A stretch of DNA of 48,453 nt, taken from positions 1 through 48,453 of the forward strand of contig JARKNX010000074.1 of assembly GCA_029976025.1 (NCBI GenBank). Reading direction: 5' to 3'. Source of the stretch: Aggregatilineales bacterium. GTDB lineage: Bacteria; Chloroflexota; Anaerolineae; Aggregatilineales; Ch27. The stretch's first letter is position 1. Each line of letters starts with the position of its first letter. Shown here in pieces: positions 1 through 48,453 of this stretch. The translations under genes and the position numbers were made by a program. A model generated the notes under the pieces. The model worked only from the letters and a program-made list of their open reading frames with translations. It was not told where the DNA came from and ran no database searches.

Positions 1-283
1 CCGCAACTTCTACGCGGATGAGACCAGCTTCTTCGCCTTCGACGATCCGGAGATCACGGCCCTCTTTGCCGAAGGCCGCGTGACCACCGATCCTGAGGCT
101 CGCTACGCCGTTTACGCCCTGCTCGACGCCCGGCTGTGGGATATGCTGCCGATGCTCCCGATCTATCAGGCCATCGGCGCCTGGGCCTACAGCGCCGACC
201 TGAACATCGACAACGCCGAGCTGAACGGCACCTTCCTGACCGGCCTCAAGTACCCGGGCCGCGTCTACTGGATAGCGCCCTAA
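1..283 (+). CDS. C-terminal end of a family 5 (peptide/nickel type) ABC transporter substrate-binding protein, partial
   Basis: The reading frame is already open at base 2 and ends at the TAA at 281-283, so only about 93 C-terminal residues are present. The text contains an ALFAEGR..DPEAR..YALLDARLWDMLPMLPIYQ stretch followed by a closing Tyr/Gly-rich tail, the pattern at the end of SBP_bac_5 proteins, where a late 'LP.iPiyq' segment precedes the last strands. Such proteins bind oligopeptides or other solutes outside the membrane for an ABC importer. The permease and ATPase genes would lie outside the window. Family assignment rests on a short C-terminal piece, so the substrate cannot be judged. 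Confidence 0.72.
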   Translation, partial: RNFYADETSFFAFDDPEITALFAEGRVTTDPEARYAVYALLDARLWDMLPMLPIYQAIGAWAYSADLNIDNAELNGTFLTGLKYPGRVYWIAP

Positions 284-314
284 CACCTGCGCCGCGTAAG
301 CGCATGAGATTCCG

Positions 315-340
315 AGACAGGGGGCTTAAGCCCCTTGTCT
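315..340. repeat. Interspersed palindrome with central CTTAAG, copy 1
   Basis: The arms AGACAGGGGGC and GCCCCTTGTCT flank a central TTAA and pair with a single mismatch (a G:U pair in RNA). It lies about 30 bases past the stop of the substrate-binding protein. A near-identical copy lies at 12518-12541, again just past a stop codon. The position would suit a 3'-end hairpin or a REP-like element. Confidence 0.7.
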
Positions 341-518
341 CTCTGATCCGGTCACAGTCGGACGTTCAATCGTACAGGCACCGGGCGTTCAGTTGAGCGC
401 CCGTACGGCGCCTCTGTCTGGCCTTGTCCTGTGGCCCCACCCCCGGCCCCTCTCCATCGCAACGTGGGGAGGAGGGTACGACGCGCCGGGGGTGAGGCCG
501 GAAGGTTCTCCAACCCAT

Positions 519-1475
519 ATGTCCGACTCCTCCCCGACGACGTCCGCCGCAGCCCGCTCCTCCTGGGGCGGCGTGGCGCTGGCCGTCCTGGCCGGCATCT
601 GCTTCAGCGCCGCCATCCTCTTCATCCGTCCGACCGCCGGCCTGAGCGCGCCCGGCATCAGCTTCTACCGGCTGCTCTTCGCCTTCCTGACGCTGTCGCT
701 CACCCTGCCGCGCTGGCGGGAGCCGCTGCACATCCGCCGCTACCGGCGCCACATCCCGGCCCTGATCCTCGCCGGCATCGCCATCGGCGCCACCGCGTCG
801 CTCTATATCTACGCCATCCAGCACACCACCGTCGCCACCGCCGTCCTGCTGGTGAACACCACCCCGGTCTACATCGCCCTGCTGTCGCCCTGGCTGCTCA
901 GGGAGCCGCGCCCCCGCTACACCTGGCCCGGGCTGGTCATGGCCGTCACCGGGATCATCCTGATCATCGACCCGGCCCAGCTCCGCCTGGGGGCCGGATC
1001 GCCGGCCGGCGTGGCCGCGGCGGCGCTCTCCGGCCTGACCTACTCCATCCCGATCATAGTCGGGCGACGCCTGCGCGGGCAGATCGGCGGCCCGACCCTG
1101 ATCTGGTGGGGGACGGCCGTAGCCGCCCTGATGCTGCTGCCCTTCGGCCTGGGCGCCGACCCGGCGGCGGTCGCGGCCAACCTGATCTACCTGATCCCGA
1201 TGGGCGTGATCTCCATGGCCGCCTCTTACCTGCTGACCTTCCTGGCCCTGGGGCGGACCAACGCCCAGGTCGTGAGCACGGCCCTGCTGGTGGAGCCGGT
1301 CAGCGGCGTCCTGATCGGCATGCTGGTCTTCATGGAGCCGGTGACGGCGCTCACCCTGATCGGCAGCATTCTGGTGCTGGGCAGCATCGTCCTGATCGCG
1401 CGCCCGTCCCCCGCCCCCGCCGGGTACGAGCATAACCTGTCAGGAAAAGGCATTGAGCGCAAATACAACGGATGA
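519..1475 (+). CDS. EamA/DMT-superfamily transporter (10 membrane segments)
   Basis: This is a 318-residue integral membrane protein with two tandem EamA-type halves of about five helices each. The first half opens with GGVALAVLAGICFSAAILF and the second with a Ser/Gly-rich AALSGLTYSIPII segment, and each ends in a conserved 'PV....E' loop (VNTTPVYIALLSPWLL; VEPVSGVLIGMLVF). The family exports or imports metabolites such as amino acids or nucleosides, and the substrate here is unknown. The frame stays open upstream to 393, but the 42 extra residues read through hairpin-repeat DNA and are not membrane-like. I chose the ATG at 519, which is followed by the short hydrophilic leader normal for EamA proteins. 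Confidence 0.85.
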   Translation: MSDSSPTTSAAARSSWGGVALAVLAGICFSAAILFIRPTAGLSAPGISFYRLLFAFLTLSLTLPRWREPLHIRRYRRHIPALILAGIAIGATASLYIYAIQHTTVATAVLLVNTTPVYIALLSPWLLREPRPRYTWPGLVMAVTGIILIIDPAQLRLGAGSPAGVAAAALSGLTYSIPIIVGRRLRGQIGGPTLIWWGTAVAALMLLPFGLGADPAAVAANLIYLIPMGVISMAASYLLTFLALGRTNAQVVSTALLVEPVSGVLIGMLVFMEPVTALTLIGSILVLGSIVLIARPSPAPAGYEHNLSGKGIERKYNG

Positions 1476-1743
1476 AAGCGGGTAGAAATAGCTTAACGGC
1501 CCCCCGCCTGCCTTTCTCTGCGCCTCCGCGGCTGCCGCTCTTCCCCTGCCGCCCGCTCCCCGCCGTTGCGTTAGAAACCGCGAACCTTGCCGGAGGCAAC
1601 TTGTCCCTTATCTCAGATAGCAGTACAATGCCGGTAGTGATGGTGATGCGCCGGGCTGACCGCCCGCAGAAGACGCCGGACTCCGGCGACGCCGACCTTC
1701 GGCGCTATCACCGGGATAAGCGAAGGCAGGGAGATAAGACGTT

Positions 1744-2193
1744 ATGGAACTGGTAGACCTACTGAAGCGGGTGGAACTGTTCGCCGGCCTGAATCAGGAG
1801 CAGCTTGACCGTCTGGCCCGCGCCGTCCACCGCATTGAGGTCCACGAGGGCGATGTCATCTTCTCGCGGGGGGAGCCTGGCCAGCAGTTGTATGTGATTC
1901 AGGAAGGCCAGGTGGAAGTGATCATCTCCGACGACCCGAAGAAGAAGAACGTCGGGCTGGTCTACCTGGGCCAGGGCCAGATCTTTGGCGAAATGGCGCT
2001 TATCGACTACGGCGAGCGGTCGGCGACTATTCGCTGCGCCAGCACGAAGGCCATCCTGGCCGTGCTCAACCGGGACGATTTCGAGGGCCTGTGCGCCGGG
2101 GATACCGCCATCGGCTATATCGTCATGCGCAACATGGCCAGCGATCTGTCCTTCAAGCTCCGCCACCGCAATGTCGAGCCAAAGTCCGGCTGA
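1744..2193 (+). CDS. Cyclic nucleotide-binding (Crp/cNMP fold) domain protein without DNA-binding domain
   Basis: A 149-residue protein that is almost wholly one cNMP-binding beta barrel. The N-terminal helix (LKRVELFAGLNQEQLDRLA) is the classic CAP entry. It is followed by the strand/turn 'EGDVIFSRGEPGQQLYVIQEG' and the phosphate-binding-cassette region 'GQIFGEMALIDYGERSATIRC', where FGEMALID..RSAT matches the family's FGE.alL....RsAtv motif. No helix-turn-helix follows, since the protein ends about 20 residues after the barrel. It is probably a stand-alone cNMP sensor or a partner subunit rather than a transcription factor. A GGGAG stretch lies about 12 bases before the ATG. The next small gene on the same strand may be co-transcribed. 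Confidence 0.85.
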   Translation: MELVDLLKRVELFAGLNQEQLDRLARAVHRIEVHEGDVIFSRGEPGQQLYVIQEGQVEVIISDDPKKKNVGLVYLGQGQIFGEMALIDYGERSATIRCASTKAILAVLNRDDFEGLCAGDTAIGYIVMRNMASDLSFKLRHRNVEPKSG

Positions 2194-2278
2194 GCACGGC
2201 CGGACGGCAGCCTGAACCCACGAAAGGAGGAGCGCGCCGTTTTCACCACCGCCCGTGAGCGTTTGCGGCGCCAACCTT

Positions 2279-2494
2279 ATGATTTATAAAGTCAGCTACG
2301 TCGTCATGGGGGGCGAACACCCCGGCGGCATTATGAACCACATCCAGCGCCCCGAGATCGGCCAGAAGGTCGAGATCGGCAAAATGACATTTGAGATTAT
2401 CGAGATTCATGAGGTCATGCCGCCGCGCGGGGACTTCCAGTTCCTCCACGCGACGGTCAGGCCGGTGGTCGAAGCGGCGACGCCCGACCCGTAG
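2279..2494 (+). CDS. Small conserved-looking protein of unknown function
   Basis: This would be a 71-residue protein starting MIYKVSYVVMGGEHPGGI, with a basic, mixed alpha/beta composition and no membrane segment or Cys. I do not recognise a family. The reading frame also has a GTG at 2255. A strong Shine-Dalgarno (AAAGGAGG, 2223-2230) is too far from either start, so the exact start is uncertain. The ATG at 2279 was chosen because the text 'YKVSYVV...HPGGIMNHI..P..GQKVEIGK..FEIIEIHEV' looks like one compact domain beginning there. It follows the cyclic-nucleotide-binding gene by 85 bases on the same strand. Confidence 0.55.
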   Translation: MIYKVSYVVMGGEHPGGIMNHIQRPEIGQKVEIGKMTFEIIEIHEVMPPRGDFQFLHATVRPVVEAATPDP

Positions 2495-2604
2495 CGCCCC
2501 GCCGCCCCATACCGTCTCCGCCCGCCGGAGCGATTCGCCAGCATCGGGCTGCCCCTGTGGCCGCCCGTTTTTTGCGCCTGCCTCACCCCCGCCTCACCCC
2601 CCGG

Positions 2605-2631
2605 CCCCCTCTCCAACAAGTGGAGAGGGGG
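2605..2631. repeat. GC-rich hairpin repeat, copy 1
   Basis: A perfect 11-bp stem (CCCCCTCTCCA with TGGAGAGGGGG) closes a 5-base loop, ACAAG, and is preceded by CACCCCCCGGC. It lies downstream of the first TIR-FGE gene. The same stem returns at 4323-4349 and 5809-5835 with the loop inverted. Confidence 0.85.
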
Positions 2632-2727
2632 AGCCTTTGCCTCCTTCCTCCCATCTTTAGGGGGAGGAAGGAGGATGGAGGCCCCGGACCCCCCAGAATT
2701 CAGAATTCAGAAGACCAGGAATCAGAA

Positions 2728-4221
2728 CTAAGAGCGGGAAATGCGAAACCCCCCGGTATCGTCCCAGCCCTGAGGGAAGTACCTGTCCCGGTAATCGCAG
2801 CGGAACCCGACGGTATCGCCGAAGTGCCACGACCCGCCGCGCAGAACGCGCCCATTCTCCCCCTCCAGCGATTCACTCCCCGTCTCATAAGCCGTCAGGC
2901 ACCATTCCCACACGTTCCCGGCCATATCGGTCACGCCGAAGAAGCTGTCGCCCTTTCGCTCCCCCTCGTATTGTGTCACCGGCGTCGTGATATTGCTATC
3001 ACATGGCGACACTGAATTATTGCAGCGCTCGCAGTCCCACTCATTCCCCCAGGGATAGGCCCGCCCGTCATCCCCCTGCGCTGCCCGCTGCCACTGTCCC
3101 TCGGTTGGGAGCATGATACGCTCGCCAGTCGTCGCGCTGAGCCACCTGCAGAAGGCGACCGCCTCGTACCACGACACGCCCACCACCGGCTGGTCCGCCC
3201 CGTTCCACACGCTGTCCGTCCAGTAGCGCGGCGCGGCCCAGCCCTCCTGCTCTCGCGCTTCCCATCCGGCCTCCGTCCACCACTGGCGCTCACGGTAGCC
3301 GCCCGCCTCCACAAACTTCGCAAACTGGGCGTTGGTGACCGGGTACCTGGCGATGCTGAACGCAGGCACATCGAAAGTCGTGTCCGCTTTCAGGTAGCCA
3401 CCGGCCTTCAGCGTCACCTTCCCCGCCGGAATATCAACCCACGCAAACGGCGCGGGCAGCAGAGCCTGCACGCCGCGCAGTGTCGGCTTTTTGGAGGATG
3501 TGTGAGTGGGCGGCTCAGTTATTGCTGTCGGGGGTGAGTCAGCCTCTGGTTGTGGAGGGGGGGGCGTTTCTGGCGGCGGTGTCTCGGGACGCTTAGCCAT
3601 CCGCCGCTCTATCAGCGCCAGCAACTTCAGCGCCTGCTCGTCTCCCGGCGCGATATGCAGGAGGTCTTCCACCAGCTCGCGCGCGTCGTCGTACCGCCTG
3701 TCCCGGTAATGCTGGTAGGCTTCATCATACAGCCGCCGCACCAGCGGCACATCCGCGCCGGTCGTGTGGCTGACCTCGCGCTCCGGCGGGCGATCGTCGG
3801 GCGCCGGCAGCAGCGGCACGCTCTCCGGCGAGATTGGCCCGGCAGCGAAGATAGCTGTCGCCAGCCGCACCCCGACTTCCATCGTATCGCCCGCCGTGAA
3901 GTCGATGTACTGAAGATCGCCCAGCGCCTGGCATACATTGTCGGGCTGGCACGCTTCCAGCAGCGCGGGCACGATCGGCTTGCCCATGTGCACAGCCTGA
4001 GCGAACTCCCAGCGGCACCAGGCGGAGGCGACCGATTCTGGCGTCAGAGCGTAGATGAAGCGATCGCTGGTCTTGATCTGGGCGCGCAATTGGTCGCGCC
4101 AGGGCTGGCCGCCGACCAGCCGCTGGTCATACCAGACATCGTGACCGGCCATGCGCAAGAATTCGGCCAGTTTCTGGATGCGCGGCAGATCAACGTGGGC
4201 ATAGCTGATGAATATCTTCAT
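2728..4221 (-). CDS. TIR domain + TPR-like helices + FGE-fold (C-type-lectin-like) protein; likely DGR target, copy 1
   Basis: A 497-residue protein. Residues 1-128 are a TIR domain (MKIFISYAHVD start; WYDQRL; SAWCRWEFAQAV with the putative NADase glutamate E72). Residues 160-205 look like a TPR-type helix pair (YQHYRDRRYDDARELVEDLL), followed by a Pro-rich linker. Residues 250-497 are a formylglycine-generating-enzyme (SUMF1) fold with PVTNAQFAKFV, GVSWYEAVAFCRWLS, LPTEGQWQRAA, YPWGNEWD, NVWEWCLT, LRGGSW and GFRISRS. The two C-terminal cysteines of true FGE are absent near RGGSW, so this is a binding domain rather than a catalyst. The open frame reaches 4260 with a TTG start, but the ATG at 4221 opens exactly on the TIR strand and was preferred. 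The last ~35 codons behave like a DGR variable region when compared with the paralogue at 4430. Confidence 0.88.
   Translation of the reverse strand: MKIFISYAHVDLPRIQKLAEFLRMAGHDVWYDQRLVGGQPWRDQLRAQIKTSDRFIYALTPESVASAWCRWEFAQAVHMGKPIVPALLEACQPDNVCQALGDLQYIDFTAGDTMEVGVRLATAIFAAGPISPESVPLLPAPDDRPPEREVSHTTGADVPLVRRLYDEAYQHYRDRRYDDARELVEDLLHIAPGDEQALKLLALIERRMAKRPETPPPETPPPPQPEADSPPTAITEPPTHTSSKKPTLRGVQALLPAPFAWVDIPAGKVTLKAGGYLKADTTFDVPAFSIARYPVTNAQFAKFVEAGGYRERQWWTEAGWEAREQEGWAAPRYWTDSVWNGADQPVVGVSWYEAVAFCRWLSATTGERIMLPTEGQWQRAAQGDDGRAYPWGNEWDCERCNNSVSPCDSNITTPVTQYEGERKGDSFFGVTDMAGNVWEWCLTAYETGSESLEGENGRVLRGGSWHFGDTVGFRCDYRDRYFPQGWDDTGGFRISRS
2755..2856 (-). other. Candidate DGR variable region (VR) of TIR-FGE copy 1
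   Basis: These 34 codons encode the ligand-facing end of the FGE fold, from just before RVLRGGSW to just before GGFRISRS. Compared with 4457-4558, 15 codons differ at 19 bases. All 19 lie at codon positions 1 or 2, all change the amino acid, and every third position is identical. Each differing site is compatible with an A in a shared template (most sites fit AAC). Just downstream, 32 bases covering GGFRISRS, the stop and five more bases are identical in both copies, as expected of an initiation-of-mutagenic-homology segment. No template repeat or reverse transcriptase is in the window. Confidence 0.8.
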
Positions 4222-4260
4222 GCGGTTCGTTTGTGGGATGTGAATCGATACTGCTGACAA

Positions 4261-4398
4261 TTATGGGGCAGAAGGCCGCCTCCGGCAAACGGCCCCGCCT
4301 CACCCCCGGCCACACCCCCCGGCCCCCTCTCCACTTGTTGGAGAGGGGGAGCTTTCGCTTCCTTCCCCCATTTTGGGGGAAGGACTGAGGATGGGGGG
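4261..4398. repeat. Duplicated 5' flank of TIR-FGE copy 1 with hairpin repeat copy 2
   Basis: This ~135-base stretch begins TTATGGGGCAGAAGGCCGC and contains the 11-bp stem hairpin (4323-4349, loop CTTGT), then TTTTGGGGGAAGGACTGAGG. It is nearly identical to 5747-5881. It separates the two TIR-FGE genes and lies upstream of the first one, so it belongs to the duplicated unit. Confidence 0.85.
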
Positions 4399-4429
4399 GC
4401 GCAGCCCGCCAGAATCACAGAAGCCAGAA

Positions 4430-5704
4430 CTAAGAGCGGGAAATGCGAAACCCCCCGTCATCGTTCCTGCCCTGAGGGAAGAGCCTGTACCGGTAATCGC
4501 AGCGGAACCTGCCGACACCGTTGAGGTACCACGACCCGCCGTGCAGAACGCGCGCATCCTCCCCCTCCAGCGATTCACTCCCCGTCTTGTAGGTCGTCAG
4601 GCACCACTCCCACACATTCCCGGCCATATCGGTCACGCCGAAGAAGCTGTCGCCCTTTTGCTCCCCCTCGTATCGTGTCACCGGCGTCGTGACTTCGCTC
4701 TTACATGGCTCCACTGAATTATTGCAACGTTTGCAATCCCATTCATTCCCCCAGGGGTAGGCTCGCCTGTCATCCCCCTGCGCCGCCCGCTGCCACTGCC
4801 CTTCGGTTGGGAGCATGATACGCTCGCCAGTCGTCGCGCTGAGCCACTTGCAGAAGGCGACCGCCTCATACCACGACACGCCCACCACCGGCTGGTCCGC
4901 CCCGTTCCACTTGCTATCCGTCCAGTAGCGCGGCGCGGTCCAGCCTTTCTCCCGCGCTTCCCATCCGGCCTCCGTCCACCACTGGCGCTCACGGTAGCCG
5001 CCTGCCTCCACAAACTTCGCAAACTGGGCGTTGGTGACCGGGTACCTGGCGATGCTGAACGCCGGCACGTCGAAAGTCGTGTCCGCTTTCAGGTAGCCAC
5101 CGACCTTCAGCTTCACCTTCCCCGCCGGGATATCCACCCAGCTAAACGGCGCGGGCAGCAGAGCCTGCACGCCGCGCGCCGAAGCGGGCGCGCCCGTCTC
5201 CATCGCCCTCAGGCGCCGCTGCACTTCAGCCTGCTCCTCCGGCGGAGTTGTATGGATGCGCACGTACTCCGGCGCCTTCAGGAAGCGCGTCCGCAGCATC
5301 TCCATCGCTGCGTCGAAGAAATAATGCGGCAGCGGCAGCCCGTTCTTCTTTTCTACGATCTTCCGCAGTCTGGTCGGCAGATAGCCCGCCTCGCGCGCGA
5401 AGTCCGCGCCCTCTTCGATAATCGGGACGATGTTGCGCTCCAGCCGGACGGCTTCCTCGACCTCCCGCCGCAGCCAGTCCCCGGGCTGGGCGCAGCGCTC
5501 CAGCGCGCCGGGCGAGACCAGCAAGATGAAGTGAGCGCGCGCGCCGATCTGGTTGAGGATGATGCGGTCGAAGTCCCCGCTGTCGATGGTGGTCACATCC
5601 AGGAACACATCCCAGCCATGCTGCTTCAGGTCCAGGTAGATGGATCGGGCCAGATGCTTGCTCGTGGAACGCCGGTAGGAAATGAAGACGGTTTTCTGGT
5701 CCAT
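4430..5704 (-). CDS. TIR-like domain + FGE-fold (C-type-lectin-like) protein; likely DGR target, copy 2
   Basis: A 424-residue protein. Residues 1-150 form a second, quite different TIR-type domain (KTVFISYRRS; WDVFLDVTTIDSG; LLVSPGAL; DWLRREVEEAV with a candidate catalytic E81; NIVPIIEEGADF). Residues 178-424 are an FGE-fold domain almost identical to that of the gene at 2728 (RYPVTNAQFAKFVEAGGY, GVSWYEAVAFC, LPTEGQWQRAAQGDD, MAGNVWEWCLT). It lacks the TPR-like and Pro-rich middle of copy 1. The FGE catalytic Cys pair is missing here too. Copies 1 and 2 share FGE domain and 5' flank but not the TIR part, so the N-terminus was exchanged. The ATG at 5704 opens directly on the TIR strand. The likely role is a recognition-effector protein with a diversified binding end, which is inference. 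Confidence 0.88.
   Translation of the reverse strand: MDQKTVFISYRRSTSKHLARSIYLDLKQHGWDVFLDVTTIDSGDFDRIILNQIGARAHFILLVSPGALERCAQPGDWLRREVEEAVRLERNIVPIIEEGADFAREAGYLPTRLRKIVEKKNGLPLPHYFFDAAMEMLRTRFLKAPEYVRIHTTPPEEQAEVQRRLRAMETGAPASARGVQALLPAPFSWVDIPAGKVKLKVGGYLKADTTFDVPAFSIARYPVTNAQFAKFVEAGGYRERQWWTEAGWEAREKGWTAPRYWTDSKWNGADQPVVGVSWYEAVAFCKWLSATTGERIMLPTEGQWQRAAQGDDRRAYPWGNEWDCKRCNNSVEPCKSEVTTPVTRYEGEQKGDSFFGVTDMAGNVWEWCLTTYKTGSESLEGEDARVLHGGSWYLNGVGRFRCDYRYRLFPQGRNDDGGFRISRS
4457..4558 (-). other. Candidate DGR variable region (VR) of TIR-FGE copy 2
   Basis: This is the counterpart of 2755-2856. Pairs (copy 1/copy 2) include GAC/TAC, TAC/CTC, GGC/AAC, ACC/GTC, TTC/CTC and TGG/AGG, always with the same third base. 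Immediately upstream in the coding direction, ordinary synonymous third-base differences reappear (for example GAA/GAG, AAC/AAT), so the pattern is confined to the end of the gene. Confidence 0.8.
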
Positions 5705-5746
5705 GCGCTGTTTCCAGATGGGATGGGCTGTCCGTGCTGCCGATCA

Positions 5747-5881
5747 TTATGGGGCAGAAGGCCGCTCCCGGCAAACGGCCCGGCCTCACCCCTGGCCTCA
5801 CCCCCCGGCCCCCTCTCCACTTGTTGGAGAGGGGGAGCCTTCACTTCCTTCTCTCATTTTGGGGGAAGGACTGAGGGGGGA
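5747..5881. repeat. Duplicated 5' flank of TIR-FGE copy 2 with hairpin repeat copy 3
   Basis: Near-identical to 4261-4398, including the 11-bp stem (5809-5819 with 5825-5835, loop CTTGT). It lies between the second TIR-FGE gene and the MBL hydrolase gene. Confidence 0.85.
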
Positions 5882-5884
5882 GAC

Positions 5885-6655
5885 TCACACCTCAAATGTG
5901 TCGAAGTCGTGGGCCATCTGCACCGGCCCGGGGAAGACTGCCTGCGCCTCCGGGATCAGCGGCGTGGGGTCCACCGGCCCGTTGCGGTCGAAGACCTCGT
6001 AGTGGATCAGGAGCAGCTTCCTGGCCCCCGCCGCCGCCGCGATCTCGCCCGCCTGGCGGGCGCTGGAGTGGCCGATGCCGTCCCCGCCGGCGACCTCGTG
6101 GATGAACAGGTCGGCGTCGCGGCCCAGATCGATCAGGCTGGGGGTGGGCGCCGTGTCGCAGCTATAGGCCGTCACGAAGCCGGTCCGCTTGTTCTCCACC
6201 CGCAGGCCGATCGTTGGCACGTAGTGCTTGACCGGCCAGGATGTGATACGAAAGTCGCTGTTCTCGATCAGGAGCTGGTTGTCGCGCTCCAGCAGCTTGT
6301 GGAAGGCCACCGGGAAGAAATCGGGCCACTCGTCCCAGGCGTGGGCCAGCATGGTATCTTCCACGCGGTTGAGGCACTGGTGCAGCCCGTAGACGCGCAG
6401 GGCGCGCCGCCGGCCCAGCAGCCACATGTTGTTGAGCAGGATGGGCACGCCGGAGACATGATCCGGGTGAAAGTGGGTCAGGATCATGTCAGTCAGATCG
6501 TTGTAGTCGATCCCCACGCTGCGCATCCGCGCGATCGGGTTGGAGCCACAATCAATCAGGACGGCGCATTCATCCCCCTGAAACACCATGTGCGTATTGT
6601 CGTGCTCCATGTCGGGCACGATAGCCGCTGAACCCAGAATAACTAAACGAGCCAT
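5885..6655 (-). CDS. Metallo-beta-lactamase fold hydrolase (RNase Z-like subgroup)
   Basis: A 256-residue MBL-fold protein. The zinc motif THFHPDH appears around residue 60 after the strand 'DYNDLTDMILTHFHPDH', preceded by CAVLIDCGSNP. Later ligands fit YSCDTAPT...D and 'HEVAGGDGIGHSSARQAGEIA', and the C-terminal 'LLLIHYE' supplies the last histidine. This is the order seen in arylsulfatase/RNase Z-like MBL hydrolases, which cut phosphodiester or ester bonds. The substrate cannot be named. The ATG at 6655 opens MARLVILGSAA, the usual first strand. It reads toward the TIR-FGE genes but is separated from them by a repeat, so a shared operon is doubtful. Confidence 0.83.
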   Translation of the reverse strand: MARLVILGSAAIVPDMEHDNTHMVFQGDECAVLIDCGSNPIARMRSVGIDYNDLTDMILTHFHPDHVSGVPILLNNMWLLGRRRALRVYGLHQCLNRVEDTMLAHAWDEWPDFFPVAFHKLLERDNQLLIENSDFRITSWPVKHYVPTIGLRVENKRTGFVTAYSCDTAPTPSLIDLGRDADLFIHEVAGGDGIGHSSARQAGEIAAAAGARKLLLIHYEVFDRNGPVDPTPLIPEAQAVFPGPVQMAHDFDTFEV

Positions 6656-6729
6656 GCCATCCTCATCCGCTTCCGCTAATTTCTACCACAATAGCCTACC
6701 TCAGAGCGCGGCGCAATGAGCCATCTCTC

Positions 6730-8640
6730 TCATTCGGGCGCCGCGGAATGGGGCGCCTCCTCTCCCTTATCCCGGGGGTGCGGGCGGGCCGCCGCGGCCA
6801 TGATCGCCTGGATGCGGCTGACCATCTCCGCCGGGTTGGGGTGGATGCCCTCCACCAGCAGCGCGTTTTCGTAAAGCTGGGTGATCATGTCCGGCAGGAG
6901 CAGGTCCATCGGGTCGGCCTGCAGGGTCAGCGCCAGGCTGCGGATCAGGGGATGGCGGCGGTTGATCTCCATCACCCGCTTGCTGAGCTGGAAGTCCTCC
7001 TCCACCAGCTTGCGGACGCGCTCCAGGTTATCCGCGCCGGGGGCGCCGTCCGGCGGCACCAGCCGCGCCGGACTCTCCGTCAGCCGCCGCGCCTCCCGCA
7101 CGGCCACGACCTGCTCGCCCAGCACCTCGTTGAAGCGCTTGAGCAGCGGGTTGAACAGGTCATCGGGCAGCGCCTCGCCGGCGGCGGTGTCCACTTCCGG
7201 CGCGTCCACCGCCGCGTCGGCGATATTCTGCACATCGTGGCCGTCGAACTGGCGCAGCGACATCATCATGAACGAATCGATCGGCTCGGTCAGGTACAGC
7301 ACTTCCGTCCCCGACGCCTTGAACGGGTCCAGGTGCGGGCTGTGGGCGATTGAGGTCAGGTCCTCGCCGAACAGGTAGTAAACTTTGTCCTGCCCCTCCT
7401 TCATCCGCTCGACATACCCGGCCAGGGAGGTCCACCCCTCCGGCCCGGTCTGCGAAGACCGGAAGCGCAGCAGGCCGATCAGCGCCTCGTGATCGTCCGG
7501 GGCGATGGCCATGCCCTCCTTGAGGAAGCCGCCGAACTGCTCCCAGAAGGTGCGGTAGGCGTCTGGCTGTTCGGTGGCCAGCGTCTCCATCTCGCGCAGC
7601 AGGCGGCGGACCAGGTTGTTCCGTATCTTGCGCACCGGCGCGCTGGCCTGCACCGTCTCGCGGGAGACATTCAGCGGCAGGTCCTCCGAATCGACCACGC
7701 CCTCCACAAAGCGCAGATACTCCGGCAGCAGGTCGGGCGCCCGCTCCTGGATCAGGACCTTGCGGCTGTACAGGCGCAGGCCGTATTCGCGCGGGGCCAG
7801 CGGGCCGCGGTCGCGGCGGCCCGGCACGTAGAGGATGGCGTGCAGGTCGATCGGGGCTTCGCTGCTCACATGCACATGCAGCAGCGGGTCGCCCGCGTCC
7901 AGCGTGATCTGCCGGTAGAAGTTCCGGTAAGCCTCCTCGTCCACTTCGCGCGGCGCTTTGCGCCAGAGGGCCACCTGCTGATTGGCGGGCTGGGGCGCCT
8001 CATCCTCTGCCGGCTGGCCGACATAAATCGGGAAGGCGATGAAGTCGCTGTGACGGTGGACAATCTGGCGCAGACGCCATTCGTTGGCGAATTCGCGGGC
8101 CTCCTCCTTGAGCGTGATCACGATCTCGGTGCCGCGCCGGTCCATCTCCGCCTCCTCCACCGTGAAGTGAGGGGAGCCGTCACAGGTCCAGCGGGCCGCG
8201 GCCGCCTCCGGCCGGAAGGAGCGGGAGGTCACCTGGACGCGCTCGGCGACCATGAAGACGCTGTAGAAGCCGACGCCGAACTGGCCGATGATGTTCGTCG
8301 CCGTGTCACCCTGCTCCTGGAGGGCTTTCAGGAACGCTGTCGCGCCGGACTGGGCGATCGTGCCCAGGTTGGTCACCAGTTCGTCGCGGGTCATGCCAAC
8401 GCCGCTGTCGCGGACGGTCAGCGTGCCCGCCCCCGGATCGGCTGTGATCCAGATCGCCAGCTCCGCGTCCGGGTCGAAGGCGTCGTGCATGGTCAGCATC
8501 TCGAACTGAAGCCGGTGCAGCGCGTCCGAAGCGTTGGAGATCAGCTCCCGCAGGAAGATCTCCTGCTCAGTGTACAGGGAGTGAATCAGGATATGAAGCA
8601 GTTGCTGAATCTCAGCCTTGAACTCAAATGTCTCCGCCAT
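6730..8640 (-). CDS. htpG: HtpG, bacterial Hsp90 molecular chaperone
   Basis: A 636-residue protein, the normal HtpG length. The N-terminal GHKL ATPase shows TFEFKAEIQQLLHILIHSLY, FLRELISNASDAL (catalytic Glu and Mg-binding Asn), DSGVGMT, LGTIAQSGA and GQFGVGFYSVFMVA. The middle domain has LYSRKVLIQ and EGVVDSEDLPLNVSRE, and the C-terminal dimerisation part follows. The chaperone folds client proteins in the cytoplasm using ATP. The frame is open to 8664, but the ATG at 8640 matches the family start and has a GAGGAGG Shine-Dalgarno just upstream. No chaperone partner lies next to it. Confidence 0.97.
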   Translation of the reverse strand: MAETFEFKAEIQQLLHILIHSLYTEQEIFLRELISNASDALHRLQFEMLTMHDAFDPDAELAIWITADPGAGTLTVRDSGVGMTRDELVTNLGTIAQSGATAFLKALQEQGDTATNIIGQFGVGFYSVFMVAERVQVTSRSFRPEAAAARWTCDGSPHFTVEEAEMDRRGTEIVITLKEEAREFANEWRLRQIVHRHSDFIAFPIYVGQPAEDEAPQPANQQVALWRKAPREVDEEAYRNFYRQITLDAGDPLLHVHVSSEAPIDLHAILYVPGRRDRGPLAPREYGLRLYSRKVLIQERAPDLLPEYLRFVEGVVDSEDLPLNVSRETVQASAPVRKIRNNLVRRLLREMETLATEQPDAYRTFWEQFGGFLKEGMAIAPDDHEALIGLLRFRSSQTGPEGWTSLAGYVERMKEGQDKVYYLFGEDLTSIAHSPHLDPFKASGTEVLYLTEPIDSFMMMSLRQFDGHDVQNIADAAVDAPEVDTAAGEALPDDLFNPLLKRFNEVLGEQVVAVREARRLTESPARLVPPDGAPGADNLERVRKLVEEDFQLSKRVMEINRRHPLIRSLALTLQADPMDLLLPDMITQLYENALLVEGIHPNPAEMVSRIQAIMAAAARPHPRDKGEEAPHSAAPE

Positions 8641-9008
8641 GAGGGGCCTCCTCTGAATTTGCATCGGGGAAAAGCGATCACCACCGCGCTATTATACAGG
8701 CAGACGGCGGGTGACGGCGGAACTCTTGCATATTTCTAACGGCAGCGAGGGGCGGGGAAAAGCAGGCCGCGGCCCGCAGGGAACAGGTGACCTGCCCCCG
8801 GCCTGGGGTCCGGTGAGCCGGGGACACGGGGCGAAAAAACGAGCGCAAAAGCCATAGCGCGGAATTCAGGCGGGACATGCTGGCGGCGGTGATGACACCG
8901 CCGCGCAAGCCCCTGCGCCTGGCCGGAGCCGGGCGCGTTCACTCATCGCCGGGGTATCGGCGCCTGTTGAGCGCCCTCCGTTCCGGCGTGTAATGAGCTT
9001 CTCCCCCG
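8641..9008. other. Gene-free stretch between htpG and the FAD/Fe-S oxidoreductase
   Basis: About 370 bases lie between two minus-strand genes. The short frames here have biased, low-complexity translations and no recognisable protein. The htpG promoter must lie in this stretch, but I see no convincing -35/-10 pair, RNA or repeat. Confidence 0.5.
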
Positions 9009-11918
9009 CTACAGCCGGGCCTTCAACCGGCGGGCCAGCGCCTCCGCCGGGTGCAGGGCGTGCCGGCCGGTGAAATCCTGAATCTGGTGGCGGCAGCTCA
9101 TCCCCGCCGCGATCACCTGCGTCTCCGGCCCCGCTTCCAGAACAGCCGGGACCAGCCGGCGGTAGGCCATATCCCGGGAGATATCGTAGTGCTCCGCTTC
9201 GTAGCCAAAGGCGCCGGCCATCCCGCAGCAGCCGGAGTCGACCTCGCTGATCTGCCCGTGCGCCAGGCTGAGCGCGGCGTGGGCCGGCTTCGTGCCGACG
9301 AGCGATTTCTGGTGACAGTGGCCGTGCAGCAGCGCCGGAGCAACGTCCGGCTCGAACAGATCGGCCCACTCGTCGGTGTGCCGGGCGGCGAATTCTTCGA
9401 AGGTGAAGGTGTTGGCGGCCACGGCGGCCCGGTCGGGATGCTGGCTCAGGTGCTGGTGCTCGTCGCGCACGGTCAGGATGCAGCTCGGCTCCAGGCCGAC
9501 AATCGGCACGCCCGCCCGGCCGTAAGGCGCCAGAACGTCCATCACGCGGTCCGCCGCGCGGCGGGCCTGATTGACGAAGCCTTTGGAGAGGTACGTCCGC
9601 CCGCAGCAGGCATAGGGCGGGATGATCACCTCGTACCCGCCGGCGGTCAGCACGTCGAACGCGGCGCGGGCGATCGAAGTCTCATGGTAGTTGGCCCAGG
9701 TATCCACGTACAGGACGACCTTGCGCCCGGTGGCCACGGCGGGGCGCGGCGGGGTGAAAGCCGGCTGGAAGGTCGGCAGCCTGCGCCGGCGGTCAATGTT
9801 GAGGACGGCGTCCAGCCCGACGCGGACCGGCCAGGCGCTCAGAGCGAAGTTAGCCAGCCCGGACAGCCGGCTGCCGATCGCGCTGAAGCGCGGCATGTGG
9901 GCGAACAGGCGGGTGCGCAGGTCGGGCGCGTGATGGCGGTAGTAGTGAGCCTGCCACTCCAGCTTGATGCGGGCCATATCCACCGCCGAGGGGCACTCGC
10001 TCTTGCACGCCTTACAGGAGATGCACAGCTCCATCGCCCCGGCCATGCGCGGGCTGAACAGCTCCTCGCGCGGGAGCAGGCCGGACAGCGCGGCGCGAAG
10101 CAGGTTGGCCCGCCCGCGCGTGCTGTGCTCCTCCTCGCGGGTGACCATGAAGCTGGGGCACATCGTCTGCGCCTCGGTCTTGCGGCAGACACCCGCGCCA
10201 TTGCACATCTCGACCGCCGCGGCGAAGCCGTAATCGGCTGACCAGTCCAGCACTTCATAGAGGGGCAGGGTCTGGTAGCCGGGCGGGTAGCGCAGGTGCT
10301 CTGTCATCGGCCCGGCGTCAACAATGATGCCGGGGTTCAGGCGGTTCTCCGGGTCAAAAGCCCGCTTGACCTGTCGGAACGCCTCCACCACCCGGTCGCC
10401 GTACAGATGGTGGCTCAGCCAGGAGCGAGTGCGGCCGTCGCCGTGCTCGCTGCTGATCGTGCCGCTGTAGTGCAGGACGCGCTCGGCGCTGGCCCGGGCG
10501 ATGCGCGTCATGATGGCCGGGCCGTCAGCGCCTTTGAGGTTGAGGATCGGGCGCAGGTGCAGGCAGCCGGCGCTGGCATGGGCGTAAACAGCCATGGGAA
10601 CCCCGGCCTCCTGGCAGATCGCCTGCATATCGCGCACGTAGGCGGCCAGATGCGCCACTGGCACCGCCGCGTCTTCGATGAAGGGGATCGGCTTGGTATC
10701 TCCGCGCATACTCATCAGCAGGCCCAGCCCGGCCTTGCGCACCGCCCACACCCCGGCCTGGGAGGCGGCATCCATCAGCCGGATCACCTCGCCCGCCGGG
10801 ATGGCGCAGGCCCTGATCTGCGCCTCCAGCCGGTCCATTTTAGCGGCCAGCTCTGCCTCGCTCTCACCGTAGAACTCGGTGAGCAGCACGCCGGCCGGAT
10901 CGCCGCGGACGAACGACAGGCGCGGCCGCCACGCCGTCGACTCGCGGATCAGGTTCATCTGTGTCCGGTCGAGCAGCTCAATCGCGCTTGGCCCGACTTC
11001 CAGCAGCGCCGGGACGGACTCCAGCGCCGCGTTGAGATCGTCGAAGTGCACAACAGCCAGCGCCTTACGGGTCGGCGTGGAGACCAGGTTGAGCGTGATC
11101 CCGATCGCTGTGCCGAGCGTGCCCTCCGCGCCGACCATCAGCCGGGCCAGGTTGAAGCGTCGATCTTCCCAGCGCTCCGGGGGCAGCGGGGCGACATTCC
11201 CCGCCCCCTCCGGCAGGAAATGGTCCAGCGCGTAACCGCTGCAGCGCCGCCACGTCTGCGGTAAATGGGCGCGGATATCCTCGCCGTACTCGGCTATGAT
11301 CGCCGGGATCGCGCGGTAGATCGCGCCTTCCAGCGTGTTCCGGGCGGCCTTGCCGGCGATCGCTTCTGCCTCGACCGGCCCGAACGCCGCCGTCGTGCCG
11401 TCGGCCAGGACGATCTCCATCCCGATCACGTGGTCAAGCGCCAGGCCGTACAGGATGCTGTGCGACCCGGTGGAGTTATTGCCGGTGATGCCACCGAGTG
11501 TTGCGCGATCTTCGGTGGCCGGATCGGGGCCGAACTTCAGCCTGTGCCGGGCGAGGGCCCTGTTCAGACGGGAGAGGACGAGGCCCGGCTCCACGCGCAC
11601 CCACCGCTCCGGCGCGTTGACCTCCAGGATACGGTCCAGACGCGACAGATCGATGACCACGGCCTCATTGACGGCCTGACCGGCCAGGCTGGTGCCGCTG
11701 CCGCGCGGCAGGACCGGCAGCCGGTAACGGGCGGCGGCCTCCATAGTGGCGATCACGTCGTCGGTGCTGGCGGCCATCACAACCGCCAGCGGCATGATCT
11801 GGTAAAGGCTGGCATCGGTGCTGTAAAGCACGCGGCTGTAGCGATCGGTGCGCACCTCCCCCCGCAGGCGAGGGGCCAGGTCAGCGGTGAAGTCATCAAC
11901 GGCATAAGAGGCGCTCAT
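9009..11918 (-). CDS. Large FAD-linked oxidase / Fe-S (CCG-domain) fusion, D-lactate or glycolate dehydrogenase type
   Basis: A 969-residue three-part fusion. Residues ~40-270 are an FAD-binding PCMH domain (LPVLPRGSGTSLAGQAVN; GGITGNNSTGSHSILYGLA). Residues ~300-550 are the FAD-oxidase C-terminal domain (YAHASAGCLHLRP; SSEHGDGRTRSW). Residues ~590-660 hold two [4Fe-4S] motifs (CNGAGVCRK...MCPSFM and CISCKACKSECPSAVDM). The C-terminal third has two CCG modules (PPYACCGRTY and DSGCCGMAGAFGYE) with HGHCHQKSL between. This GlcD-GlcF style arrangement in one chain oxidises a 2-hydroxyacid at FAD and passes electrons through Fe-S clusters to a membrane acceptor. D-lactate is a likely substrate but sequence alone does not fix it. 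The ATG at 11918 gives a complete N-terminus. Confidence 0.93.
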   Translation of the reverse strand: MSASYAVDDFTADLAPRLRGEVRTDRYSRVLYSTDASLYQIMPLAVVMAASTDDVIATMEAAARYRLPVLPRGSGTSLAGQAVNEAVVIDLSRLDRILEVNAPERWVRVEPGLVLSRLNRALARHRLKFGPDPATEDRATLGGITGNNSTGSHSILYGLALDHVIGMEIVLADGTTAAFGPVEAEAIAGKAARNTLEGAIYRAIPAIIAEYGEDIRAHLPQTWRRCSGYALDHFLPEGAGNVAPLPPERWEDRRFNLARLMVGAEGTLGTAIGITLNLVSTPTRKALAVVHFDDLNAALESVPALLEVGPSAIELLDRTQMNLIRESTAWRPRLSFVRGDPAGVLLTEFYGESEAELAAKMDRLEAQIRACAIPAGEVIRLMDAASQAGVWAVRKAGLGLLMSMRGDTKPIPFIEDAAVPVAHLAAYVRDMQAICQEAGVPMAVYAHASAGCLHLRPILNLKGADGPAIMTRIARASAERVLHYSGTISSEHGDGRTRSWLSHHLYGDRVVEAFRQVKRAFDPENRLNPGIIVDAGPMTEHLRYPPGYQTLPLYEVLDWSADYGFAAAVEMCNGAGVCRKTEAQTMCPSFMVTREEEHSTRGRANLLRAALSGLLPREELFSPRMAGAMELCISCKACKSECPSAVDMARIKLEWQAHYYRHHAPDLRTRLFAHMPRFSAIGSRLSGLANFALSAWPVRVGLDAVLNIDRRRRLPTFQPAFTPPRPAVATGRKVVLYVDTWANYHETSIARAAFDVLTAGGYEVIIPPYACCGRTYLSKGFVNQARRAADRVMDVLAPYGRAGVPIVGLEPSCILTVRDEHQHLSQHPDRAAVAANTFTFEEFAARHTDEWADLFEPDVAPALLHGHCHQKSLVGTKPAHAALSLAHGQISEVDSGCCGMAGAFGYEAEHYDISRDMAYRRLVPAVLEAGPETQVIAAGMSCRHQIQDFTGRHALHPAEALARRLKARL

Positions 11919-12024
11919 GGCAGACTCTTTCGGCTAGTTGCGGGCCAGGCAGGGATGGCGTCCCCGGGCGTTCCCGGTACACTCATCTCCACTGAGTATA
12001 ACGCTTCAGGTTACTGGCAGGGAA

Positions 12025-12495
12025 ATGTCCACCCCTCTTTCTATCGCTTCCCTCCCGGCGGAGCCGGGGACTTACGCCCTGCTGATCCGGGTGGCGGCCC
12101 CGCTCCGGATACAGCCGGGCCGGCTGGGGTCGGTGACGCTGGATACGGGATGGGCTGTCTACGTGGGCAGCGCGCTGGGGCCGGGCGGCCTGCGGGCGCG
12201 GGTGGGGCGCCACCTGCGGCAGGAGAAGCGCCCGCACTGGCATATTGACGCGCTGACCGGGGCCGCGCCGGTCGTCGCCGTCTGGGCGGCGGTGACCGGG
12301 GAGCGACTGGAATGCCGGTGGGCGGCGGCGCTGCGCGATCTGGCGGGGACAGCTATCCCGGCGCGCGGATTCGGCGCTTCCGATTGCCAGTGTGAGGCGC
12401 ATCTGCTGATCGTGGCCGACCCGGAAGCGGCCCGTCTGGCGCTGGCGCGGGTCGCCGCGCTGGCTACCCCGCCCGCCCGATTGCTGGTATACTGA
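12025..12495 (+). CDS. GIY-YIG nuclease-like DUF123 protein
   Basis: A 156-residue protein with the DUF123 form of the GIY-YIG fold: GTYALLI (first strand), WAVYVGSALGPGGLRARVGRHLR (the Y-V-G strand with Arg-rich helix) and KRPHWHIDAL. Near the C-terminus a DCQCEAHL motif resembles the conserved Cys/His segment of this family. DUF123 domains occur alone or fused to endonuclease III and are thought to act on nucleic acid, but no activity is established here. The frame is open from 11938. The ATG at 12025 follows a GGCAGGG ribosome site and starts right before the domain. It is transcribed divergently from the oxidoreductase gene. Confidence 0.82.
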   Translation: MSTPLSIASLPAEPGTYALLIRVAAPLRIQPGRLGSVTLDTGWAVYVGSALGPGGLRARVGRHLRQEKRPHWHIDALTGAAPVVAVWAAVTGERLECRWAAALRDLAGTAIPARGFGASDCQCEAHLLIVADPEAARLALARVAALATPPARLLVY

Positions 12496-12517
12496 AATCT
12501 GCGGGTAGAACGGATAC

Positions 12518-12541
12518 GACAGGGGGCTTAAGCCCCTTGTC
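12518..12541. repeat. Interspersed palindrome with central CTTAAG, copy 2
   Basis: Identical core to 315-340 (GACAGGGGGC, TTAA, GCCCCTTGTC). It begins 23 bases after the stop of the GIY-YIG gene. Confidence 0.7.
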
Positions 12542-12636
12542 TGCCCCTGTCCACAGCCTGTTCCAGGACGCAGGTCGCATCCCTCTTACCCGTGAGTCAT
12601 CGCCGAAGACTGTGCGGCTTTTACGCCCTGATCGCC

Positions 12637-13443
12637 ATGACCCTCCACGAACAACGCCAGCTCATCCAGCGCCTGATCGAAGACAACAGCATCGTGGACG
12701 CCCCCACGGCGTACTACGCGCTGTACTATGACCCCAACCGGTCGCAGATCGCCGTCAGCCTGCGCACTTCCGGGCGGCCCCAGGGGTTCGCCGGGCGTTT
12801 CCAGACCGGGCAGGACCTGTTCCGCCCGCTGGTCACGCTGCGCTGCAACACGGCGGAGGTCGCCGCCGACCTGCTGGCACAGCTTCTGATTGTCGGGCGG
12901 CCTTACCTGTTCTTTGTGAATGCCCGCCAGTTTTCCTACCTGGGCGGCAGCGTGGAGGTGCACAGCCAGCGCCTGCTGCACATTTACTACCTGGACAGCC
13001 GGTACTTCCGCCCGACAATCAACGTGCTGGTGCGGGAGCTGCTATCGCCGGATGGCCTGCCGCGCTACGAGATCAACAACGGCGAGCACCGGGCGGTAGC
13101 TGGCCTGAACTGGCAGTCGCCCGGCTTCGCCGAGGTGTATGTCCAGGTGGACCCGCCGGTCCGCAAACGCGGCTGGGGGCAGGCCGTCGTCACTGCCTGC
13201 ACCGAATACGTCGTCCGGAGCGGGCGGCAACCCCTGTACCTGGTGGAGCCGGAGAACGAGGACTCGCTGCGGCTGGCCGGGGCGGTCGGTTACGTGGACA
13301 GCGGCGCCCGCCAGATTTACGCCGAAGGCACTTATCTCGGCCATCCGGCTTTGCTCAAGCCCCCCGCCGCGCCGGAGGAAGCCGAAGCGGAATCCACCTC
13401 CCCCATCCGCCCGGCAGCGCCGGACTCTCCCGCCGCTGAGTAG
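12637..13443 (+). CDS. GNAT-fold acetyltransferase-like protein
   Basis: A 268-residue protein. The last third is a GNAT core: a beta strand 'FAEVYVQVDPPVRKRGWGQAVVTACTEYVVRSG' with the acetyl-CoA loop RKRGWGQA (R/Q-x-x-G-x-G/A type), then 'PLYLVEPENEDSLRLAGAVGYVD', the usual 'N..s..la...GF' end. The first two thirds (LIQRLIEDNSIVDAPTAYYALYYDPNRSQI...) look like an N-terminal GNAT-like half, as in double-GNAT proteins. The substrate is unknown. The frame starts at a GTG (12592), but the ATG at 12637 gives a cleaner N-terminus. Neither has a strong Shine-Dalgarno. An acidic Pro/Ala-rich tail follows residue ~240. Confidence 0.72.
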   Translation: MTLHEQRQLIQRLIEDNSIVDAPTAYYALYYDPNRSQIAVSLRTSGRPQGFAGRFQTGQDLFRPLVTLRCNTAEVAADLLAQLLIVGRPYLFFVNARQFSYLGGSVEVHSQRLLHIYYLDSRYFRPTINVLVRELLSPDGLPRYEINNGEHRAVAGLNWQSPGFAEVYVQVDPPVRKRGWGQAVVTACTEYVVRSGRQPLYLVEPENEDSLRLAGAVGYVDSGARQIYAEGTYLGHPALLKPPAAPEEAEAESTSPIRPAAPDSPAAE

Positions 13444-13446
13444 AGG

Positions 13447-14385
13447 TTATCCGGCGCGCCCGGCGATTGACTGGTCCAGCGCGCGCTCCAGCAGCGCCTC
13501 CGTCCGCTCCAGCATCAGGGCGTCGGTCAGGCCGCGCACGCCGTGATCGACCCAGCCGCTGTAGACATAAGGCGGCGGCGGATCGGCGCTCCACAGGAAC
13601 ATATCCAGCACTTCCAGCGCGTCCCAGACCGGGTCGTAGGCAGGCCCGCCGGCAAGCCGCTGGTAGGCCGCCAGAAAGGCGTCGGCAGCGTCCGGCCCGA
13701 ACAGCGCGTTCAGGTTCACCCGACAGTGGGCCAGATCGACTTCCACCGGCCCCCGGCAGGCGTTGGGCCAGTCCACCACGGCGCTGATCGCCCCATCCTG
13801 CCACAGCACATTGGCCGGGTGGTAGTCGCGGTGGATGAAGCGCGGCGGTGACTCCGGCCGCCCGGCCCGCGCGGCGGCAATCGCCCGCGCCCACAGCTCC
13901 GGTCGGCGCGCCCAGCCGGGGACCGCCAGCAAAGCCGGATCGGCATAGGGATAATACGACCAGGCGAAGCCGCCCGGATCGACGGCGTGGATGCGGGCGG
14001 CCATGCGCGCCAGCTCCTCCAGCCAGCCGGTCGTGTCGCCGGGCATAATATCGACGCGGCCCGGCAGCGCCGTCATCAGCAGCACGGGCAGCCCGCAGGC
14101 GCCCCCATCCGCTTCAAAAGCCACCAGCTCCGGGGCGGGCAGGCCCGCTGCCCCGGCCAGCCGCAGCGCGGCGGCCTCGTGCAGCGGGAGATCGGGTTCG
14201 TCGGCCAGCCACGGCGCGTTATCGTACAGGCGCAACACGAAATCGCGCGGCATGCCGCCCTGCTCAACCTGGAGACGGTACAGCGTGGTGGAAGACGAGC
14301 CGGGCAGCCGCTCAGCCCGCCGGAGCGCATTCCCCGGCCCCAGCGCCGCCAGCGCCCACCGCCGGAAGGACTCATGCATCGGCAT
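13447..14385 (-). CDS. Aminoglycoside phosphotransferase (APH)-fold kinase
   Basis: A 312-residue APH/choline-kinase family protein. It has the catalytic loop HRDYHPANVLW (HxDxxxxN) and the metal-binding segment AVVDWPNACRGPVEVDLAH, with an N-terminal lobe showing 'SSTTLYRLQVEQGG' and 'FVLRLYDN' (strand with the ATP-binding Lys replaced by Arg). Substrates of this broad family include small metabolites and, in some members, aminoglycosides; none can be assigned here. The frame runs open to 14697, but the upstream 104 residues read through non-coding DNA that overlaps the divergent Nudix gene. I chose the ATG at 14385, preceded by GGAGCAGCGGAGAGC. Its end lies 4 bases from the convergent acetyltransferase end. 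Confidence 0.8.
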   Translation of the reverse strand: MPMHESFRRWALAALGPGNALRRAERLPGSSSTTLYRLQVEQGGMPRDFVLRLYDNAPWLADEPDLPLHEAAALRLAGAAGLPAPELVAFEADGGACGLPVLLMTALPGRVDIMPGDTTGWLEELARMAARIHAVDPGGFAWSYYPYADPALLAVPGWARRPELWARAIAAARAGRPESPPRFIHRDYHPANVLWQDGAISAVVDWPNACRGPVEVDLAHCRVNLNALFGPDAADAFLAAYQRLAGGPAYDPVWDALEVLDMFLWSADPPPPYVYSGWVDHGVRGLTDALMLERTEALLERALDQSIAGRAG

Positions 14386-14644
14386 CGCTCTCCGCTGCTC
14401 CGGCAGCCGCCGGACTTTGCCGTCCAGATAGACAGGCGCAATTCTACCGCACCGGAGGGATCCAGAACGGGAACCGCCGCGGTCGTCAGGAAGAGCGTTT
14501 ATGTCTTCCCCGGCGACCGTAGCGTTCATGACAGTTAGCCGCTTTTCCCGATTGCCTGTTCCCCACTCCCCGCTGCCCGCTTTTCTTTGCGCCCCCTGCA
14601 TCTTTGCGTTCCAATAGTCTTTCATCTCTGGTGTGAGGAGAGCT

Positions 14645-15064
14645 GTGTCCGACTCCAGTGTGCCAAAGCCGATCCGCGACGTCGCCGCCGCCGTCATTCA
14701 GGACGAGGCCGGGCGGGTGCTGCTCGTCCAGCGCGGAGCGACGGCGCCCACCTTCCCCGGCTGCTGGGGCGTGGTGACCGGCTTCGTGGATGCCGGAGAG
14801 ACGCCCGCCGGGGCCGTCGGGCGCGAGATCGTCGAGGAGCTGGGCGCGGTCGGGCGCATCGTGCGGGCGGGCGCGCCGTTCACGGTCGATATCGGGCCGT
14901 TTATCGTGCGAGCATGGCCGTTCCTGTGTACACTGGAAGCCGGGTCCACGATACATTTACAGGAAGAGAATCAGCGGTACGAGTGGGTGGCGCTGGCCGA
15001 TGTGTTCAGCCGCCCGCTGATCCCGCAGCTCGATCAGGATTTCCGGGCGCTGGGCCTGCTGTAG
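14645..15064 (+). CDS. Nudix hydrolase
   Basis: A 139-residue Nudix protein with a complete box: G(FVDAG)E(TPAGAVG)REIVEELGA fits GX5EX7REUXEEXGU. Before it, VAAAVIQDEAGRVLLVQRG is the usual first strand pair and FPGCWGVV the loop before the box. The enzyme would cleave a nucleoside-diphosphate-linked substrate (NADH, ADP-ribose, oxidised nucleotide or similar), which the box alone does not specify. The GTG at 14645 has GAGGAGAG directly upstream (14635-14642), which makes it a better start than the in-frame GTG at 14633. Confidence 0.9.
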   Translation: MSDSSVPKPIRDVAAAVIQDEAGRVLLVQRGATAPTFPGCWGVVTGFVDAGETPAGAVGREIVEELGAVGRIVRAGAPFTVDIGPFIVRAWPFLCTLEAGSTIHLQEENQRYEWVALADVFSRPLIPQLDQDFRALGLL

Positions 15065-15131
15065 CGCCCTGACGACCTTTTTTGCCCCGGGCAGTACCTG
15101 TCATATTTTCACTCACCAAGGAGAAGCCCTT

Positions 15132-16238
15132 ATGACCGATATCCGTCTTCAGCGGCTGGCCGACGTGCTGGTCAACTATTCCACAGCAGTACAGCCCGGC
15201 GAATGGGTGGGCATCCTGGGCGATGTCACCGCCCTGCCCGCCCTGCGCGAGGTGTTCGCCGCCGTAGTCAGGACCGGCGGCAACCCGGCCCTGCAGATCA
15301 GCGACGAAGCGATGGCCCGCACCTTCCTGCGGGAGGCGAACGACGCCCAGATCGCCTGGCTGGACCCGTCACAGACTCTGTACTACGACCAGGCCGATGT
15401 CTACATCCGCGTCGGCAGCACGGCCAACACCCGCTCCATGACCGGCATCCCCGCCGCCCGGATGCAACAGGTGCAGTCCGCCCGCCGCAGGTGGCTCGAC
15501 ACCCGCCTGGCTCGCGCCGCCGAAGGGAAGATGAAATGGGTCGGGGCGTGGTACCCCGGCGAGGCCAGCGCCCAGGAAGCCAATATGAGCCTGGAGGAGT
15601 ACGAAGACTTTGTCTACAGCGCGACCTTCTGCGACAGGGAAGACCCGATCGGGGAGTGGCAGCGGCTGCGCACCATGCAGCAGAGCAAAGTGGACTGGCT
15701 GGCCGGCAAGAAGCGCATCGTCTGCAAAGGCCCCAATATCGACCTGACGCTTTCCGTGGAGGGCCGGTCCTTCGTCAACTGCTGCGGCGACCGCAATATG
15801 CCCGACGGCGAGATTTTCACCGGGCCGGTGGAAGAGTCGGTCAACGGCTGGGTGCGCTTTTCCTACCCCTCCATCGTCAGCGGACGGGCCGTCTCGGGCA
15901 TCGAGCTGCGGTTTCAGGACGGTCGGGTGGTGGAAGCCAGCGCCAGGGAGAACGAAGACCTGCTCTTCACCCAGCTGGACGCCGATTCCCGGTCGCGCTA
16001 CCTGGGGGAGTTCGCCATCGGCACGAACTTCGGGATTCAGCGATTCACCGGCAACATCCTCTTTGACGAAAAGATCGGCGGCACGATCCACATGGCGATC
16101 GGAGCCGGCTACCCGGAGACGGGCAGCAAGAACCGCAGCGCCGTGCACTGGGACATGATCTGCGATATGCGCCAGGACAGCGAAATCCACGTTGACGGCG
16201 AGCTGTTCTACCGGAATGGCGCTTTCACGGTGGAGTAA
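15132..16238 (+). CDS. M29-family aminopeptidase (AmpS / aminopeptidase T type)
   Basis: A 368-residue protein of normal length for family M29. The catalytic half contains NMPDGEIFTGPVEESVNGWVRF (first metal-binding Glu), ARENEDLLFTQLD, GEFAIGTNFGIQRFTGNILFDEKIGGTIHMAIG (second Glu and a His) and SAVHWDMICDM (His and Asp ligands). The N-terminal half (LQRLADVLVNYSTAVQPGEWVGI...) is the oligomerisation domain. M29 enzymes are cytoplasmic dimeric metallo-aminopeptidases that trim N-terminal residues from short peptides. A ribosome site AAGGAGAAG precedes the ATG. It follows the Nudix gene by 67 bases on the same strand. Confidence 0.93.
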   Translation: MTDIRLQRLADVLVNYSTAVQPGEWVGILGDVTALPALREVFAAVVRTGGNPALQISDEAMARTFLREANDAQIAWLDPSQTLYYDQADVYIRVGSTANTRSMTGIPAARMQQVQSARRRWLDTRLARAAEGKMKWVGAWYPGEASAQEANMSLEEYEDFVYSATFCDREDPIGEWQRLRTMQQSKVDWLAGKKRIVCKGPNIDLTLSVEGRSFVNCCGDRNMPDGEIFTGPVEESVNGWVRFSYPSIVSGRAVSGIELRFQDGRVVEASARENEDLLFTQLDADSRSRYLGEFAIGTNFGIQRFTGNILFDEKIGGTIHMAIGAGYPETGSKNRSAVHWDMICDMRQDSEIHVDGELFYRNGAFTVE

Positions 16239-16471
16239 TTGGCTGACAGCCGGCATCCGACGCGGGCGGTGACGAGCGCTTTACGGGAGCTGCCGGGGGA
16301 GATCCCGCCCGGCTCTCGCCATGCAAATGGGAGATACTTCGGCTGGCCACACCTGCCATCACTGGCCGGGCGTCTCGACGATATTTACCGCGCCTCACAC
16401 CAGAGGCGCGGCTGTCTCTCCCGACCTTAATCGGGGCAATCGCCCCGGTAGTGCAGGAATGATGATTGGCG

Positions 16472-17116
16472 ATGTCTGGCATACGCATCTTTGACCAGTA
16501 TTCTGAGGAATATGATCGGTGGTTTGACCGGAACGAGTCTGTTTATCGGGCCGAAATTGCGGCGCTCGAGCGGCTGACTCCGGCAGTGGGGCGCGGCCTG
16601 GAGATCGGCGTTGGCACGGGACGCTTCGCTGCCCCCCTGGGCATCCAATTCGGGGCTGATCCTGCCATGAATATGGTACGTCGGGCCGCACACAGGGGTA
16701 TCCGGGTATGCGTTGCCCGTGGGGAACAGCTCCCGTTCCCGGGCGCTGCTTTTGATTACGCGGTGCTCATCACCGTAGACTGCTTCGTTGAGGACTTACG
16801 GGCGCTGCTCCGGGAGGCGGGCCGGGTGATACGGCCTCACGGCCATATCATCATCGGGCATATTGACAGGCACAGCCCCCTGGGGCGGATGTATGAGTCA
16901 CGTAAGGAAGCTGACAGGTTTTACCGCGAAGCGCACTTCCGCGCAGTTGATGAGATCACCGGGCATCTGCACCACGCCGGTTTTGAGAGAATGCAGTTCT
17001 GCCAGACTATTCTGGGCATTCCCGGGGAAACACCCGGCGTCACCCGGCTCCTCGATGGTCATGGCGCAGGTGTGTTCGTGGTCATCAAAGCCGAAAAAAT
17101 CGCTGATGAGAGGTGA
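16472..17116 (+). CDS. Class I SAM-dependent methyltransferase
   Basis: A 214-residue methyltransferase of the UbiE/Methyltransf_11 type. Motif I is GLEIGVGTGRFAAPLG, the acidic/adenine region is 'GADPAMNMVRRAAHRGIRVCVARGEQLPFPGAAFDYAV' and the later 'EAGRVIRPHGHIIIGHIDR' is the typical post-motif III strand. The N-terminal 'FDQYSEEYDRWFDRN' is the usual start of this family. The methyl acceptor is unknown. The ATG at 16472 was preferred over the in-frame TTG six bases earlier. The stop overlaps (GTGA) a DsrE-like remnant, which suggests an ancestral operon. Confidence 0.88.
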   Translation: MSGIRIFDQYSEEYDRWFDRNESVYRAEIAALERLTPAVGRGLEIGVGTGRFAAPLGIQFGADPAMNMVRRAAHRGIRVCVARGEQLPFPGAAFDYAVLITVDCFVEDLRALLREAGRVIRPHGHIIIGHIDRHSPLGRMYESRKEADRFYREAHFRAVDEITGHLHHAGFERMQFCQTILGIPGETPGVTRLLDGHGAGVFVVIKAEKIADER

Positions 17117-17262
17117 AGATTCTCGCCATTATCAACGATGTTTCCCGGGGAGCGAAAAAAGCTGCAACATCTCCCGCTGGCGATAGTTTTATTAAAGAAG
17201 CAGACGGCGTTGAAGTGCGGATATTCCTGGCGGCTAACGCGGTCGCTGGCGCCGATTTCTGC
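17113..17262 (+). pseudogene. Truncated DsrE/DsrF-like sulfur-relay protein remnant
   Basis: The GTG at 17113 overlaps the methyltransferase stop (GTGA). The first 50 residues read MKILAIINDVSRGAKKA, then a diverged helix, then DGVEVRIFLAANAVAGA, matching the N-terminal half of DsrE-family proteins (MKilviINDaPyGtEra...GveVkiFLmaDAV.ca) with the same spacing. The normal protein is about 110-120 residues. Here the similarity ends where the 3' end of the minus-strand hydrolase begins at 17263, and the frame then runs on as antisense of that gene. The lysines and serines inside the helix, where the family has an aromatic/Leu-rich stretch, suggest decay. Identification rests on a short motif. Confidence 0.5.
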
Positions 17263-18156
17263 TCACTCCTCCCCCTCCAGCGCCCCCCGCAAAAACGTAG
17301 TTATGCGGGCGTAGTACGCCTCCGGGAAGCGGGCGTAGGCGTCGCGGTGAGCCGCGCCCTCCACCCGCCAGAGTTGCCCGCGCGGGGCCAGCGCCGCCAG
17401 TTGCCCCGCCCCGGCGTCCGTGTTGAAGGGGTCCTCCGCGCCGTGCACGAACAGGACCGGGCAGCGCACCCGGCCCGCCCGGCGGATGGGGTCCGCCGCC
17501 GGGAGCCATGCCCGCGCCCGCAGGGAGGCCGCCAGCAGGATCGCCCATGCGGGAGCCGTCACCAGCGCCGGCGGGAGGCCTTTCTGCCGCCCCAGCCCGA
17601 TCATGGCGTCGATCACGCGGCTGATCGTGCCGTCGGCGACCACGGCAGCCACACGGGAGTCCCCTGCCGCCGCCATGAGCGCCACGCCCGCGCCCATGCT
17701 GAAGCCGACCAGCCCGGCCCGCCGGACGCCGCGCGCCGCCTCCAGCCAGTCCAGCGCGCCGAGCACATCCCCCCATTCCCGCGCCCCGAAGGTGACCTGT
17801 GACCCGCCGCTGGTCCCGTGCGCCCGCAGGTTGAACAGCAGCACGCTGAAGCCCTCGCGGACCAGCCAGGCCGCCTGCGCCGTGTCGCCGTCCATGCTGC
17901 CGTTATGCCCGTGCACGAAGACGAGCGCCGGGCCGCCCGGCGGTGCTGACGGAATCCACCAGCCGTGCAGAAGGACGCCGTCCCGGCCGGGGAAGGCAAC
18001 TTCCTCGTAGCGCAGGCCGTAGTGAGAAGGCGGATCGGGCGGGTCGGGCGCCCGGCGGCGCAGCAGGATCGTGCTGCCGCGCCAGCCGACAGCGGCGAGC
18101 GCCCCGGCCACAATCGCCAGGGCCAGAGTAGCCCAGCATCTGACTCGCCTGCTCAT
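17263..18156 (-). CDS. Membrane-anchored alpha/beta hydrolase
   Basis: A 297-residue protein with an N-terminal hydrophobic helix (residues ~7-24, ATLALAIVAGALAAVGW) that should anchor or export it. The alpha/beta-hydrolase core follows: HGWWIPSA, LVFVHGHNGS (oxyanion hole), nucleophile elbow GFSMGAG, acid VLFVHGAEDPF and catalytic His in GAAHRDAY. It resembles the YqiK/BAAT-like 'alpha/beta hydrolase' group with unknown ester or amide substrate. The ATG at 18156 has AAGGGGG upstream. The frame continues to 18225 without a better start. It runs in the same direction as the DsbA-cyclophilin gene, 84 bases downstream of it. Confidence 0.87.
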   Translation of the reverse strand: MSRRVRCWATLALAIVAGALAAVGWRGSTILLRRRAPDPPDPPSHYGLRYEEVAFPGRDGVLLHGWWIPSAPPGGPALVFVHGHNGSMDGDTAQAAWLVREGFSVLLFNLRAHGTSGGSQVTFGAREWGDVLGALDWLEAARGVRRAGLVGFSMGAGVALMAAAGDSRVAAVVADGTISRVIDAMIGLGRQKGLPPALVTAPAWAILLAASLRARAWLPAADPIRRAGRVRCPVLFVHGAEDPFNTDAGAGQLAALAPRGQLWRVEGAAHRDAYARFPEAYYARITTFLRGALEGEE

Positions 18157-18240
18157 AACGCCCCCTTCAACGGAAAAACGTCCGGAAGGGAGTGGCTGCC
18201 GTGGGCCCGCAGGGCGCGGCCTCATCCAGCCCGGTGTCGA

Positions 18241-19476
18241 TCACGGCGCGTCCTCCTCGATAATCTCGACGCTCAGCAGCCGATCGCCCGGCGCCGGGTC
18301 GGGATAATTGAGCGAGTCCAGCGGGTCGCGGGGGGTGAGCTGGCGCAGCACGTCCATGCCTTCGGTCACGATGCCGAAGATCGTGAACTGGCCGTTCCAC
18401 TCCTGCTCCGGCGTCAGCGGGCCGTAGGTGATGAAGAACTGGCTCCCGCCGCTGTTGGGGACGCCGCGCGTGGACGCCATCGCCACCATGCCTTCGCGGT
18501 CGAAGAGCAGGCCGTTATCCAGCTCATCAGCGATGCTGTACCCCGGCCCGCCCAGCCCGGTCCCACTGGGATCGCCGGTCTGGGCGAACAGCCCGGGCAG
18601 CACGCGATGGAACGTGTTGTCATCGTACCAGCCCTGCCGGGCCAGAAAGACGAAGTTATTGACAGCCACCGGCGCGCGGTCGGCGAACAGGTCAATGTTG
18701 ATATCGCCGCGCTCGGTGTGCAGGATGGCCCGGTAGGTCCTGTGCAGGTCAATGCCCAGCGCCGGCTGATCATCAAACTGGCGCCCGGCCAGGGCGAAGA
18801 AGCGGACGGCCTCATCCAGCCCGTAGAGGTCGTAGCGCCCGCTGTAGGGCAGGCCGTTGATCAGCAGCGTCGGGATGCCGGCCAGGCCCAGCGCCAGCGC
18901 CTCCATGCGGTACTGCTCGATCAGCGGCCCCGGGTCGCGGTCCAGAAAGGCCTGAAAAGCCGTCAGGTCCAGCCCCAGCATGCTGGCGTAGGAGATCAGG
19001 GTGACGCGGAAAGCCGCCGGTGAGAGGTCGCTCCACGCCTCCTGCTCGGCGAAGAGCAGGTCGTGCATCTCCCAGAAATGCCCCTGTTCGCCCGCCGCCT
19101 CCGCCCCCATCAGGGCCAGCGCGGCCTTGTCGTGCGCCACCAGATCGGGGAAGTGCCGCCACAGCACGCGGATAGTGTCCGGGTAGCGCTCCAGCAGGAT
19201 GCTCAGGCTGCGGGCCACCCCCGCGCACGGCTGGCACTGAAAATCGCCGTAGTGGATGATCGTAACCGGGGCGTCCGCGGGACCCTGGGCGTAATCGACA
19301 GGGGTGAAGGCGAGCGCGTCCAGCGCCTCCGGCGGCGGCAGGGTGACGATGAAGGGCGTGGGGGATGGCGGCGGCGTGACGGTGAGCGTGGGAGTGGGGG
19401 TCTCTCCCGGCGCGGTTCCACAGGCAGCCAGCAGGGCCAGCAGCCCCGCACACAGAAAGGCAGTTCGTGCGTTCAT
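18241..19476 (-). CDS. Lipoprotein fusing a DsbA-like thioredoxin domain to a cyclophilin-type peptidyl-prolyl isomerase
   Basis: A 411-residue lipoprotein. The signal with lipobox LLAACG (Cys ~19) is followed by a Thr/Pro linker. Residues ~55-235 form a DsbA/Thioredoxin_4 fold (APVTIIHYGDFQCQPCAGVA with CQPC active site; GEQGHFWEMHDLLF; GIPTLLING with the cis-Pro). Residues ~245-408 are a cyclophilin domain (AILHTERGDINIDLFADRAPVAVNNFVFLARQGWYDDNTFHRVLPGLFAQTGDPSGTGLGGPGY, SGGSQFFIT, GQFTIFGIV). It would couple disulfide handling with proline isomerisation during folding outside the membrane. Both catalytic cores look complete. The two-domain order is seen in some Chloroflexota but is not a standard textbook architecture. 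Confidence 0.9.
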   Translation of the reverse strand: MNARTAFLCAGLLALLAACGTAPGETPTPTLTVTPPPSPTPFIVTLPPPEALDALAFTPVDYAQGPADAPVTIIHYGDFQCQPCAGVARSLSILLERYPDTIRVLWRHFPDLVAHDKAALALMGAEAAGEQGHFWEMHDLLFAEQEAWSDLSPAAFRVTLISYASMLGLDLTAFQAFLDRDPGPLIEQYRMEALALGLAGIPTLLINGLPYSGRYDLYGLDEAVRFFALAGRQFDDQPALGIDLHRTYRAILHTERGDINIDLFADRAPVAVNNFVFLARQGWYDDNTFHRVLPGLFAQTGDPSGTGLGGPGYSIADELDNGLLFDREGMVAMASTRGVPNSGGSQFFITYGPLTPEQEWNGQFTIFGIVTEGMDVLRQLTPRDPLDSLNYPDPAPGDRLLSVEIIEEDAP

Positions 19477-19582
19477 GCCAGTTCGTTCAGGACAACAGGC
19501 GCAGCGGCCCAGATCATAACACGGGCGCCCCCGATTCCCAACGGAGCGCCCGTGCCCTGTGCCGGATCATCGAACGGGGGCG

Positions 19583-20428
19583 TTATACGCCGGGGCTGAG
19601 GTCCAGCGTGTCATCGTCAGAGACGTCGCCGCCGGAAGCCTCGTCAGGCGTCTCGTCGTCCGGCGACCTGCCGGCGTGGTCCTCATCTTCGTCCTCATCC
19701 AGCACGGCGAGCAGATTCTCGCCGGCCAGGGCGAATTCCCCGGCGCTGAAGGTCGGGTTCAGCTCAACCGCAACCGGCCTGAGCGTCATAAACAGGTGGT
19801 CCGCCCAGTAACGCTCCAGACGCTCCGGCAGGATCAGATCGCCCACTCTTTTAAGCTCGCCACACAGCACAAGGCGCTGCACCTTGATCTTCCCGTCATT
19901 GGGATCGGTGCGATTTACCTCCACCGCATCCAGTCGGTTGCCTTCGCCCAGCCGGGCGATGGCGACAGTCTCCGGGAAGCCGGGCGCCAGAATACGGAAG
20001 GAGCGGCTGTCGATGCCCTCCACGCGGACGTTGTGATCGGCGATCAGCGGGCTGATGAAGGTCACCGTCTCCGCCCAGGCGCGGTGGCGGGCCGACGCCA
20101 CCTGCGACGCTTCGGTGCTGCGCGTGACCTTGCCCCCCTGTCGCTCATACACCGCTTCGCCGTCAAAGCTGGTCGCGTAGCTGGATCGCATGAAGCGCAG
20201 CATGCGCAGCTTGAAGTCCCACTTCATCAGAAAGGGGAAGTGGTAGGTCGCCACCGCGTTCACATGCGCCTTGAACGGAATTGGCCCCAGGTTAGCCTCT
20301 GAGGTCCCTTCATAAGATACGCGCGCCGACTCAATGGCTGGCGGGTGCATGCCGTACCGGGCTTCGACCATCTTCTTGAGCAGATCAAGCCCGATCGGGT
20401 CCCCCTGGGTCAGCATCAGAAAATTCAT
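19583..20428 (-). CDS. Conserved-looking protein of unknown function (possible DUF6544-like fold)
   Basis: A 281-residue soluble protein starting MNFLMLTQGDPIGLDLLKKM, beta-rich from residue ~40 on: GPIPFKAHVNAVATYHFPFLMKWDFK, SFDGEAVYERQGGKVTRS, VSFI-type turns and 'DAVEVNRTDPNDGKIKVQRLVLCGELKRVGDLILPERLERYWAD'. The alternating strands with 'SFDGEAVY' and 'GDLILPERLERYW' resemble DUF6544/lipoprotein-shuttle-like proteins, but I am not certain. The last ~40 residues are very acidic (DEDEDEDHAG..DDETPDE), likely disordered. The open frame extends to 20521, but the ATG at 20428 begins the folded part. Confidence 0.6.
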   Translation of the reverse strand: MNFLMLTQGDPIGLDLLKKMVEARYGMHPPAIESARVSYEGTSEANLGPIPFKAHVNAVATYHFPFLMKWDFKLRMLRFMRSSYATSFDGEAVYERQGGKVTRSTEASQVASARHRAWAETVTFISPLIADHNVRVEGIDSRSFRILAPGFPETVAIARLGEGNRLDAVEVNRTDPNDGKIKVQRLVLCGELKRVGDLILPERLERYWADHLFMTLRPVAVELNPTFSAGEFALAGENLLAVLDEDEDEDHAGRSPDDETPDEASGGDVSDDDTLDLSPGV

Positions 20429-20644
20429 GGGATCGCTCCAGGACGAGGGCTGTTCTTCGCAGCCTCGCGGCTGTGAACAAACAAGGCATAATGTTACCTT
20501 AATTCTAATGGCAGCAGACATGATAGGTCAATACAGGCTCAACCGGATATCTAAAAAATGTGTGAATTCCGCGCGGTCCGCTTCCTGTGCTAAGATAGGC
20601 AGGATACTGCTGTCGGGCTAAAACTATACGGAGGGCGATAAAGT

Positions 20645-21616
20645 GTGACTTCACTGGAAGGGCTGGTCATCAAACAGCAGAGCGGCTTTTTCACCGTCGA
20701 GACAGCCGAAGGCCCCGTGATCTGCCAGCTTCGCGGGCGGCTCAAAGAGGAGGCGTCCCGCCGCGCGCGCAAGGACGACGAAGACCGCACTGACCTGTGC
20801 ACCATCGGCGACCGGGTGACCCTCACGCTGCTGGCGGACGGAAGCGGCACGATCCGGAAGGTGCACCCGCGCCGGCAGGTGCTTTCCCGCGCCGATACGA
20901 CCGGCGGGCGCGCCGTGGCCGTGCAGGGCAGCGAGCAGGTGATCATCGCCAACAGCGACCAGGCCGTGTTCGTCTTCGCCGCCACCCGGCCCGACCCCAA
21001 CCCGCGCGCGCTGGACCGCCTGATTGTGGCCGCGGAAAAAGGCCATATCCCCGCCATTCGCATCGTCTGCACCAAGATCGACCTGCTGGACCGGGCCGAA
21101 GCTGAGCGCATCTTCGCCCCCTACGAGCGCATCGGCTACCCCGTCCTGTACACCAGCACGCGGACCGGCGACGGCGTGGACGCCCTGCGGGCGATGCTCA
21201 CCGGGCATATCTCCGTCTTCACCGGGCCGTCGGGGGTCGGCAAGACCAGCCTGCTCAACGCCATCCAGCCCGGGCTGGGGCTGCGCGTCCTGGCCGTCAG
21301 CGAGGCGACCAGCAAGGGCCGTCACACCACTGTGCACAGCGAGCTGTTCCCCCTGGAAGGCGGCGGCTATGTCGCCGATACGCCCGGCATCCGCTCCATC
21401 GGCATCTGGGATGTGGAGCCGGACGAGCTGGAAGCCTACTTCATCGAAATCGCGCCGCATGTGGCCGGCTGCAAGTTCCCCGACTGCACCCATACGCATG
21501 AGCCGGGCTGCGCCGTCCGTCAGGCGGTCAGGCGCGGCGAGATCACCCGCGAGCGGTACAACAGCTTCCTGCGCCTGCGTAAAGAGATCGAAGAGACGTA
21601 CGAGGACTGGGCATGA
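20645..21616 (+). CDS. rsgA: RsgA, small-ribosomal-subunit biogenesis GTPase
   Basis: A 323-residue circularly permuted GTPase. Order seen: N-terminal OB fold (LVIKQQSGFFTVET; VTLTLLADGSGTIRKVHPRR), then G4 CTKIDLLD, then G1 GPSGVGKTSLLNAI, switch 'TTVHSELF' and G3 DTPGIRS. The C-terminal zinc knuckle is CKFPDC-THTHEPGC. RsgA checks late 30S maturation near the decoding site, using GTP. Start: GTG at 20645 after CGGAGG. Its stop overlaps the start of the glycosyltransferase by four bases (ATGA), so the two are translationally coupled. Confidence 0.96.
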   Translation: MTSLEGLVIKQQSGFFTVETAEGPVICQLRGRLKEEASRRARKDDEDRTDLCTIGDRVTLTLLADGSGTIRKVHPRRQVLSRADTTGGRAVAVQGSEQVIIANSDQAVFVFAATRPDPNPRALDRLIVAAEKGHIPAIRIVCTKIDLLDRAEAERIFAPYERIGYPVLYTSTRTGDGVDALRAMLTGHISVFTGPSGVGKTSLLNAIQPGLGLRVLAVSEATSKGRHTTVHSELFPLEGGGYVADTPGIRSIGIWDVEPDELEAYFIEIAPHVAGCKFPDCTHTHEPGCAVRQAVRRGEITRERYNSFLRLRKEIEETYEDWA

Positions 21617-22329
21617 GCGCACCCGGCAGCATCCCTGAACCCGAAATTATTGCCCTGATTCCGGCCTACAATGAACAGGATCACATTGCCGACGTGGTCC
21701 GCCGGGCGCTCCCCTACCTGCCCGTCCTGGTCGTGGATGACGGCTCGCGCGATGCCACCGCCGGGTGCGCCGAAGCCACCGGCGCGGCGGTTCTGCGGCA
21801 AATCCCGAATCAGGGCAAAGGGGCGGCGCTGCGAGCGGGTTTCCGCCGGACGCTGGAAGAAGGCCGCGCCGCCGCGCTTACGCTGGACGCCGACGGCCAG
21901 CACGACCCGGCGGAGATCCCGCGCTTTCTGGAAGCGTACGCCGCCCGCCGGGCCGACCTGATCATCGGCGTGCGCGACTTCAGCCAGATGCCCTTCACGC
22001 GCCGGATCGCCAACACGGCGGGCCGGCGGGCCTTTTCGTGGGCCGTCGGGCAGCCGATACCGGATAACCAGTCCGGCTATCGCCTGATCTCGCGGCGGCT
22101 GATGGAAGCCCTGCTCGGCAGCGCTGAGCAGGGTTTTGAGTTCGAGGTGGAGATGATCGCCGTCTGTGTGGAACGCGGCTACGCGCTGGAAGGAGTCCCG
22201 ATCAGCACGCTTTACGCCGGTGAAAGAAGCCACATCCATCCGCTCAGGCACATCGCCCACTTCAGTCGCATCGTCTGGCAGACCCGGCAGCGCATCCGAC
22301 AGGCTCGCCGCGCCCGGCTGCCGGGCTGA
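21613..22329 (+). CDS. Family 2 glycosyltransferase (dolichyl-phosphate mannosyltransferase-like)
   Basis: A 238-residue GT2 (GT-A fold) enzyme. Motifs in order: ALIPAYNEQDHIADVV (nucleotide-sugar binding), VLVVDDGSRD (metal/base contact), NQGKGAALRAGF, LTLDADGQHDPAEIP (the DxD motif), GVRDFSQMPFTRR and DNQSGYRLISRR. No C-terminal membrane helices are present, so this is the short, soluble or peripheral DPM1-like form. It probably transfers a sugar to a lipid carrier, which is unproven. It is coupled to rsgA by an ATGA overlap, a layout that seems incidental rather than functional. Confidence 0.92.
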   Translation: MSAPGSIPEPEIIALIPAYNEQDHIADVVRRALPYLPVLVVDDGSRDATAGCAEATGAAVLRQIPNQGKGAALRAGFRRTLEEGRAAALTLDADGQHDPAEIPRFLEAYAARRADLIIGVRDFSQMPFTRRIANTAGRRAFSWAVGQPIPDNQSGYRLISRRLMEALLGSAEQGFEFEVEMIAVCVERGYALEGVPISTLYAGERSHIHPLRHIAHFSRIVWQTRQRIRQARRARLPG

Positions 22330-22346
22330 GGCCCCCCGCGCGCCCG

Positions 22347-23261
22347 CTACCGCACTCCGAGCAGCGTCAGCAGCACGGCCAGCGTGAGCGCGCTGGCCAG
22401 CGTGGCGACCACCACCACTGAGGTCACGAATTCGGCGTCGGCGTCGAACTGGATAGCCAGCGCGGCGGCGATGATGGCGGTCGGCATGGCCGCCTGGGTG
22501 AGCACAACCTGGCGGGTCACGCCCGTGACGCCGGCCAGCGTCGCCAGCACCAGCATAATCAACGGACCGGCGATCAGCCGCATCCCCGCCGCCAGCAGCA
22601 CCGCCCGGGGGCGGGCGATGCGGAAGGAAGATTCGCTCAGCCGGAAGCCCAGCACGACCAGCATACACGGCACCGCCGCCTGGCCCAGCAAATCCACCGT
22701 CCGCGCGACCGGCAGCGGCATCTGTACGCCGGTGATATTGAGGAACAGGCCGGCGATCAGGCCGTACAGGAGCGGGACCTTGAACACGTTGGTGAGGGCC
22801 TGACGGCTGGAATGGTTACCCCGCGAAGCCAGGAAGACGCCCAGCGTGTTGCTGACCAGAGAAGTCGTGGCGAAGAAGATGATCGCCCGCTGCAGGCCGG
22901 CCTGCCCGTAGGCAAATTCGTTCAGCGGCAGGCCGTAGTTACCGGCGTTGATCAGCACGGCGGTCAGGATGAAGGCGCTCTCCAGCCGGCGGTCAAAGTG
23001 CAACAGGCGCGCCGTGCCCAGGCTGAGCGCGGCCATGATCGCCGTCATCAACAGGGCCAACCCCATGATCAGGGCGATCTCCCCCCCTTCGATCTGGGCT
23101 TCGGCCAGGCCGCCCAGCACCAGAAAGGGCGAGAACAGGTAGATGGTCACGGTGGAGAGGGTGCGCGTCTCCAGCTGGAAGCGGCGGGATAACAGCGCTC
23201 CCAGCGCCACGGTGTTGAAGATCGGGCTGAGCACGTTGACAGCGACAGAGACAATAGTCAT
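22347..23261 (-). CDS. AEC-family (auxin efflux carrier-type) transporter
   Basis: A 304-residue membrane protein of about ten helices in two halves. Telling segments are 'VLSPIFNTVALGALLSRRF' at the start, 'INAGNYGLPLNEFAYG' (the NxGN-x-GLP motif of AEC proteins) and 'VVLGFRLSESSF' with 'VLTQAAMPTAIIAAALAIQFDAD' in the second half. AEC carriers export small organic anions such as malate or other carboxylates; the substrate here is open. It is convergent with the glycosyltransferase gene (17 bases between stops). Confidence 0.9.
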   Translation of the reverse strand: MTIVSVAVNVLSPIFNTVALGALLSRRFQLETRTLSTVTIYLFSPFLVLGGLAEAQIEGGEIALIMGLALLMTAIMAALSLGTARLLHFDRRLESAFILTAVLINAGNYGLPLNEFAYGQAGLQRAIIFFATTSLVSNTLGVFLASRGNHSSRQALTNVFKVPLLYGLIAGLFLNITGVQMPLPVARTVDLLGQAAVPCMLVVLGFRLSESSFRIARPRAVLLAAGMRLIAGPLIMLVLATLAGVTGVTRQVVLTQAAMPTAIIAAALAIQFDADAEFVTSVVVVATLASALTLAVLLTLLGVR

Positions 23262-23322
23262 AACGCACCGGTGGAAAGCAGCCGGGGGTCAGGCCGGCCG
23301 GCGACTCCTAACGTCTGATCCT

Positions 23323-23353
23323 CAACAAACAAGGAGCGCGTCAGCGGCGCTCC
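23323..23353 (-). terminator. Rho-independent terminator for the minus strand
   Basis: On the minus strand GGAGCGC, a 7-base loop, GCGCTCC form a 7-bp stem followed by TTGTTTGTT. It sits downstream of the small membrane protein gene (23391-23636) and separates it from the AEC transporter gene. Confidence 0.7.
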
Positions 23354-23390
23354 CTGTGGGCACACATTGTCGGGGGGACTGACGCGATCA

Positions 23391-23636
23391 TCAGGAGGAG
23401 GTCGGCTCTTCTCCGTTCAGATCGTCGTCGCCCCAGGTGATAATCCAGATACACAACCCGGCGACAAGGACGGTCGCCACAGTCAGGGCGATCCACTGGC
23501 CGGGCAGCAGGCCGACATCCCGCGCCTCAATCGCCAGCAGGATCACCATGCCCAGCGCCAGCACAATCCAGGCGGCCAGGCGCGGATGCGCCTCCACCCA
23601 GGCCGCTCCGGGGAGCTGCTTCAAACGGTCAACCAT
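23391..23636 (-). CDS. Small two-helix membrane protein
   Basis: An 81-residue protein with two predicted membrane helices: AAWIVLALGMVILLAIEA and LTVATVLVAGLCIWIITW. An N-terminal basic/amphipathic stretch and an acidic tail (GDDDLNGEEPTSS) suggest both ends face the cytoplasm. No family is recognised. The start is preceded by a GGAGGAAT-type ribosome site. It lies 12 bases downstream of the CoaE-fusion gene and is followed by a terminator, so the two probably form one transcript. Confidence 0.68.
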   Translation of the reverse strand: MVDRLKQLPGAAWVEAHPRLAAWIVLALGMVILLAIEARDVGLLPGQWIALTVATVLVAGLCIWIITWGDDDLNGEEPTSS

Positions 23637-23648
23637 AATTCCTCCGGC

Positions 23649-24818
23649 TTACAGCGGCTTGAGCACGCGATCTTCGCGCAGCTTCTTGGCATAAATTACG
23701 GTCCCGGCGGGCTGGCTCTCGCGGGCGGCCTCCCGCCAGGCGGGGACCTTGATCAACTCGAGCGTCTGCCCCATATAGCCCAGACCGGCAAACACCTCCA
23801 GCGCCGCCTCCGGCAGGTCGGGCGCGAGGAAGAAGAAGCCGATCTCGCTCTGAAGCTCCTTGGATGACGCCTCCACCTCCTCCACCAGGCCGGCGATCAC
23901 GGCGGGCAGCATCGCTTCCCGCTTAAGGAGGAATTCATCCACCCGCGTGATCAGGTTTTCCACCTGGAAGCCGACCAGGCCGACATTGCGGCCATCGGCC
24001 TGGGCGATGAGGTAGCTCTTCTGCCCGAAGGCATACATCACATCCATCCGGCTGACCGGCTTGCCGCTGAGTTCAGTGATCAGGCCGGCGATTTCTTCGG
24101 CATTTTTAGGCGCGCCGCGCAGTATCCGGATTTCCTTGACTTCCATCAGGCCGCTGGCGGCGGGCTGCTCCACGGCGATGGTCTTGGCCTCGGCCTCCGC
24201 TTCTTTAGCGCGACCGATCTGCTCGCCGAGTTTATGCCACGCCTCCTGGACAACGACCCAGGCATGTTCGGGCGATCCGTCGTTCTGGATCACGACCGTG
24301 GCCCGGTCCAGCTTGGCCTGCTGGGGGTTCTGCAGGTTGATGCGCTTGCGCGCTTCCCACTCAGACAGGCCGCTCTTGACCAGGCGGGCGACCTGATTTT
24401 CTGCTGAGCAGTTGACGACCCACACGGCATCGACCTTGTCAGCGAACTCGCCTTCCAGCAGGTCAACCGCCTCCAGCACGACGACATTATGCCGGGCGCG
24501 CCCGATCAGGGTGTCGATAGCGCGGCTGACGATCGGCTGGGTCAGCGCCTGCTGGCGGGTCAGCGCCTCAGGATGCGAAAATGCCACGGCAGCGAGCCTG
24601 GCTCTATCCACCCGATTCTCGGCGTCCAGCACCCAGGTTCCAAACGTCTGAATCACGGGTTTGTAGGCAGGCGCCCCGGGAGCCATCGCCTGATACGCCA
24701 GGCCGCCGGCGTCAATGGTATACGCGCCCAGGTGTTCCAGCATTCGCCGCACCAGGCTCTTGCCCATGGCCAAGTTCCCCGTGAGGCCGATCACATACTT
24801 ATCTGGCCAGTGCCCCAC
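23649..24818 (-). CDS. Dephospho-CoA kinase-like domain fused to a GNAT-like C-terminal domain
   Basis: A 389-residue protein. Residues 1-205 follow CoaE: P-loop GLTGNLAMGKSLV, YTIDAGGLAYQAM, 'AVDLLEGEF..KVDAVWVVNCSAENQVARLVKSGLSEWEARKRINLQNPQQAKLDRATVVIQNDGS'. The normal 'DAD' motif reads DAG and the 'PLL' segment reads AVDLL, so activity may be altered. Residues ~235-389 look like a GNAT-like fold (VKEIRILRG..., 'GLVGFQVENL', 'PEAALEVFAGLGYMGQTLELIKVPAWREAA'). The GTG at 24818 has GGGAGG upstream. If active it would phosphorylate dephospho-CoA in the last step of CoA synthesis. The fused domain is unexplained. Confidence 0.8.
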   Translation of the reverse strand: MGHWPDKYVIGLTGNLAMGKSLVRRMLEHLGAYTIDAGGLAYQAMAPGAPAYKPVIQTFGTWVLDAENRVDRARLAAVAFSHPEALTRQQALTQPIVSRAIDTLIGRARHNVVVLEAVDLLEGEFADKVDAVWVVNCSAENQVARLVKSGLSEWEARKRINLQNPQQAKLDRATVVIQNDGSPEHAWVVVQEAWHKLGEQIGRAKEAEAEAKTIAVEQPAASGLMEVKEIRILRGAPKNAEEIAGLITELSGKPVSRMDVMYAFGQKSYLIAQADGRNVGLVGFQVENLITRVDEFLLKREAMLPAVIAGLVEEVEASSKELQSEIGFFFLAPDLPEAALEVFAGLGYMGQTLELIKVPAWREAARESQPAGTVIYAKKLREDRVLKPL

Positions 24819-24940
24819 TCTTGTCCCTCCCGGTTAGTACTTCGCATGCCCTGTTTTGGGGAGAATTGTATCCCGGCCCGCCCCCGGGGGCAACTGGCAA
24901 GAAGCCAGGCGCCGGGGACAGGGGATTATCCACCGGATCA

Positions 24941-25882
24941 TCACAGCGGGCCGATATACTGCCCCCGCTCAAGAGCCGGATCAGCGGCGATAAACACGTA
25001 GGCGCTGCCGTCCGGCGCGGTGAGCATCAGCCCGCGCTCAAAACGCTGGAAGATCCCGGTATAGCCTTCCTCGTCAGCCATCGCCCAGCCGAGGGCGCTG
25101 CGGATATCGTCGTGGATGCGCCAGGCCAGCCCGAAGCCCCGGATAGGCTGGCGCACCCCGGGTGGCACAGTCATGCTGGCATCGCCCGGCGCCATCCCCT
25201 CCCGCCACTGGTCAGGGACGCGCCAGAATGTGCTGGGCGTGTTATTCACCATCCCTCCGGCCAGGGCGAAGATATCGCCGGTGGAGAGCCAGATCATCAT
25301 CCCCCGCTCGAATGGCTGAAAAGCCATCGCCACCGACTGCTCCGGGCCGACGGCGCACCCGAGCTGCCCGCCCAGACCGCCGCCGTTGTAGTCCGGGGCG
25401 AAGGCGGCGCCGACATCGGTGCAGGCGCCCGCCGAGAGCAGGGCGACCGAGACGCCGGGGTTGGCGACCGGCTGCACGCCGGCAATGGTGGGCGTGGGCA
25501 GCAGCGGGGCCTCAACGCCGCCGAGCGGAGTCGGCGGCTGAAGGGTGATTTCTACCACGGCGACCGGCCAGGTGGGCAGCACCAGCGGCGCTGAGCCGTC
25601 GCCCATGAAGACGCCCACATAGGGGGTCGGGCTGGCCGTCGGCGTCGGAGGAAGCGGCGTCCGGGTGGGGCTGGGGACCGGCGTGGCGGTGGGCGGGACG
25701 AGCAACATACCGACCGGCGTCGGCGAAATGACCACCGTCGCCAGCAGCTTCGGCGCCTCCATCTGCCCCGGCAGCAAAATCGGCTGCGGGGCGCAGGCGG
25801 CAAACAGCGCCGCGGCCAGCGCGAAGATCAGAAGCAGGCGGGGATTCCGGCGGGCGGCGGCTGAGGGCCGGGGGCTATTCAT
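24941..25882 (-). CDS. Secreted lipoprotein with Pro/Thr linker, function unknown
   Basis: A 313-residue protein. The N-terminus (RRNPRLLLIFALAAALFAAC) is a lipoprotein signal with a Cys at ~30, followed by a long linker of TPTPSP-type repeats. The C-terminal ~170 residues have two similar motifs, 'FQPFERGMMIWLSTGDIFAL' and 'FQRFERGLMLTAPDGSAYVF', each preceded by 'GCAVG' or 'GWAM', suggesting an internal repeat of about 90 residues. Such 'F..FERG.M.w....g.iyvl' repeats occur in secreted proteins of Chloroflexota, with no known function. The start overlaps the HEAT-like gene's stop (ATGAATAG), so translation is coupled. Confidence 0.72.
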   Translation of the reverse strand: MNSPRPSAAARRNPRLLLIFALAAALFAACAPQPILLPGQMEAPKLLATVVISPTPVGMLLVPPTATPVPSPTRTPLPPTPTASPTPYVGVFMGDGSAPLVLPTWPVAVVEITLQPPTPLGGVEAPLLPTPTIAGVQPVANPGVSVALLSAGACTDVGAAFAPDYNGGGLGGQLGCAVGPEQSVAMAFQPFERGMMIWLSTGDIFALAGGMVNNTPSTFWRVPDQWREGMAPGDASMTVPPGVRQPIRGFGLAWRIHDDIRSALGWAMADEEGYTGIFQRFERGLMLTAPDGSAYVFIAADPALERGQYIGPL

Positions 25883-26333
25883 CCAGATCGAACTCATCCA
25901 GAAGCTGCTCGGCCTCAGGATTATCGGTTGCCAGCTCGTACAGGTATTCGCGGACGCCGTCGCGGATGCGCTCATCCGGGTCGCGCAGGCCGCGCTTCAG
26001 CCCTTCCAGCAGCTCGCGGTCGCCGTACTCACCCAGCCGCTCGGCGATGATGTCCAGCAGCAAGTCGGACCCTTCTTCTTCGATCAGGTAGGTCGCCAGC
26101 ACGGGGATGGCGCTTTCCTCCAGCTCCCGGACCACCTGAACATACAGCGCCTCGATGTCGGTCTCCTCATCTTCGTCATCTTCCTGCCCCAGCACATCGA
26201 GGAGCGGCAGAAGAGGCGTCCCCAGACTCTGCAAAATCTCGAATGAGGCCACCACCATTTCGTGGTCGCCCTCGCTCAGGGCGCGCCGGAGCGCCGCGAA
26301 TTCCGCCTGTTGTTGTGAGGTGAGTCCAGCCAT
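25875..26333 (-). CDS. Small HEAT-repeat-like acidic protein
   Basis: A 152-residue all-helical, strongly acidic protein. Segments such as 'ALRRALSEGDHEMVVASFEILQSLGTPLLPLLDVLG' and 'LLLDIIAERLGEYGDRELLEGLKRGLRDPDERIRDGVREYLYELA' show the helix-turn-helix Asp/Arg pattern of HEAT repeats (DPDERIRDGV..YL). It may serve as a protein-binding scaffold, but no partner is identified. The ATG at 26333 follows GGGGGGTTTC. The open frame reaches 26408, but this start fits the domain. It is the first gene of a coupled pair with the lipoprotein. Confidence 0.65.
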   Translation of the reverse strand: MAGLTSQQQAEFAALRRALSEGDHEMVVASFEILQSLGTPLLPLLDVLGQEDDEDEETDIEALYVQVVRELEESAIPVLATYLIEEEGSDLLLDIIAERLGEYGDRELLEGLKRGLRDPDERIRDGVREYLYELATDNPEAEQLLDEFDLDE

Positions 26334-26505
26334 GAAACCCCCCAGATGAACCGAGTTGTCTGCCCGGAGCGGGCTACCCCATTCGAGGTAGCTCCTGACA
26401 GGGCGCACGTGATCTTTCGACCCCGATTGTACAACGGTTATTCGCCGGGCGTCCAGAGCCTCATTTGCTCCCGCCAGCGCAGATATATCTGGAATCGGAG
26501 AAAAA

Positions 26506-26592
26506 TTTGAACCGCAAGGATGTCGAGAATACAGAGAAAGGACAGGAGTCTTTTCTCCGCGTCCCCGGCGTCTCTGCGGTTCCCCGTTTTTC
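26506..26592 (+). repeat. ~87-bp interspersed repeat, left copy (inverted relative to 29804-29890)
   Basis: It reads TTTGAACCGCA...GGATG...ACAGAGAAA...ACAGGAGTCTTTTCT...GTCTCTGCGGTTCCCCGTTTT. The reverse complement of 29804-29890 gives the same order with scattered changes. The style 'tctgcggttc ... ctctgtg' is a widespread non-coding interspersed repeat in environmental bacteria. Confidence 0.78.
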
Positions 26593-26756
26593 TATCGCCG
26601 ACCTCTGCCCCGGCGGAACACATACAGCGTGGCCAGGAGCAGCACCAGGAAGGGCACGCAATAACTGGTAGAAACTGGCTGCGTACTCTGAGCGGACGAT
26701 GGCAAAGCCGCTGCTGTATTCCTAGCTACGCTTGACGAAGCGTTTAAGGTTGACGA
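26592..26756 (-). pseudogene. Remnant of a surface protein C-terminus with a membrane anchor
   Basis: On the minus strand one frame stays open for about 54 codons and ends ...STSYCVPFLVLLLATLYVFRRGRGRR-stop: a Ser/Thr-rich stretch, a membrane helix and a basic tail, the usual end of a membrane-anchored exported protein. Upstream a neighbouring frame reads GTVTLTMIVN, like a beta-sandwich repeat end, so a frameshift plus truncation would join them. No start codon or full domain exists. It lies at the island's left edge and may have been cut by the insertion. Low confidence because the fragment is short. Confidence 0.35.
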
Positions 26757-26902
26757 TCATGGTCAGGGTGACCGTCCCGCTGGCCATCACCGGTTTGTCG
26801 CCGGTCAGGGCAGGCATAGGCTGTGCTCTACTTTCATATAGTACGAATCGCAGAGACCTTACTTGGCCATGTGATCGCCAAGAGTTATCACTGGAATCGG
26901 CT

Positions 26903-26931
26903 TATACTAATTATATGCATAGCCCAAGGGG
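26903..26931 (+). promoter_or_regulatory. Candidate -10 box and ribosome site for the TcmP gene
   Basis: TATACT at 26903-26908 fits a -10 element, but no clear -35 is visible. AAGGGGG at 26925-26931 is a Shine-Dalgarno nine bases before the GTG at 26941. Confidence 0.45.
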
Positions 26932-26940
26932 GATAAGCTA

Positions 26941-28134
26941 GTGAATGAACTGCAATTACGGAAAACGCAGACCGCTGTCAAACACATAATCCTTGAACAA
27001 TACTTACAGCACTGGGGCTCAATTATCACAATGGGCCTCCGCTCAACTTATAAAAAGGCAACAGCACAGGGTTGGCCATTTTCGATAACTCTAGCCTACA
27101 TTGACCCATTTGCGTATCAGGGCCTCTACCGAGATTCTGAAAACACTAACATCGTCACATATGGTTCGCCGATTATCGGAATTCGTACGCTGGACAATAT
27201 CAGAGACACGGCGCATAGCAAAGCCGGATTTACCCCAGACGTTGTTTCGATCCTAATAGAGATAGACAAGAATAACTTTGAGATCCTATTGGGCACGCTC
27301 AAGAGGCTCGGATACCAAAACAGGCTGCGAATTAATCCCAACCTAACTTCCCTAGAGAACGGCGATATCGCAGTAATCCATGGTGATTTGCATAAACATG
27401 CCGCCTCATTACTCAGCTTCACTGCTAGGAAATACCTGAAGGCCTTGTTCTTCCTAGATCCTTTCGGTCCTTCAGGCATACCTTTAAGCATCGTAAGAGA
27501 CATCATTTCACGACAAGGAAATGATACCATCATCAACTATCCATACCTGACAGTACAGCGGGGCCTACAACCAGAACATATCACCAACATGTATGGTAGC
27601 GAAATCTGGAAGAAAGCAAATCAGAAGCAAGGATGCAGTCGAGAAAACTGCCTAGTGGAGGATTACATCAGGATTCTGCAAGGATGCGACCAGGAATTAG
27701 CTATCAAGTACATTCCTCTGATGTTTCCAGACAAGGATCGGACAATATTCGACTTAATACTTACGACATACGATCCTACAGGAGCATTGGCTATGAATGA
27801 GATACTAGACAATGCCAAATTACGAGAATACGAGCTTCGTATCCGATGGCAGTCTGAGAAGTACACTAAGAGGACAGGCCAACTCTCACTGTTTTCTGAG
27901 GATGCCTTTCAATCCACAACTTCACTGTCGCGGCCTCAGATTGACGAAATCGCCGGGGAGATATACTCGCAATTTGAGCATAGGACCGCACTATATCGTG
28001 ATGTGCTACGAAGTCTAGTTAACAGCCCCTACTACCATAAAGAAATCAGGAAGGCTATGACACAACTGAAAAAGGCCAAGCAGGTTGAATATCCTGGCAG
28101 CTTAACACATGACACTATGGTGAAGTTCAATTAG
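26941..28134 (+). CDS. tcmP: Three-Cys-motif partner protein TcmP
   Basis: A 397-residue protein. It has a Rossmann/methyltransferase-like pattern: residues ~50-60 'LAYIDPFAYQG' (motif I-like), 'VVSILIEIDKNNFEILL' (motif II-like acidic end), 'IAVIHGDLHKHA' and 'LKALFFLDPFGPSGIPLSIV' (DPFG, resembling the DPPY-type motif IV). This YIDPFAG...FLDPFG pattern is characteristic of the TcmP family, whose genes are regularly found next to a Gp37/Gp68-type three-Cys protein, as here. Biochemical function is not established. The C-terminal ~90 residues look like a winged-helix-type tail. Base composition is much lower in GC (~40-45% in lines counted) than the flanks, a sign of transfer. The GTG start has a good Shine-Dalgarno. 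Confidence 0.85.
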   Translation: MNELQLRKTQTAVKHIILEQYLQHWGSIITMGLRSTYKKATAQGWPFSITLAYIDPFAYQGLYRDSENTNIVTYGSPIIGIRTLDNIRDTAHSKAGFTPDVVSILIEIDKNNFEILLGTLKRLGYQNRLRINPNLTSLENGDIAVIHGDLHKHAASLLSFTARKYLKALFFLDPFGPSGIPLSIVRDIISRQGNDTIINYPYLTVQRGLQPEHITNMYGSEIWKKANQKQGCSRENCLVEDYIRILQGCDQELAIKYIPLMFPDKDRTIFDLILTTYDPTGALAMNEILDNAKLREYELRIRWQSEKYTKRTGQLSLFSEDAFQSTTSLSRPQIDEIAGEIYSQFEHRTALYRDVLRSLVNSPYYHKEIRKAMTQLKKAKQVEYPGSLTHDTMVKFN

Positions 28135-28902
28135 CCAAACTGGAGCTAGAGCTGGGAATTCTTCCCGCCATGTATCCCACTTCAGATTGCCCTTGAAAAA
28201 GACCGGGATTTGAAAACGGTCCATCACATCAAGCATCTTCTCTACCCACGCTGGTTCCGGCTGATACACTGAACGGCCATTTGTGGCCGCCCCCACGATC
28301 ACCCACTCAAACGGCAAGCTACCGTGAATATCTGCCCACTCAGCGAGTACGTGTCCGGCATCAAACCACAGCGGCTCGATACTCATAAATCGTATACTGG
28401 CTTGAATCGCAGCCATATGTTTGAGGTAAATCGTCAGGGCGCGAGCAGCCCCGTGAGGAGACATCAAGTGCCCGGCGGGCAAACTCACCCCCACCCACAC
28501 GTTAGGCGGAAAGGGATTGAACTCAGGAATACGGTTCGGGTGCTTGCTCAGGGTCTGAAACGTATGCCAATGTGCCGCCGTCATAACGTCTAGCACGCGC
28601 CGGATTTGCTCTTCAGGGACCCAGTGCCCAAATAGATCAGCCATACTGCCGACAAAAATCTTCGAAGGCGGCTTGAGCTTTAATGGCTCCTGCAAAACAT
28701 GTTCGCGCCAGTAATGATGCTCAAATCCGTCGCGGTAGGCATTCCAGGCAAGCCCTTCGGCGACCGTTTTGGCATAACATTGCGTAATGCTGCCATCCGG
28801 CATCTTCCAGGTGCAGCCGTGAAAACAGCCTCCCGTCGGATTCCAGGTCCAATCTGTCCACTCAATTCCACGACTGCGGGAGTCCTTACGCTGTTTATTC
28901 AC
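28102..28902 (-). CDS. Gp37/Gp68-like DUF5131 protein with three-Cys motif
   Basis: A 266-residue protein of the phage Gp37/Gp68 (DUF5131) family. Near the N-terminus IEWTDWTWNPTGGCFHGCTW...QCYAK holds the three cysteines (CX3CX11C) that give the family its radical-SAM-like motif. Further conserved text is KIFVGSMADLFGHWVPEEQI, HWHTFQTLSKHPNRI, NVWVGVSLP, 'IRFMSIEPLW' and 'FEWVIVGAATNGRS'. Members are widespread in phages and mobile DNA; the reaction is unknown. The ORF extends to an ATG at 28950, but the GTG at 28902 has TGGGAGA nine bases upstream and starts just before the domain. Its 3' end overlaps tcmP tail to tail by 33 bases. GC content is also low (about 42-50%). Confidence 0.87.
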   Translation of the reverse strand: MNKQRKDSRSRGIEWTDWTWNPTGGCFHGCTWKMPDGSITQCYAKTVAEGLAWNAYRDGFEHHYWREHVLQEPLKLKPPSKIFVGSMADLFGHWVPEEQIRRVLDVMTAAHWHTFQTLSKHPNRIPEFNPFPPNVWVGVSLPAGHLMSPHGAARALTIYLKHMAAIQASIRFMSIEPLWFDAGHVLAEWADIHGSLPFEWVIVGAATNGRSVYQPEPAWVEKMLDVMDRFQIPVFFKGNLKWDTWREEFPALAPVWLIELHHSVMC

Positions 28903-28920
28903 AATGAATCTCCCAGAGTA

Positions 28921-28984
28921 TTCTATAACGTTTGATATATGATAGAACATTTGAGCATTTTTACAATATCTCTACAAGAGATAT
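28921..28984 (-). promoter_or_regulatory. Upstream region of the DUF5131 gene with two inverted repeats
   Basis: ATATCTC (28966-28972) and GAGATAT (28978-28984) form a perfect 7-bp palindrome with a 5-base spacer. TTCTAT (28921-28926) and ATAGAA (28941-28946) form a second inverted repeat. Both lie upstream of the DUF5131 start in very AT-rich DNA, where its promoter must be, and could be operator sites. Confidence 0.4.
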
Positions 28985-29159
28985 CTACATAGCCAGCAGA
29001 TCTTTGTAACGTGATCGAGCACATGAGCCGATCCATCTACAACCCGAATAATCCGGACGCCATGACCGGCGCCGGCTGCGCTACTCTTTATCAATCAGGC
29101 TGTGCTGACCTTTTACGAAAGGCGCGTCCGGAGAACTATCAGCGGCAGATGACCGCGTG

Positions 29160-29654
29160 TCAGCGACAGGCGACCGCGTCAATCACCCAGCGCCCCTCCT
29201 CGCGGACCAGGGTGATGTCAGCCAGGGGGCGCATCTCCCGCACGCTGGATTCGGTGAGGAATGCGCCGCGCACCAGCGTATGAGCCGCTTCGTCATCCAT
29301 GCTGATCAGGGAAGCGCTGATGCGGGTCGGGGTGATTGCAGAGCTGCACAGGAATGGCTCAAACGCCACGCTGACAGCGCAGTGTTCCTGAATCCGGGCA
29401 TCCAGGGCCGCAATCAGGGCGCTGCTGAGGTAAGGGCTGGTCCGGTAGACGCCGTCCAGCAGGGGATGGCACAGCACTTCATCAGCCAGCATCTCCAGGT
29501 ACCAGGTGTAGTAAGCCCCGGTTACATCAACTGGCGTCATGCTCCGCAGCGCCGCCTGCGAGGGGCCAGTCGTCGCCAGCGCGCTGGTCCCGGCCCACAG
29601 CGCCACCGCCATCAGGACTGCCGCCAGTATTAATATCAGCATGCGCTTACTCAT
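29160..29654 (-). CDS. Secreted or membrane-anchored DUF3828-like protein
   Basis: A 164-residue protein with a signal/anchor helix (MLILILAAVLMAVALWAGTSALA, within residues 5-30). The mature part fits DUF3828: 'PVDVTGAYYTWYLEML' at the start, 'DPFLC'-like 'EPFLCSSAITPTRI', and the closing strands 'ADITLVREEGRWVIDAVACR'. This NTF2-like fold family has no established function. A perfect AGGAGG lies before the ATG at 29654, so the longer frame to 29717 was rejected. Normal high GC returns here, so it is not part of the AT-rich island, though it lies inside the flanking inverted repeats. Confidence 0.7.
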   Translation of the reverse strand: MSKRMLILILAAVLMAVALWAGTSALATTGPSQAALRSMTPVDVTGAYYTWYLEMLADEVLCHPLLDGVYRTSPYLSSALIAALDARIQEHCAVSVAFEPFLCSSAITPTRISASLISMDDEAAHTLVRGAFLTESSVREMRPLADITLVREEGRWVIDAVACR

Positions 29655-30042
29655 CGCGAGTCCTCCTGTCGCTCGAAGCTCATCCTGCGGCATTTTCGCC
29701 GCCGGACTCATATACATTGTCCTACAGTAATGACATCTATATTATATATTTTATACAAACGGAACACAACTCCGCTCTGATCATGCGTTTCAGATCGGGG
29801 ACGGAAAACGGGAACTGCGGAGACACCGAGGGCGCAAAGAAAAGACTCCTGTTTTTTCTCTGTGTCTTCTGCATCCTCTGCGGTTCAAAGTCTTTTCTTC
29901 CCAGAGATTCCCCCGATCTGGAATACACCCTGATCATCGGGAGGGGAGAAACGGGCGGCGATCGGGCGTGGGGAGCAGGGACAGGCGGGAGCCGGGAGCA
30001 GGCAGGGGGCGTTACCCCCCGGCCCCCGGCTCCTGCACTACT
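29655..30042. other. Gene-free stretch upstream of the DUF3828-like gene
   Basis: About 390 bases between two minus-strand genes. It contains AT-rich DNA around 29,725-29,770, the right copy of the ~87-bp repeat and a GGGAGCAGGGAC-type low-complexity run. No protein or RNA is recognised. Confidence 0.5.
29804..29890 (-). repeat. ~87-bp interspersed repeat, right copy
   Basis: Inverted partner of 26506-26592: GAAAACGGGAACTGCGGAGACAC...AAAAGACTCCTGTTTTTTCTCTGTGT...CATCCTCTGCGGTTCAAA. Together they bracket the TcmP/DUF5131 island and the DUF3828-like gene. Confidence 0.78.
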
Positions 30043-30777
30043 TTATTCCAGTTCCTTCTCCGGCTTCCACACTTCCCAGACCTTGCCGGCCAGGGCCGGG
30101 CTGGGCGTGAGGGTGGTCTTGCCGGGCTGCCAGGCGGCCGGGGTAACTTCGCCCGTCGCGCGGACATGCTGGAAGGCCTTGACCTGCCGGATCAGCTCGT
30201 TGACGTTGCGACCCACGCTGGGGGTCATGATCTCGGCGGCCTGGATGACGAAATCGGGATCAATCAGGAAGCGCCCGCGGATATCCACGCCGGCTTCGGC
30301 ATCGTAGACGCCGTAAACTTCCCCGATACGGCCCGCAGCGTCGGCCAGCATCGGCCACGGCACGCCGCCCGGAACCATCTTGGAAAGCTCCTCTTCCTGC
30401 CAGATTTTGTGGACAAACCGGCTGTCCGTGCTGACTGAAAGGACCTGCACACCGAGCGCCTGAAGTTCAGGATATTTGACGGCAACTGCCGACAGCTCGG
30501 TCGGTCAGACAAAGGTGAAGTCACCGGGGTAAAAGCACAGGACAATCCATTTGCCCTTGAAGTCGGACAGCTTGAGGGTAGTGAAGCCGCCGCTGAGGTA
30601 CGCGGTCGCTTCGAAATCAGGGGCGGGTTTCCCCACCTTGGCGAGAACAGTCATCGGTGTTTCCTCCTGGGCAACAACTGGCGCTGAGCCTGTGGCGGGC
30701 ACAGACTCCACGATGGGGCCCCGGGCCGTCTGGACACAGGATGTCCCCGGCTTCGGGAGTGAAGCGGAATCGGGCAT
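30043..30777 (-). CDS. Selenocysteine-containing peroxiredoxin (AhpC/TSA type), in-frame UGA at the peroxidatic residue
   Basis: Two collinear frames on one phase join across a single UGA (30505-30507). Reading UGA as Sec gives a 244-residue peroxiredoxin: [27 protein letters not shown], '[18 protein letters not shown]', GRFLIDPD and a C-terminal extension ([19 protein letters not shown]). The motif FTFV-C-PTE of AhpC places UGA exactly at the peroxidatic Cys. It would reduce peroxides with Sec as the reactive residue. Two starts look equally good: ATG 30777 (AAAGGAG) and ATG 30654 (AGGAGGA), giving 244 or 203 residues. A CGGC-AGUU-GCCG hairpin 13 bases after UGA is a possible bacterial SECIS. 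The alternative is a nonsense mutation or sequencing error. Confidence 0.85.
30484..30507 (-). promoter_or_regulatory. UGA(Sec) codon and candidate bacterial SECIS hairpin
   Basis: In the mRNA, UGA is followed by 13 bases and then CGGC-AGUU-GCCG, a 4-bp G/C stem with a 4-base loop containing G, the loop beginning about 17 bases after UGA. This is within the known 16-37 base range. A competing CCGAC/GUCGG stem lies directly next to UGA. Hairpin choice is inference. Confidence 0.45.
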
Positions 30778-30823
30778 AATGATGCTCCTTTCGGTGAAGG
30801 CGGCAGGCAGCTCCGGGGCGAGC

Positions 30824-31024
30824 TTACGATTCTTCCGGCGGCGGGGTTCGCAGCGATTTGACAGCGCGCTCAAACTCGCGACGGGGCAGCATCACCCGGC
30901 GACCACAGCCCAGACAGCGGATGCCAATATCGGCGCCGATCCGGTAAACCTGCCATTCGCGGCTGCCGCAAGGGTGCCCCTTGCGCATGGTAGCGATATC
31001 GCCCTTGTGAATCTCCAGTGGCAC
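30824..31024 (-). CDS. DUF951 family small zinc-ribbon-like protein
   Basis: A 66-residue protein: [45 protein letters not shown]. This is the full DUF951 pattern (V.mkk.HPCG.neWev.R.GaDi.ikClgCgr.vmlpR..fek), with a Cys and a CxxC that may bind metal. The function is unknown, though the family is highly conserved in Gram-positive-type bacteria and Chloroflexota. The GTG at 31024 has GAGGAA upstream; the longer frame (to 31081) reads unrelated Gly-rich text. The peroxiredoxin gene starts 46 bases after its stop on the same strand, so the two may share a transcript. Confidence 0.85.
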
Positions 31025-31190
31025 GGTCGGGTTCCTCGCAGGCCCTCCACCCCCAGAACAGTTCCACCTGACTACGATCATACGCCCTCATTTTCTTAAT
31101 GCAAGCAATCGGCCTTTTTCTCCGCAATCTCCGCCGCCCGGGCAGCGCGCTTCCCGCGCCAGTCTGAATCGGGAATCAGAGCGGGCATGG

Positions 31191-31196
31191 TATAAT
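31191..31196 (+). promoter_or_regulatory. Consensus -10 box (TATAAT) for the M50 protease gene
   Basis: TATAAT lies upstream of the frame's GTG at 31204; a transcript would begin near 31203. This favours the later TTG start at 31249, which has a proper ribosome site. No clear -35. Confidence 0.5.
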
Positions 31197-31248
31197 CGGC
31201 GGGGTGCCGCACAATTATTGTGAGGATGCCAGCGGGAGGATATTCAAC

Positions 31249-31956
31249 TTGTTTTTTGCAAACCTGACTCTGGCCATTCTGATCAGCCGCCTGATCGCGC
31301 TCCTGATCGGGACGGTGTTCCATGAATATATGCATAACTACATCGGCTGGCTGATGGGCGACAGCACGCCCGCCTACGCGGGGAAGCTGAGCCTTAATCC
31401 GCTCAAGCACATCTACTGGCCGGGATTCCTGATGTTCGTAGTCCTCGGCTTCGGCATCCTGGGCACGGCGCCGATCAACCCCGGCGCCATGGACTACCCC
31501 CGCGCGAAATGGGCGCAGCGGCTGGACCGCCGCCAGCGCTTCGGGATTGCGGTGCTGGCCGGCCCGGTCGGCAACCTGCTCGTGGCCGCGGCGGCCGCCC
31601 TCATCGTCCGGGCGCTTCTGCTGGCCGCGCCGGGCCTCATGGGGCCGATCGAGAATGCGAATATCGCGAAGATCGTCCCCAGCCCGGGGCAGATCATGTT
31701 CGATATCGTGTTCTGGAATGTCCTGCTCTTCCTGTTCAACCTGATCCCGCTGGGGGCGCTGGATGGGCGCTACATCCTGGGCATGTTCATCCCGCCGCGC
31801 AATGTCTACCAGTATGAGAGCTTCCAGAACCAGTACGGCATGTTCATCCTGCTGGGGCTGATTATGGTCTCCTTCGTCGCGCCGCAGCTCAACCTGCTGG
31901 GCCGCCTGATCATGGTCCCGGCGCAGGCGATTACGTACGCCCTGCTCGGAGTGTGA
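31249..31956 (+). CDS. M50 (site-2 protease)-family membrane metallopeptidase
   Basis: A 235-residue membrane protein with about six helices. The zinc site HEYMHN (HExxH) lies in the first helix after LIGTVF, and the third ligand Asp lies in NLIPLGALDGRYIL, the SREBP-type 'NxxPxxxLDG' motif. GTAPINPGAMDY and 'AVLAGPVGNLLVA' are further family landmarks. Such proteins cleave substrates inside the membrane; the target is unknown. I chose the TTG at 31249, which follows GGGAGGA by eight bases, over the GTG at 31204, which would put translation almost at the predicted transcription start. It lies three bases before the HD-domain gene. Confidence 0.85.
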   Translation: MFFANLTLAILISRLIALLIGTVFHEYMHNYIGWLMGDSTPAYAGKLSLNPLKHIYWPGFLMFVVLGFGILGTAPINPGAMDYPRAKWAQRLDRRQRFGIAVLAGPVGNLLVAAAAALIVRALLLAAPGLMGPIENANIAKIVPSPGQIMFDIVFWNVLLFLFNLIPLGALDGRYILGMFIPPRNVYQYESFQNQYGMFILLGLIMVSFVAPQLNLLGRLIMVPAQAITYALLGV

Positions 31957-31959
31957 CCG

Positions 31960-32478
31960 GTGCCGGCAGTGGCACGGCTGCGGCAGGGGTTGCGCGCCCT
32001 GACGGCCTGGGCGCGCCCGGTGGATACGGCGCTGGCTGAAGCCACCCTCACCCCGGCGGAGATGGCGCTTTTCCGCCGGCTGCGGCGGGGCGAGCAGTTG
32101 CACAGCCTGAATGTGCTGCGGACCCTGCGAGCCGCCGGCGAGACCGACCCCGACCTCCTGACGGCGGCCCTGCTGCATGATGTCGGCAAGACCGTGGCGC
32201 CGTTCACCCTGCCGGAGCGGGTGCTGGTCGTGCTGGCCCGCGCCGTCGCGCCGGGGCGGTGCGAAGCCTGGGGGCGGGCGGAGCCGCGCGGCTGGAAGCG
32301 CCCTTTCGCCATCAGCCGGCGACATCCGGAATGGTCGGCGGAGATGATGGCAGCGGCCGGGTGCAGTCCGCGCGCCGTGACCCTGGCCCGCCGCCATCAG
32401 GAATACCTGACCGGCCACCCCCGCGACGATCTGGAACGGCTGCTGCTGGCGCTCCAGGAGGCCGATGCAAAGCACTGA
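31960..32478 (+). CDS. HD-domain phosphohydrolase-like protein
   Basis: A 172-residue protein with an HD-type metal core: EQLHSLNVLRTL (first His), LLTAALLHDVGKT (the HD doublet), 'ISRRHPEWSAEMMAAAG' and 'ARRHQEYL'. The order H...HD...H...H fits the HD superfamily, phosphatases/phosphodiesterases acting on nucleotides. It has a GTG start after a weak GGAG. It follows the M50 gene by three bases, so an operon is likely. Compact HD proteins of this size are common in Chloroflexota, with no assigned substrate. Confidence 0.8.
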   Translation: MPAVARLRQGLRALTAWARPVDTALAEATLTPAEMALFRRLRRGEQLHSLNVLRTLRAAGETDPDLLTAALLHDVGKTVAPFTLPERVLVVLARAVAPGRCEAWGRAEPRGWKRPFAISRRHPEWSAEMMAAAGCSPRAVTLARRHQEYLTGHPRDDLERLLLALQEADAKH

Positions 32479-32527
32479 GCCGCCGGCTTTTATGAGAGGC
32501 GCCGGCGCGTCATGAGGAGCAGCACCC

Positions 32528-33022
32528 ATGCAACTACGGCAGTACGACCCGGCTGATCAGGAGCGATGCCTGGCTATTTTCGACAGCAACGTGCCGCTTT
32601 TCTTCGGCTCCGCCGAACGCCCGCAGTTCGAATCCTTCCTCGTCCGGCTGCCGGGCCGTTACTTCGTCGTGGAAGAAGCCCCCGGCGGGGAAGTGCTGGC
32701 CTGCGGCGGCTATGTTGAGGACGAGCCGGGCGAGATCGTGCTGACCTGGGGCATGGTGGACCGGGCGCACCACCGGCAGGGAATCGGGCGCTTTTTGCTG
32801 GTGGAGAGGCTGGCCGAGCTGGCCGCTGTCCCGGACTGGCACACTGTGCGGATTGACACCAGCCAGCACACGTCGCGCTTTTTCGAGCGCTTCAGCTTCT
32901 CCCTGACCGAGGTCGAGCCGGACCGCTTCGGCCCCGGCCTGGATGCCTACACCATGATCCTGCCGCTGGACGAATTTGCCCGGATGCGGATACGGGAATG
33001 GCAGGCCGCGCTGCCCCGCTGA
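32528..33022 (+). CDS. GNAT-family N-acetyltransferase
   Basis: A 164-residue GNAT protein: MQLRQYDPADQERCLAIF start, 'RYFVVEE...EVLACGGYVED', 'IVLTWGMVDRAHHRQGIGRFLLVERL' (acetyl-CoA loop HHRQGIGR) and 'VRIDTSQHTSRFFERFSFSLTEVE'. The acceptor is unknown. GAGGAGCAG upstream of the ATG is a good ribosome site. It is the third gene of the M50-HD-GNAT cluster, 49 bases after the HD gene. Confidence 0.88.
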   Translation: MQLRQYDPADQERCLAIFDSNVPLFFGSAERPQFESFLVRLPGRYFVVEEAPGGEVLACGGYVEDEPGEIVLTWGMVDRAHHRQGIGRFLLVERLAELAAVPDWHTVRIDTSQHTSRFFERFSFSLTEVEPDRFGPGLDAYTMILPLDEFARMRIREWQAALPR

Positions 33023-33023
33023 G

Positions 33024-33048
33024 CCGCCCCGGCGGCCTGTCGGGGCGG
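33024..33048 (+). terminator. Hairpin after the GNAT gene
   Basis: CCGCCCCG and CGGGGCGG form an 8-bp stem with a 9-base loop directly after the stop at 33022. There is no T-tract, so termination is uncertain. Confidence 0.4.
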
Positions 33049-33178
33049 AGCGAAAGAGCGATTACTATGAGAGTCCCGGTTTTCACAGCATAATCTGCCC
33101 GGCTCCCCGCGCCGGGGGCCGCAAAAAACCGGTCTCACGCATTCTCTGACAGAGCGAGTGATTACACGAGGTATAGCT

Positions 33179-34210
33179 ATGGCTGATGTGAACGTGACAA
33201 TTCTGGGGCTGGAGCGGGCGGGCGCTTCTTTCGGCCTGGCCCTCAAGCGCTACATGGCGCAGAAAGAAGCCTCACACCGCTTCACCATCGTCGGGCATGA
33301 CCGCCGCAGCTTCAACGTCAAGGAGGCCAAACGCCTGGGGGCGATCGATTCTTCCGCCTCCAACCCGGCGGACGCGGTGGCTAACGCCCATATCGTGCTG
33401 CTGGCGGCACACTACAACCAGACGCCGGACCTGTACCAGGCGATCGGCCCGGCGCTGAAGCCGGGGGCGGTCGTGCTGGACGCCTCCCCGCTGAAGGAGC
33501 CGTCCATTGGCTGGGCGGCGGAAGCCCTCCCGGCTGAAGCGGATATCGCCGCTTACATGGTCGGCATCGCGCCGATGCTCAACCCGGCTATGCTGTACGA
33601 TCTGCATACCGAAGTGGAGGGCGCGCGCCCGGACCTGTTTGATAACAGCCTGTTCATCCTGGCGCCCGCCGCCGACTGCCCGGCGGAGGCAGTCGATCTG
33701 GCGGCGGAATTCGGGCGCATCGTCGGCGGACAGGTGCGCTTCATGGACCCCGGCGAATACGACGGCCTGGCGGCGGCAATGGAGGGCCTGCCGGTGACGC
33801 TGGCCGTGGCGCTGTTCACCACCTTCCTGCGATCCAGAGGATGGGATGACTTGCAGCGCCAGGCGAACCCCTCCTTCAGCGCGCTGATGGCCCCCCTGCG
33901 CTACCAGCATCCGGAATCGATCTGGGGTCTGCTCCAGCACAACCGCAAGAATGTGGCCCGCCGCCTGACCGACCTGATTGATACGCTGGAGCAACTGCGC
34001 GACAGCCTGGAATCCGACGAGGAAGGGCTGGCGCTGGAGGCGGTTGTGGTGGAAGCGGCTGGCAAGTATGAGGAATGGGAAGGCCGCCGCCTGGCTAACC
34101 GCTTCGAGCGCGAAGAGAGCGATATGCCGCAGGGGAATGTCTTTTCCAGCATGAGCGGGATGTTCTTTGGCCGCCGGCCCAAGAAAAGCGAAGGCGGCGC
34201 CAAAAAGTAA
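33179..34210 (+). CDS. Prephenate dehydrogenase-like NAD(P)-binding protein
   Basis: A 343-residue protein with an N-terminal dinucleotide fold: VNVTILGLERAGASFGLALKR (a variant GxxxxGxxxG), 'FTIVGHDRRSFNVKEAKRLGAIDSSASNPADAVANAHIVLLAAHYNQTPDLYQAIGPALKPGAVVLDASPLKE', as in TyrA/6-phosphogluconate-dehydrogenase-type proteins. The helical C-terminal half (SIWGLLQHNRKNVARRLTDLIDTLEQLR) fits TyrA. A true tyrosine-pathway role is unproven, since catalytic His/Arg positions could not be verified. The ATG at 33179 was preferred to the one at 33158. The final ~30 residues are basic and disordered. Confidence 0.72.
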   Translation: MADVNVTILGLERAGASFGLALKRYMAQKEASHRFTIVGHDRRSFNVKEAKRLGAIDSSASNPADAVANAHIVLLAAHYNQTPDLYQAIGPALKPGAVVLDASPLKEPSIGWAAEALPAEADIAAYMVGIAPMLNPAMLYDLHTEVEGARPDLFDNSLFILAPAADCPAEAVDLAAEFGRIVGGQVRFMDPGEYDGLAAAMEGLPVTLAVALFTTFLRSRGWDDLQRQANPSFSALMAPLRYQHPESIWGLLQHNRKNVARRLTDLIDTLEQLRDSLESDEEGLALEAVVVEAAGKYEEWEGRRLANRFEREESDMPQGNVFSSMSGMFFGRRPKKSEGGAKK

Positions 34211-34229
34211 CAACTGGTAAGGAGAGACG

Positions 34230-34961
34230 GTGGACGCTATCACATCGGCGCTGGCGGGGGCCGGGAGCGGGGTCTGGCGGCGGCGGGCGTTTCAGTTCGC
34301 CGTATTCGCCTGCGGGCAGTTCCTCATCCTGACGGTGCTGGCTATGTTTCTGTACCCGGGCGGGACAGCCAGCGATTCGACGACGGCCGGGTATCAGTTC
34401 TTCAGCAATTTCTTCAGCGATCTCGGCCGGACTGTCTCCCATTCTGGCGTGGCCAATACCGCCTCGGCGGCTCTGTTCGTGGTTGCGCTGACAATCGCCG
34501 GGCTGGGGCTGGCCGCGTTCTTTCTGGCGGCGCCGGGCTTATTCCATGCGAAACGCTGGCCCCGCTGGCTGAGCCGGGCCGGGTCGCTGGCTGGCGTCGT
34601 CGTCGGGCTGAGCTTTGTAGGCGTGGCCTGGACGCCGGCGGATGTCTTCACGGATGCGCATATTTTCTCAGTGCTGGCGGCGTTTCGCCTCTTCCCGCTG
34701 GTGGTGATCGGCTACGCCCTGGCTATCTTCCTGATGCCGGGTTACCCGCGGCGGTATGGGGCCGTTTACGTAGCCTTCGCCGCGCTGCTGATCGCCTACC
34801 TGCTCCTGCTGACCCGGGGCCCCGGCCTGGCGACCGCGGAGAGTGTCACCATCCAGGCCACCGGCCAGAAGATCATCGTCTACGCCACGGTCCTCTGCAT
34901 GGCCATCCAGGGCAGCGGCGCCCTGCACGTCGCCCGATCGGGGCGGGCCGTATCCTCCTGA
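34230..34961 (+). CDS. DUF998-family membrane protein
   Basis: A 243-residue protein with about six membrane helices and the DUF998 signature 'AMFLYPGGT..D..TAGYQFFSNFFSDLGRTVSHSGVANTASA' in the first loop (FSDLGRT..N...a). The role of the family is unknown. GTG start after AAGGAGAGAC. It is followed by a clear terminator at 34967 and follows the TyrA-like gene by 19 bases. Confidence 0.82.
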   Translation: MDAITSALAGAGSGVWRRRAFQFAVFACGQFLILTVLAMFLYPGGTASDSTTAGYQFFSNFFSDLGRTVSHSGVANTASAALFVVALTIAGLGLAAFFLAAPGLFHAKRWPRWLSRAGSLAGVVVGLSFVGVAWTPADVFTDAHIFSVLAAFRLFPLVVIGYALAIFLMPGYPRRYGAVYVAFAALLIAYLLLLTRGPGLATAESVTIQATGQKIIVYATVLCMAIQGSGALHVARSGRAVSS

Positions 34962-34966
34962 TACAA

Positions 34967-34993
34967 AAAGCCCCTTCCACCCGAAGGGGCTTT
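34967..34993. terminator. Bidirectional Rho-independent terminator
   Basis: AAAGCCCCTTC and GAAGGGGCTTT form an 11-bp perfect stem with a 5-base loop (CACCC) between the DUF998 gene and the convergent winged-helix gene. A-runs and T-runs on both sides suit both strands. Confidence 0.92.
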
Positions 34994-35010
34994 ACGCTTC
35001 AGGCCGCCGG

Positions 35011-35718
35011 TTACATCCCGGGCTGGAAGGTCAGCGTGAAGGTCTTCATCTGGAAGACGCTGGACTGCCCGCCGCTCCCGGCCTTGAGGGTCAGCCGGAG
35101 CGACCCGGCGGAGATCAGGTCGGACTGGGTGATGTGGTAGACCTCCAGCTTCAGGTTGAAGTCGCCCGCCGCCGCTGGCGTGATCTCAAAGCGCACCGGA
35201 TCGGCGGCGGCCTGCGGCGGCACGGCGGCGTCGTCCTGTTCCGGGAAGATCTCACAATCGCCGCTCAGCCGGAACAGCATATCCACCGGCAACTCAGTCT
35301 CCGGCTCCGCCGCCTCTTCAACCCGCACGAAGAAATAGCCGGGCCGCCCTGCCGCGAAGGTCCTGGGGAAGATAGCCAGCGCCGAGCGGGTGACCGAAGG
35401 AGGTCCGGCTTCCTCTTCCTCCCCGATCTCTCCGGCCTCGCTATAGCTCATCTCGGCCGCCGCCTCTTCGTCGTGGACAGCGATAGCTTCCGCCGCGTCA
35501 AGGCCCTGCCGGGTGAGCTGGTAAGTGCCATCGACCTGCATCTCAACATATTCGCGGGTGACAAGGCGGCGAATGGCTTTGCCAAAAGATCGCTCGCTGA
35601 GCGCAGTCCCGGCGATAATCGCCTCATCGGAGGCGGCGTAGGAATCGCAACTGGCCAGATAGCGGATGATATCGAGCGAGCCATTAGGGAATGTGGTGAG
35701 TTCAAACGGAAGTGCCAT
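35011..35718 (-). CDS. Winged-helix N-terminal domain protein of unknown function
   Basis: A 235-residue acidic protein. Residues ~10-75 look like a winged helix (SLDIIRYLASCDSYAASDEAIIAGTALSERSFGKAIRRLVTREYVEMQVDGTYQLTRQGLDAAEAI), with the recognition-helix segment 'SERSFGKAIRRLVTREYV' and wing 'GTYQLT'. An acidic linker (EIGEEEEAGPP) leads to a beta-rich C-terminal part (PGYFFVRVEEA..., 'FEITPAAAGDFNLKLEVYHITQSDL'). It might be a sensor-regulator, which is inference. It is transcribed divergently from the MFS gene and converges on the terminator. Confidence 0.7.
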   Translation of the reverse strand: MALPFELTTFPNGSLDIIRYLASCDSYAASDEAIIAGTALSERSFGKAIRRLVTREYVEMQVDGTYQLTRQGLDAAEAIAVHDEEAAAEMSYSEAGEIGEEEEAGPPSVTRSALAIFPRTFAAGRPGYFFVRVEEAAEPETELPVDMLFRLSGDCEIFPEQDDAAVPPQAAADPVRFEITPAAAGDFNLKLEVYHITQSDLISAGSLRLTLKAGSGGQSSVFQMKTFTLTFQPGM

Positions 35719-35860
35719 CGTTTCTTACCTGAGTTCGTATCCTGCGAGCGAAGGCATCACTTCTGCCAGTGTAGTCAAGTGCGCCGCGCGTGGCAAGTCG
35801 GCTGCTGAGCCTCACCCGCGCGAGGGCGCGCGCCAGTAAGCGCCTTCGGCCATCAGGTGC

Positions 35861-35866
35861 TATAAT
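35861..35866 (+). promoter_or_regulatory. Consensus -10 box (TATAAT) for the MFS transporter gene
   Basis: TATAAT 39 bases before the MFS ATG. The -35 position is weak. Confidence 0.45.
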
Positions 35867-35904
35867 CCCCTGTAGCGCGGACAACCCGTCCTGGTGGTCT
35901 TCTC

Positions 35905-37149
35905 ATGAGTCGTTTCAGCAAGATGGAGCGGTGGCAGCAAACGCTGGCTATCGTGTTCCTGACACAACTGTTCTCGGCGATCGGGTTCTCGATCGTCTTT
36001 CCGTTTTTACCCCTCTATGTAGAAGAGCTGGACAGCACCACCGGCATGAACGTCGAGATACTGGCCGGGCTGGTGATCTCCGCCCAGGCTTTCACCATGA
36101 TGCTGGCCGCGCCGATCTGGGGCGCGCTGGCGGATCGCCGCGGGCGCAAGATGATGGTGGTGCGGGCCTCGTTTGGCGGGGCGGTCACGCTGGCCCTGAT
36201 GGCCTTTGTGCAATCGTCGGAGCAGCTTATCCTCCTGCGGGCGGTTCAGGGGTTGATTACGGGCACAGTGGCCGCCGCCAGCGCCCTGGTCGCGGCAGAG
36301 ACGCCCCGCGAGCGGATTGGCCTCTCCCTGGGCACCCTTCAGGTGGCGCTGTGGGCTGGCGTCGCCGCCGGGCCGCTGATCGGCGGCATCCTGGCTGACG
36401 CTTTCGGCTACCGCCTGCCGTTCATCATCACCGCCGTCCTGCTGGTCATTGCCGGCGCGCTGGCCTGGATCGGCGTGCGGGAGAACTTCAGGCCGATCCC
36501 GGGGCCAGAACGGCCGGGCATGGTGGCCGAATGGCGGCGGGTCGTCTCCCGTAAAGGGATTGTGCCCACGTTCAACGTCCGCTTCATCACCGGGATCGGC
36601 CGCACGGTGTTCACGCCGATCATCCCGCTGTTTGTGGCCTCGCTGATGACATCGGAGGAGGGCGTCGCCACGACGACCGGCCTGATCACCGGCATTGCGG
36701 CGGCGACCGGCACCGCCGGCGCGATGCTGCTGGGGAAGATGGGCGATAACATCGGGCATCGCCGCATTCTGATCGGCAGCGCCGTGGCCATGGCTGCCTT
36801 CCATTTGCCTCAGGTCTGGGCGACCACGGTCTGGCAGCTCCTGATCCTGCAAACGATGGCCGGGTTCGTCAGCGGTGGGATCACCGCCGCGCCGAGCGCC
36901 CTGCTGGCTCAGTATACGCCTTCCGGGGAGGAAGGCTCCGTCTACGGGCTGGATAATTCGGTGACTTCGGCGGCGCGGGCTATCGCGCCGCTGATCGGAT
37001 CGGCGTTCGCCGTCTGGTTCGGGATGCGCAGCACGCTGGCGCTGGCGACGGCCCTGTTCCTGCTGACCGCTGTGCTGGCCCATATCCAGCTTCCGCGCGC
37101 CATCCCCCGGCCAGAGGCGCAGGAATCGCCCGGTTATGCCGCCCGTTAG
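35905..37149 (+). CDS. MFS multidrug-type efflux transporter
   Basis: A 414-residue, twelve-helix MFS protein. Motif A (WGALADRRGRKMMVV) lies between helices 2 and 3, and the exporter motif C-like text (LQVALWAGVAAGPLIGGILAD) is in helix 5, both typical of drug:H+ antiporters. The second half repeats a motif A-like loop (LLGKMGDNIGHRRILIG). The substrate cannot be inferred. It starts right after a TATAAT promoter. The next gene overlaps or lies close downstream (start at 37169, after the stop at 37149). Confidence 0.9.
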   Translation: MSRFSKMERWQQTLAIVFLTQLFSAIGFSIVFPFLPLYVEELDSTTGMNVEILAGLVISAQAFTMMLAAPIWGALADRRGRKMMVVRASFGGAVTLALMAFVQSSEQLILLRAVQGLITGTVAAASALVAAETPRERIGLSLGTLQVALWAGVAAGPLIGGILADAFGYRLPFIITAVLLVIAGALAWIGVRENFRPIPGPERPGMVAEWRRVVSRKGIVPTFNVRFITGIGRTVFTPIIPLFVASLMTSEEGVATTTGLITGIAAATGTAGAMLLGKMGDNIGHRRILIGSAVAMAAFHLPQVWATTVWQLLILQTMAGFVSGGITAAPSALLAQYTPSGEEGSVYGLDNSVTSAARAIAPLIGSAFAVWFGMRSTLALATALFLLTAVLAHIQLPRAIPRPEAQESPGYAAR

Positions 37150-37168
37150 CCCCCGGTACGATGCCACC

Positions 37169-37954
37169 ATGACGAGACATACGCCTTCCCTGCGCCAGCG
37201 CCTGCTTTCGTGGCTCCTGCTGCCGGCGGCGGCCGGCCTGCTGACCCTGATGCTGCTCCCGGCCGGGTCCGCCGCCCCGATCGCCGCCGCGCTATACCCC
37301 ACCACCACGCCGTTTGTTCAGCCCGCGGGCTGCCGCCAGCCGCTGGATGATTACACGCGGGTGTGGGTGGGGGATGCCCAGCTCAACACCCGCACGCTGT
37401 CGATGCTCAACCAGGCGCAGCGGCTGTACCGGGCGGCCGGCGGGACGCTGGACTTGCGGAGGGCGATCGCCCAGGGCAGCTATAATCCCGGCGTCGTGGC
37501 AGCCAGCTTCGGCACGCATGACGGCGGCGGCGCGGTGGATATCTCCGTGCGCAGCCCGGTCACCTGGGAAGTGCTGTATGATGAGATTGACCCGCTGCTG
37601 GCGGCGCTGCGGACGGCGGGCTTCGCCGCCTGGCTGCGGGATACCGGCTCGCTGTATCCCGGCTCGCCGATTCACATCCACGCCATCGCCATCGGCGACG
37701 CCGAGCTTTCACCGGCCGCCCGCGGCCAGGTAGACGGCCCCTTTGGCTATTTGCGCGGGTTCAACGGCCTGCCACAGACAAGCGGCATCCCCGTCCTGGA
37801 CCCACACGGGCCGCCGGTGATCTGCCGGTGGATGGTGCTGATGGGCTTTGAAGACATGCGCGGGCAGGCGGGCGGATCGATCCAGTTCAACATCGATGGG
37901 ACGCGGCGGAGATTCGGCCATGAGCTTTCTACGACGACTGCTGGGGCGCGGTGA
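37169..37954 (+). CDS. Secreted M15-like (D,D-peptidase fold) protein
   Basis: A 261-residue protein. A signal peptide (LRQRLLSWLLLPAAAGLLTLMLLP) ends near residue 35. The mature part has 'GVVAASFGTHDGGGAVDISV' and 'GSPIHIHAIAIGD', the SxHxxGxAxDi ... HxH pattern of M15/D-Ala-D-Ala carboxypeptidase-type zinc enzymes, which trim cell-wall peptides. The Ser of the motif is Thr here. Activity is not shown. The frame starts at 37136 inside the MFS gene; the ATG at 37169 starts the signal peptide. The zinc-ribbon gene overlaps its 3' end by 35 bases. Confidence 0.68.
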   Translation: MTRHTPSLRQRLLSWLLLPAAAGLLTLMLLPAGSAAPIAAALYPTTTPFVQPAGCRQPLDDYTRVWVGDAQLNTRTLSMLNQAQRLYRAAGGTLDLRRAIAQGSYNPGVVAASFGTHDGGGAVDISVRSPVTWEVLYDEIDPLLAALRTAGFAAWLRDTGSLYPGSPIHIHAIAIGDAELSPAARGQVDGPFGYLRGFNGLPQTSGIPVLDPHGPPVICRWMVLMGFEDMRGQAGGSIQFNIDGTRRRFGHELSTTTAGAR

Positions 37955-38225
37955 GCCGGAAGCCCGGCGCGCGGCTGAGCCTGTCGCAGTCACGCCCGGC
38001 GGCGAAGCCCTTACCGGCGCCACCCCCGGCCAGATGCTCGATTATCTGGAAGAACACCGGGAAGCCGCGGAAGCGATCCTGCTGCGCCGACACCACATCT
38101 GCCCGGAATGCAGCAGCAACTACCTGCGCCTGGGGGCGTGGGCCAGCCGGGGCCGCGCCGGCTGGACGGTGAGCTGCGTCAACTGCGGTCTGGTGCTGGA
38201 ACAGACGACGGAAATCGACGGCTGA
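37920..38225 (+). CDS. Small zinc-ribbon protein
   Basis: A 101-residue protein. After a basic N-terminus (MSFLRRLLGRGEPEARR) and a helical middle (QMLDYLEEHREAAEAILLRR), the C-terminal third is a zinc ribbon: CPEC...(28 residues)...CVNC, with 'CGLVLE' at the end. Similar small two-CxxC proteins occur in Chloroflexota, with no known role. The ATG at 37920 follows CGGAGA and overlaps the preceding gene, so translation is coupled. Confidence 0.68.
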   Translation: MSFLRRLLGRGEPEARRAAEPVAVTPGGEALTGATPGQMLDYLEEHREAAEAILLRRHHICPECSSNYLRLGAWASRGRAGWTVSCVNCGLVLEQTTEIDG

Positions 38226-38390
38226 GCATCCAGCATCCCCCCGCCGCACCGCCTTCGTCGGGCCGCCCGCCAGTCAGGCCCGGCGCTTCGTCAGGATCGC
38301 AGGTGGCGAACTGTGCAACCTGTCCCACATCCGAATAGTTGAACGATTATGTTTGTGTAACTTAGGCTATACCGCCGGCCACAATGCGCC

Positions 38391-38396
38391 TATAAT
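38391..38396 (+). promoter_or_regulatory. Consensus -10 box (TATAAT) for the ParB-like gene
   Basis: TATAAT lies 62 bases before the chosen ATG at 38458 and inside the longer frame, which supports the shorter protein. Confidence 0.45.
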
Positions 38397-38457
38397 GCGG
38401 CTGGAAAGCGATTTTACTGGTTATCGTACAGACCGTATTGCAGAAAGCAGCACTCTC

Positions 38458-39384
38458 ATGATCGAGCATCCCGCGGACTACTACAGGACTGAAGCCCGCG
38501 AACACTGGGAACAGGCGCGCCGTAAAGCGCGCGCCGCCCGCATAGCCGCCAGCATCCCCGGCGAACATACCGGACTGCTGGACTTCAACGACATCGCGGC
38601 GCAGCTCGGCCTCAAACACGCCGTCTACCGGGGCGTACAGACTGTCCCGCTGGACAGCATTGTGGGCAGCGCCGGGCGCTACAAAGACTTCACCGGGGCC
38701 TTCCTGCCCGTTGATGATAGCATGAGTTCCCGCTGGCAGCGCATCGCCGCCATCTATCTGGATCCCACCAGCGGCGGCGTGCCGCCAGTGGAGCTGTACA
38801 AGGTCGGGACGGCCTACTTCGTCAAGGACGGCAACCACCGCGTCTCGGTAGCCCGCCAGCTTGACCTGAAGGATATCGAGGCTTACGTGTGGGAATACCC
38901 CGAGCCGGTCTCGGATGTGGGGCCGGAGGCGGATATCGACACGCTCCTGATTGAGGCGGAACGGCGGGAGTTTCTGGAAAAAACGCAGCTCGACACGCTG
39001 CGCCCGGGCCACGGCATCTGGATCACGGCCCCCGGCGGCTACCGCACTCTGCTCTTTGAAATCGCCCAGTACCAGCACGCCCTCAGCCTGATCGACTCCC
39101 GGCCGGTCGGGTGGGAAGAAGCAGTCGGGGCATGGTACGACATGGTCTACGAGATCACGGTGCAGCTCATTCAAAAAACCGGGGTGCTGCATCTGTTCCC
39201 CGAGCGCACCCCGGCTGACTTCTTCGTGTGGATCAGGAAGCACCAGCAGGAGCTGGAAGAACGTTACGGGCGGCGGGTCATGGTCCGCGACGCGGCGCGC
39301 GATTTCGGGCGGCGCAACCGGACAACGCTCCCCGAACGGGCCGCGCGCGAAGTGCTGCGCTGGATTGTGGGCAGGCTGGGGTAA
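38458..39384 (+). CDS. ParB/Srx-fold DUF4032-type protein (often named transcriptional regulator)
   Basis: A 308-residue protein. Residues ~55-150 resemble a ParB/sulfiredoxin-like N-terminal domain (GVQTVPLDSIVGSAGRYKDFTGAFLP ... PPVELYKVGTAYFVKDGNHRVSVARQLDLKDIEAYVWEY), with the signature DGNHRVSVAR. A helical C-terminal half follows (GWEEAVGAWYDMVYEITVQLI..TGVLHLFPERTPADFFVWIRKHQQELEERYG). The function is unknown, but DUF4032-like proteins of this layout are common in Anaerolineae. The frame is open to 38353, but the ATG at 38458 lies after a TATAAT box. The downstream GNAT gene begins six bases after its stop. Confidence 0.8.
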   Translation: MIEHPADYYRTEAREHWEQARRKARAARIAASIPGEHTGLLDFNDIAAQLGLKHAVYRGVQTVPLDSIVGSAGRYKDFTGAFLPVDDSMSSRWQRIAAIYLDPTSGGVPPVELYKVGTAYFVKDGNHRVSVARQLDLKDIEAYVWEYPEPVSDVGPEADIDTLLIEAERREFLEKTQLDTLRPGHGIWITAPGGYRTLLFEIAQYQHALSLIDSRPVGWEEAVGAWYDMVYEITVQLIQKTGVLHLFPERTPADFFVWIRKHQQELEERYGRRVMVRDAARDFGRRNRTTLPERAAREVLRWIVGRLG

Positions 39385-39390
39385 CGCGCC

Positions 39391-39921
39391 ATGCCCGCCC
39401 GGGGGCATCTTCCTGTGGCGTTCACCATCCGCCCCCTCACCGACCGCGATCGGCCCTGGGCCGCGCGCCTGCTGAGCGCGCGCTGGGGCTCCACCCGGAT
39501 GGTCACCCGGGGGCGGCTGTTCGACGCCGGCGCGCTGCCCGGTTTTTATGCCACCATTGAGGATGTGCCCTCCGGCCTGGTGACATACCATCTTGCCAGA
39601 GGCGAGTGCGAGATCACAACGCTGGACAGCCTGCGCGAAGGGCTGGGGATCGGGACGGCGCTGCTGGCGGCCGTGGAAAGGGCGGCCAGAGAGGCCGGCA
39701 GCCGGCGGCTGTGGCTGATCACGACCAACGATAATCTGCATGCCCTGCGCTTTTACCAGCGGCGGGGCTATACGCTGGCCGCGCTGTACCCGGACGCGCT
39801 GGCCGAATCGCGCCGGCTCAAGCCGGAGATTCCGCTCCTCGGTCTGGCGGGCATCCCCCTGCGCGACGAGATCGAGCTGGAGAAGCGGCTGGCCGCGGGC
39901 GATCGCCCCGCCCGGGCCTGA
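39391..39921 (+). CDS. GNAT-family N-acetyltransferase
   Basis: A 176-residue GNAT protein: 'FTIRPLTDRDRPWAARLL', 'GLVTYHLARGECEITTLDSLREGLGIGTALLAAVERAA' (acetyl-CoA loop LGIGTALL), 'LWLITTNDNLHALRFYQRRGYTLAALYPDAL' and the family's C-terminal 'IPLRDEIELEKRL'. The acceptor is unknown. Its last 62 coding bases are repeated at 40570-40631, beyond the DUF4926 cassette. It follows the ParB-like gene by six bases. Confidence 0.88.
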   Translation: MPARGHLPVAFTIRPLTDRDRPWAARLLSARWGSTRMVTRGRLFDAGALPGFYATIEDVPSGLVTYHLARGECEITTLDSLREGLGIGTALLAAVERAAREAGSRRLWLITTNDNLHALRFYQRRGYTLAALYPDALAESRRLKPEIPLLGLAGIPLRDEIELEKRLAAGDRPARA

Positions 39922-39932
39922 CACTTCTTCAG
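39860..39932 (+). repeat. ~73-bp direct repeat, copy 1 (3' end of the GNAT gene)
   Basis: From TGCGCGACGAGATC through the GNAT stop to TTCAG. The same stretch recurs at 40570-40642 with three mismatches. Confidence 0.9.
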
Positions 39933-40024
39933 ACGCTGTTGATCGCTTCTGACGACCGCAAGCGTCAGAGAGATGACTCCCCTTACGGAGCAAAAGCGCC
40001 CCGACAGGACACTGCTGAACCGCT

Positions 40025-40255
40025 TCATGCAGTCCCGGCAGGTTCGTAATGCAGGACCATCAACTGTTCCGCTTTCAGAGCGGCCATTGCATAGGTACGC
40101 CCCTCATTGTCGCTGAATTCGACCTCAAAAACGCCGGGGGCAAGCTCTTCAACAACTGTTCCCACCTGGCCGCGTGCCAAACCCGAGTCGGGCAGATTCT
40201 GGGTCAGGGCTACCACATCCAGAAGTTGTATCATCGTGTTTGCCGCTTCTTTCAT
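40025..40255 (-). CDS. DUF4926 small protein (toxin-antitoxin-like partner)
   Basis: A 76-residue protein. IQLLDVVALTQNLPDSGLARGQVGTVVEELAPGVFEVEFSDNEGRTYAMAALKAEQLMVLHYEP matches the DUF4926 pattern almost throughout (LD.V.L..dLPe.gl.rGqvGtVVe.l.pgvfEVEF.D..GrtYa...l...qL..L). The ATG at 40255 overlaps the stop of the DUF6883 frame (ATGA), and the internal ATG at 40234 is less likely. DUF4926 genes frequently follow DUF6883 genes in small cassettes resembling toxin-antitoxin modules; the function is unproven. GC content is visibly lower than in the flanks. Confidence 0.85.
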   Translation of the reverse strand: MKEAANTMIQLLDVVALTQNLPDSGLARGQVGTVVEELAPGVFEVEFSDNEGRTYAMAALKAEQLMVLHYEPAGTA

Positions 40256-40521
40256 ACCAGCACATAACAACTCGTCAAGCGAGGAAAGTCTTCGTCGTAT
40301 CGAACAATCCAACTCGTTCTTATTGCTGCCTGGCCTTCGCCCCGGCTTATTACAAAATCCAATGTAAATCGCTGCCCATACTCATCTCCCTGATCAATCT
40401 GTGCCTCTCCAGTGAGAGCAGCCTCCAAAATCGCGCGGCGCAATTCCTCGGCATGTCCGGCAGTTAACCCCAAAACGGATACAAACACCCGTGCTTTATG
40501 GCGACCACGCGGATGATCAGA
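40252..40521 (-). pseudogene. DUF6883-like gene with broken N-terminus
   Basis: The minus-strand frame is open for 90 codons from just after a TAA (40522-40524): SDHPRGRHKARVFVSVLGLTAGHAEELRR...DEYGQRFTLDFVISRGEGQAAIRTSWIVRYDEDFPRLTSCYVLV. This is most of a DUF6883 domain (HP.GRhKArVF...LG......eLr.all...yG.ry..df......a.vrt.Wiv...ed.PRLtScyv), but about 25-35 N-terminal residues and any ATG are missing. The in-frame TAA and the junction with the repeated GNAT end (40570) explain the loss. Upstream text (PDRLVGDIKQV) in the same frame may be the decayed rest. A functional start at GTG 40488 is possible but would omit conserved residues. Confidence 0.72.
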
Positions 40522-40569
40522 TTACACCTGCTTTATATCCCCCACCAGACGGTCTGGAAGATATTCTCT

Positions 40570-40642
40570 TGCGCGACGAGATCGAGCTGGAGAAGCGGCT
40601 GGCCGCGGGCGACCGCCCCGCCCGGGCCTGACACCTCATCAG
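40570..40642 (+). repeat. ~73-bp direct repeat, copy 2 (orphan 3' end of a GNAT gene)
   Basis: It repeats 39860-39932, including the GNAT stop codon, but has no gene body in front of it; the upstream neighbour is the broken DUF6883 gene. The duplicate most likely marks insertion or recombination of the cassette. Confidence 0.88.
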
Positions 40643-40730
40643 AGCGCGGCGGGCAGCAGCCATCCCGACCTTCGGCGGATAGCGGCGCGGGCCGGGACGG
40701 TCGCCAGCATCCGGAAGCGCGGACCCGCGA

Positions 40731-41267
40731 TCAGTTCTGCAGGGTGAGCAGGTAGGCGATGATGTCAGCGATGTCGCGCCCGGTGAAGACTTCGGCGTAA
40801 GTTTCCGGCATCAAATCATCCCGGAATCCTTCAACCACAAAAGCGTCGGGGGAGGTGATCGACTGATACAGGTAGTCGATGGCGCTCATCCCCTCAATAC
40901 GGGTCGCCGCGCGGGTGGCGAGGCCGCGAAAGCTGGGGGTTCGCCTTCCGGACTCGACAGTCACATCGTGGCAGCCGGAGCAGGATTTGTCCACAGCAGC
41001 GATGCGGGTGTTGAACAACTCCTCGCCATGCGCGGGATCAGCCGCCGCCACCAGGGCCGCTATATCGGCTTCGCCGCCAGCATCCTCAGCAGAGGTCGGG
41101 GTAGTCAGCTCGCCCGGCTCGACAACTTCAGGGGTGGGGGTCGCGTCGATCACCACCGGGGCTTCGGTCGGCGCTCCGCCGGGGGGAGGAGTGGCAGTCC
41201 CGTTACAGGCGGCAAGCAGAACCGCGGCCAGACTCAGCAGGGCAAACGACATAATAGTTTTCTTCAC
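40731..41267 (-). CDS. Lipoprotein c-type cytochrome (class I, one heme)
   Basis: A 178-residue protein. The signal peptide ends in a lipobox (LLAAC), then a Pro/Thr/Glu-rich linker. The heme domain has CSGCH (CXXCH) in 'VDKSCSGCHDVTVESGRRTPSFRGLA', a distal 'DDLMPETYAEVF' where the Met ligand fits and the closing helix 'GRDIADIIAYLLTLQ'. It would carry electrons outside the membrane. I chose the GTG at 41267, preceded by AAAGGG and giving the positively charged signal start VKKTIMS; the longer frame to 41456 reads through repeat DNA. Confidence 0.88.
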   Translation of the reverse strand: MKKTIMSFALLSLAAVLLAACNGTATPPPGGAPTEAPVVIDATPTPEVVEPGELTTPTSAEDAGGEADIAALVAAADPAHGEELFNTRIAAVDKSCSGCHDVTVESGRRTPSFRGLATRAATRIEGMSAIDYLYQSITSPDAFVVEGFRDDLMPETYAEVFTGRDIADIIAYLLTLQN

Positions 41268-41592
41268 GGCACAAAACCCTTTCACCACATCACAAAACAC
41301 AAGGCCCTTATATATAACAAAAAGAGTCGCAGATGTCATTTTCAGGCGGCGAAACACCCTTCCTCCGCCGGCGGAGGAAGGGCCGGGGATGGAGGTTCGC
41401 CGGCGGAGGAAAGGCCGGGGATGGAGGCTCGCCAGCAGAGCCGGGAAAGGGGCCAACCACAGGTCGCATGACCGGCATGGCCGGTGGGGACGGAGATCGC
41501 GTCAATACCCATCTCAGCCGGGATAGATGCAGCACCCGGCGGGACGCGGCGGTGAGCTGGCGCCCCCGCCCTGAACGCCTGTTCCCGCCTGC
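41268..41592. other. Gene-free stretch with palindrome and tandem repeat
   Basis: It contains a perfect 26-base palindrome (41357-41382, arms CCCTTCCTCCGCC) and two tandem 32-base units (41369-41400 and 41401-41432). No protein or RNA is recognised. Confidence 0.55.
41357..41432. repeat. Palindrome plus 32-bp tandem repeat
   Basis: The palindrome CCCTTCCTCCGCC/GGCGGAGGAAGGG is followed by two 32-base copies that begin CGGCGGAGGAA and differ at two positions. Confidence 0.75.
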
Positions 41593-43464
41593 CTACTCCC
41601 TGCTCTGGACCATCTCATCCAGCTCGCGGGCCATTTCCTTAAGCTCGCGGGCGCTCTCTTCGGTCTGGCGGGCGCTGCCGGCCGACTGAATGCTGGCCTG
41701 GCGGATAACCTGCATGGCGGATAGAAGCTGCTCCATCCCGTTCATTTGCTGCTGGGTGCTGGCGGCAATCTGGGTGGCCGCCTGGGCGGCAGATTCGATC
41801 GTGGCCGTCAGATGGTCGATGGACTCCCCGGCCCGCAGGGCCAGGGCGCGGCCCTGTTCCACTTCCTTCGCGCCATCCTCAGTCACCATGACGGCAGTGT
41901 TAGTGTTGCGCTGAATCTCGTGCAGGATATCGCTGACCCGCTTGGTCGCTTCGCGGGACCGTTCGGCCATCTGCCGGACTTCCATAGCGACGACGGCGAA
42001 GCCTTTGCCCTCCTCACCGGCCCGGGCCGCTTCGATGCTCGCGTTGAGCGCCAGGAGCTTGGACTGGTCGGCAATCTCGTTGACGGTGGCGATGATCTCC
42101 TCAATCTGCTGCATCCGCTCAGAGAGGGCCAGAATCGTCTCCGCGATGCTTTCGACGCGCTCGCGGATGGCGGCCATGCTGGCGATGGTGTCGCTGACCG
42201 CCTGCTGCCCGGCGCGGGTGATCTCAACCGACTCCTGAGCGCCGCCGGCCACGCGCTGGGCGCGCTCAGACGTCTGCGCGACGGTCATGCGCACTTCCTC
42301 GACAGTAGCCACCGTCTGGGTGACTGACGACTCCTGCTGAACGACGCTGCTGGCCTGCTGTGTCGTGGCGGCCAGAATCTCGACGGCGGCGGCATTCAGG
42401 CGCATCACCACGCTGCGAATCTGGGCGATCATCGCTTCCAGCATCTGGCGCTGCTCCTGCTCGCGCTCCAGCAGCCGCTCGCGATCCTCTTCCGCCGTCT
42501 TGAGCGCCGTAACGTTGCGGCCCATCCCGACAAGGCCCTGCACGCTGCCGTCCGCCCCGCGCAGAATCATCTTGGTGGACAGGAACCAGTGACGGTTGCC
42601 CTCCTGATCAATGACAGATTCTCCAATGTTAAGCCTGGATTCGCCCTTCTGAAAGATTTCCTGCTCATCTCGCAGGTATTTCTCGGCGAATTCCGGGGGG
42701 AAGAAGTCCGCATCCGTCTTGCCGATAAGCTCATCCGGCGAAGCCACGCCCATCAGCCGGGCCTGAGTGGCATTGGCGACAAGCATCCGGCTTTGCGTAT
42801 CCTTGACGTAGATAGTGTCGGGCATGGTGTCGATCACCGCCCGCAGCAGCGCGCGCTCAGAAGCCAGCGCCTCCCGGTACCAGGTGATGAGCACGCGCCC
42901 GGCCAGTATGAAGCCCAGCACAGCGGGGACATTCACGACGACGGCCAGCCAGGGCGTCGCAACTTCCAGCGGCGTCGTGGCAAGGATGCCCGCCGGTCGG
43001 GACTGGGCCAGCAGCACATCGACGGTCAGCGCCAGCAGGCTGAACACCAGCCCCGCGCTCCCGGCTGACGACCCCGCCAGTGTGAATCCCATCATGACCC
43101 AGATCACGAAACCGGCCGCCGCTGCCGGCAGAATGAGCGGCAGAGCCAGCGGGGCGAGGAACAAGGCGAGCGGCATCAGGAGCGCCATCAGGACGCCCCC
43201 GGCCAGCTTCTGGCCTCTCCTGATCAGGAGCCGGCAGGAGCCTGCCCCCAGCACAAACAACACCGCGACGCCGGCCAGCCCGGGGAACTGGGGATAGCGA
43301 GGATACACCAGCGCAAGGAGCAGGCCGCCGGCCGCGCCAATGATACCGATGAGGCCGACAATGCCACTTATCCTTATGGCCAGATCGATATTCAGATCGT
43401 GCGCGACAAAGACGCTCCTTGCGTTAGTTGATTCCTGACGAAGCCCGGAGTCTGAGAATACCAT
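41593..43464 (-). CDS. Methyl-accepting chemotaxis-type receptor with PAS domain
   Basis: A 623-residue protein. Residues ~25-190 contain about six membrane helices ([61 protein letters not shown]). Residues ~205-325 are a PAS domain ([44 protein letters not shown]). The C-terminal half is a coiled-coil MCP signalling domain with the hairpin tip '[30 protein letters not shown]'. It would sense an internal or membrane signal and control a CheA-type kinase; no che genes are nearby. It is oriented away from the methyltransferase gene next door. Confidence 0.92.
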
Positions 43465-43576
43465 GTCTGGTCTCTTTTCTGGGGTTTTACCCTGGGCCGG
43501 AGTGATTAATTACCATTGAGCTTGCCCTGTATTCTTTATTCTAATACAGGAACTGCTTTTTTGTGAAAATGTGAAA

Positions 43577-44227
43577 TTACAAATCTGTTATAAGAGGAGG
43601 CTGCCACTCAAACAGGAAGGAGACGAGCCGGGGCGGGGCCGCCTGATCCGCCTCATGCCACCATTCGCGCAGGCTCCGGAGCGCGAATCCGGCGCTTTCC
43701 GCAGCGTCGAGAAAAGCGGAGATATGGTGCACAAAGGCGGGGATCTCAATTTGCGTCTGCCCCCGCTGGAAGGTCGCTTTCTTTCCTTCGTACTGGCGAA
43801 AGGGGTGCAACTCACAGATGAAGAAGCGCCCGCCGTCAGTCAGGACACGACCCGCTTCTGAAAATACGGGCGCCAGGTCTTCGATATGCTCCAGCACCAG
43901 ATTGCAGACGACGAGGTCAGCGCAGCGGGCGGCGCACGGCCAGGGCCGGGTGAGATCGGCGCTGGCGAACAGCGCGGACGTGCCCGCCAGCTTCCGCCTG
44001 GCCTCCCGGATCATGGCCGCGGTGAAGTCGAGGGCTACCACGCGCGCCCCGATCCCGGCCAGAAAAACGGTGTTCTTGCCGGTCCCACAGCCGATTTCGA
44101 GGATGCGCGCGCCGGTGTACCCGGCAAGCTCTGCCCGCGTAACAGCCTGATCGAGATCGCGGGTCAGGTTGTTGTCAGTGTCGTAGGTGGCTGCCCATGC
44201 GCTGTAAGCGCGGCGGATATCGCTCAT
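43577..44227 (-). CDS. Class I SAM-dependent methyltransferase
   Basis: A 216-residue methyltransferase: RRAYSAWAATYDTDNNLTRDLDQ start, motif I ILEIGCGTGKNTVFLA, 'VVALDFTAAMIREARRKL' (acidic ribose contact), 'DLVVCNLVLEHIEDL' and 'LTDGGRFFICELHPFRQYEGKKA'. It resembles UbiE/BioC-type small-molecule methyltransferases; the acceptor is unknown. The longer frame to 45355 is antisense-phase text of the NlpC/P60 gene. The ATG at 44227 overlaps that gene's stop by four bases (ATGA), so the two are coupled. Confidence 0.9.
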   Translation of the reverse strand: MSDIRRAYSAWAATYDTDNNLTRDLDQAVTRAELAGYTGARILEIGCGTGKNTVFLAGIGARVVALDFTAAMIREARRKLAGTSALFASADLTRPWPCAARCADLVVCNLVLEHIEDLAPVFSEAGRVLTDGGRFFICELHPFRQYEGKKATFQRGQTQIEIPAFVHHISAFLDAAESAGFALRSLREWWHEADQAAPPRLVSFLFEWQPPLITDL

Positions 44228-45486
44228 CCCGACGATCCTCCCAGGACCTGTATATGCGTCAGACGTTCCAGCAGAGTATGGCGGAGGGCGCTCGGCTCCG
44301 GCGGCAGCGCTGAGACGACCACCTGCGCGGCGGTGGTGACGTGCCCCTCCGGATGGGCGTAGTTCCACAGATCGTGGATGGCGTAGGGGATGCCGTCTGC
44401 TATGCCCAGGTACAGCATCACATGGCCCGGCAGGAAGAGCAGCGCCCCCGGCGGCGCGACGGCCAGCTTGCGCAGGCGGGCATCGTGCGGCTCGTCCGGC
44501 TCGAAACGGACAGCGGTGCGGCCCATGTGCGCCTGCTGCCCGCTGTTGCGTGGCAGGTCCACGCCAACGCAGGCCCACACATCCCGGACGAAGCGGGAAC
44601 AGTCGCGCCCCCGCCGGGCCAGCCGCCGCCCTCCCCAGGCATAAGGCTCCCCCAGGGCGGCGAACGCCTGGCCGAACACGCTGCGCAGAGTCGGCGGCAG
44701 GAACCCTTCCCGCCAGCCGGCGACGGCGGACACAGCCCACCCGTCCGCCGCGACCAGCCGCCCCTGCCCATCCGCCGCGGGGATAGCCATCCGCCACAGA
44801 CGGCCATCCGTCCCGCGCAGCGGCAGGCGGCTGCCCATCTGCAGGATCAGCCCGGCCCGGTCGCCATCCGCCAGGGCCGCGTCCGCCCACGGCGCCACAG
44901 CCAGCAGGAACGGCTCCGCCGCGGCGAAAGCGCGCGCCTCCTCCCGGCTGGCGAAAGCCACGTGGCGCGTCTCCAGCCAGCCGCGATAATGCGGCGTCAC
45001 GGCGAAGGCCCAGCGGCCGTCCGCTGACGTATGCAGCACGGCCAGCGGCCAGCCGGCATCCACCGTGGTCTCCTGCAGGCGGTCGAAAGCCAGGTCGCCC
45101 GGCTCCCTGAGCGCCGGCCGGAGCGTGGGCAGGGCGCGGACGGGCGCTTCGCGCAGGGTCACGCCAAAGCGAACCGGCACGGAAGCCGGCAGCGTCTCCA
45201 GAGCCATCCGGTCGTGCAAAACTGCCCAGTAATCCCCGGTCAGTGGAGAGCCATCCACGGCATGGCGCGCGTCGGCGGGTATCTTCGGCAGGGCGGCGCG
45301 CACCTCCGCCGCCGGCATCTCGTCCGGCAGGTCCAGCACGGGCGGCACGCCGCACACTTCCACCGTCCGGGCGCTGAGGGCCGCCAGCGCCGCCGCATCC
45401 AGCAAAGGAGCGTCCGGATCGGGGGCGCGGGCCAGCCAGAAGTCAGCGAGCAGCATTTCCGGGGTGACATGGGGCAGGAGCATCAT
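44224..45486 (-). CDS. SH3-like plus NlpC/P60 (C40) peptidase-fold protein
   Basis: A 420-residue protein. Residues ~85-185 look like one or two SH3b-type domains (YWAVLHDRMALETLPASVPVRFGVTLREAPVRALPT). The C-terminal NlpC/P60 core is 'LGEPYAWGGRRLARRGRDCSRFVRDVWACVGVDLPRNSGQQ', with the catalytic Cys in DCSRF, and the His in 'LLFLPGHVMLYLG'. Such enzymes cut peptidoglycan stem peptides. The N-terminus (MMLLPHVTPEMLLADFW) has no clear signal peptide, so the site of action is uncertain. It is coupled to the downstream methyltransferase gene by an ATGA overlap and transcribed divergently from the response-regulator gene. Confidence 0.88.
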   Translation of the reverse strand: MMLLPHVTPEMLLADFWLARAPDPDAPLLDAAALAALSARTVEVCGVPPVLDLPDEMPAAEVRAALPKIPADARHAVDGSPLTGDYWAVLHDRMALETLPASVPVRFGVTLREAPVRALPTLRPALREPGDLAFDRLQETTVDAGWPLAVLHTSADGRWAFAVTPHYRGWLETRHVAFASREEARAFAAAEPFLLAVAPWADAALADGDRAGLILQMGSRLPLRGTDGRLWRMAIPAADGQGRLVAADGWAVSAVAGWREGFLPPTLRSVFGQAFAALGEPYAWGGRRLARRGRDCSRFVRDVWACVGVDLPRNSGQQAHMGRTAVRFEPDEPHDARLRKLAVAPPGALLFLPGHVMLYLGIADGIPYAIHDLWNYAHPEGHVTTAAQVVVSALPPEPSALRHTLLERLTHIQVLGGSSG

Positions 45487-45636
45487 CGCTATCTTCCTTC
45501 GGCCACCGCTGTTCGCGGAGGGTTCGCACCCCCGCTATTCTACCAGCCAACCGGGGATTAGCGACCGCCGCCGGACCTTGCCGTAAGTCCGCGTAAAGAC
45601 AACATCAATCCAGCCTGTATCCTCTAGCGAACACTT

Positions 45637-45666
45637 TTGATTCAGCATCCATTACCCCCCTATAAT
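45637..45666 (+). promoter_or_regulatory. Promoter for the response regulator gene
   Basis: TTGATT (45637-45642) and TATAAT (45661-45666) are separated by 18 bases, a good match to the housekeeping-sigma promoter consensus. The gene's ATG follows at 45728. Confidence 0.6.
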
Positions 45667-45727
45667 GAGATCAGGACAAACAGGCGCGTCCGGCGGACAG
45701 ACGCGCCGTCAGGAGCAGGAGCAGCGC

Positions 45728-46177
45728 ATGGCTGAAGCCAAAGCGTCCGTACCCTCCTACAGGTTGCTGGTTGTTGATGATCAGGAAGGTATCCTGAAGA
45801 CTATCGAAGTTATGCTGCGCGGCTCTCCCTTCGAGCCGGTGCTGGTGACCAGCGGCGAAGAAGCGGTGGCCCTGGCTATGGAGCAGTCGTTCGACGCCAT
45901 GCTGCTCGACGTCCTGATGCCCGATATCTCCGGGATTGCCCTGTGCGTGCGGCTGCGACATATTCCGCATCTGAGCAACGTGCCGGTGGTCATGCTCACG
46001 GCGGCCAATGATATCGGCCTGCAGCGCCGGGCCATCGCCGCCGGAGCCGATGATTTTCTGCTCAAGCCGATCGGCAAGAAGGCCCTGATCGCCAAGCTGA
46101 TGCAGGCTGTGGAGAAACGTCAGGCCAACCGTCCGGCGGTGACTTCGGAGGACGAGTCGGCCATATCATCGCAATAA
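45728..46177 (+). CDS. Single-domain response regulator (receiver domain only)
   Basis: A 149-residue CheY-like receiver. RLLVVDDQEGILKTIEVML has the acidic pair, LLDVLMPDISG the phosphorylation Asp, 'VVMLTAAND' the Thr/Ser switch and 'DDFLLKPIGKKALIAKL' the conserved Lys. There is no output domain, so it signals through a partner. No sensor kinase lies beside it; the PAS chemoreceptor 2.3 kb away is a possible but unproven link. GGAGCAGGAGCAG precedes the ATG. The frame is open to 45665, but the start at 45728 is better supported. Confidence 0.93.
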   Translation: MAEAKASVPSYRLLVVDDQEGILKTIEVMLRGSPFEPVLVTSGEEAVALAMEQSFDAMLLDVLMPDISGIALCVRLRHIPHLSNVPVVMLTAANDIGLQRRAIAAGADDFLLKPIGKKALIAKLMQAVEKRQANRPAVTSEDESAISSQ

Positions 46178-46234
46178 CGGGTAACGATCAGGAGACCAAT
46201 CGCCCGGCAGTGGATAACGGAGCGGAGGGAGAAG

Positions 46235-46420
46235 ATGTTCCCGGATGACAGCCGCCACAATCCGTGGTCCTCGAACAGGGTGTTCGCCGAAGTGATTACG
46301 GTGCTGACAGCCGCCGCGACCGTGCTGGCACTGGCCGCGCTGGTGGCGCTGGTCGCCTATATGATTGTGACGACTGTCAGCGATGCCGTGTTGTTCACGA
46401 TCGGCCTGCCAGTGCCGTAG
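46235..46420 (+). CDS. Small single-helix membrane protein
   Basis: A 61-residue protein with one long hydrophobic helix (FAEVITVLTAAATVLALAALVALVAYMIVTTVSDAV) and a short hydrophilic N-terminus. The ATG at 46235 follows AGCGGAGGGAGAAG, a strong ribosome site, which supports it as a real gene. No family is recognised. It may be co-transcribed with the response regulator (57 bases upstream). Confidence 0.65.
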   Translation: MFPDDSRHNPWSSNRVFAEVITVLTAAATVLALAALVALVAYMIVTTVSDAVLFTIGLPVP

Positions 46421-46507
46421 AAAGACCGGCGTCCAACCTGGCTGCTCCTCAGGCCAGCTCCCCTGCTGGAGGGTTTCCCCCGCGCTGTTCCTCTTTTCCC
46501 CGGTCCG

Positions 46508-47158
46508 TTAGCTGGCCAGCGCCTGCTGAATCCGCTGCAGCAGCATGGCTTCCGGCGCGGCGCCCTCGACGAACGTATCCTCGTTAATCACGGTCCGCGG
46601 CACGCCCATCACGTTATAACGCATGGAAAGATGCGGGAACTCGTTCGCTTCCACCATATCGGCGCGGACTTTCGGCGAAGCGAAAGCGAGCTGGTGCGCC
46701 AGAATGACGGCGTTCGGGCAGTAGGGGCAGGTCGGCGTGACGAACACCTGCAAATGCAGGTCGCCCTCCAGCGCCGCCAGGGCGCGCCGCGTCTCCGGCG
46801 TCAGGTCCACTTCTCCGGTGGAGACCAGGCGGATCGCCGCCAGCAGCGACATAAACTCGTACCCGGAAGGGATGCCGTAGAAGCGGATGCGAGTGTCGGC
46901 GTCATTCGCGCCCAGCACGGCGATCGCCGGAATCTTATCCACGCCCAGCGACTCGGCCAGGGAGGCATCGGCGACGAAGTCGTGCACTTCTACGGTGATG
47001 TGATCGTTGAGCGCGGCGACTTCCTCGCAAATCTGGCGCGTCTCGGCGCACATCTGACACTCGAACTGCTGGGTGAAGACGAGCAGCTTCACCGGGCCGG
47101 TCAGATCGCTGAGCAGCTCGCGGACATCCTGGCGGGTTTTGTCATCCATAAGAGGCAT
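46508..47158 (-). CDS. Protein disulfide oxidoreductase with two thioredoxin folds (PDO-like)
   Basis: A 216-residue protein with two thioredoxin-fold units. Unit 1 has FTQQFECQMCAETRQI (CQMC) and 'DKIPAIAVLG' (cis-Pro); unit 2 has VFVTPTCPYCPNAVILAHQLA (CPYC) and 'MGVPRTVIN'. This double arrangement matches the glutaredoxin-like PDO family of thermophiles and other bacteria, which makes or reduces disulfides in the cytoplasm. There is no signal peptide. AAAGGAG precedes the ATG at 47158. Confidence 0.9.
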   Translation of the reverse strand: MPLMDDKTRQDVRELLSDLTGPVKLLVFTQQFECQMCAETRQICEEVAALNDHITVEVHDFVADASLAESLGVDKIPAIAVLGANDADTRIRFYGIPSGYEFMSLLAAIRLVSTGEVDLTPETRRALAALEGDLHLQVFVTPTCPYCPNAVILAHQLAFASPKVRADMVEANEFPHLSMRYNVMGVPRTVINEDTFVEGAAPEAMLLQRIQQALAS

Positions 47159-47438
47159 TGCTGAATTCTCCTTTCAATCCGGCCGCCAGGCGGCGCACAC
47201 TGTCATGTGCCGGGCGCCCGGATCGCGTAATCGATAAAAGTCGTTCCCTTACCACCTGCTTTGATGCACCAGCGGGGCGGAGGTCACATTCGGGGAGCGG
47301 ATACGCCACTCGAAGGCTGCTGCCCGCTGCGCGCCCCTGGCCCTCCCGCGCTGATGCCGGCGGGAAGCCTGTTTACACACCAGACAGAGCGCGGTAAGAT
47401 TCGGCATGCGTTTGCGGTAATCACCCAGGGGGCAAGCC

Positions 47439-48113
47439 ATGCATCTGATTATGATCCGGCACGGTCAGAGTTACGTGAACCTCCCGGACTGGAAGGGCGA
47501 AGAAGACGCCAGCCTGACGCCCCTCGGCCAGCAACAGGCGGAGGCGCTGGCCGGCTGGCTGGCCCGTCAGGTGCGCCCGGTCGCCATTTACACCAGCGCG
47601 ATGCGGCGCGCCCTGGAGACAACGGAGCGGGTCGCCACGGCCCTGGCCCTGCCGTTCACTCCTGATGACCGTCTGCGCGAGATTGGCAACGCCTGGCCCG
47701 ATGCCACGCCGATTGACTTCACCAGAGATCGGCTTGAATGGGCGGGCCACTGGGCCAGCGAGCGCCCTTTCACGCCGGTGTATCAGGGGGGTGAAACATG
47801 GGGGGATTTCATCACCCGGGTGGGCCGGTCGCTCTACGAGATTGCGGACCGGCACGACGGCCATGCCGATATCGTCCTGGTGATCTGCCACGGCGGGGTG
47901 ATCAATGCGGCGGTGGACATCGCCTTCAACATTGGCCCCTGGCGGAGCACTGACCTGTGGCTGCGCAACACTTCCCTCACCCACCTGGAGTATAAGCCGC
48001 CAGAAATGCGGCAGGAAATGTGGCGGCTGCACGGGATCAACCTGTGCTATCATCTCATACAGCCGGACGGCGCCATGCTCGGCTACGAAGCCTGGCACTG
48101 GCCAACCCCGTAG
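47439..48113 (+). CDS. Histidine phosphatase superfamily (phosphoglycerate mutase-like) protein
   Basis: A 224-residue protein. The catalytic RHG motif is in 'LIMIRHGQSYVN'. The second Arg fits 'IYTSAMRRALETTERVA', and the second His is in 'VICHGGVINAAV', with 'LREIGNAWPD' between. It is a phosphatase of unknown substrate rather than clearly a glycolytic mutase (length and motifs are compatible with either). The ATG follows GGGGGCAAGCC. It is convergent with the Bax inhibitor gene across a terminator. Confidence 0.88.
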   Translation: MHLIMIRHGQSYVNLPDWKGEEDASLTPLGQQQAEALAGWLARQVRPVAIYTSAMRRALETTERVATALALPFTPDDRLREIGNAWPDATPIDFTRDRLEWAGHWASERPFTPVYQGGETWGDFITRVGRSLYEIADRHDGHADIVLVICHGGVINAAVDIAFNIGPWRSTDLWLRNTSLTHLEYKPPEMRQEMWRLHGINLCYHLIQPDGAMLGYEAWHWPTP

Positions 48114-48122
48114 GTTCTTCCT

Positions 48123-48160
48123 AAAAAACGCGGGGCCAGAGAAACACCCCCGGCCCCGCG
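48123..48160 (-). terminator. Rho-independent terminator of the Bax inhibitor-1 gene
   Basis: On the minus strand CGCGGGGCC and GGCCCCGCG form a 9-bp stem closing a ~14-base loop and followed by a run of six T. It lies just downstream of the minus-strand gene ending at 48187. Confidence 0.85.
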
Positions 48161-48186
48161 CAGGCAGGAACGACAGGTAACGCTGG

Positions 48187-48453
48187 CTACCGCTGGCGGC
48201 CAAACAGGCGCAGCAGGAACAGGAACATATTGATGAAGTCCAGGTAGAGCTTGAGCGCGCCAAGCACGCTGAGCTTCATCGTCATGTTGCCGTCAGAGCG
48301 AAGCTCCGGATCAGCCGCCATCTGCTTGATCCGCAGTGTATCGTAGGCGGTCAGGCCGGTGAAAATCAACACGCCCGCGCCGCTGATCACCATTTCCAGC
48401 CCGCTGCTGCGCATGAAAAAGTTGACCACCATGGCAATCAGGAGGCCGATCAG
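48187..48453 (-). CDS. Bax inhibitor-1/YccA-family membrane protein, C-terminal part only
   Basis: The C-terminal 88 or so residues of a BI-1/YccA protein; the 5' end lies beyond the window. Visible text: a membrane helix 'MVISGAGVLIFTGLTAYDTLRIKQM', the family's 'ALKLYLDFINMFLFLLRLFG' end and the D-rich segment between. The motif 'TAYDT..iK' followed by 'aL.LYLDFINlFl.lLrlfG' is diagnostic. These six- to seven-helix proteins act as membrane ion/protease-quality-control factors. The frame continues past the internal Met at 48432 to the window edge. Confidence 0.9.
   Translation of the reverse strand: MIGLLIAMVVNFFMRSSGLEMVISGAGVLIFTGLTAYDTLRIKQMAADPELRSDGNMTMKLSVLGALKLYLDFINMFLFLLRLFGRQR

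Follow-up and report, generated by a model that had tools for sequence, protein, structure and literature searches.

The window analysed here, a stretch of 48,453 nucleotides from an Aggregatilineales bacterium (Chloroflexota), harbours on its minus strand two genes, A and B, each encoding a TIR domain and an FGE-sulfatase domain with a 34-codon variable region near its end (Table 1). The top PDB sequence matches of the gene B TIR were the TIR domains of SARM1 NAD+ hydrolase (5.6e-21), and no SARM1 match was found for gene A among PDB sequences. Residue E80 of gene B is a conserved glutamate, invariant across 65 aligned TIR-FGE proteins, which we take to be the catalytic glutamate of TIR NADase; the FGE catalytic cysteines are presumably located in the same C-terminal region as the variable patch. 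Pfam found no NTPase domain in the window genes, and inspection by eye of the neighbouring genes (1-8664) revealed no obvious defence genes. Among the 120 proteins listed for gene B, the nearest non-self protein was 67-69% identical and no second strain was present.

Table 1. Positions of genes A and B and of their domains and variable regions in the window.
Feature	Position	Strand	Description
Gene A	2728..4221	minus	TIR - TPR-like (Fis1_TPR_C) - FGE protein; 497 aa from ATG at 4221
Gene A, alternative start	4260		in-frame TTG, giving 510 aa
Gene A, TIR_2 domain	3889..4215	minus	Pfam PF13676, 5.2e-26
Gene A, FGE-sulfatase (C-type-lectin-like) domain	2740..3441	minus	Pfam PF03781, 4.5e-44
Variable region A	2755..2856	minus	34 codons
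Gene A, stretch after variable region	2723..2754	minus	32 bases, same as in gene B
Gene B	4430..5704	minus	TIR (SARM1-like) - FGE protein, 424 aa
Gene B, TIR_2 domain	5405..5689	minus	Pfam, 7.6e-11
Gene B, FGE-sulfatase domain	4442..5140	minus	Pfam, 6e-44, plus fold match
Variable region B	4457..4558	minus	34 codons
Gene B, stretch after variable region	4425..4456	minus	32 bases, same as in gene A

An earlier note on this DNA had described the two gene ends as DGR-type variable regions, and its counts were reproduced: over the 34-codon patch 19 bases differ in 15 codons, with 11 differences at codon position 1, 8 at position 2 and none at position 3, all of them altering the residue (synonymous, 0). 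The chance of 19 of 19 falling outside position 3, (2/3)^19 = 0.00045, agrees with the value of about 0.0005 given before. Third-base differences resume upstream of the patch (for example, at codons 457-458 of gene A), and the 32 bases 3′ of it, comprising eight codons, the stop and five further bases, are likewise identical as claimed. With the FGE flank of the same two genes as control for the codon-position pattern, none of the 19 differences over the 35 patch codons is at a third base, whereas the 201 codons of the flank have 25 of their 45 differences there (P value=7.9e-6). Changes of first and second codon bases near the 3′ end of a gene with a C-type-lectin fold, as seen here, are what marks a DGR target.

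A third TIR-FGE paralogue of the same genome, gene C on contig C197, carries the same variable patch; A and C form the closest pair of the three. Across the three copies 30 of 108 patch sites are variable (15, 14 and 1 at codon positions 1, 2 and 3, respectively). Third positions vary in one of 35 patch codons as compared with 40 of 201 flank codons (P value=0.007), and make up 1 of 33 variable sites in the patch versus 40 of 83 in the flank (P value=7e-7). The sole patch site that departs from the model is a third-base change (TAC/TAC/TTA), the exception being in gene C. Sites with three states are only marginally more frequent in the patch (6 of 33 versus 5 of 83; P value=0.053), and as these copies are closely related, the lack of third-base differences in each single pair is modest on its own (P value=0.014, 0.064 and 0.022).

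The further claim that every variable site fits an A is uninformative when no template is in view: an A is present among the three copies at 25 of 33 variable patch sites, with no enrichment over the flanking FGE sequence (53 of 83; P value=0.155). The presence of A at variable sites was therefore dropped as a marker of the patch; with templates of relatives, the claim becomes testable.

The assembly (225 contigs, 91.84% complete) was searched for both parts of a DGR. No RT was found in the 225 contigs with either Pfam RVT_1 (PF00078) or a profile of 16 DGR RTs, and no template with the variable-region DNA, a degenerate pattern (at most three mismatches) or the inferred template; the template searches returned only the three variable regions, a 26-base leftover and short weak matches. 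The inferred template has A at 29 sites in 19 codons; since it recovers all three variable regions with E values no worse than 3e-21, a template within the assembly should have shown. The leftover is an exact match to variable-region DNA on C197, upstream of gene C, and was rejected as a template end, as it represents the shared gene end and has no A-rich repeat before it. Two contigs broken inside an FGE gene, C58 and C72, were considered as hidden template sites, and tblastn with the BPP-1 RT over the first 10 kb of C58 and 1.9 kb of C72 was empty. Thus the draft did not yield the RT and template of about 100 bases that the earlier note had expected elsewhere in the genome; it is the templates of relatives that instead carry A at most of the variable sites.

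Of the 154 genomes of the order, only 13 contain a long DGR-RT match, and an RT is therefore not to be expected by default. In a search of the 154 genomes with variable region B, the matches listed included those in G110, G111, G115, G091, G086, G068 and G031 as well as its own genome, and one template, in G115, was found among the ten match places inspected. Targets combining TIR_2 and FGE share a locus with RT and template twice in G005 and once in G011. The G081 template (locus L179) fits the variable regions of two TIR-FGE genes on other contigs, L180 (mismatches at 0 of 73 non-A and 21 of 37 A sites) and L182 (2 of 73 and 18 of 37, respectively); action in trans is therefore realistic.

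When the three paralogues were compared with the G081 template, an A was found at 27 of the 30 variable but only 7 of the 78 invariant sites (P value=8e-16; 7e-12 when third positions are removed). The G115 template gave 26 of 30 versus 6 of 75 (P value=6e-15), and nine further templates gave P values from 7e-12 to 2e-6. Sites that differ between A and B likewise fall on template adenines: 15 of 17 alignable sites for G115, 15 of 17 for G081 and 13 of 17 for one of the G005 templates. These P values overstate the case, because variation at template adenines is seen as well in FGE pairs whose genomes lack a long DGR-RT match. At positions 1 and 2 only, and with the G115 template, this holds for a G068 pair (24 of 29 versus 8 of 41; P value=1e-7), three G052 pairs (P value=1e-3 to 7e-9) and six G091 pairs (P value=0.03 to 2e-4), and it slightly lowers confidence in the DGR reading.

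The measure that discriminates is the share of all differing sites that falls on template adenines. Among 23 FGE pairs placed in the same register against L179, the three pairs of this genome reach 15 of 17, 26 of 29 and 19 of 20 (88-95%), the three G081 pairs that fit L179 reach 19 of 19, 19 of 19 and 21 of 21 (100%), and the remaining 17 pairs 37-65%. Counting third-base differences separates the same pairs: of 28 paralogue pairs (21 genome groups), six show at most one such difference per 25 core patch codons, namely the three of this genome and the same three of G081, while the other 22 show 5-19.

That both window genes end in DGR-type variable regions is thus well supported by sequence comparison, and it is very likely (a probability of roughly 0.8) that the ends of A, B and C are DGR variable regions, predicted to be served by one shared A-rich template outside the assembled part. 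The proposal that a DGR elsewhere diversifies both genes in trans stands as far as the type of region is concerned, given the templates and TIR-FGE targets of relatives; its driving RT and template did not turn up in the 91.84%-complete assembly, and DGR action in trans, now or recently, is predicted rather than seen.

The same missing RT and template would also be left by a recent deletion, after which the three regions are no longer rewritten. Relatives offer parallels: RT remnants occur in G001 of the same family (a C-terminal piece of 32 positions) and in G098 (91 positions), RT pieces with stops in G010, and TIR-FGE genes accompany no long DGR-RT match in G068 (one contig) and G091 (20 contigs). 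Yet third bases do differ in the usual way in the patches of G068 (5 per 25 codons) and G091 (10-16 per 25 codons), as compared with 0-1 here, so any loss must be recent. Moreover, of the 18 long DGR RTs, 11 sit no more than 2.5 kb from a contig end, where roughly 5.7 would be expected (P value=0.003 under a crude model), which makes a missed locus plausible. Loss is accordingly possible but rather unlikely. A DGR on another replicon, such as a separately binned plasmid or prophage, would explain why the template is absent from the bin, and is in line with the fit of the G081 template to targets on other contigs and with remote targets reported in other bacteria (PMC10907252, PMC7517822). Against it, a search of 72,556 plasmid and 50,697 phage records gave no match to variable region A, the degenerate pattern had no exact match in viral contigs, and several DGR RTs of the order are on contigs of 80-151 kb, which may or may not be chromosomal; we regard this location as improbable.

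An origin without any retroelement, by positive selection on a binding surface or by gene conversion among paralogues, is the least probable of the explanations and very unlikely. FGE pairs from genomes without a long DGR-RT match do vary at the same codons, and the paralogues do exchange or share DNA, as seen from the identical 3′ ends and the 26-base remnant upstream of gene C. But selection would not remove silent differences in the patch alone (1 of 35 versus 40 of 201 codons), and conversion homogenises copies instead of diversifying them. The G030 pair, the nearest in divergence outside the DGR control (flank third-base 30 of 148), has 11 third-base differences in 25 patch codons, and the template-adenine share of 88-95% stands against 37-65% in the 17 other pairs.

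Under the preferred reading, rewriting from a shared template, adenine-mutated cDNA from one A-rich template would overwrite about 34 FGE codons of A, B and C, with an RT and template, present in the organism now or recently, acting on these genes in trans. The variable patch would be the side of the FGE fold that contacts the ligand, and binding of a target, probably a component of a phage or other invader, may switch on the TIR head. In gene B this head resembles the NAD+-hydrolysing TIR of SARM1, and its output might stop infection through loss of NAD+ or a nucleotide signal; receptor and defence roles of TIR-FGE proteins are thus suggested. Each rewriting would give a copy a new binding surface, in the manner of an immune receptor. 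One template would provide binding-site variants for receptors that differ in their TIR heads, and a single DGR may keep renewing the binding sites of several receptors with different TIR death heads, a tentative idea to which we give somewhat less than an even chance. If true, an uncultured Chloroflexota lineage would run a bacterial counterpart of a receptor repertoire: the copies would draw on one recognition library and would differ from one another in signalling output.

In SARM1, gating is by the ARM and SAM domains. SARM1 and TIR-1 NAD+ hydrolase TIR domains are relatives of the gene B head by sequence, with enzyme activity predicted here; unlike in SARM1, sensing would fall to a hypervariable FGE domain. 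Treponema denticola TvpA (PDB 2y3c), which Le Coq and Ghosh are said to have described in 2011 as a DGR protein, is among the closest known systems. A literature search combining TIR domain, FGE-sulfatase and reverse transcriptase returned no paper.

Targets remote from their DGR have been described elsewhere, TIR-domain proteins among them, and the present genes are a further case. They were spotted without an RT, through comparison of paralogues in a draft assembly, and subsequently checked against templates of relatives, which suggests a way of detecting orphan variable regions. A TIR effector head set directly on a hypervariable binding domain is a minimal pair, and such a two-domain protein makes the idea of a DGR-diversified bacterial immune receptor directly testable. 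In cyanobacteria, 76 remote targets, paralogues far from the DGR, are described by Vallota-Eastman et al. 2020 (PMC7517822), with TIR-like heads among the less common ones. The window genes share with them the C-type-lectin C-terminus, the 3′-end variable region and varied N-terminal heads, and differ in being two-domain TIR-FGE genes of Chloroflexota whose driving DGR was not found. In multicellular bacteria, putative antigen sensors in which a DGR-diversified FGE/CLec domain is joined to TIR, CHAT, NACHT or nSTAND are presented by Dore et al. 2024 (PMC10907252). There, a template of one locus matches targets at another (DGR 2 to DGR 4 and 5); many targets have a STAND NTPase or belong to a MoxR/vWA system, in contrast to the window genes, which lack a Pfam NTPase. 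The FGE variable domain plus TIR is common to both, and the DGR 2 target of that set combines CHAT and TIR.

Codon alignment of the two neighbouring TIR-FGE genes, A and B, revealed 19 differing bases in 15 of the 34 codons of a variable patch near the gene 3′ end (11, 8 and 0 at codon positions 1, 2 and 3; none synonymous), followed directly 3′ by 32 bases identical in both, just as the earlier note had described. Across the flank, that is, the remaining 201 codons of the same FGE domain, the differences were 12, 8 and 25 by codon position. For this pair, patch and flank differed in the balance of third versus other positions (P=7.9e-6), with more change at positions 1 and 2 (P=1.2e-7) and fewer third-base differences (P=0.014) in the patch.

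Searching the own genome (3,999,610 bases in 225 contigs; 91.84% complete) with the variable region of A recovered both window copies and a third, which is the end of gene C. Among the three copies, 30 of 108 sites are variable (15, 14 and 1 by codon position). With the cut extended slightly, codons variable at the third base number 1 among 35 in the patch and 40 among 201 in the flank (P=0.007). Thus, the patch changes at replacement positions while its silent positions stay uniform, the pattern that overwriting from a single template should leave. The N-terminal 170 codons are far less alike (identical aligned residues: 28/116 for A/B, 69/168 for A/C and 37/164 for B/C).

Coordinates of the TIR-FGE genes and other features
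Feature	Location	Strand	Remark
Gene A, TIR + FGE-sulfatase protein	window 2728-4221	minus	Pfam
Gene B, TIR + FGE-sulfatase protein	window 4430-5704	minus	Pfam
Gene C, TIR-FGE gene	L111:10885-12603		572-aa frame
Third variable region	C197:92462-92595		end of gene C
End of gene C	L111:12478-12603 (G000:C197)		TCG for TAG
26-base copy of shared 3′ gene end	L111:10708-10733 (G000:C197:90708-90733)		exact
Near-identical stretches 5′ of A, B and C	window ~4225-4360, ~5720-5840; L111 ~10800-10920
SARM1-like TIR protein	L247:310-1902 (G000:C182)	minus
Caspase-like (Peptidase_C14)-FGE protein	L031:764-2602		Chloroflexi MAG
DGR-like RT pieces in relatives	G001:C14:59670-59765; G098:C63:74695-74967; G010:C2:738648-738851		one with a stop

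With the BPP-1 RT as query, DGR-type RTs adjoining FGE genes were found in loci of relatives, next to template/variable repeat pairs whose mismatches lie mostly at template adenines. Ten templates were aligned ungapped to copies A, B and C, leaving out L044, L064, L078 and L082 (mostly other phyla). The best of the ten, L179 of relative G081, carries A at 27/30 variable versus 7/78 invariant sites (P=8.0e-16), or 27/29 versus 6/43 without third positions (P=7e-12). Like L179, three others keep the register of the copies through to the end: L031 (24/30 versus 8/77), L176 (25/29 versus 9/67) and L177 (24/30 versus 11/78). The remaining six are one codon short in the first variable block and out of register downstream of it, so their counts are rough there: L194 and L195 (each 22/30 versus 9/78), L193 (22/30 versus 10/78), L181 (21/30 versus 10/78), L052 (20/30 versus 9/78) and L040, the weakest of the ten (19/30 versus 11/74; P=2.1e-6). 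An eleventh template, from G115, is in register and gave 26/30 versus 6/75 (P=6.1e-15). A template inferred by placing A at the variable sites of the own copies (one site left C) matched the G115 template at 87/105 bases versus 70-74/105 for the real copies, and that of G081 at 89/108 versus 71-74/108. At L031, the caspase-like FGE protein adjoins the DGR RT and template.

Since a DGR might not be needed for FGE domains to vary at their binding-face codons, 23 paralogue pairs in the same register served as control. G115 adenines also matched position 1 and 2 differences in pairs whose genomes gave no long DGR-RT match (G068, P=1.4e-7; three G052 pairs, P=1e-3 to 7e-9; six G091 pairs, P=0.03 to 2e-4), which may reflect past DGR action or selection. 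The own genes are set apart by the share of all differing sites that fall on L179 adenines: 15/17, 26/29 and 19/20 in their three pairs and 19/19, 19/19 and 21/21 in three G081 pairs fitting the template, versus 37-65% in the remaining 17. A third-base survey covered 28 pairs with flank amino-acid identity of at least 50% (21 genome groups; 14 groups without a pair). At most one third-base difference per 25 core codons was found in six, namely the own three and the same three G081 pairs, and 5 to 19 in the other 22. The pair nearest in divergence, from G030, has third-base differences at 30/148 in the flank and 11/25 in the patch, a comparison limited in power by the closeness of the own pairs (16-25/148 in the flank). 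G068, a single contig without a long DGR-RT match, holds TIR-FGE genes (L188, L189) in which 24/29 differing position 1 and 2 sites coincide with adenines of the template; this may be a DGR target abandoned long ago.

Among 154 genomes, 13 yielded 18 long RT-profile matches (over 300 bits), with a same-strand template/variable pair in 12 of the 18 surrounding stretches; at a thirteenth locus (L178, G005:C13) the pair is on opposite strands and the target outside the domain scan. TIR_2 occurs in 7 of the 12 targets: TIR-FGE in three (two in G005, one in G011) and, in G111, G125, G122 and G030, TIR combined with FGE and either NACHT or nSTAND1. The other five comprise a kinase-NACHT-FGE target in G004, three frames truncated at contig ends (one in G130 and two in G081) and a G037 target outside the scan. 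The G081 template mismatches its own target at 0/73 non-A and 19/37 A sites, and TIR-FGE genes on other contigs at 0/73 and 21/37 (L180) and at 2/73 and 18/37 (L182). Judged from these sequences, G081 has a trans arrangement of the kind that the earlier note proposed for A and B. In the assembly of the own genome, neither RT nor template was found.

We consider it probable (about 0.6) that the RT/template locus lies in a missed contig: 11 of the 18 long DGR RTs lie no more than 2.5 kb from a contig end versus ~5.7 expected from mean contig size in a crude model, and a G115 contig begins within an RT, ~370 bases ahead of a template. Recent loss of RT and template is a distinctly less likely explanation, towards which the RT pieces in G001, G098 and G010 point; these are possible signs of DGR decay in the order. 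Residence on another replicon appears improbable.

Under diversification in trans, template RNA would be copied into adenine-mutated cDNA that would replace the ends of the genes, with the constant 3′ end as guide; the new binding surfaces thus formed could, on binding, activate the TIR domain. The 29 inferred A sites, spread over 19 codons, give a computed ~4.8e16 reachable protein variants per gene, with a stop codon reachable in 0 of the 19. PADLOC models (ThsB, TIR-SAVED, TIR-Argonaute and others) match the TIR part only, and a defence role is therefore a reasonable supposition. The own genes resemble DGR targets already described: remote variable proteins of cyanobacteria that join a CLec C-terminus to diverse heads, of which TIR-like ones are among the rarer (PMC7517822), and FGE plus TIR targets, with templates fitting remote targets, in Thiohalocapsa and other multicellular bacteria, among which filamentous Chloroflexi are mentioned (PMC10907252). 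A further source links FGS domains of ternary conflict systems to DGRs (PMC7159879). No paper on TIR-FGE DGR targets in Anaerolineae was found in the literature searched.

Gene C lacks the stop shared by A and B and is two residues longer at its end; shortly before that stop, A, B and C also read ATT, ATT and AAT. The 26-base copy, which follows an unrelated ORF and lies upstream of gene C, probably remains from a fourth TIR-FGE copy that was deleted. The stretches 5′ of all three genes contain GGCCGTTTGCCGG...CCTTCTGCCCCATAAT and a CTCTCCACTTGTTGGAGAG palindrome, and are perhaps a mobile or regulatory element spread together with the genes. Elsewhere in the genome, contigs C72 and C58 each start inside seemingly the same FGE gene, with overlapping translations and part of a frame of at least 1176 aa. 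In the L247 protein, a SARM1-like TIR (48% to that of gene B over residues 3-206) is joined to repeats that look TPR-like by eye, in place of the FGE domain.
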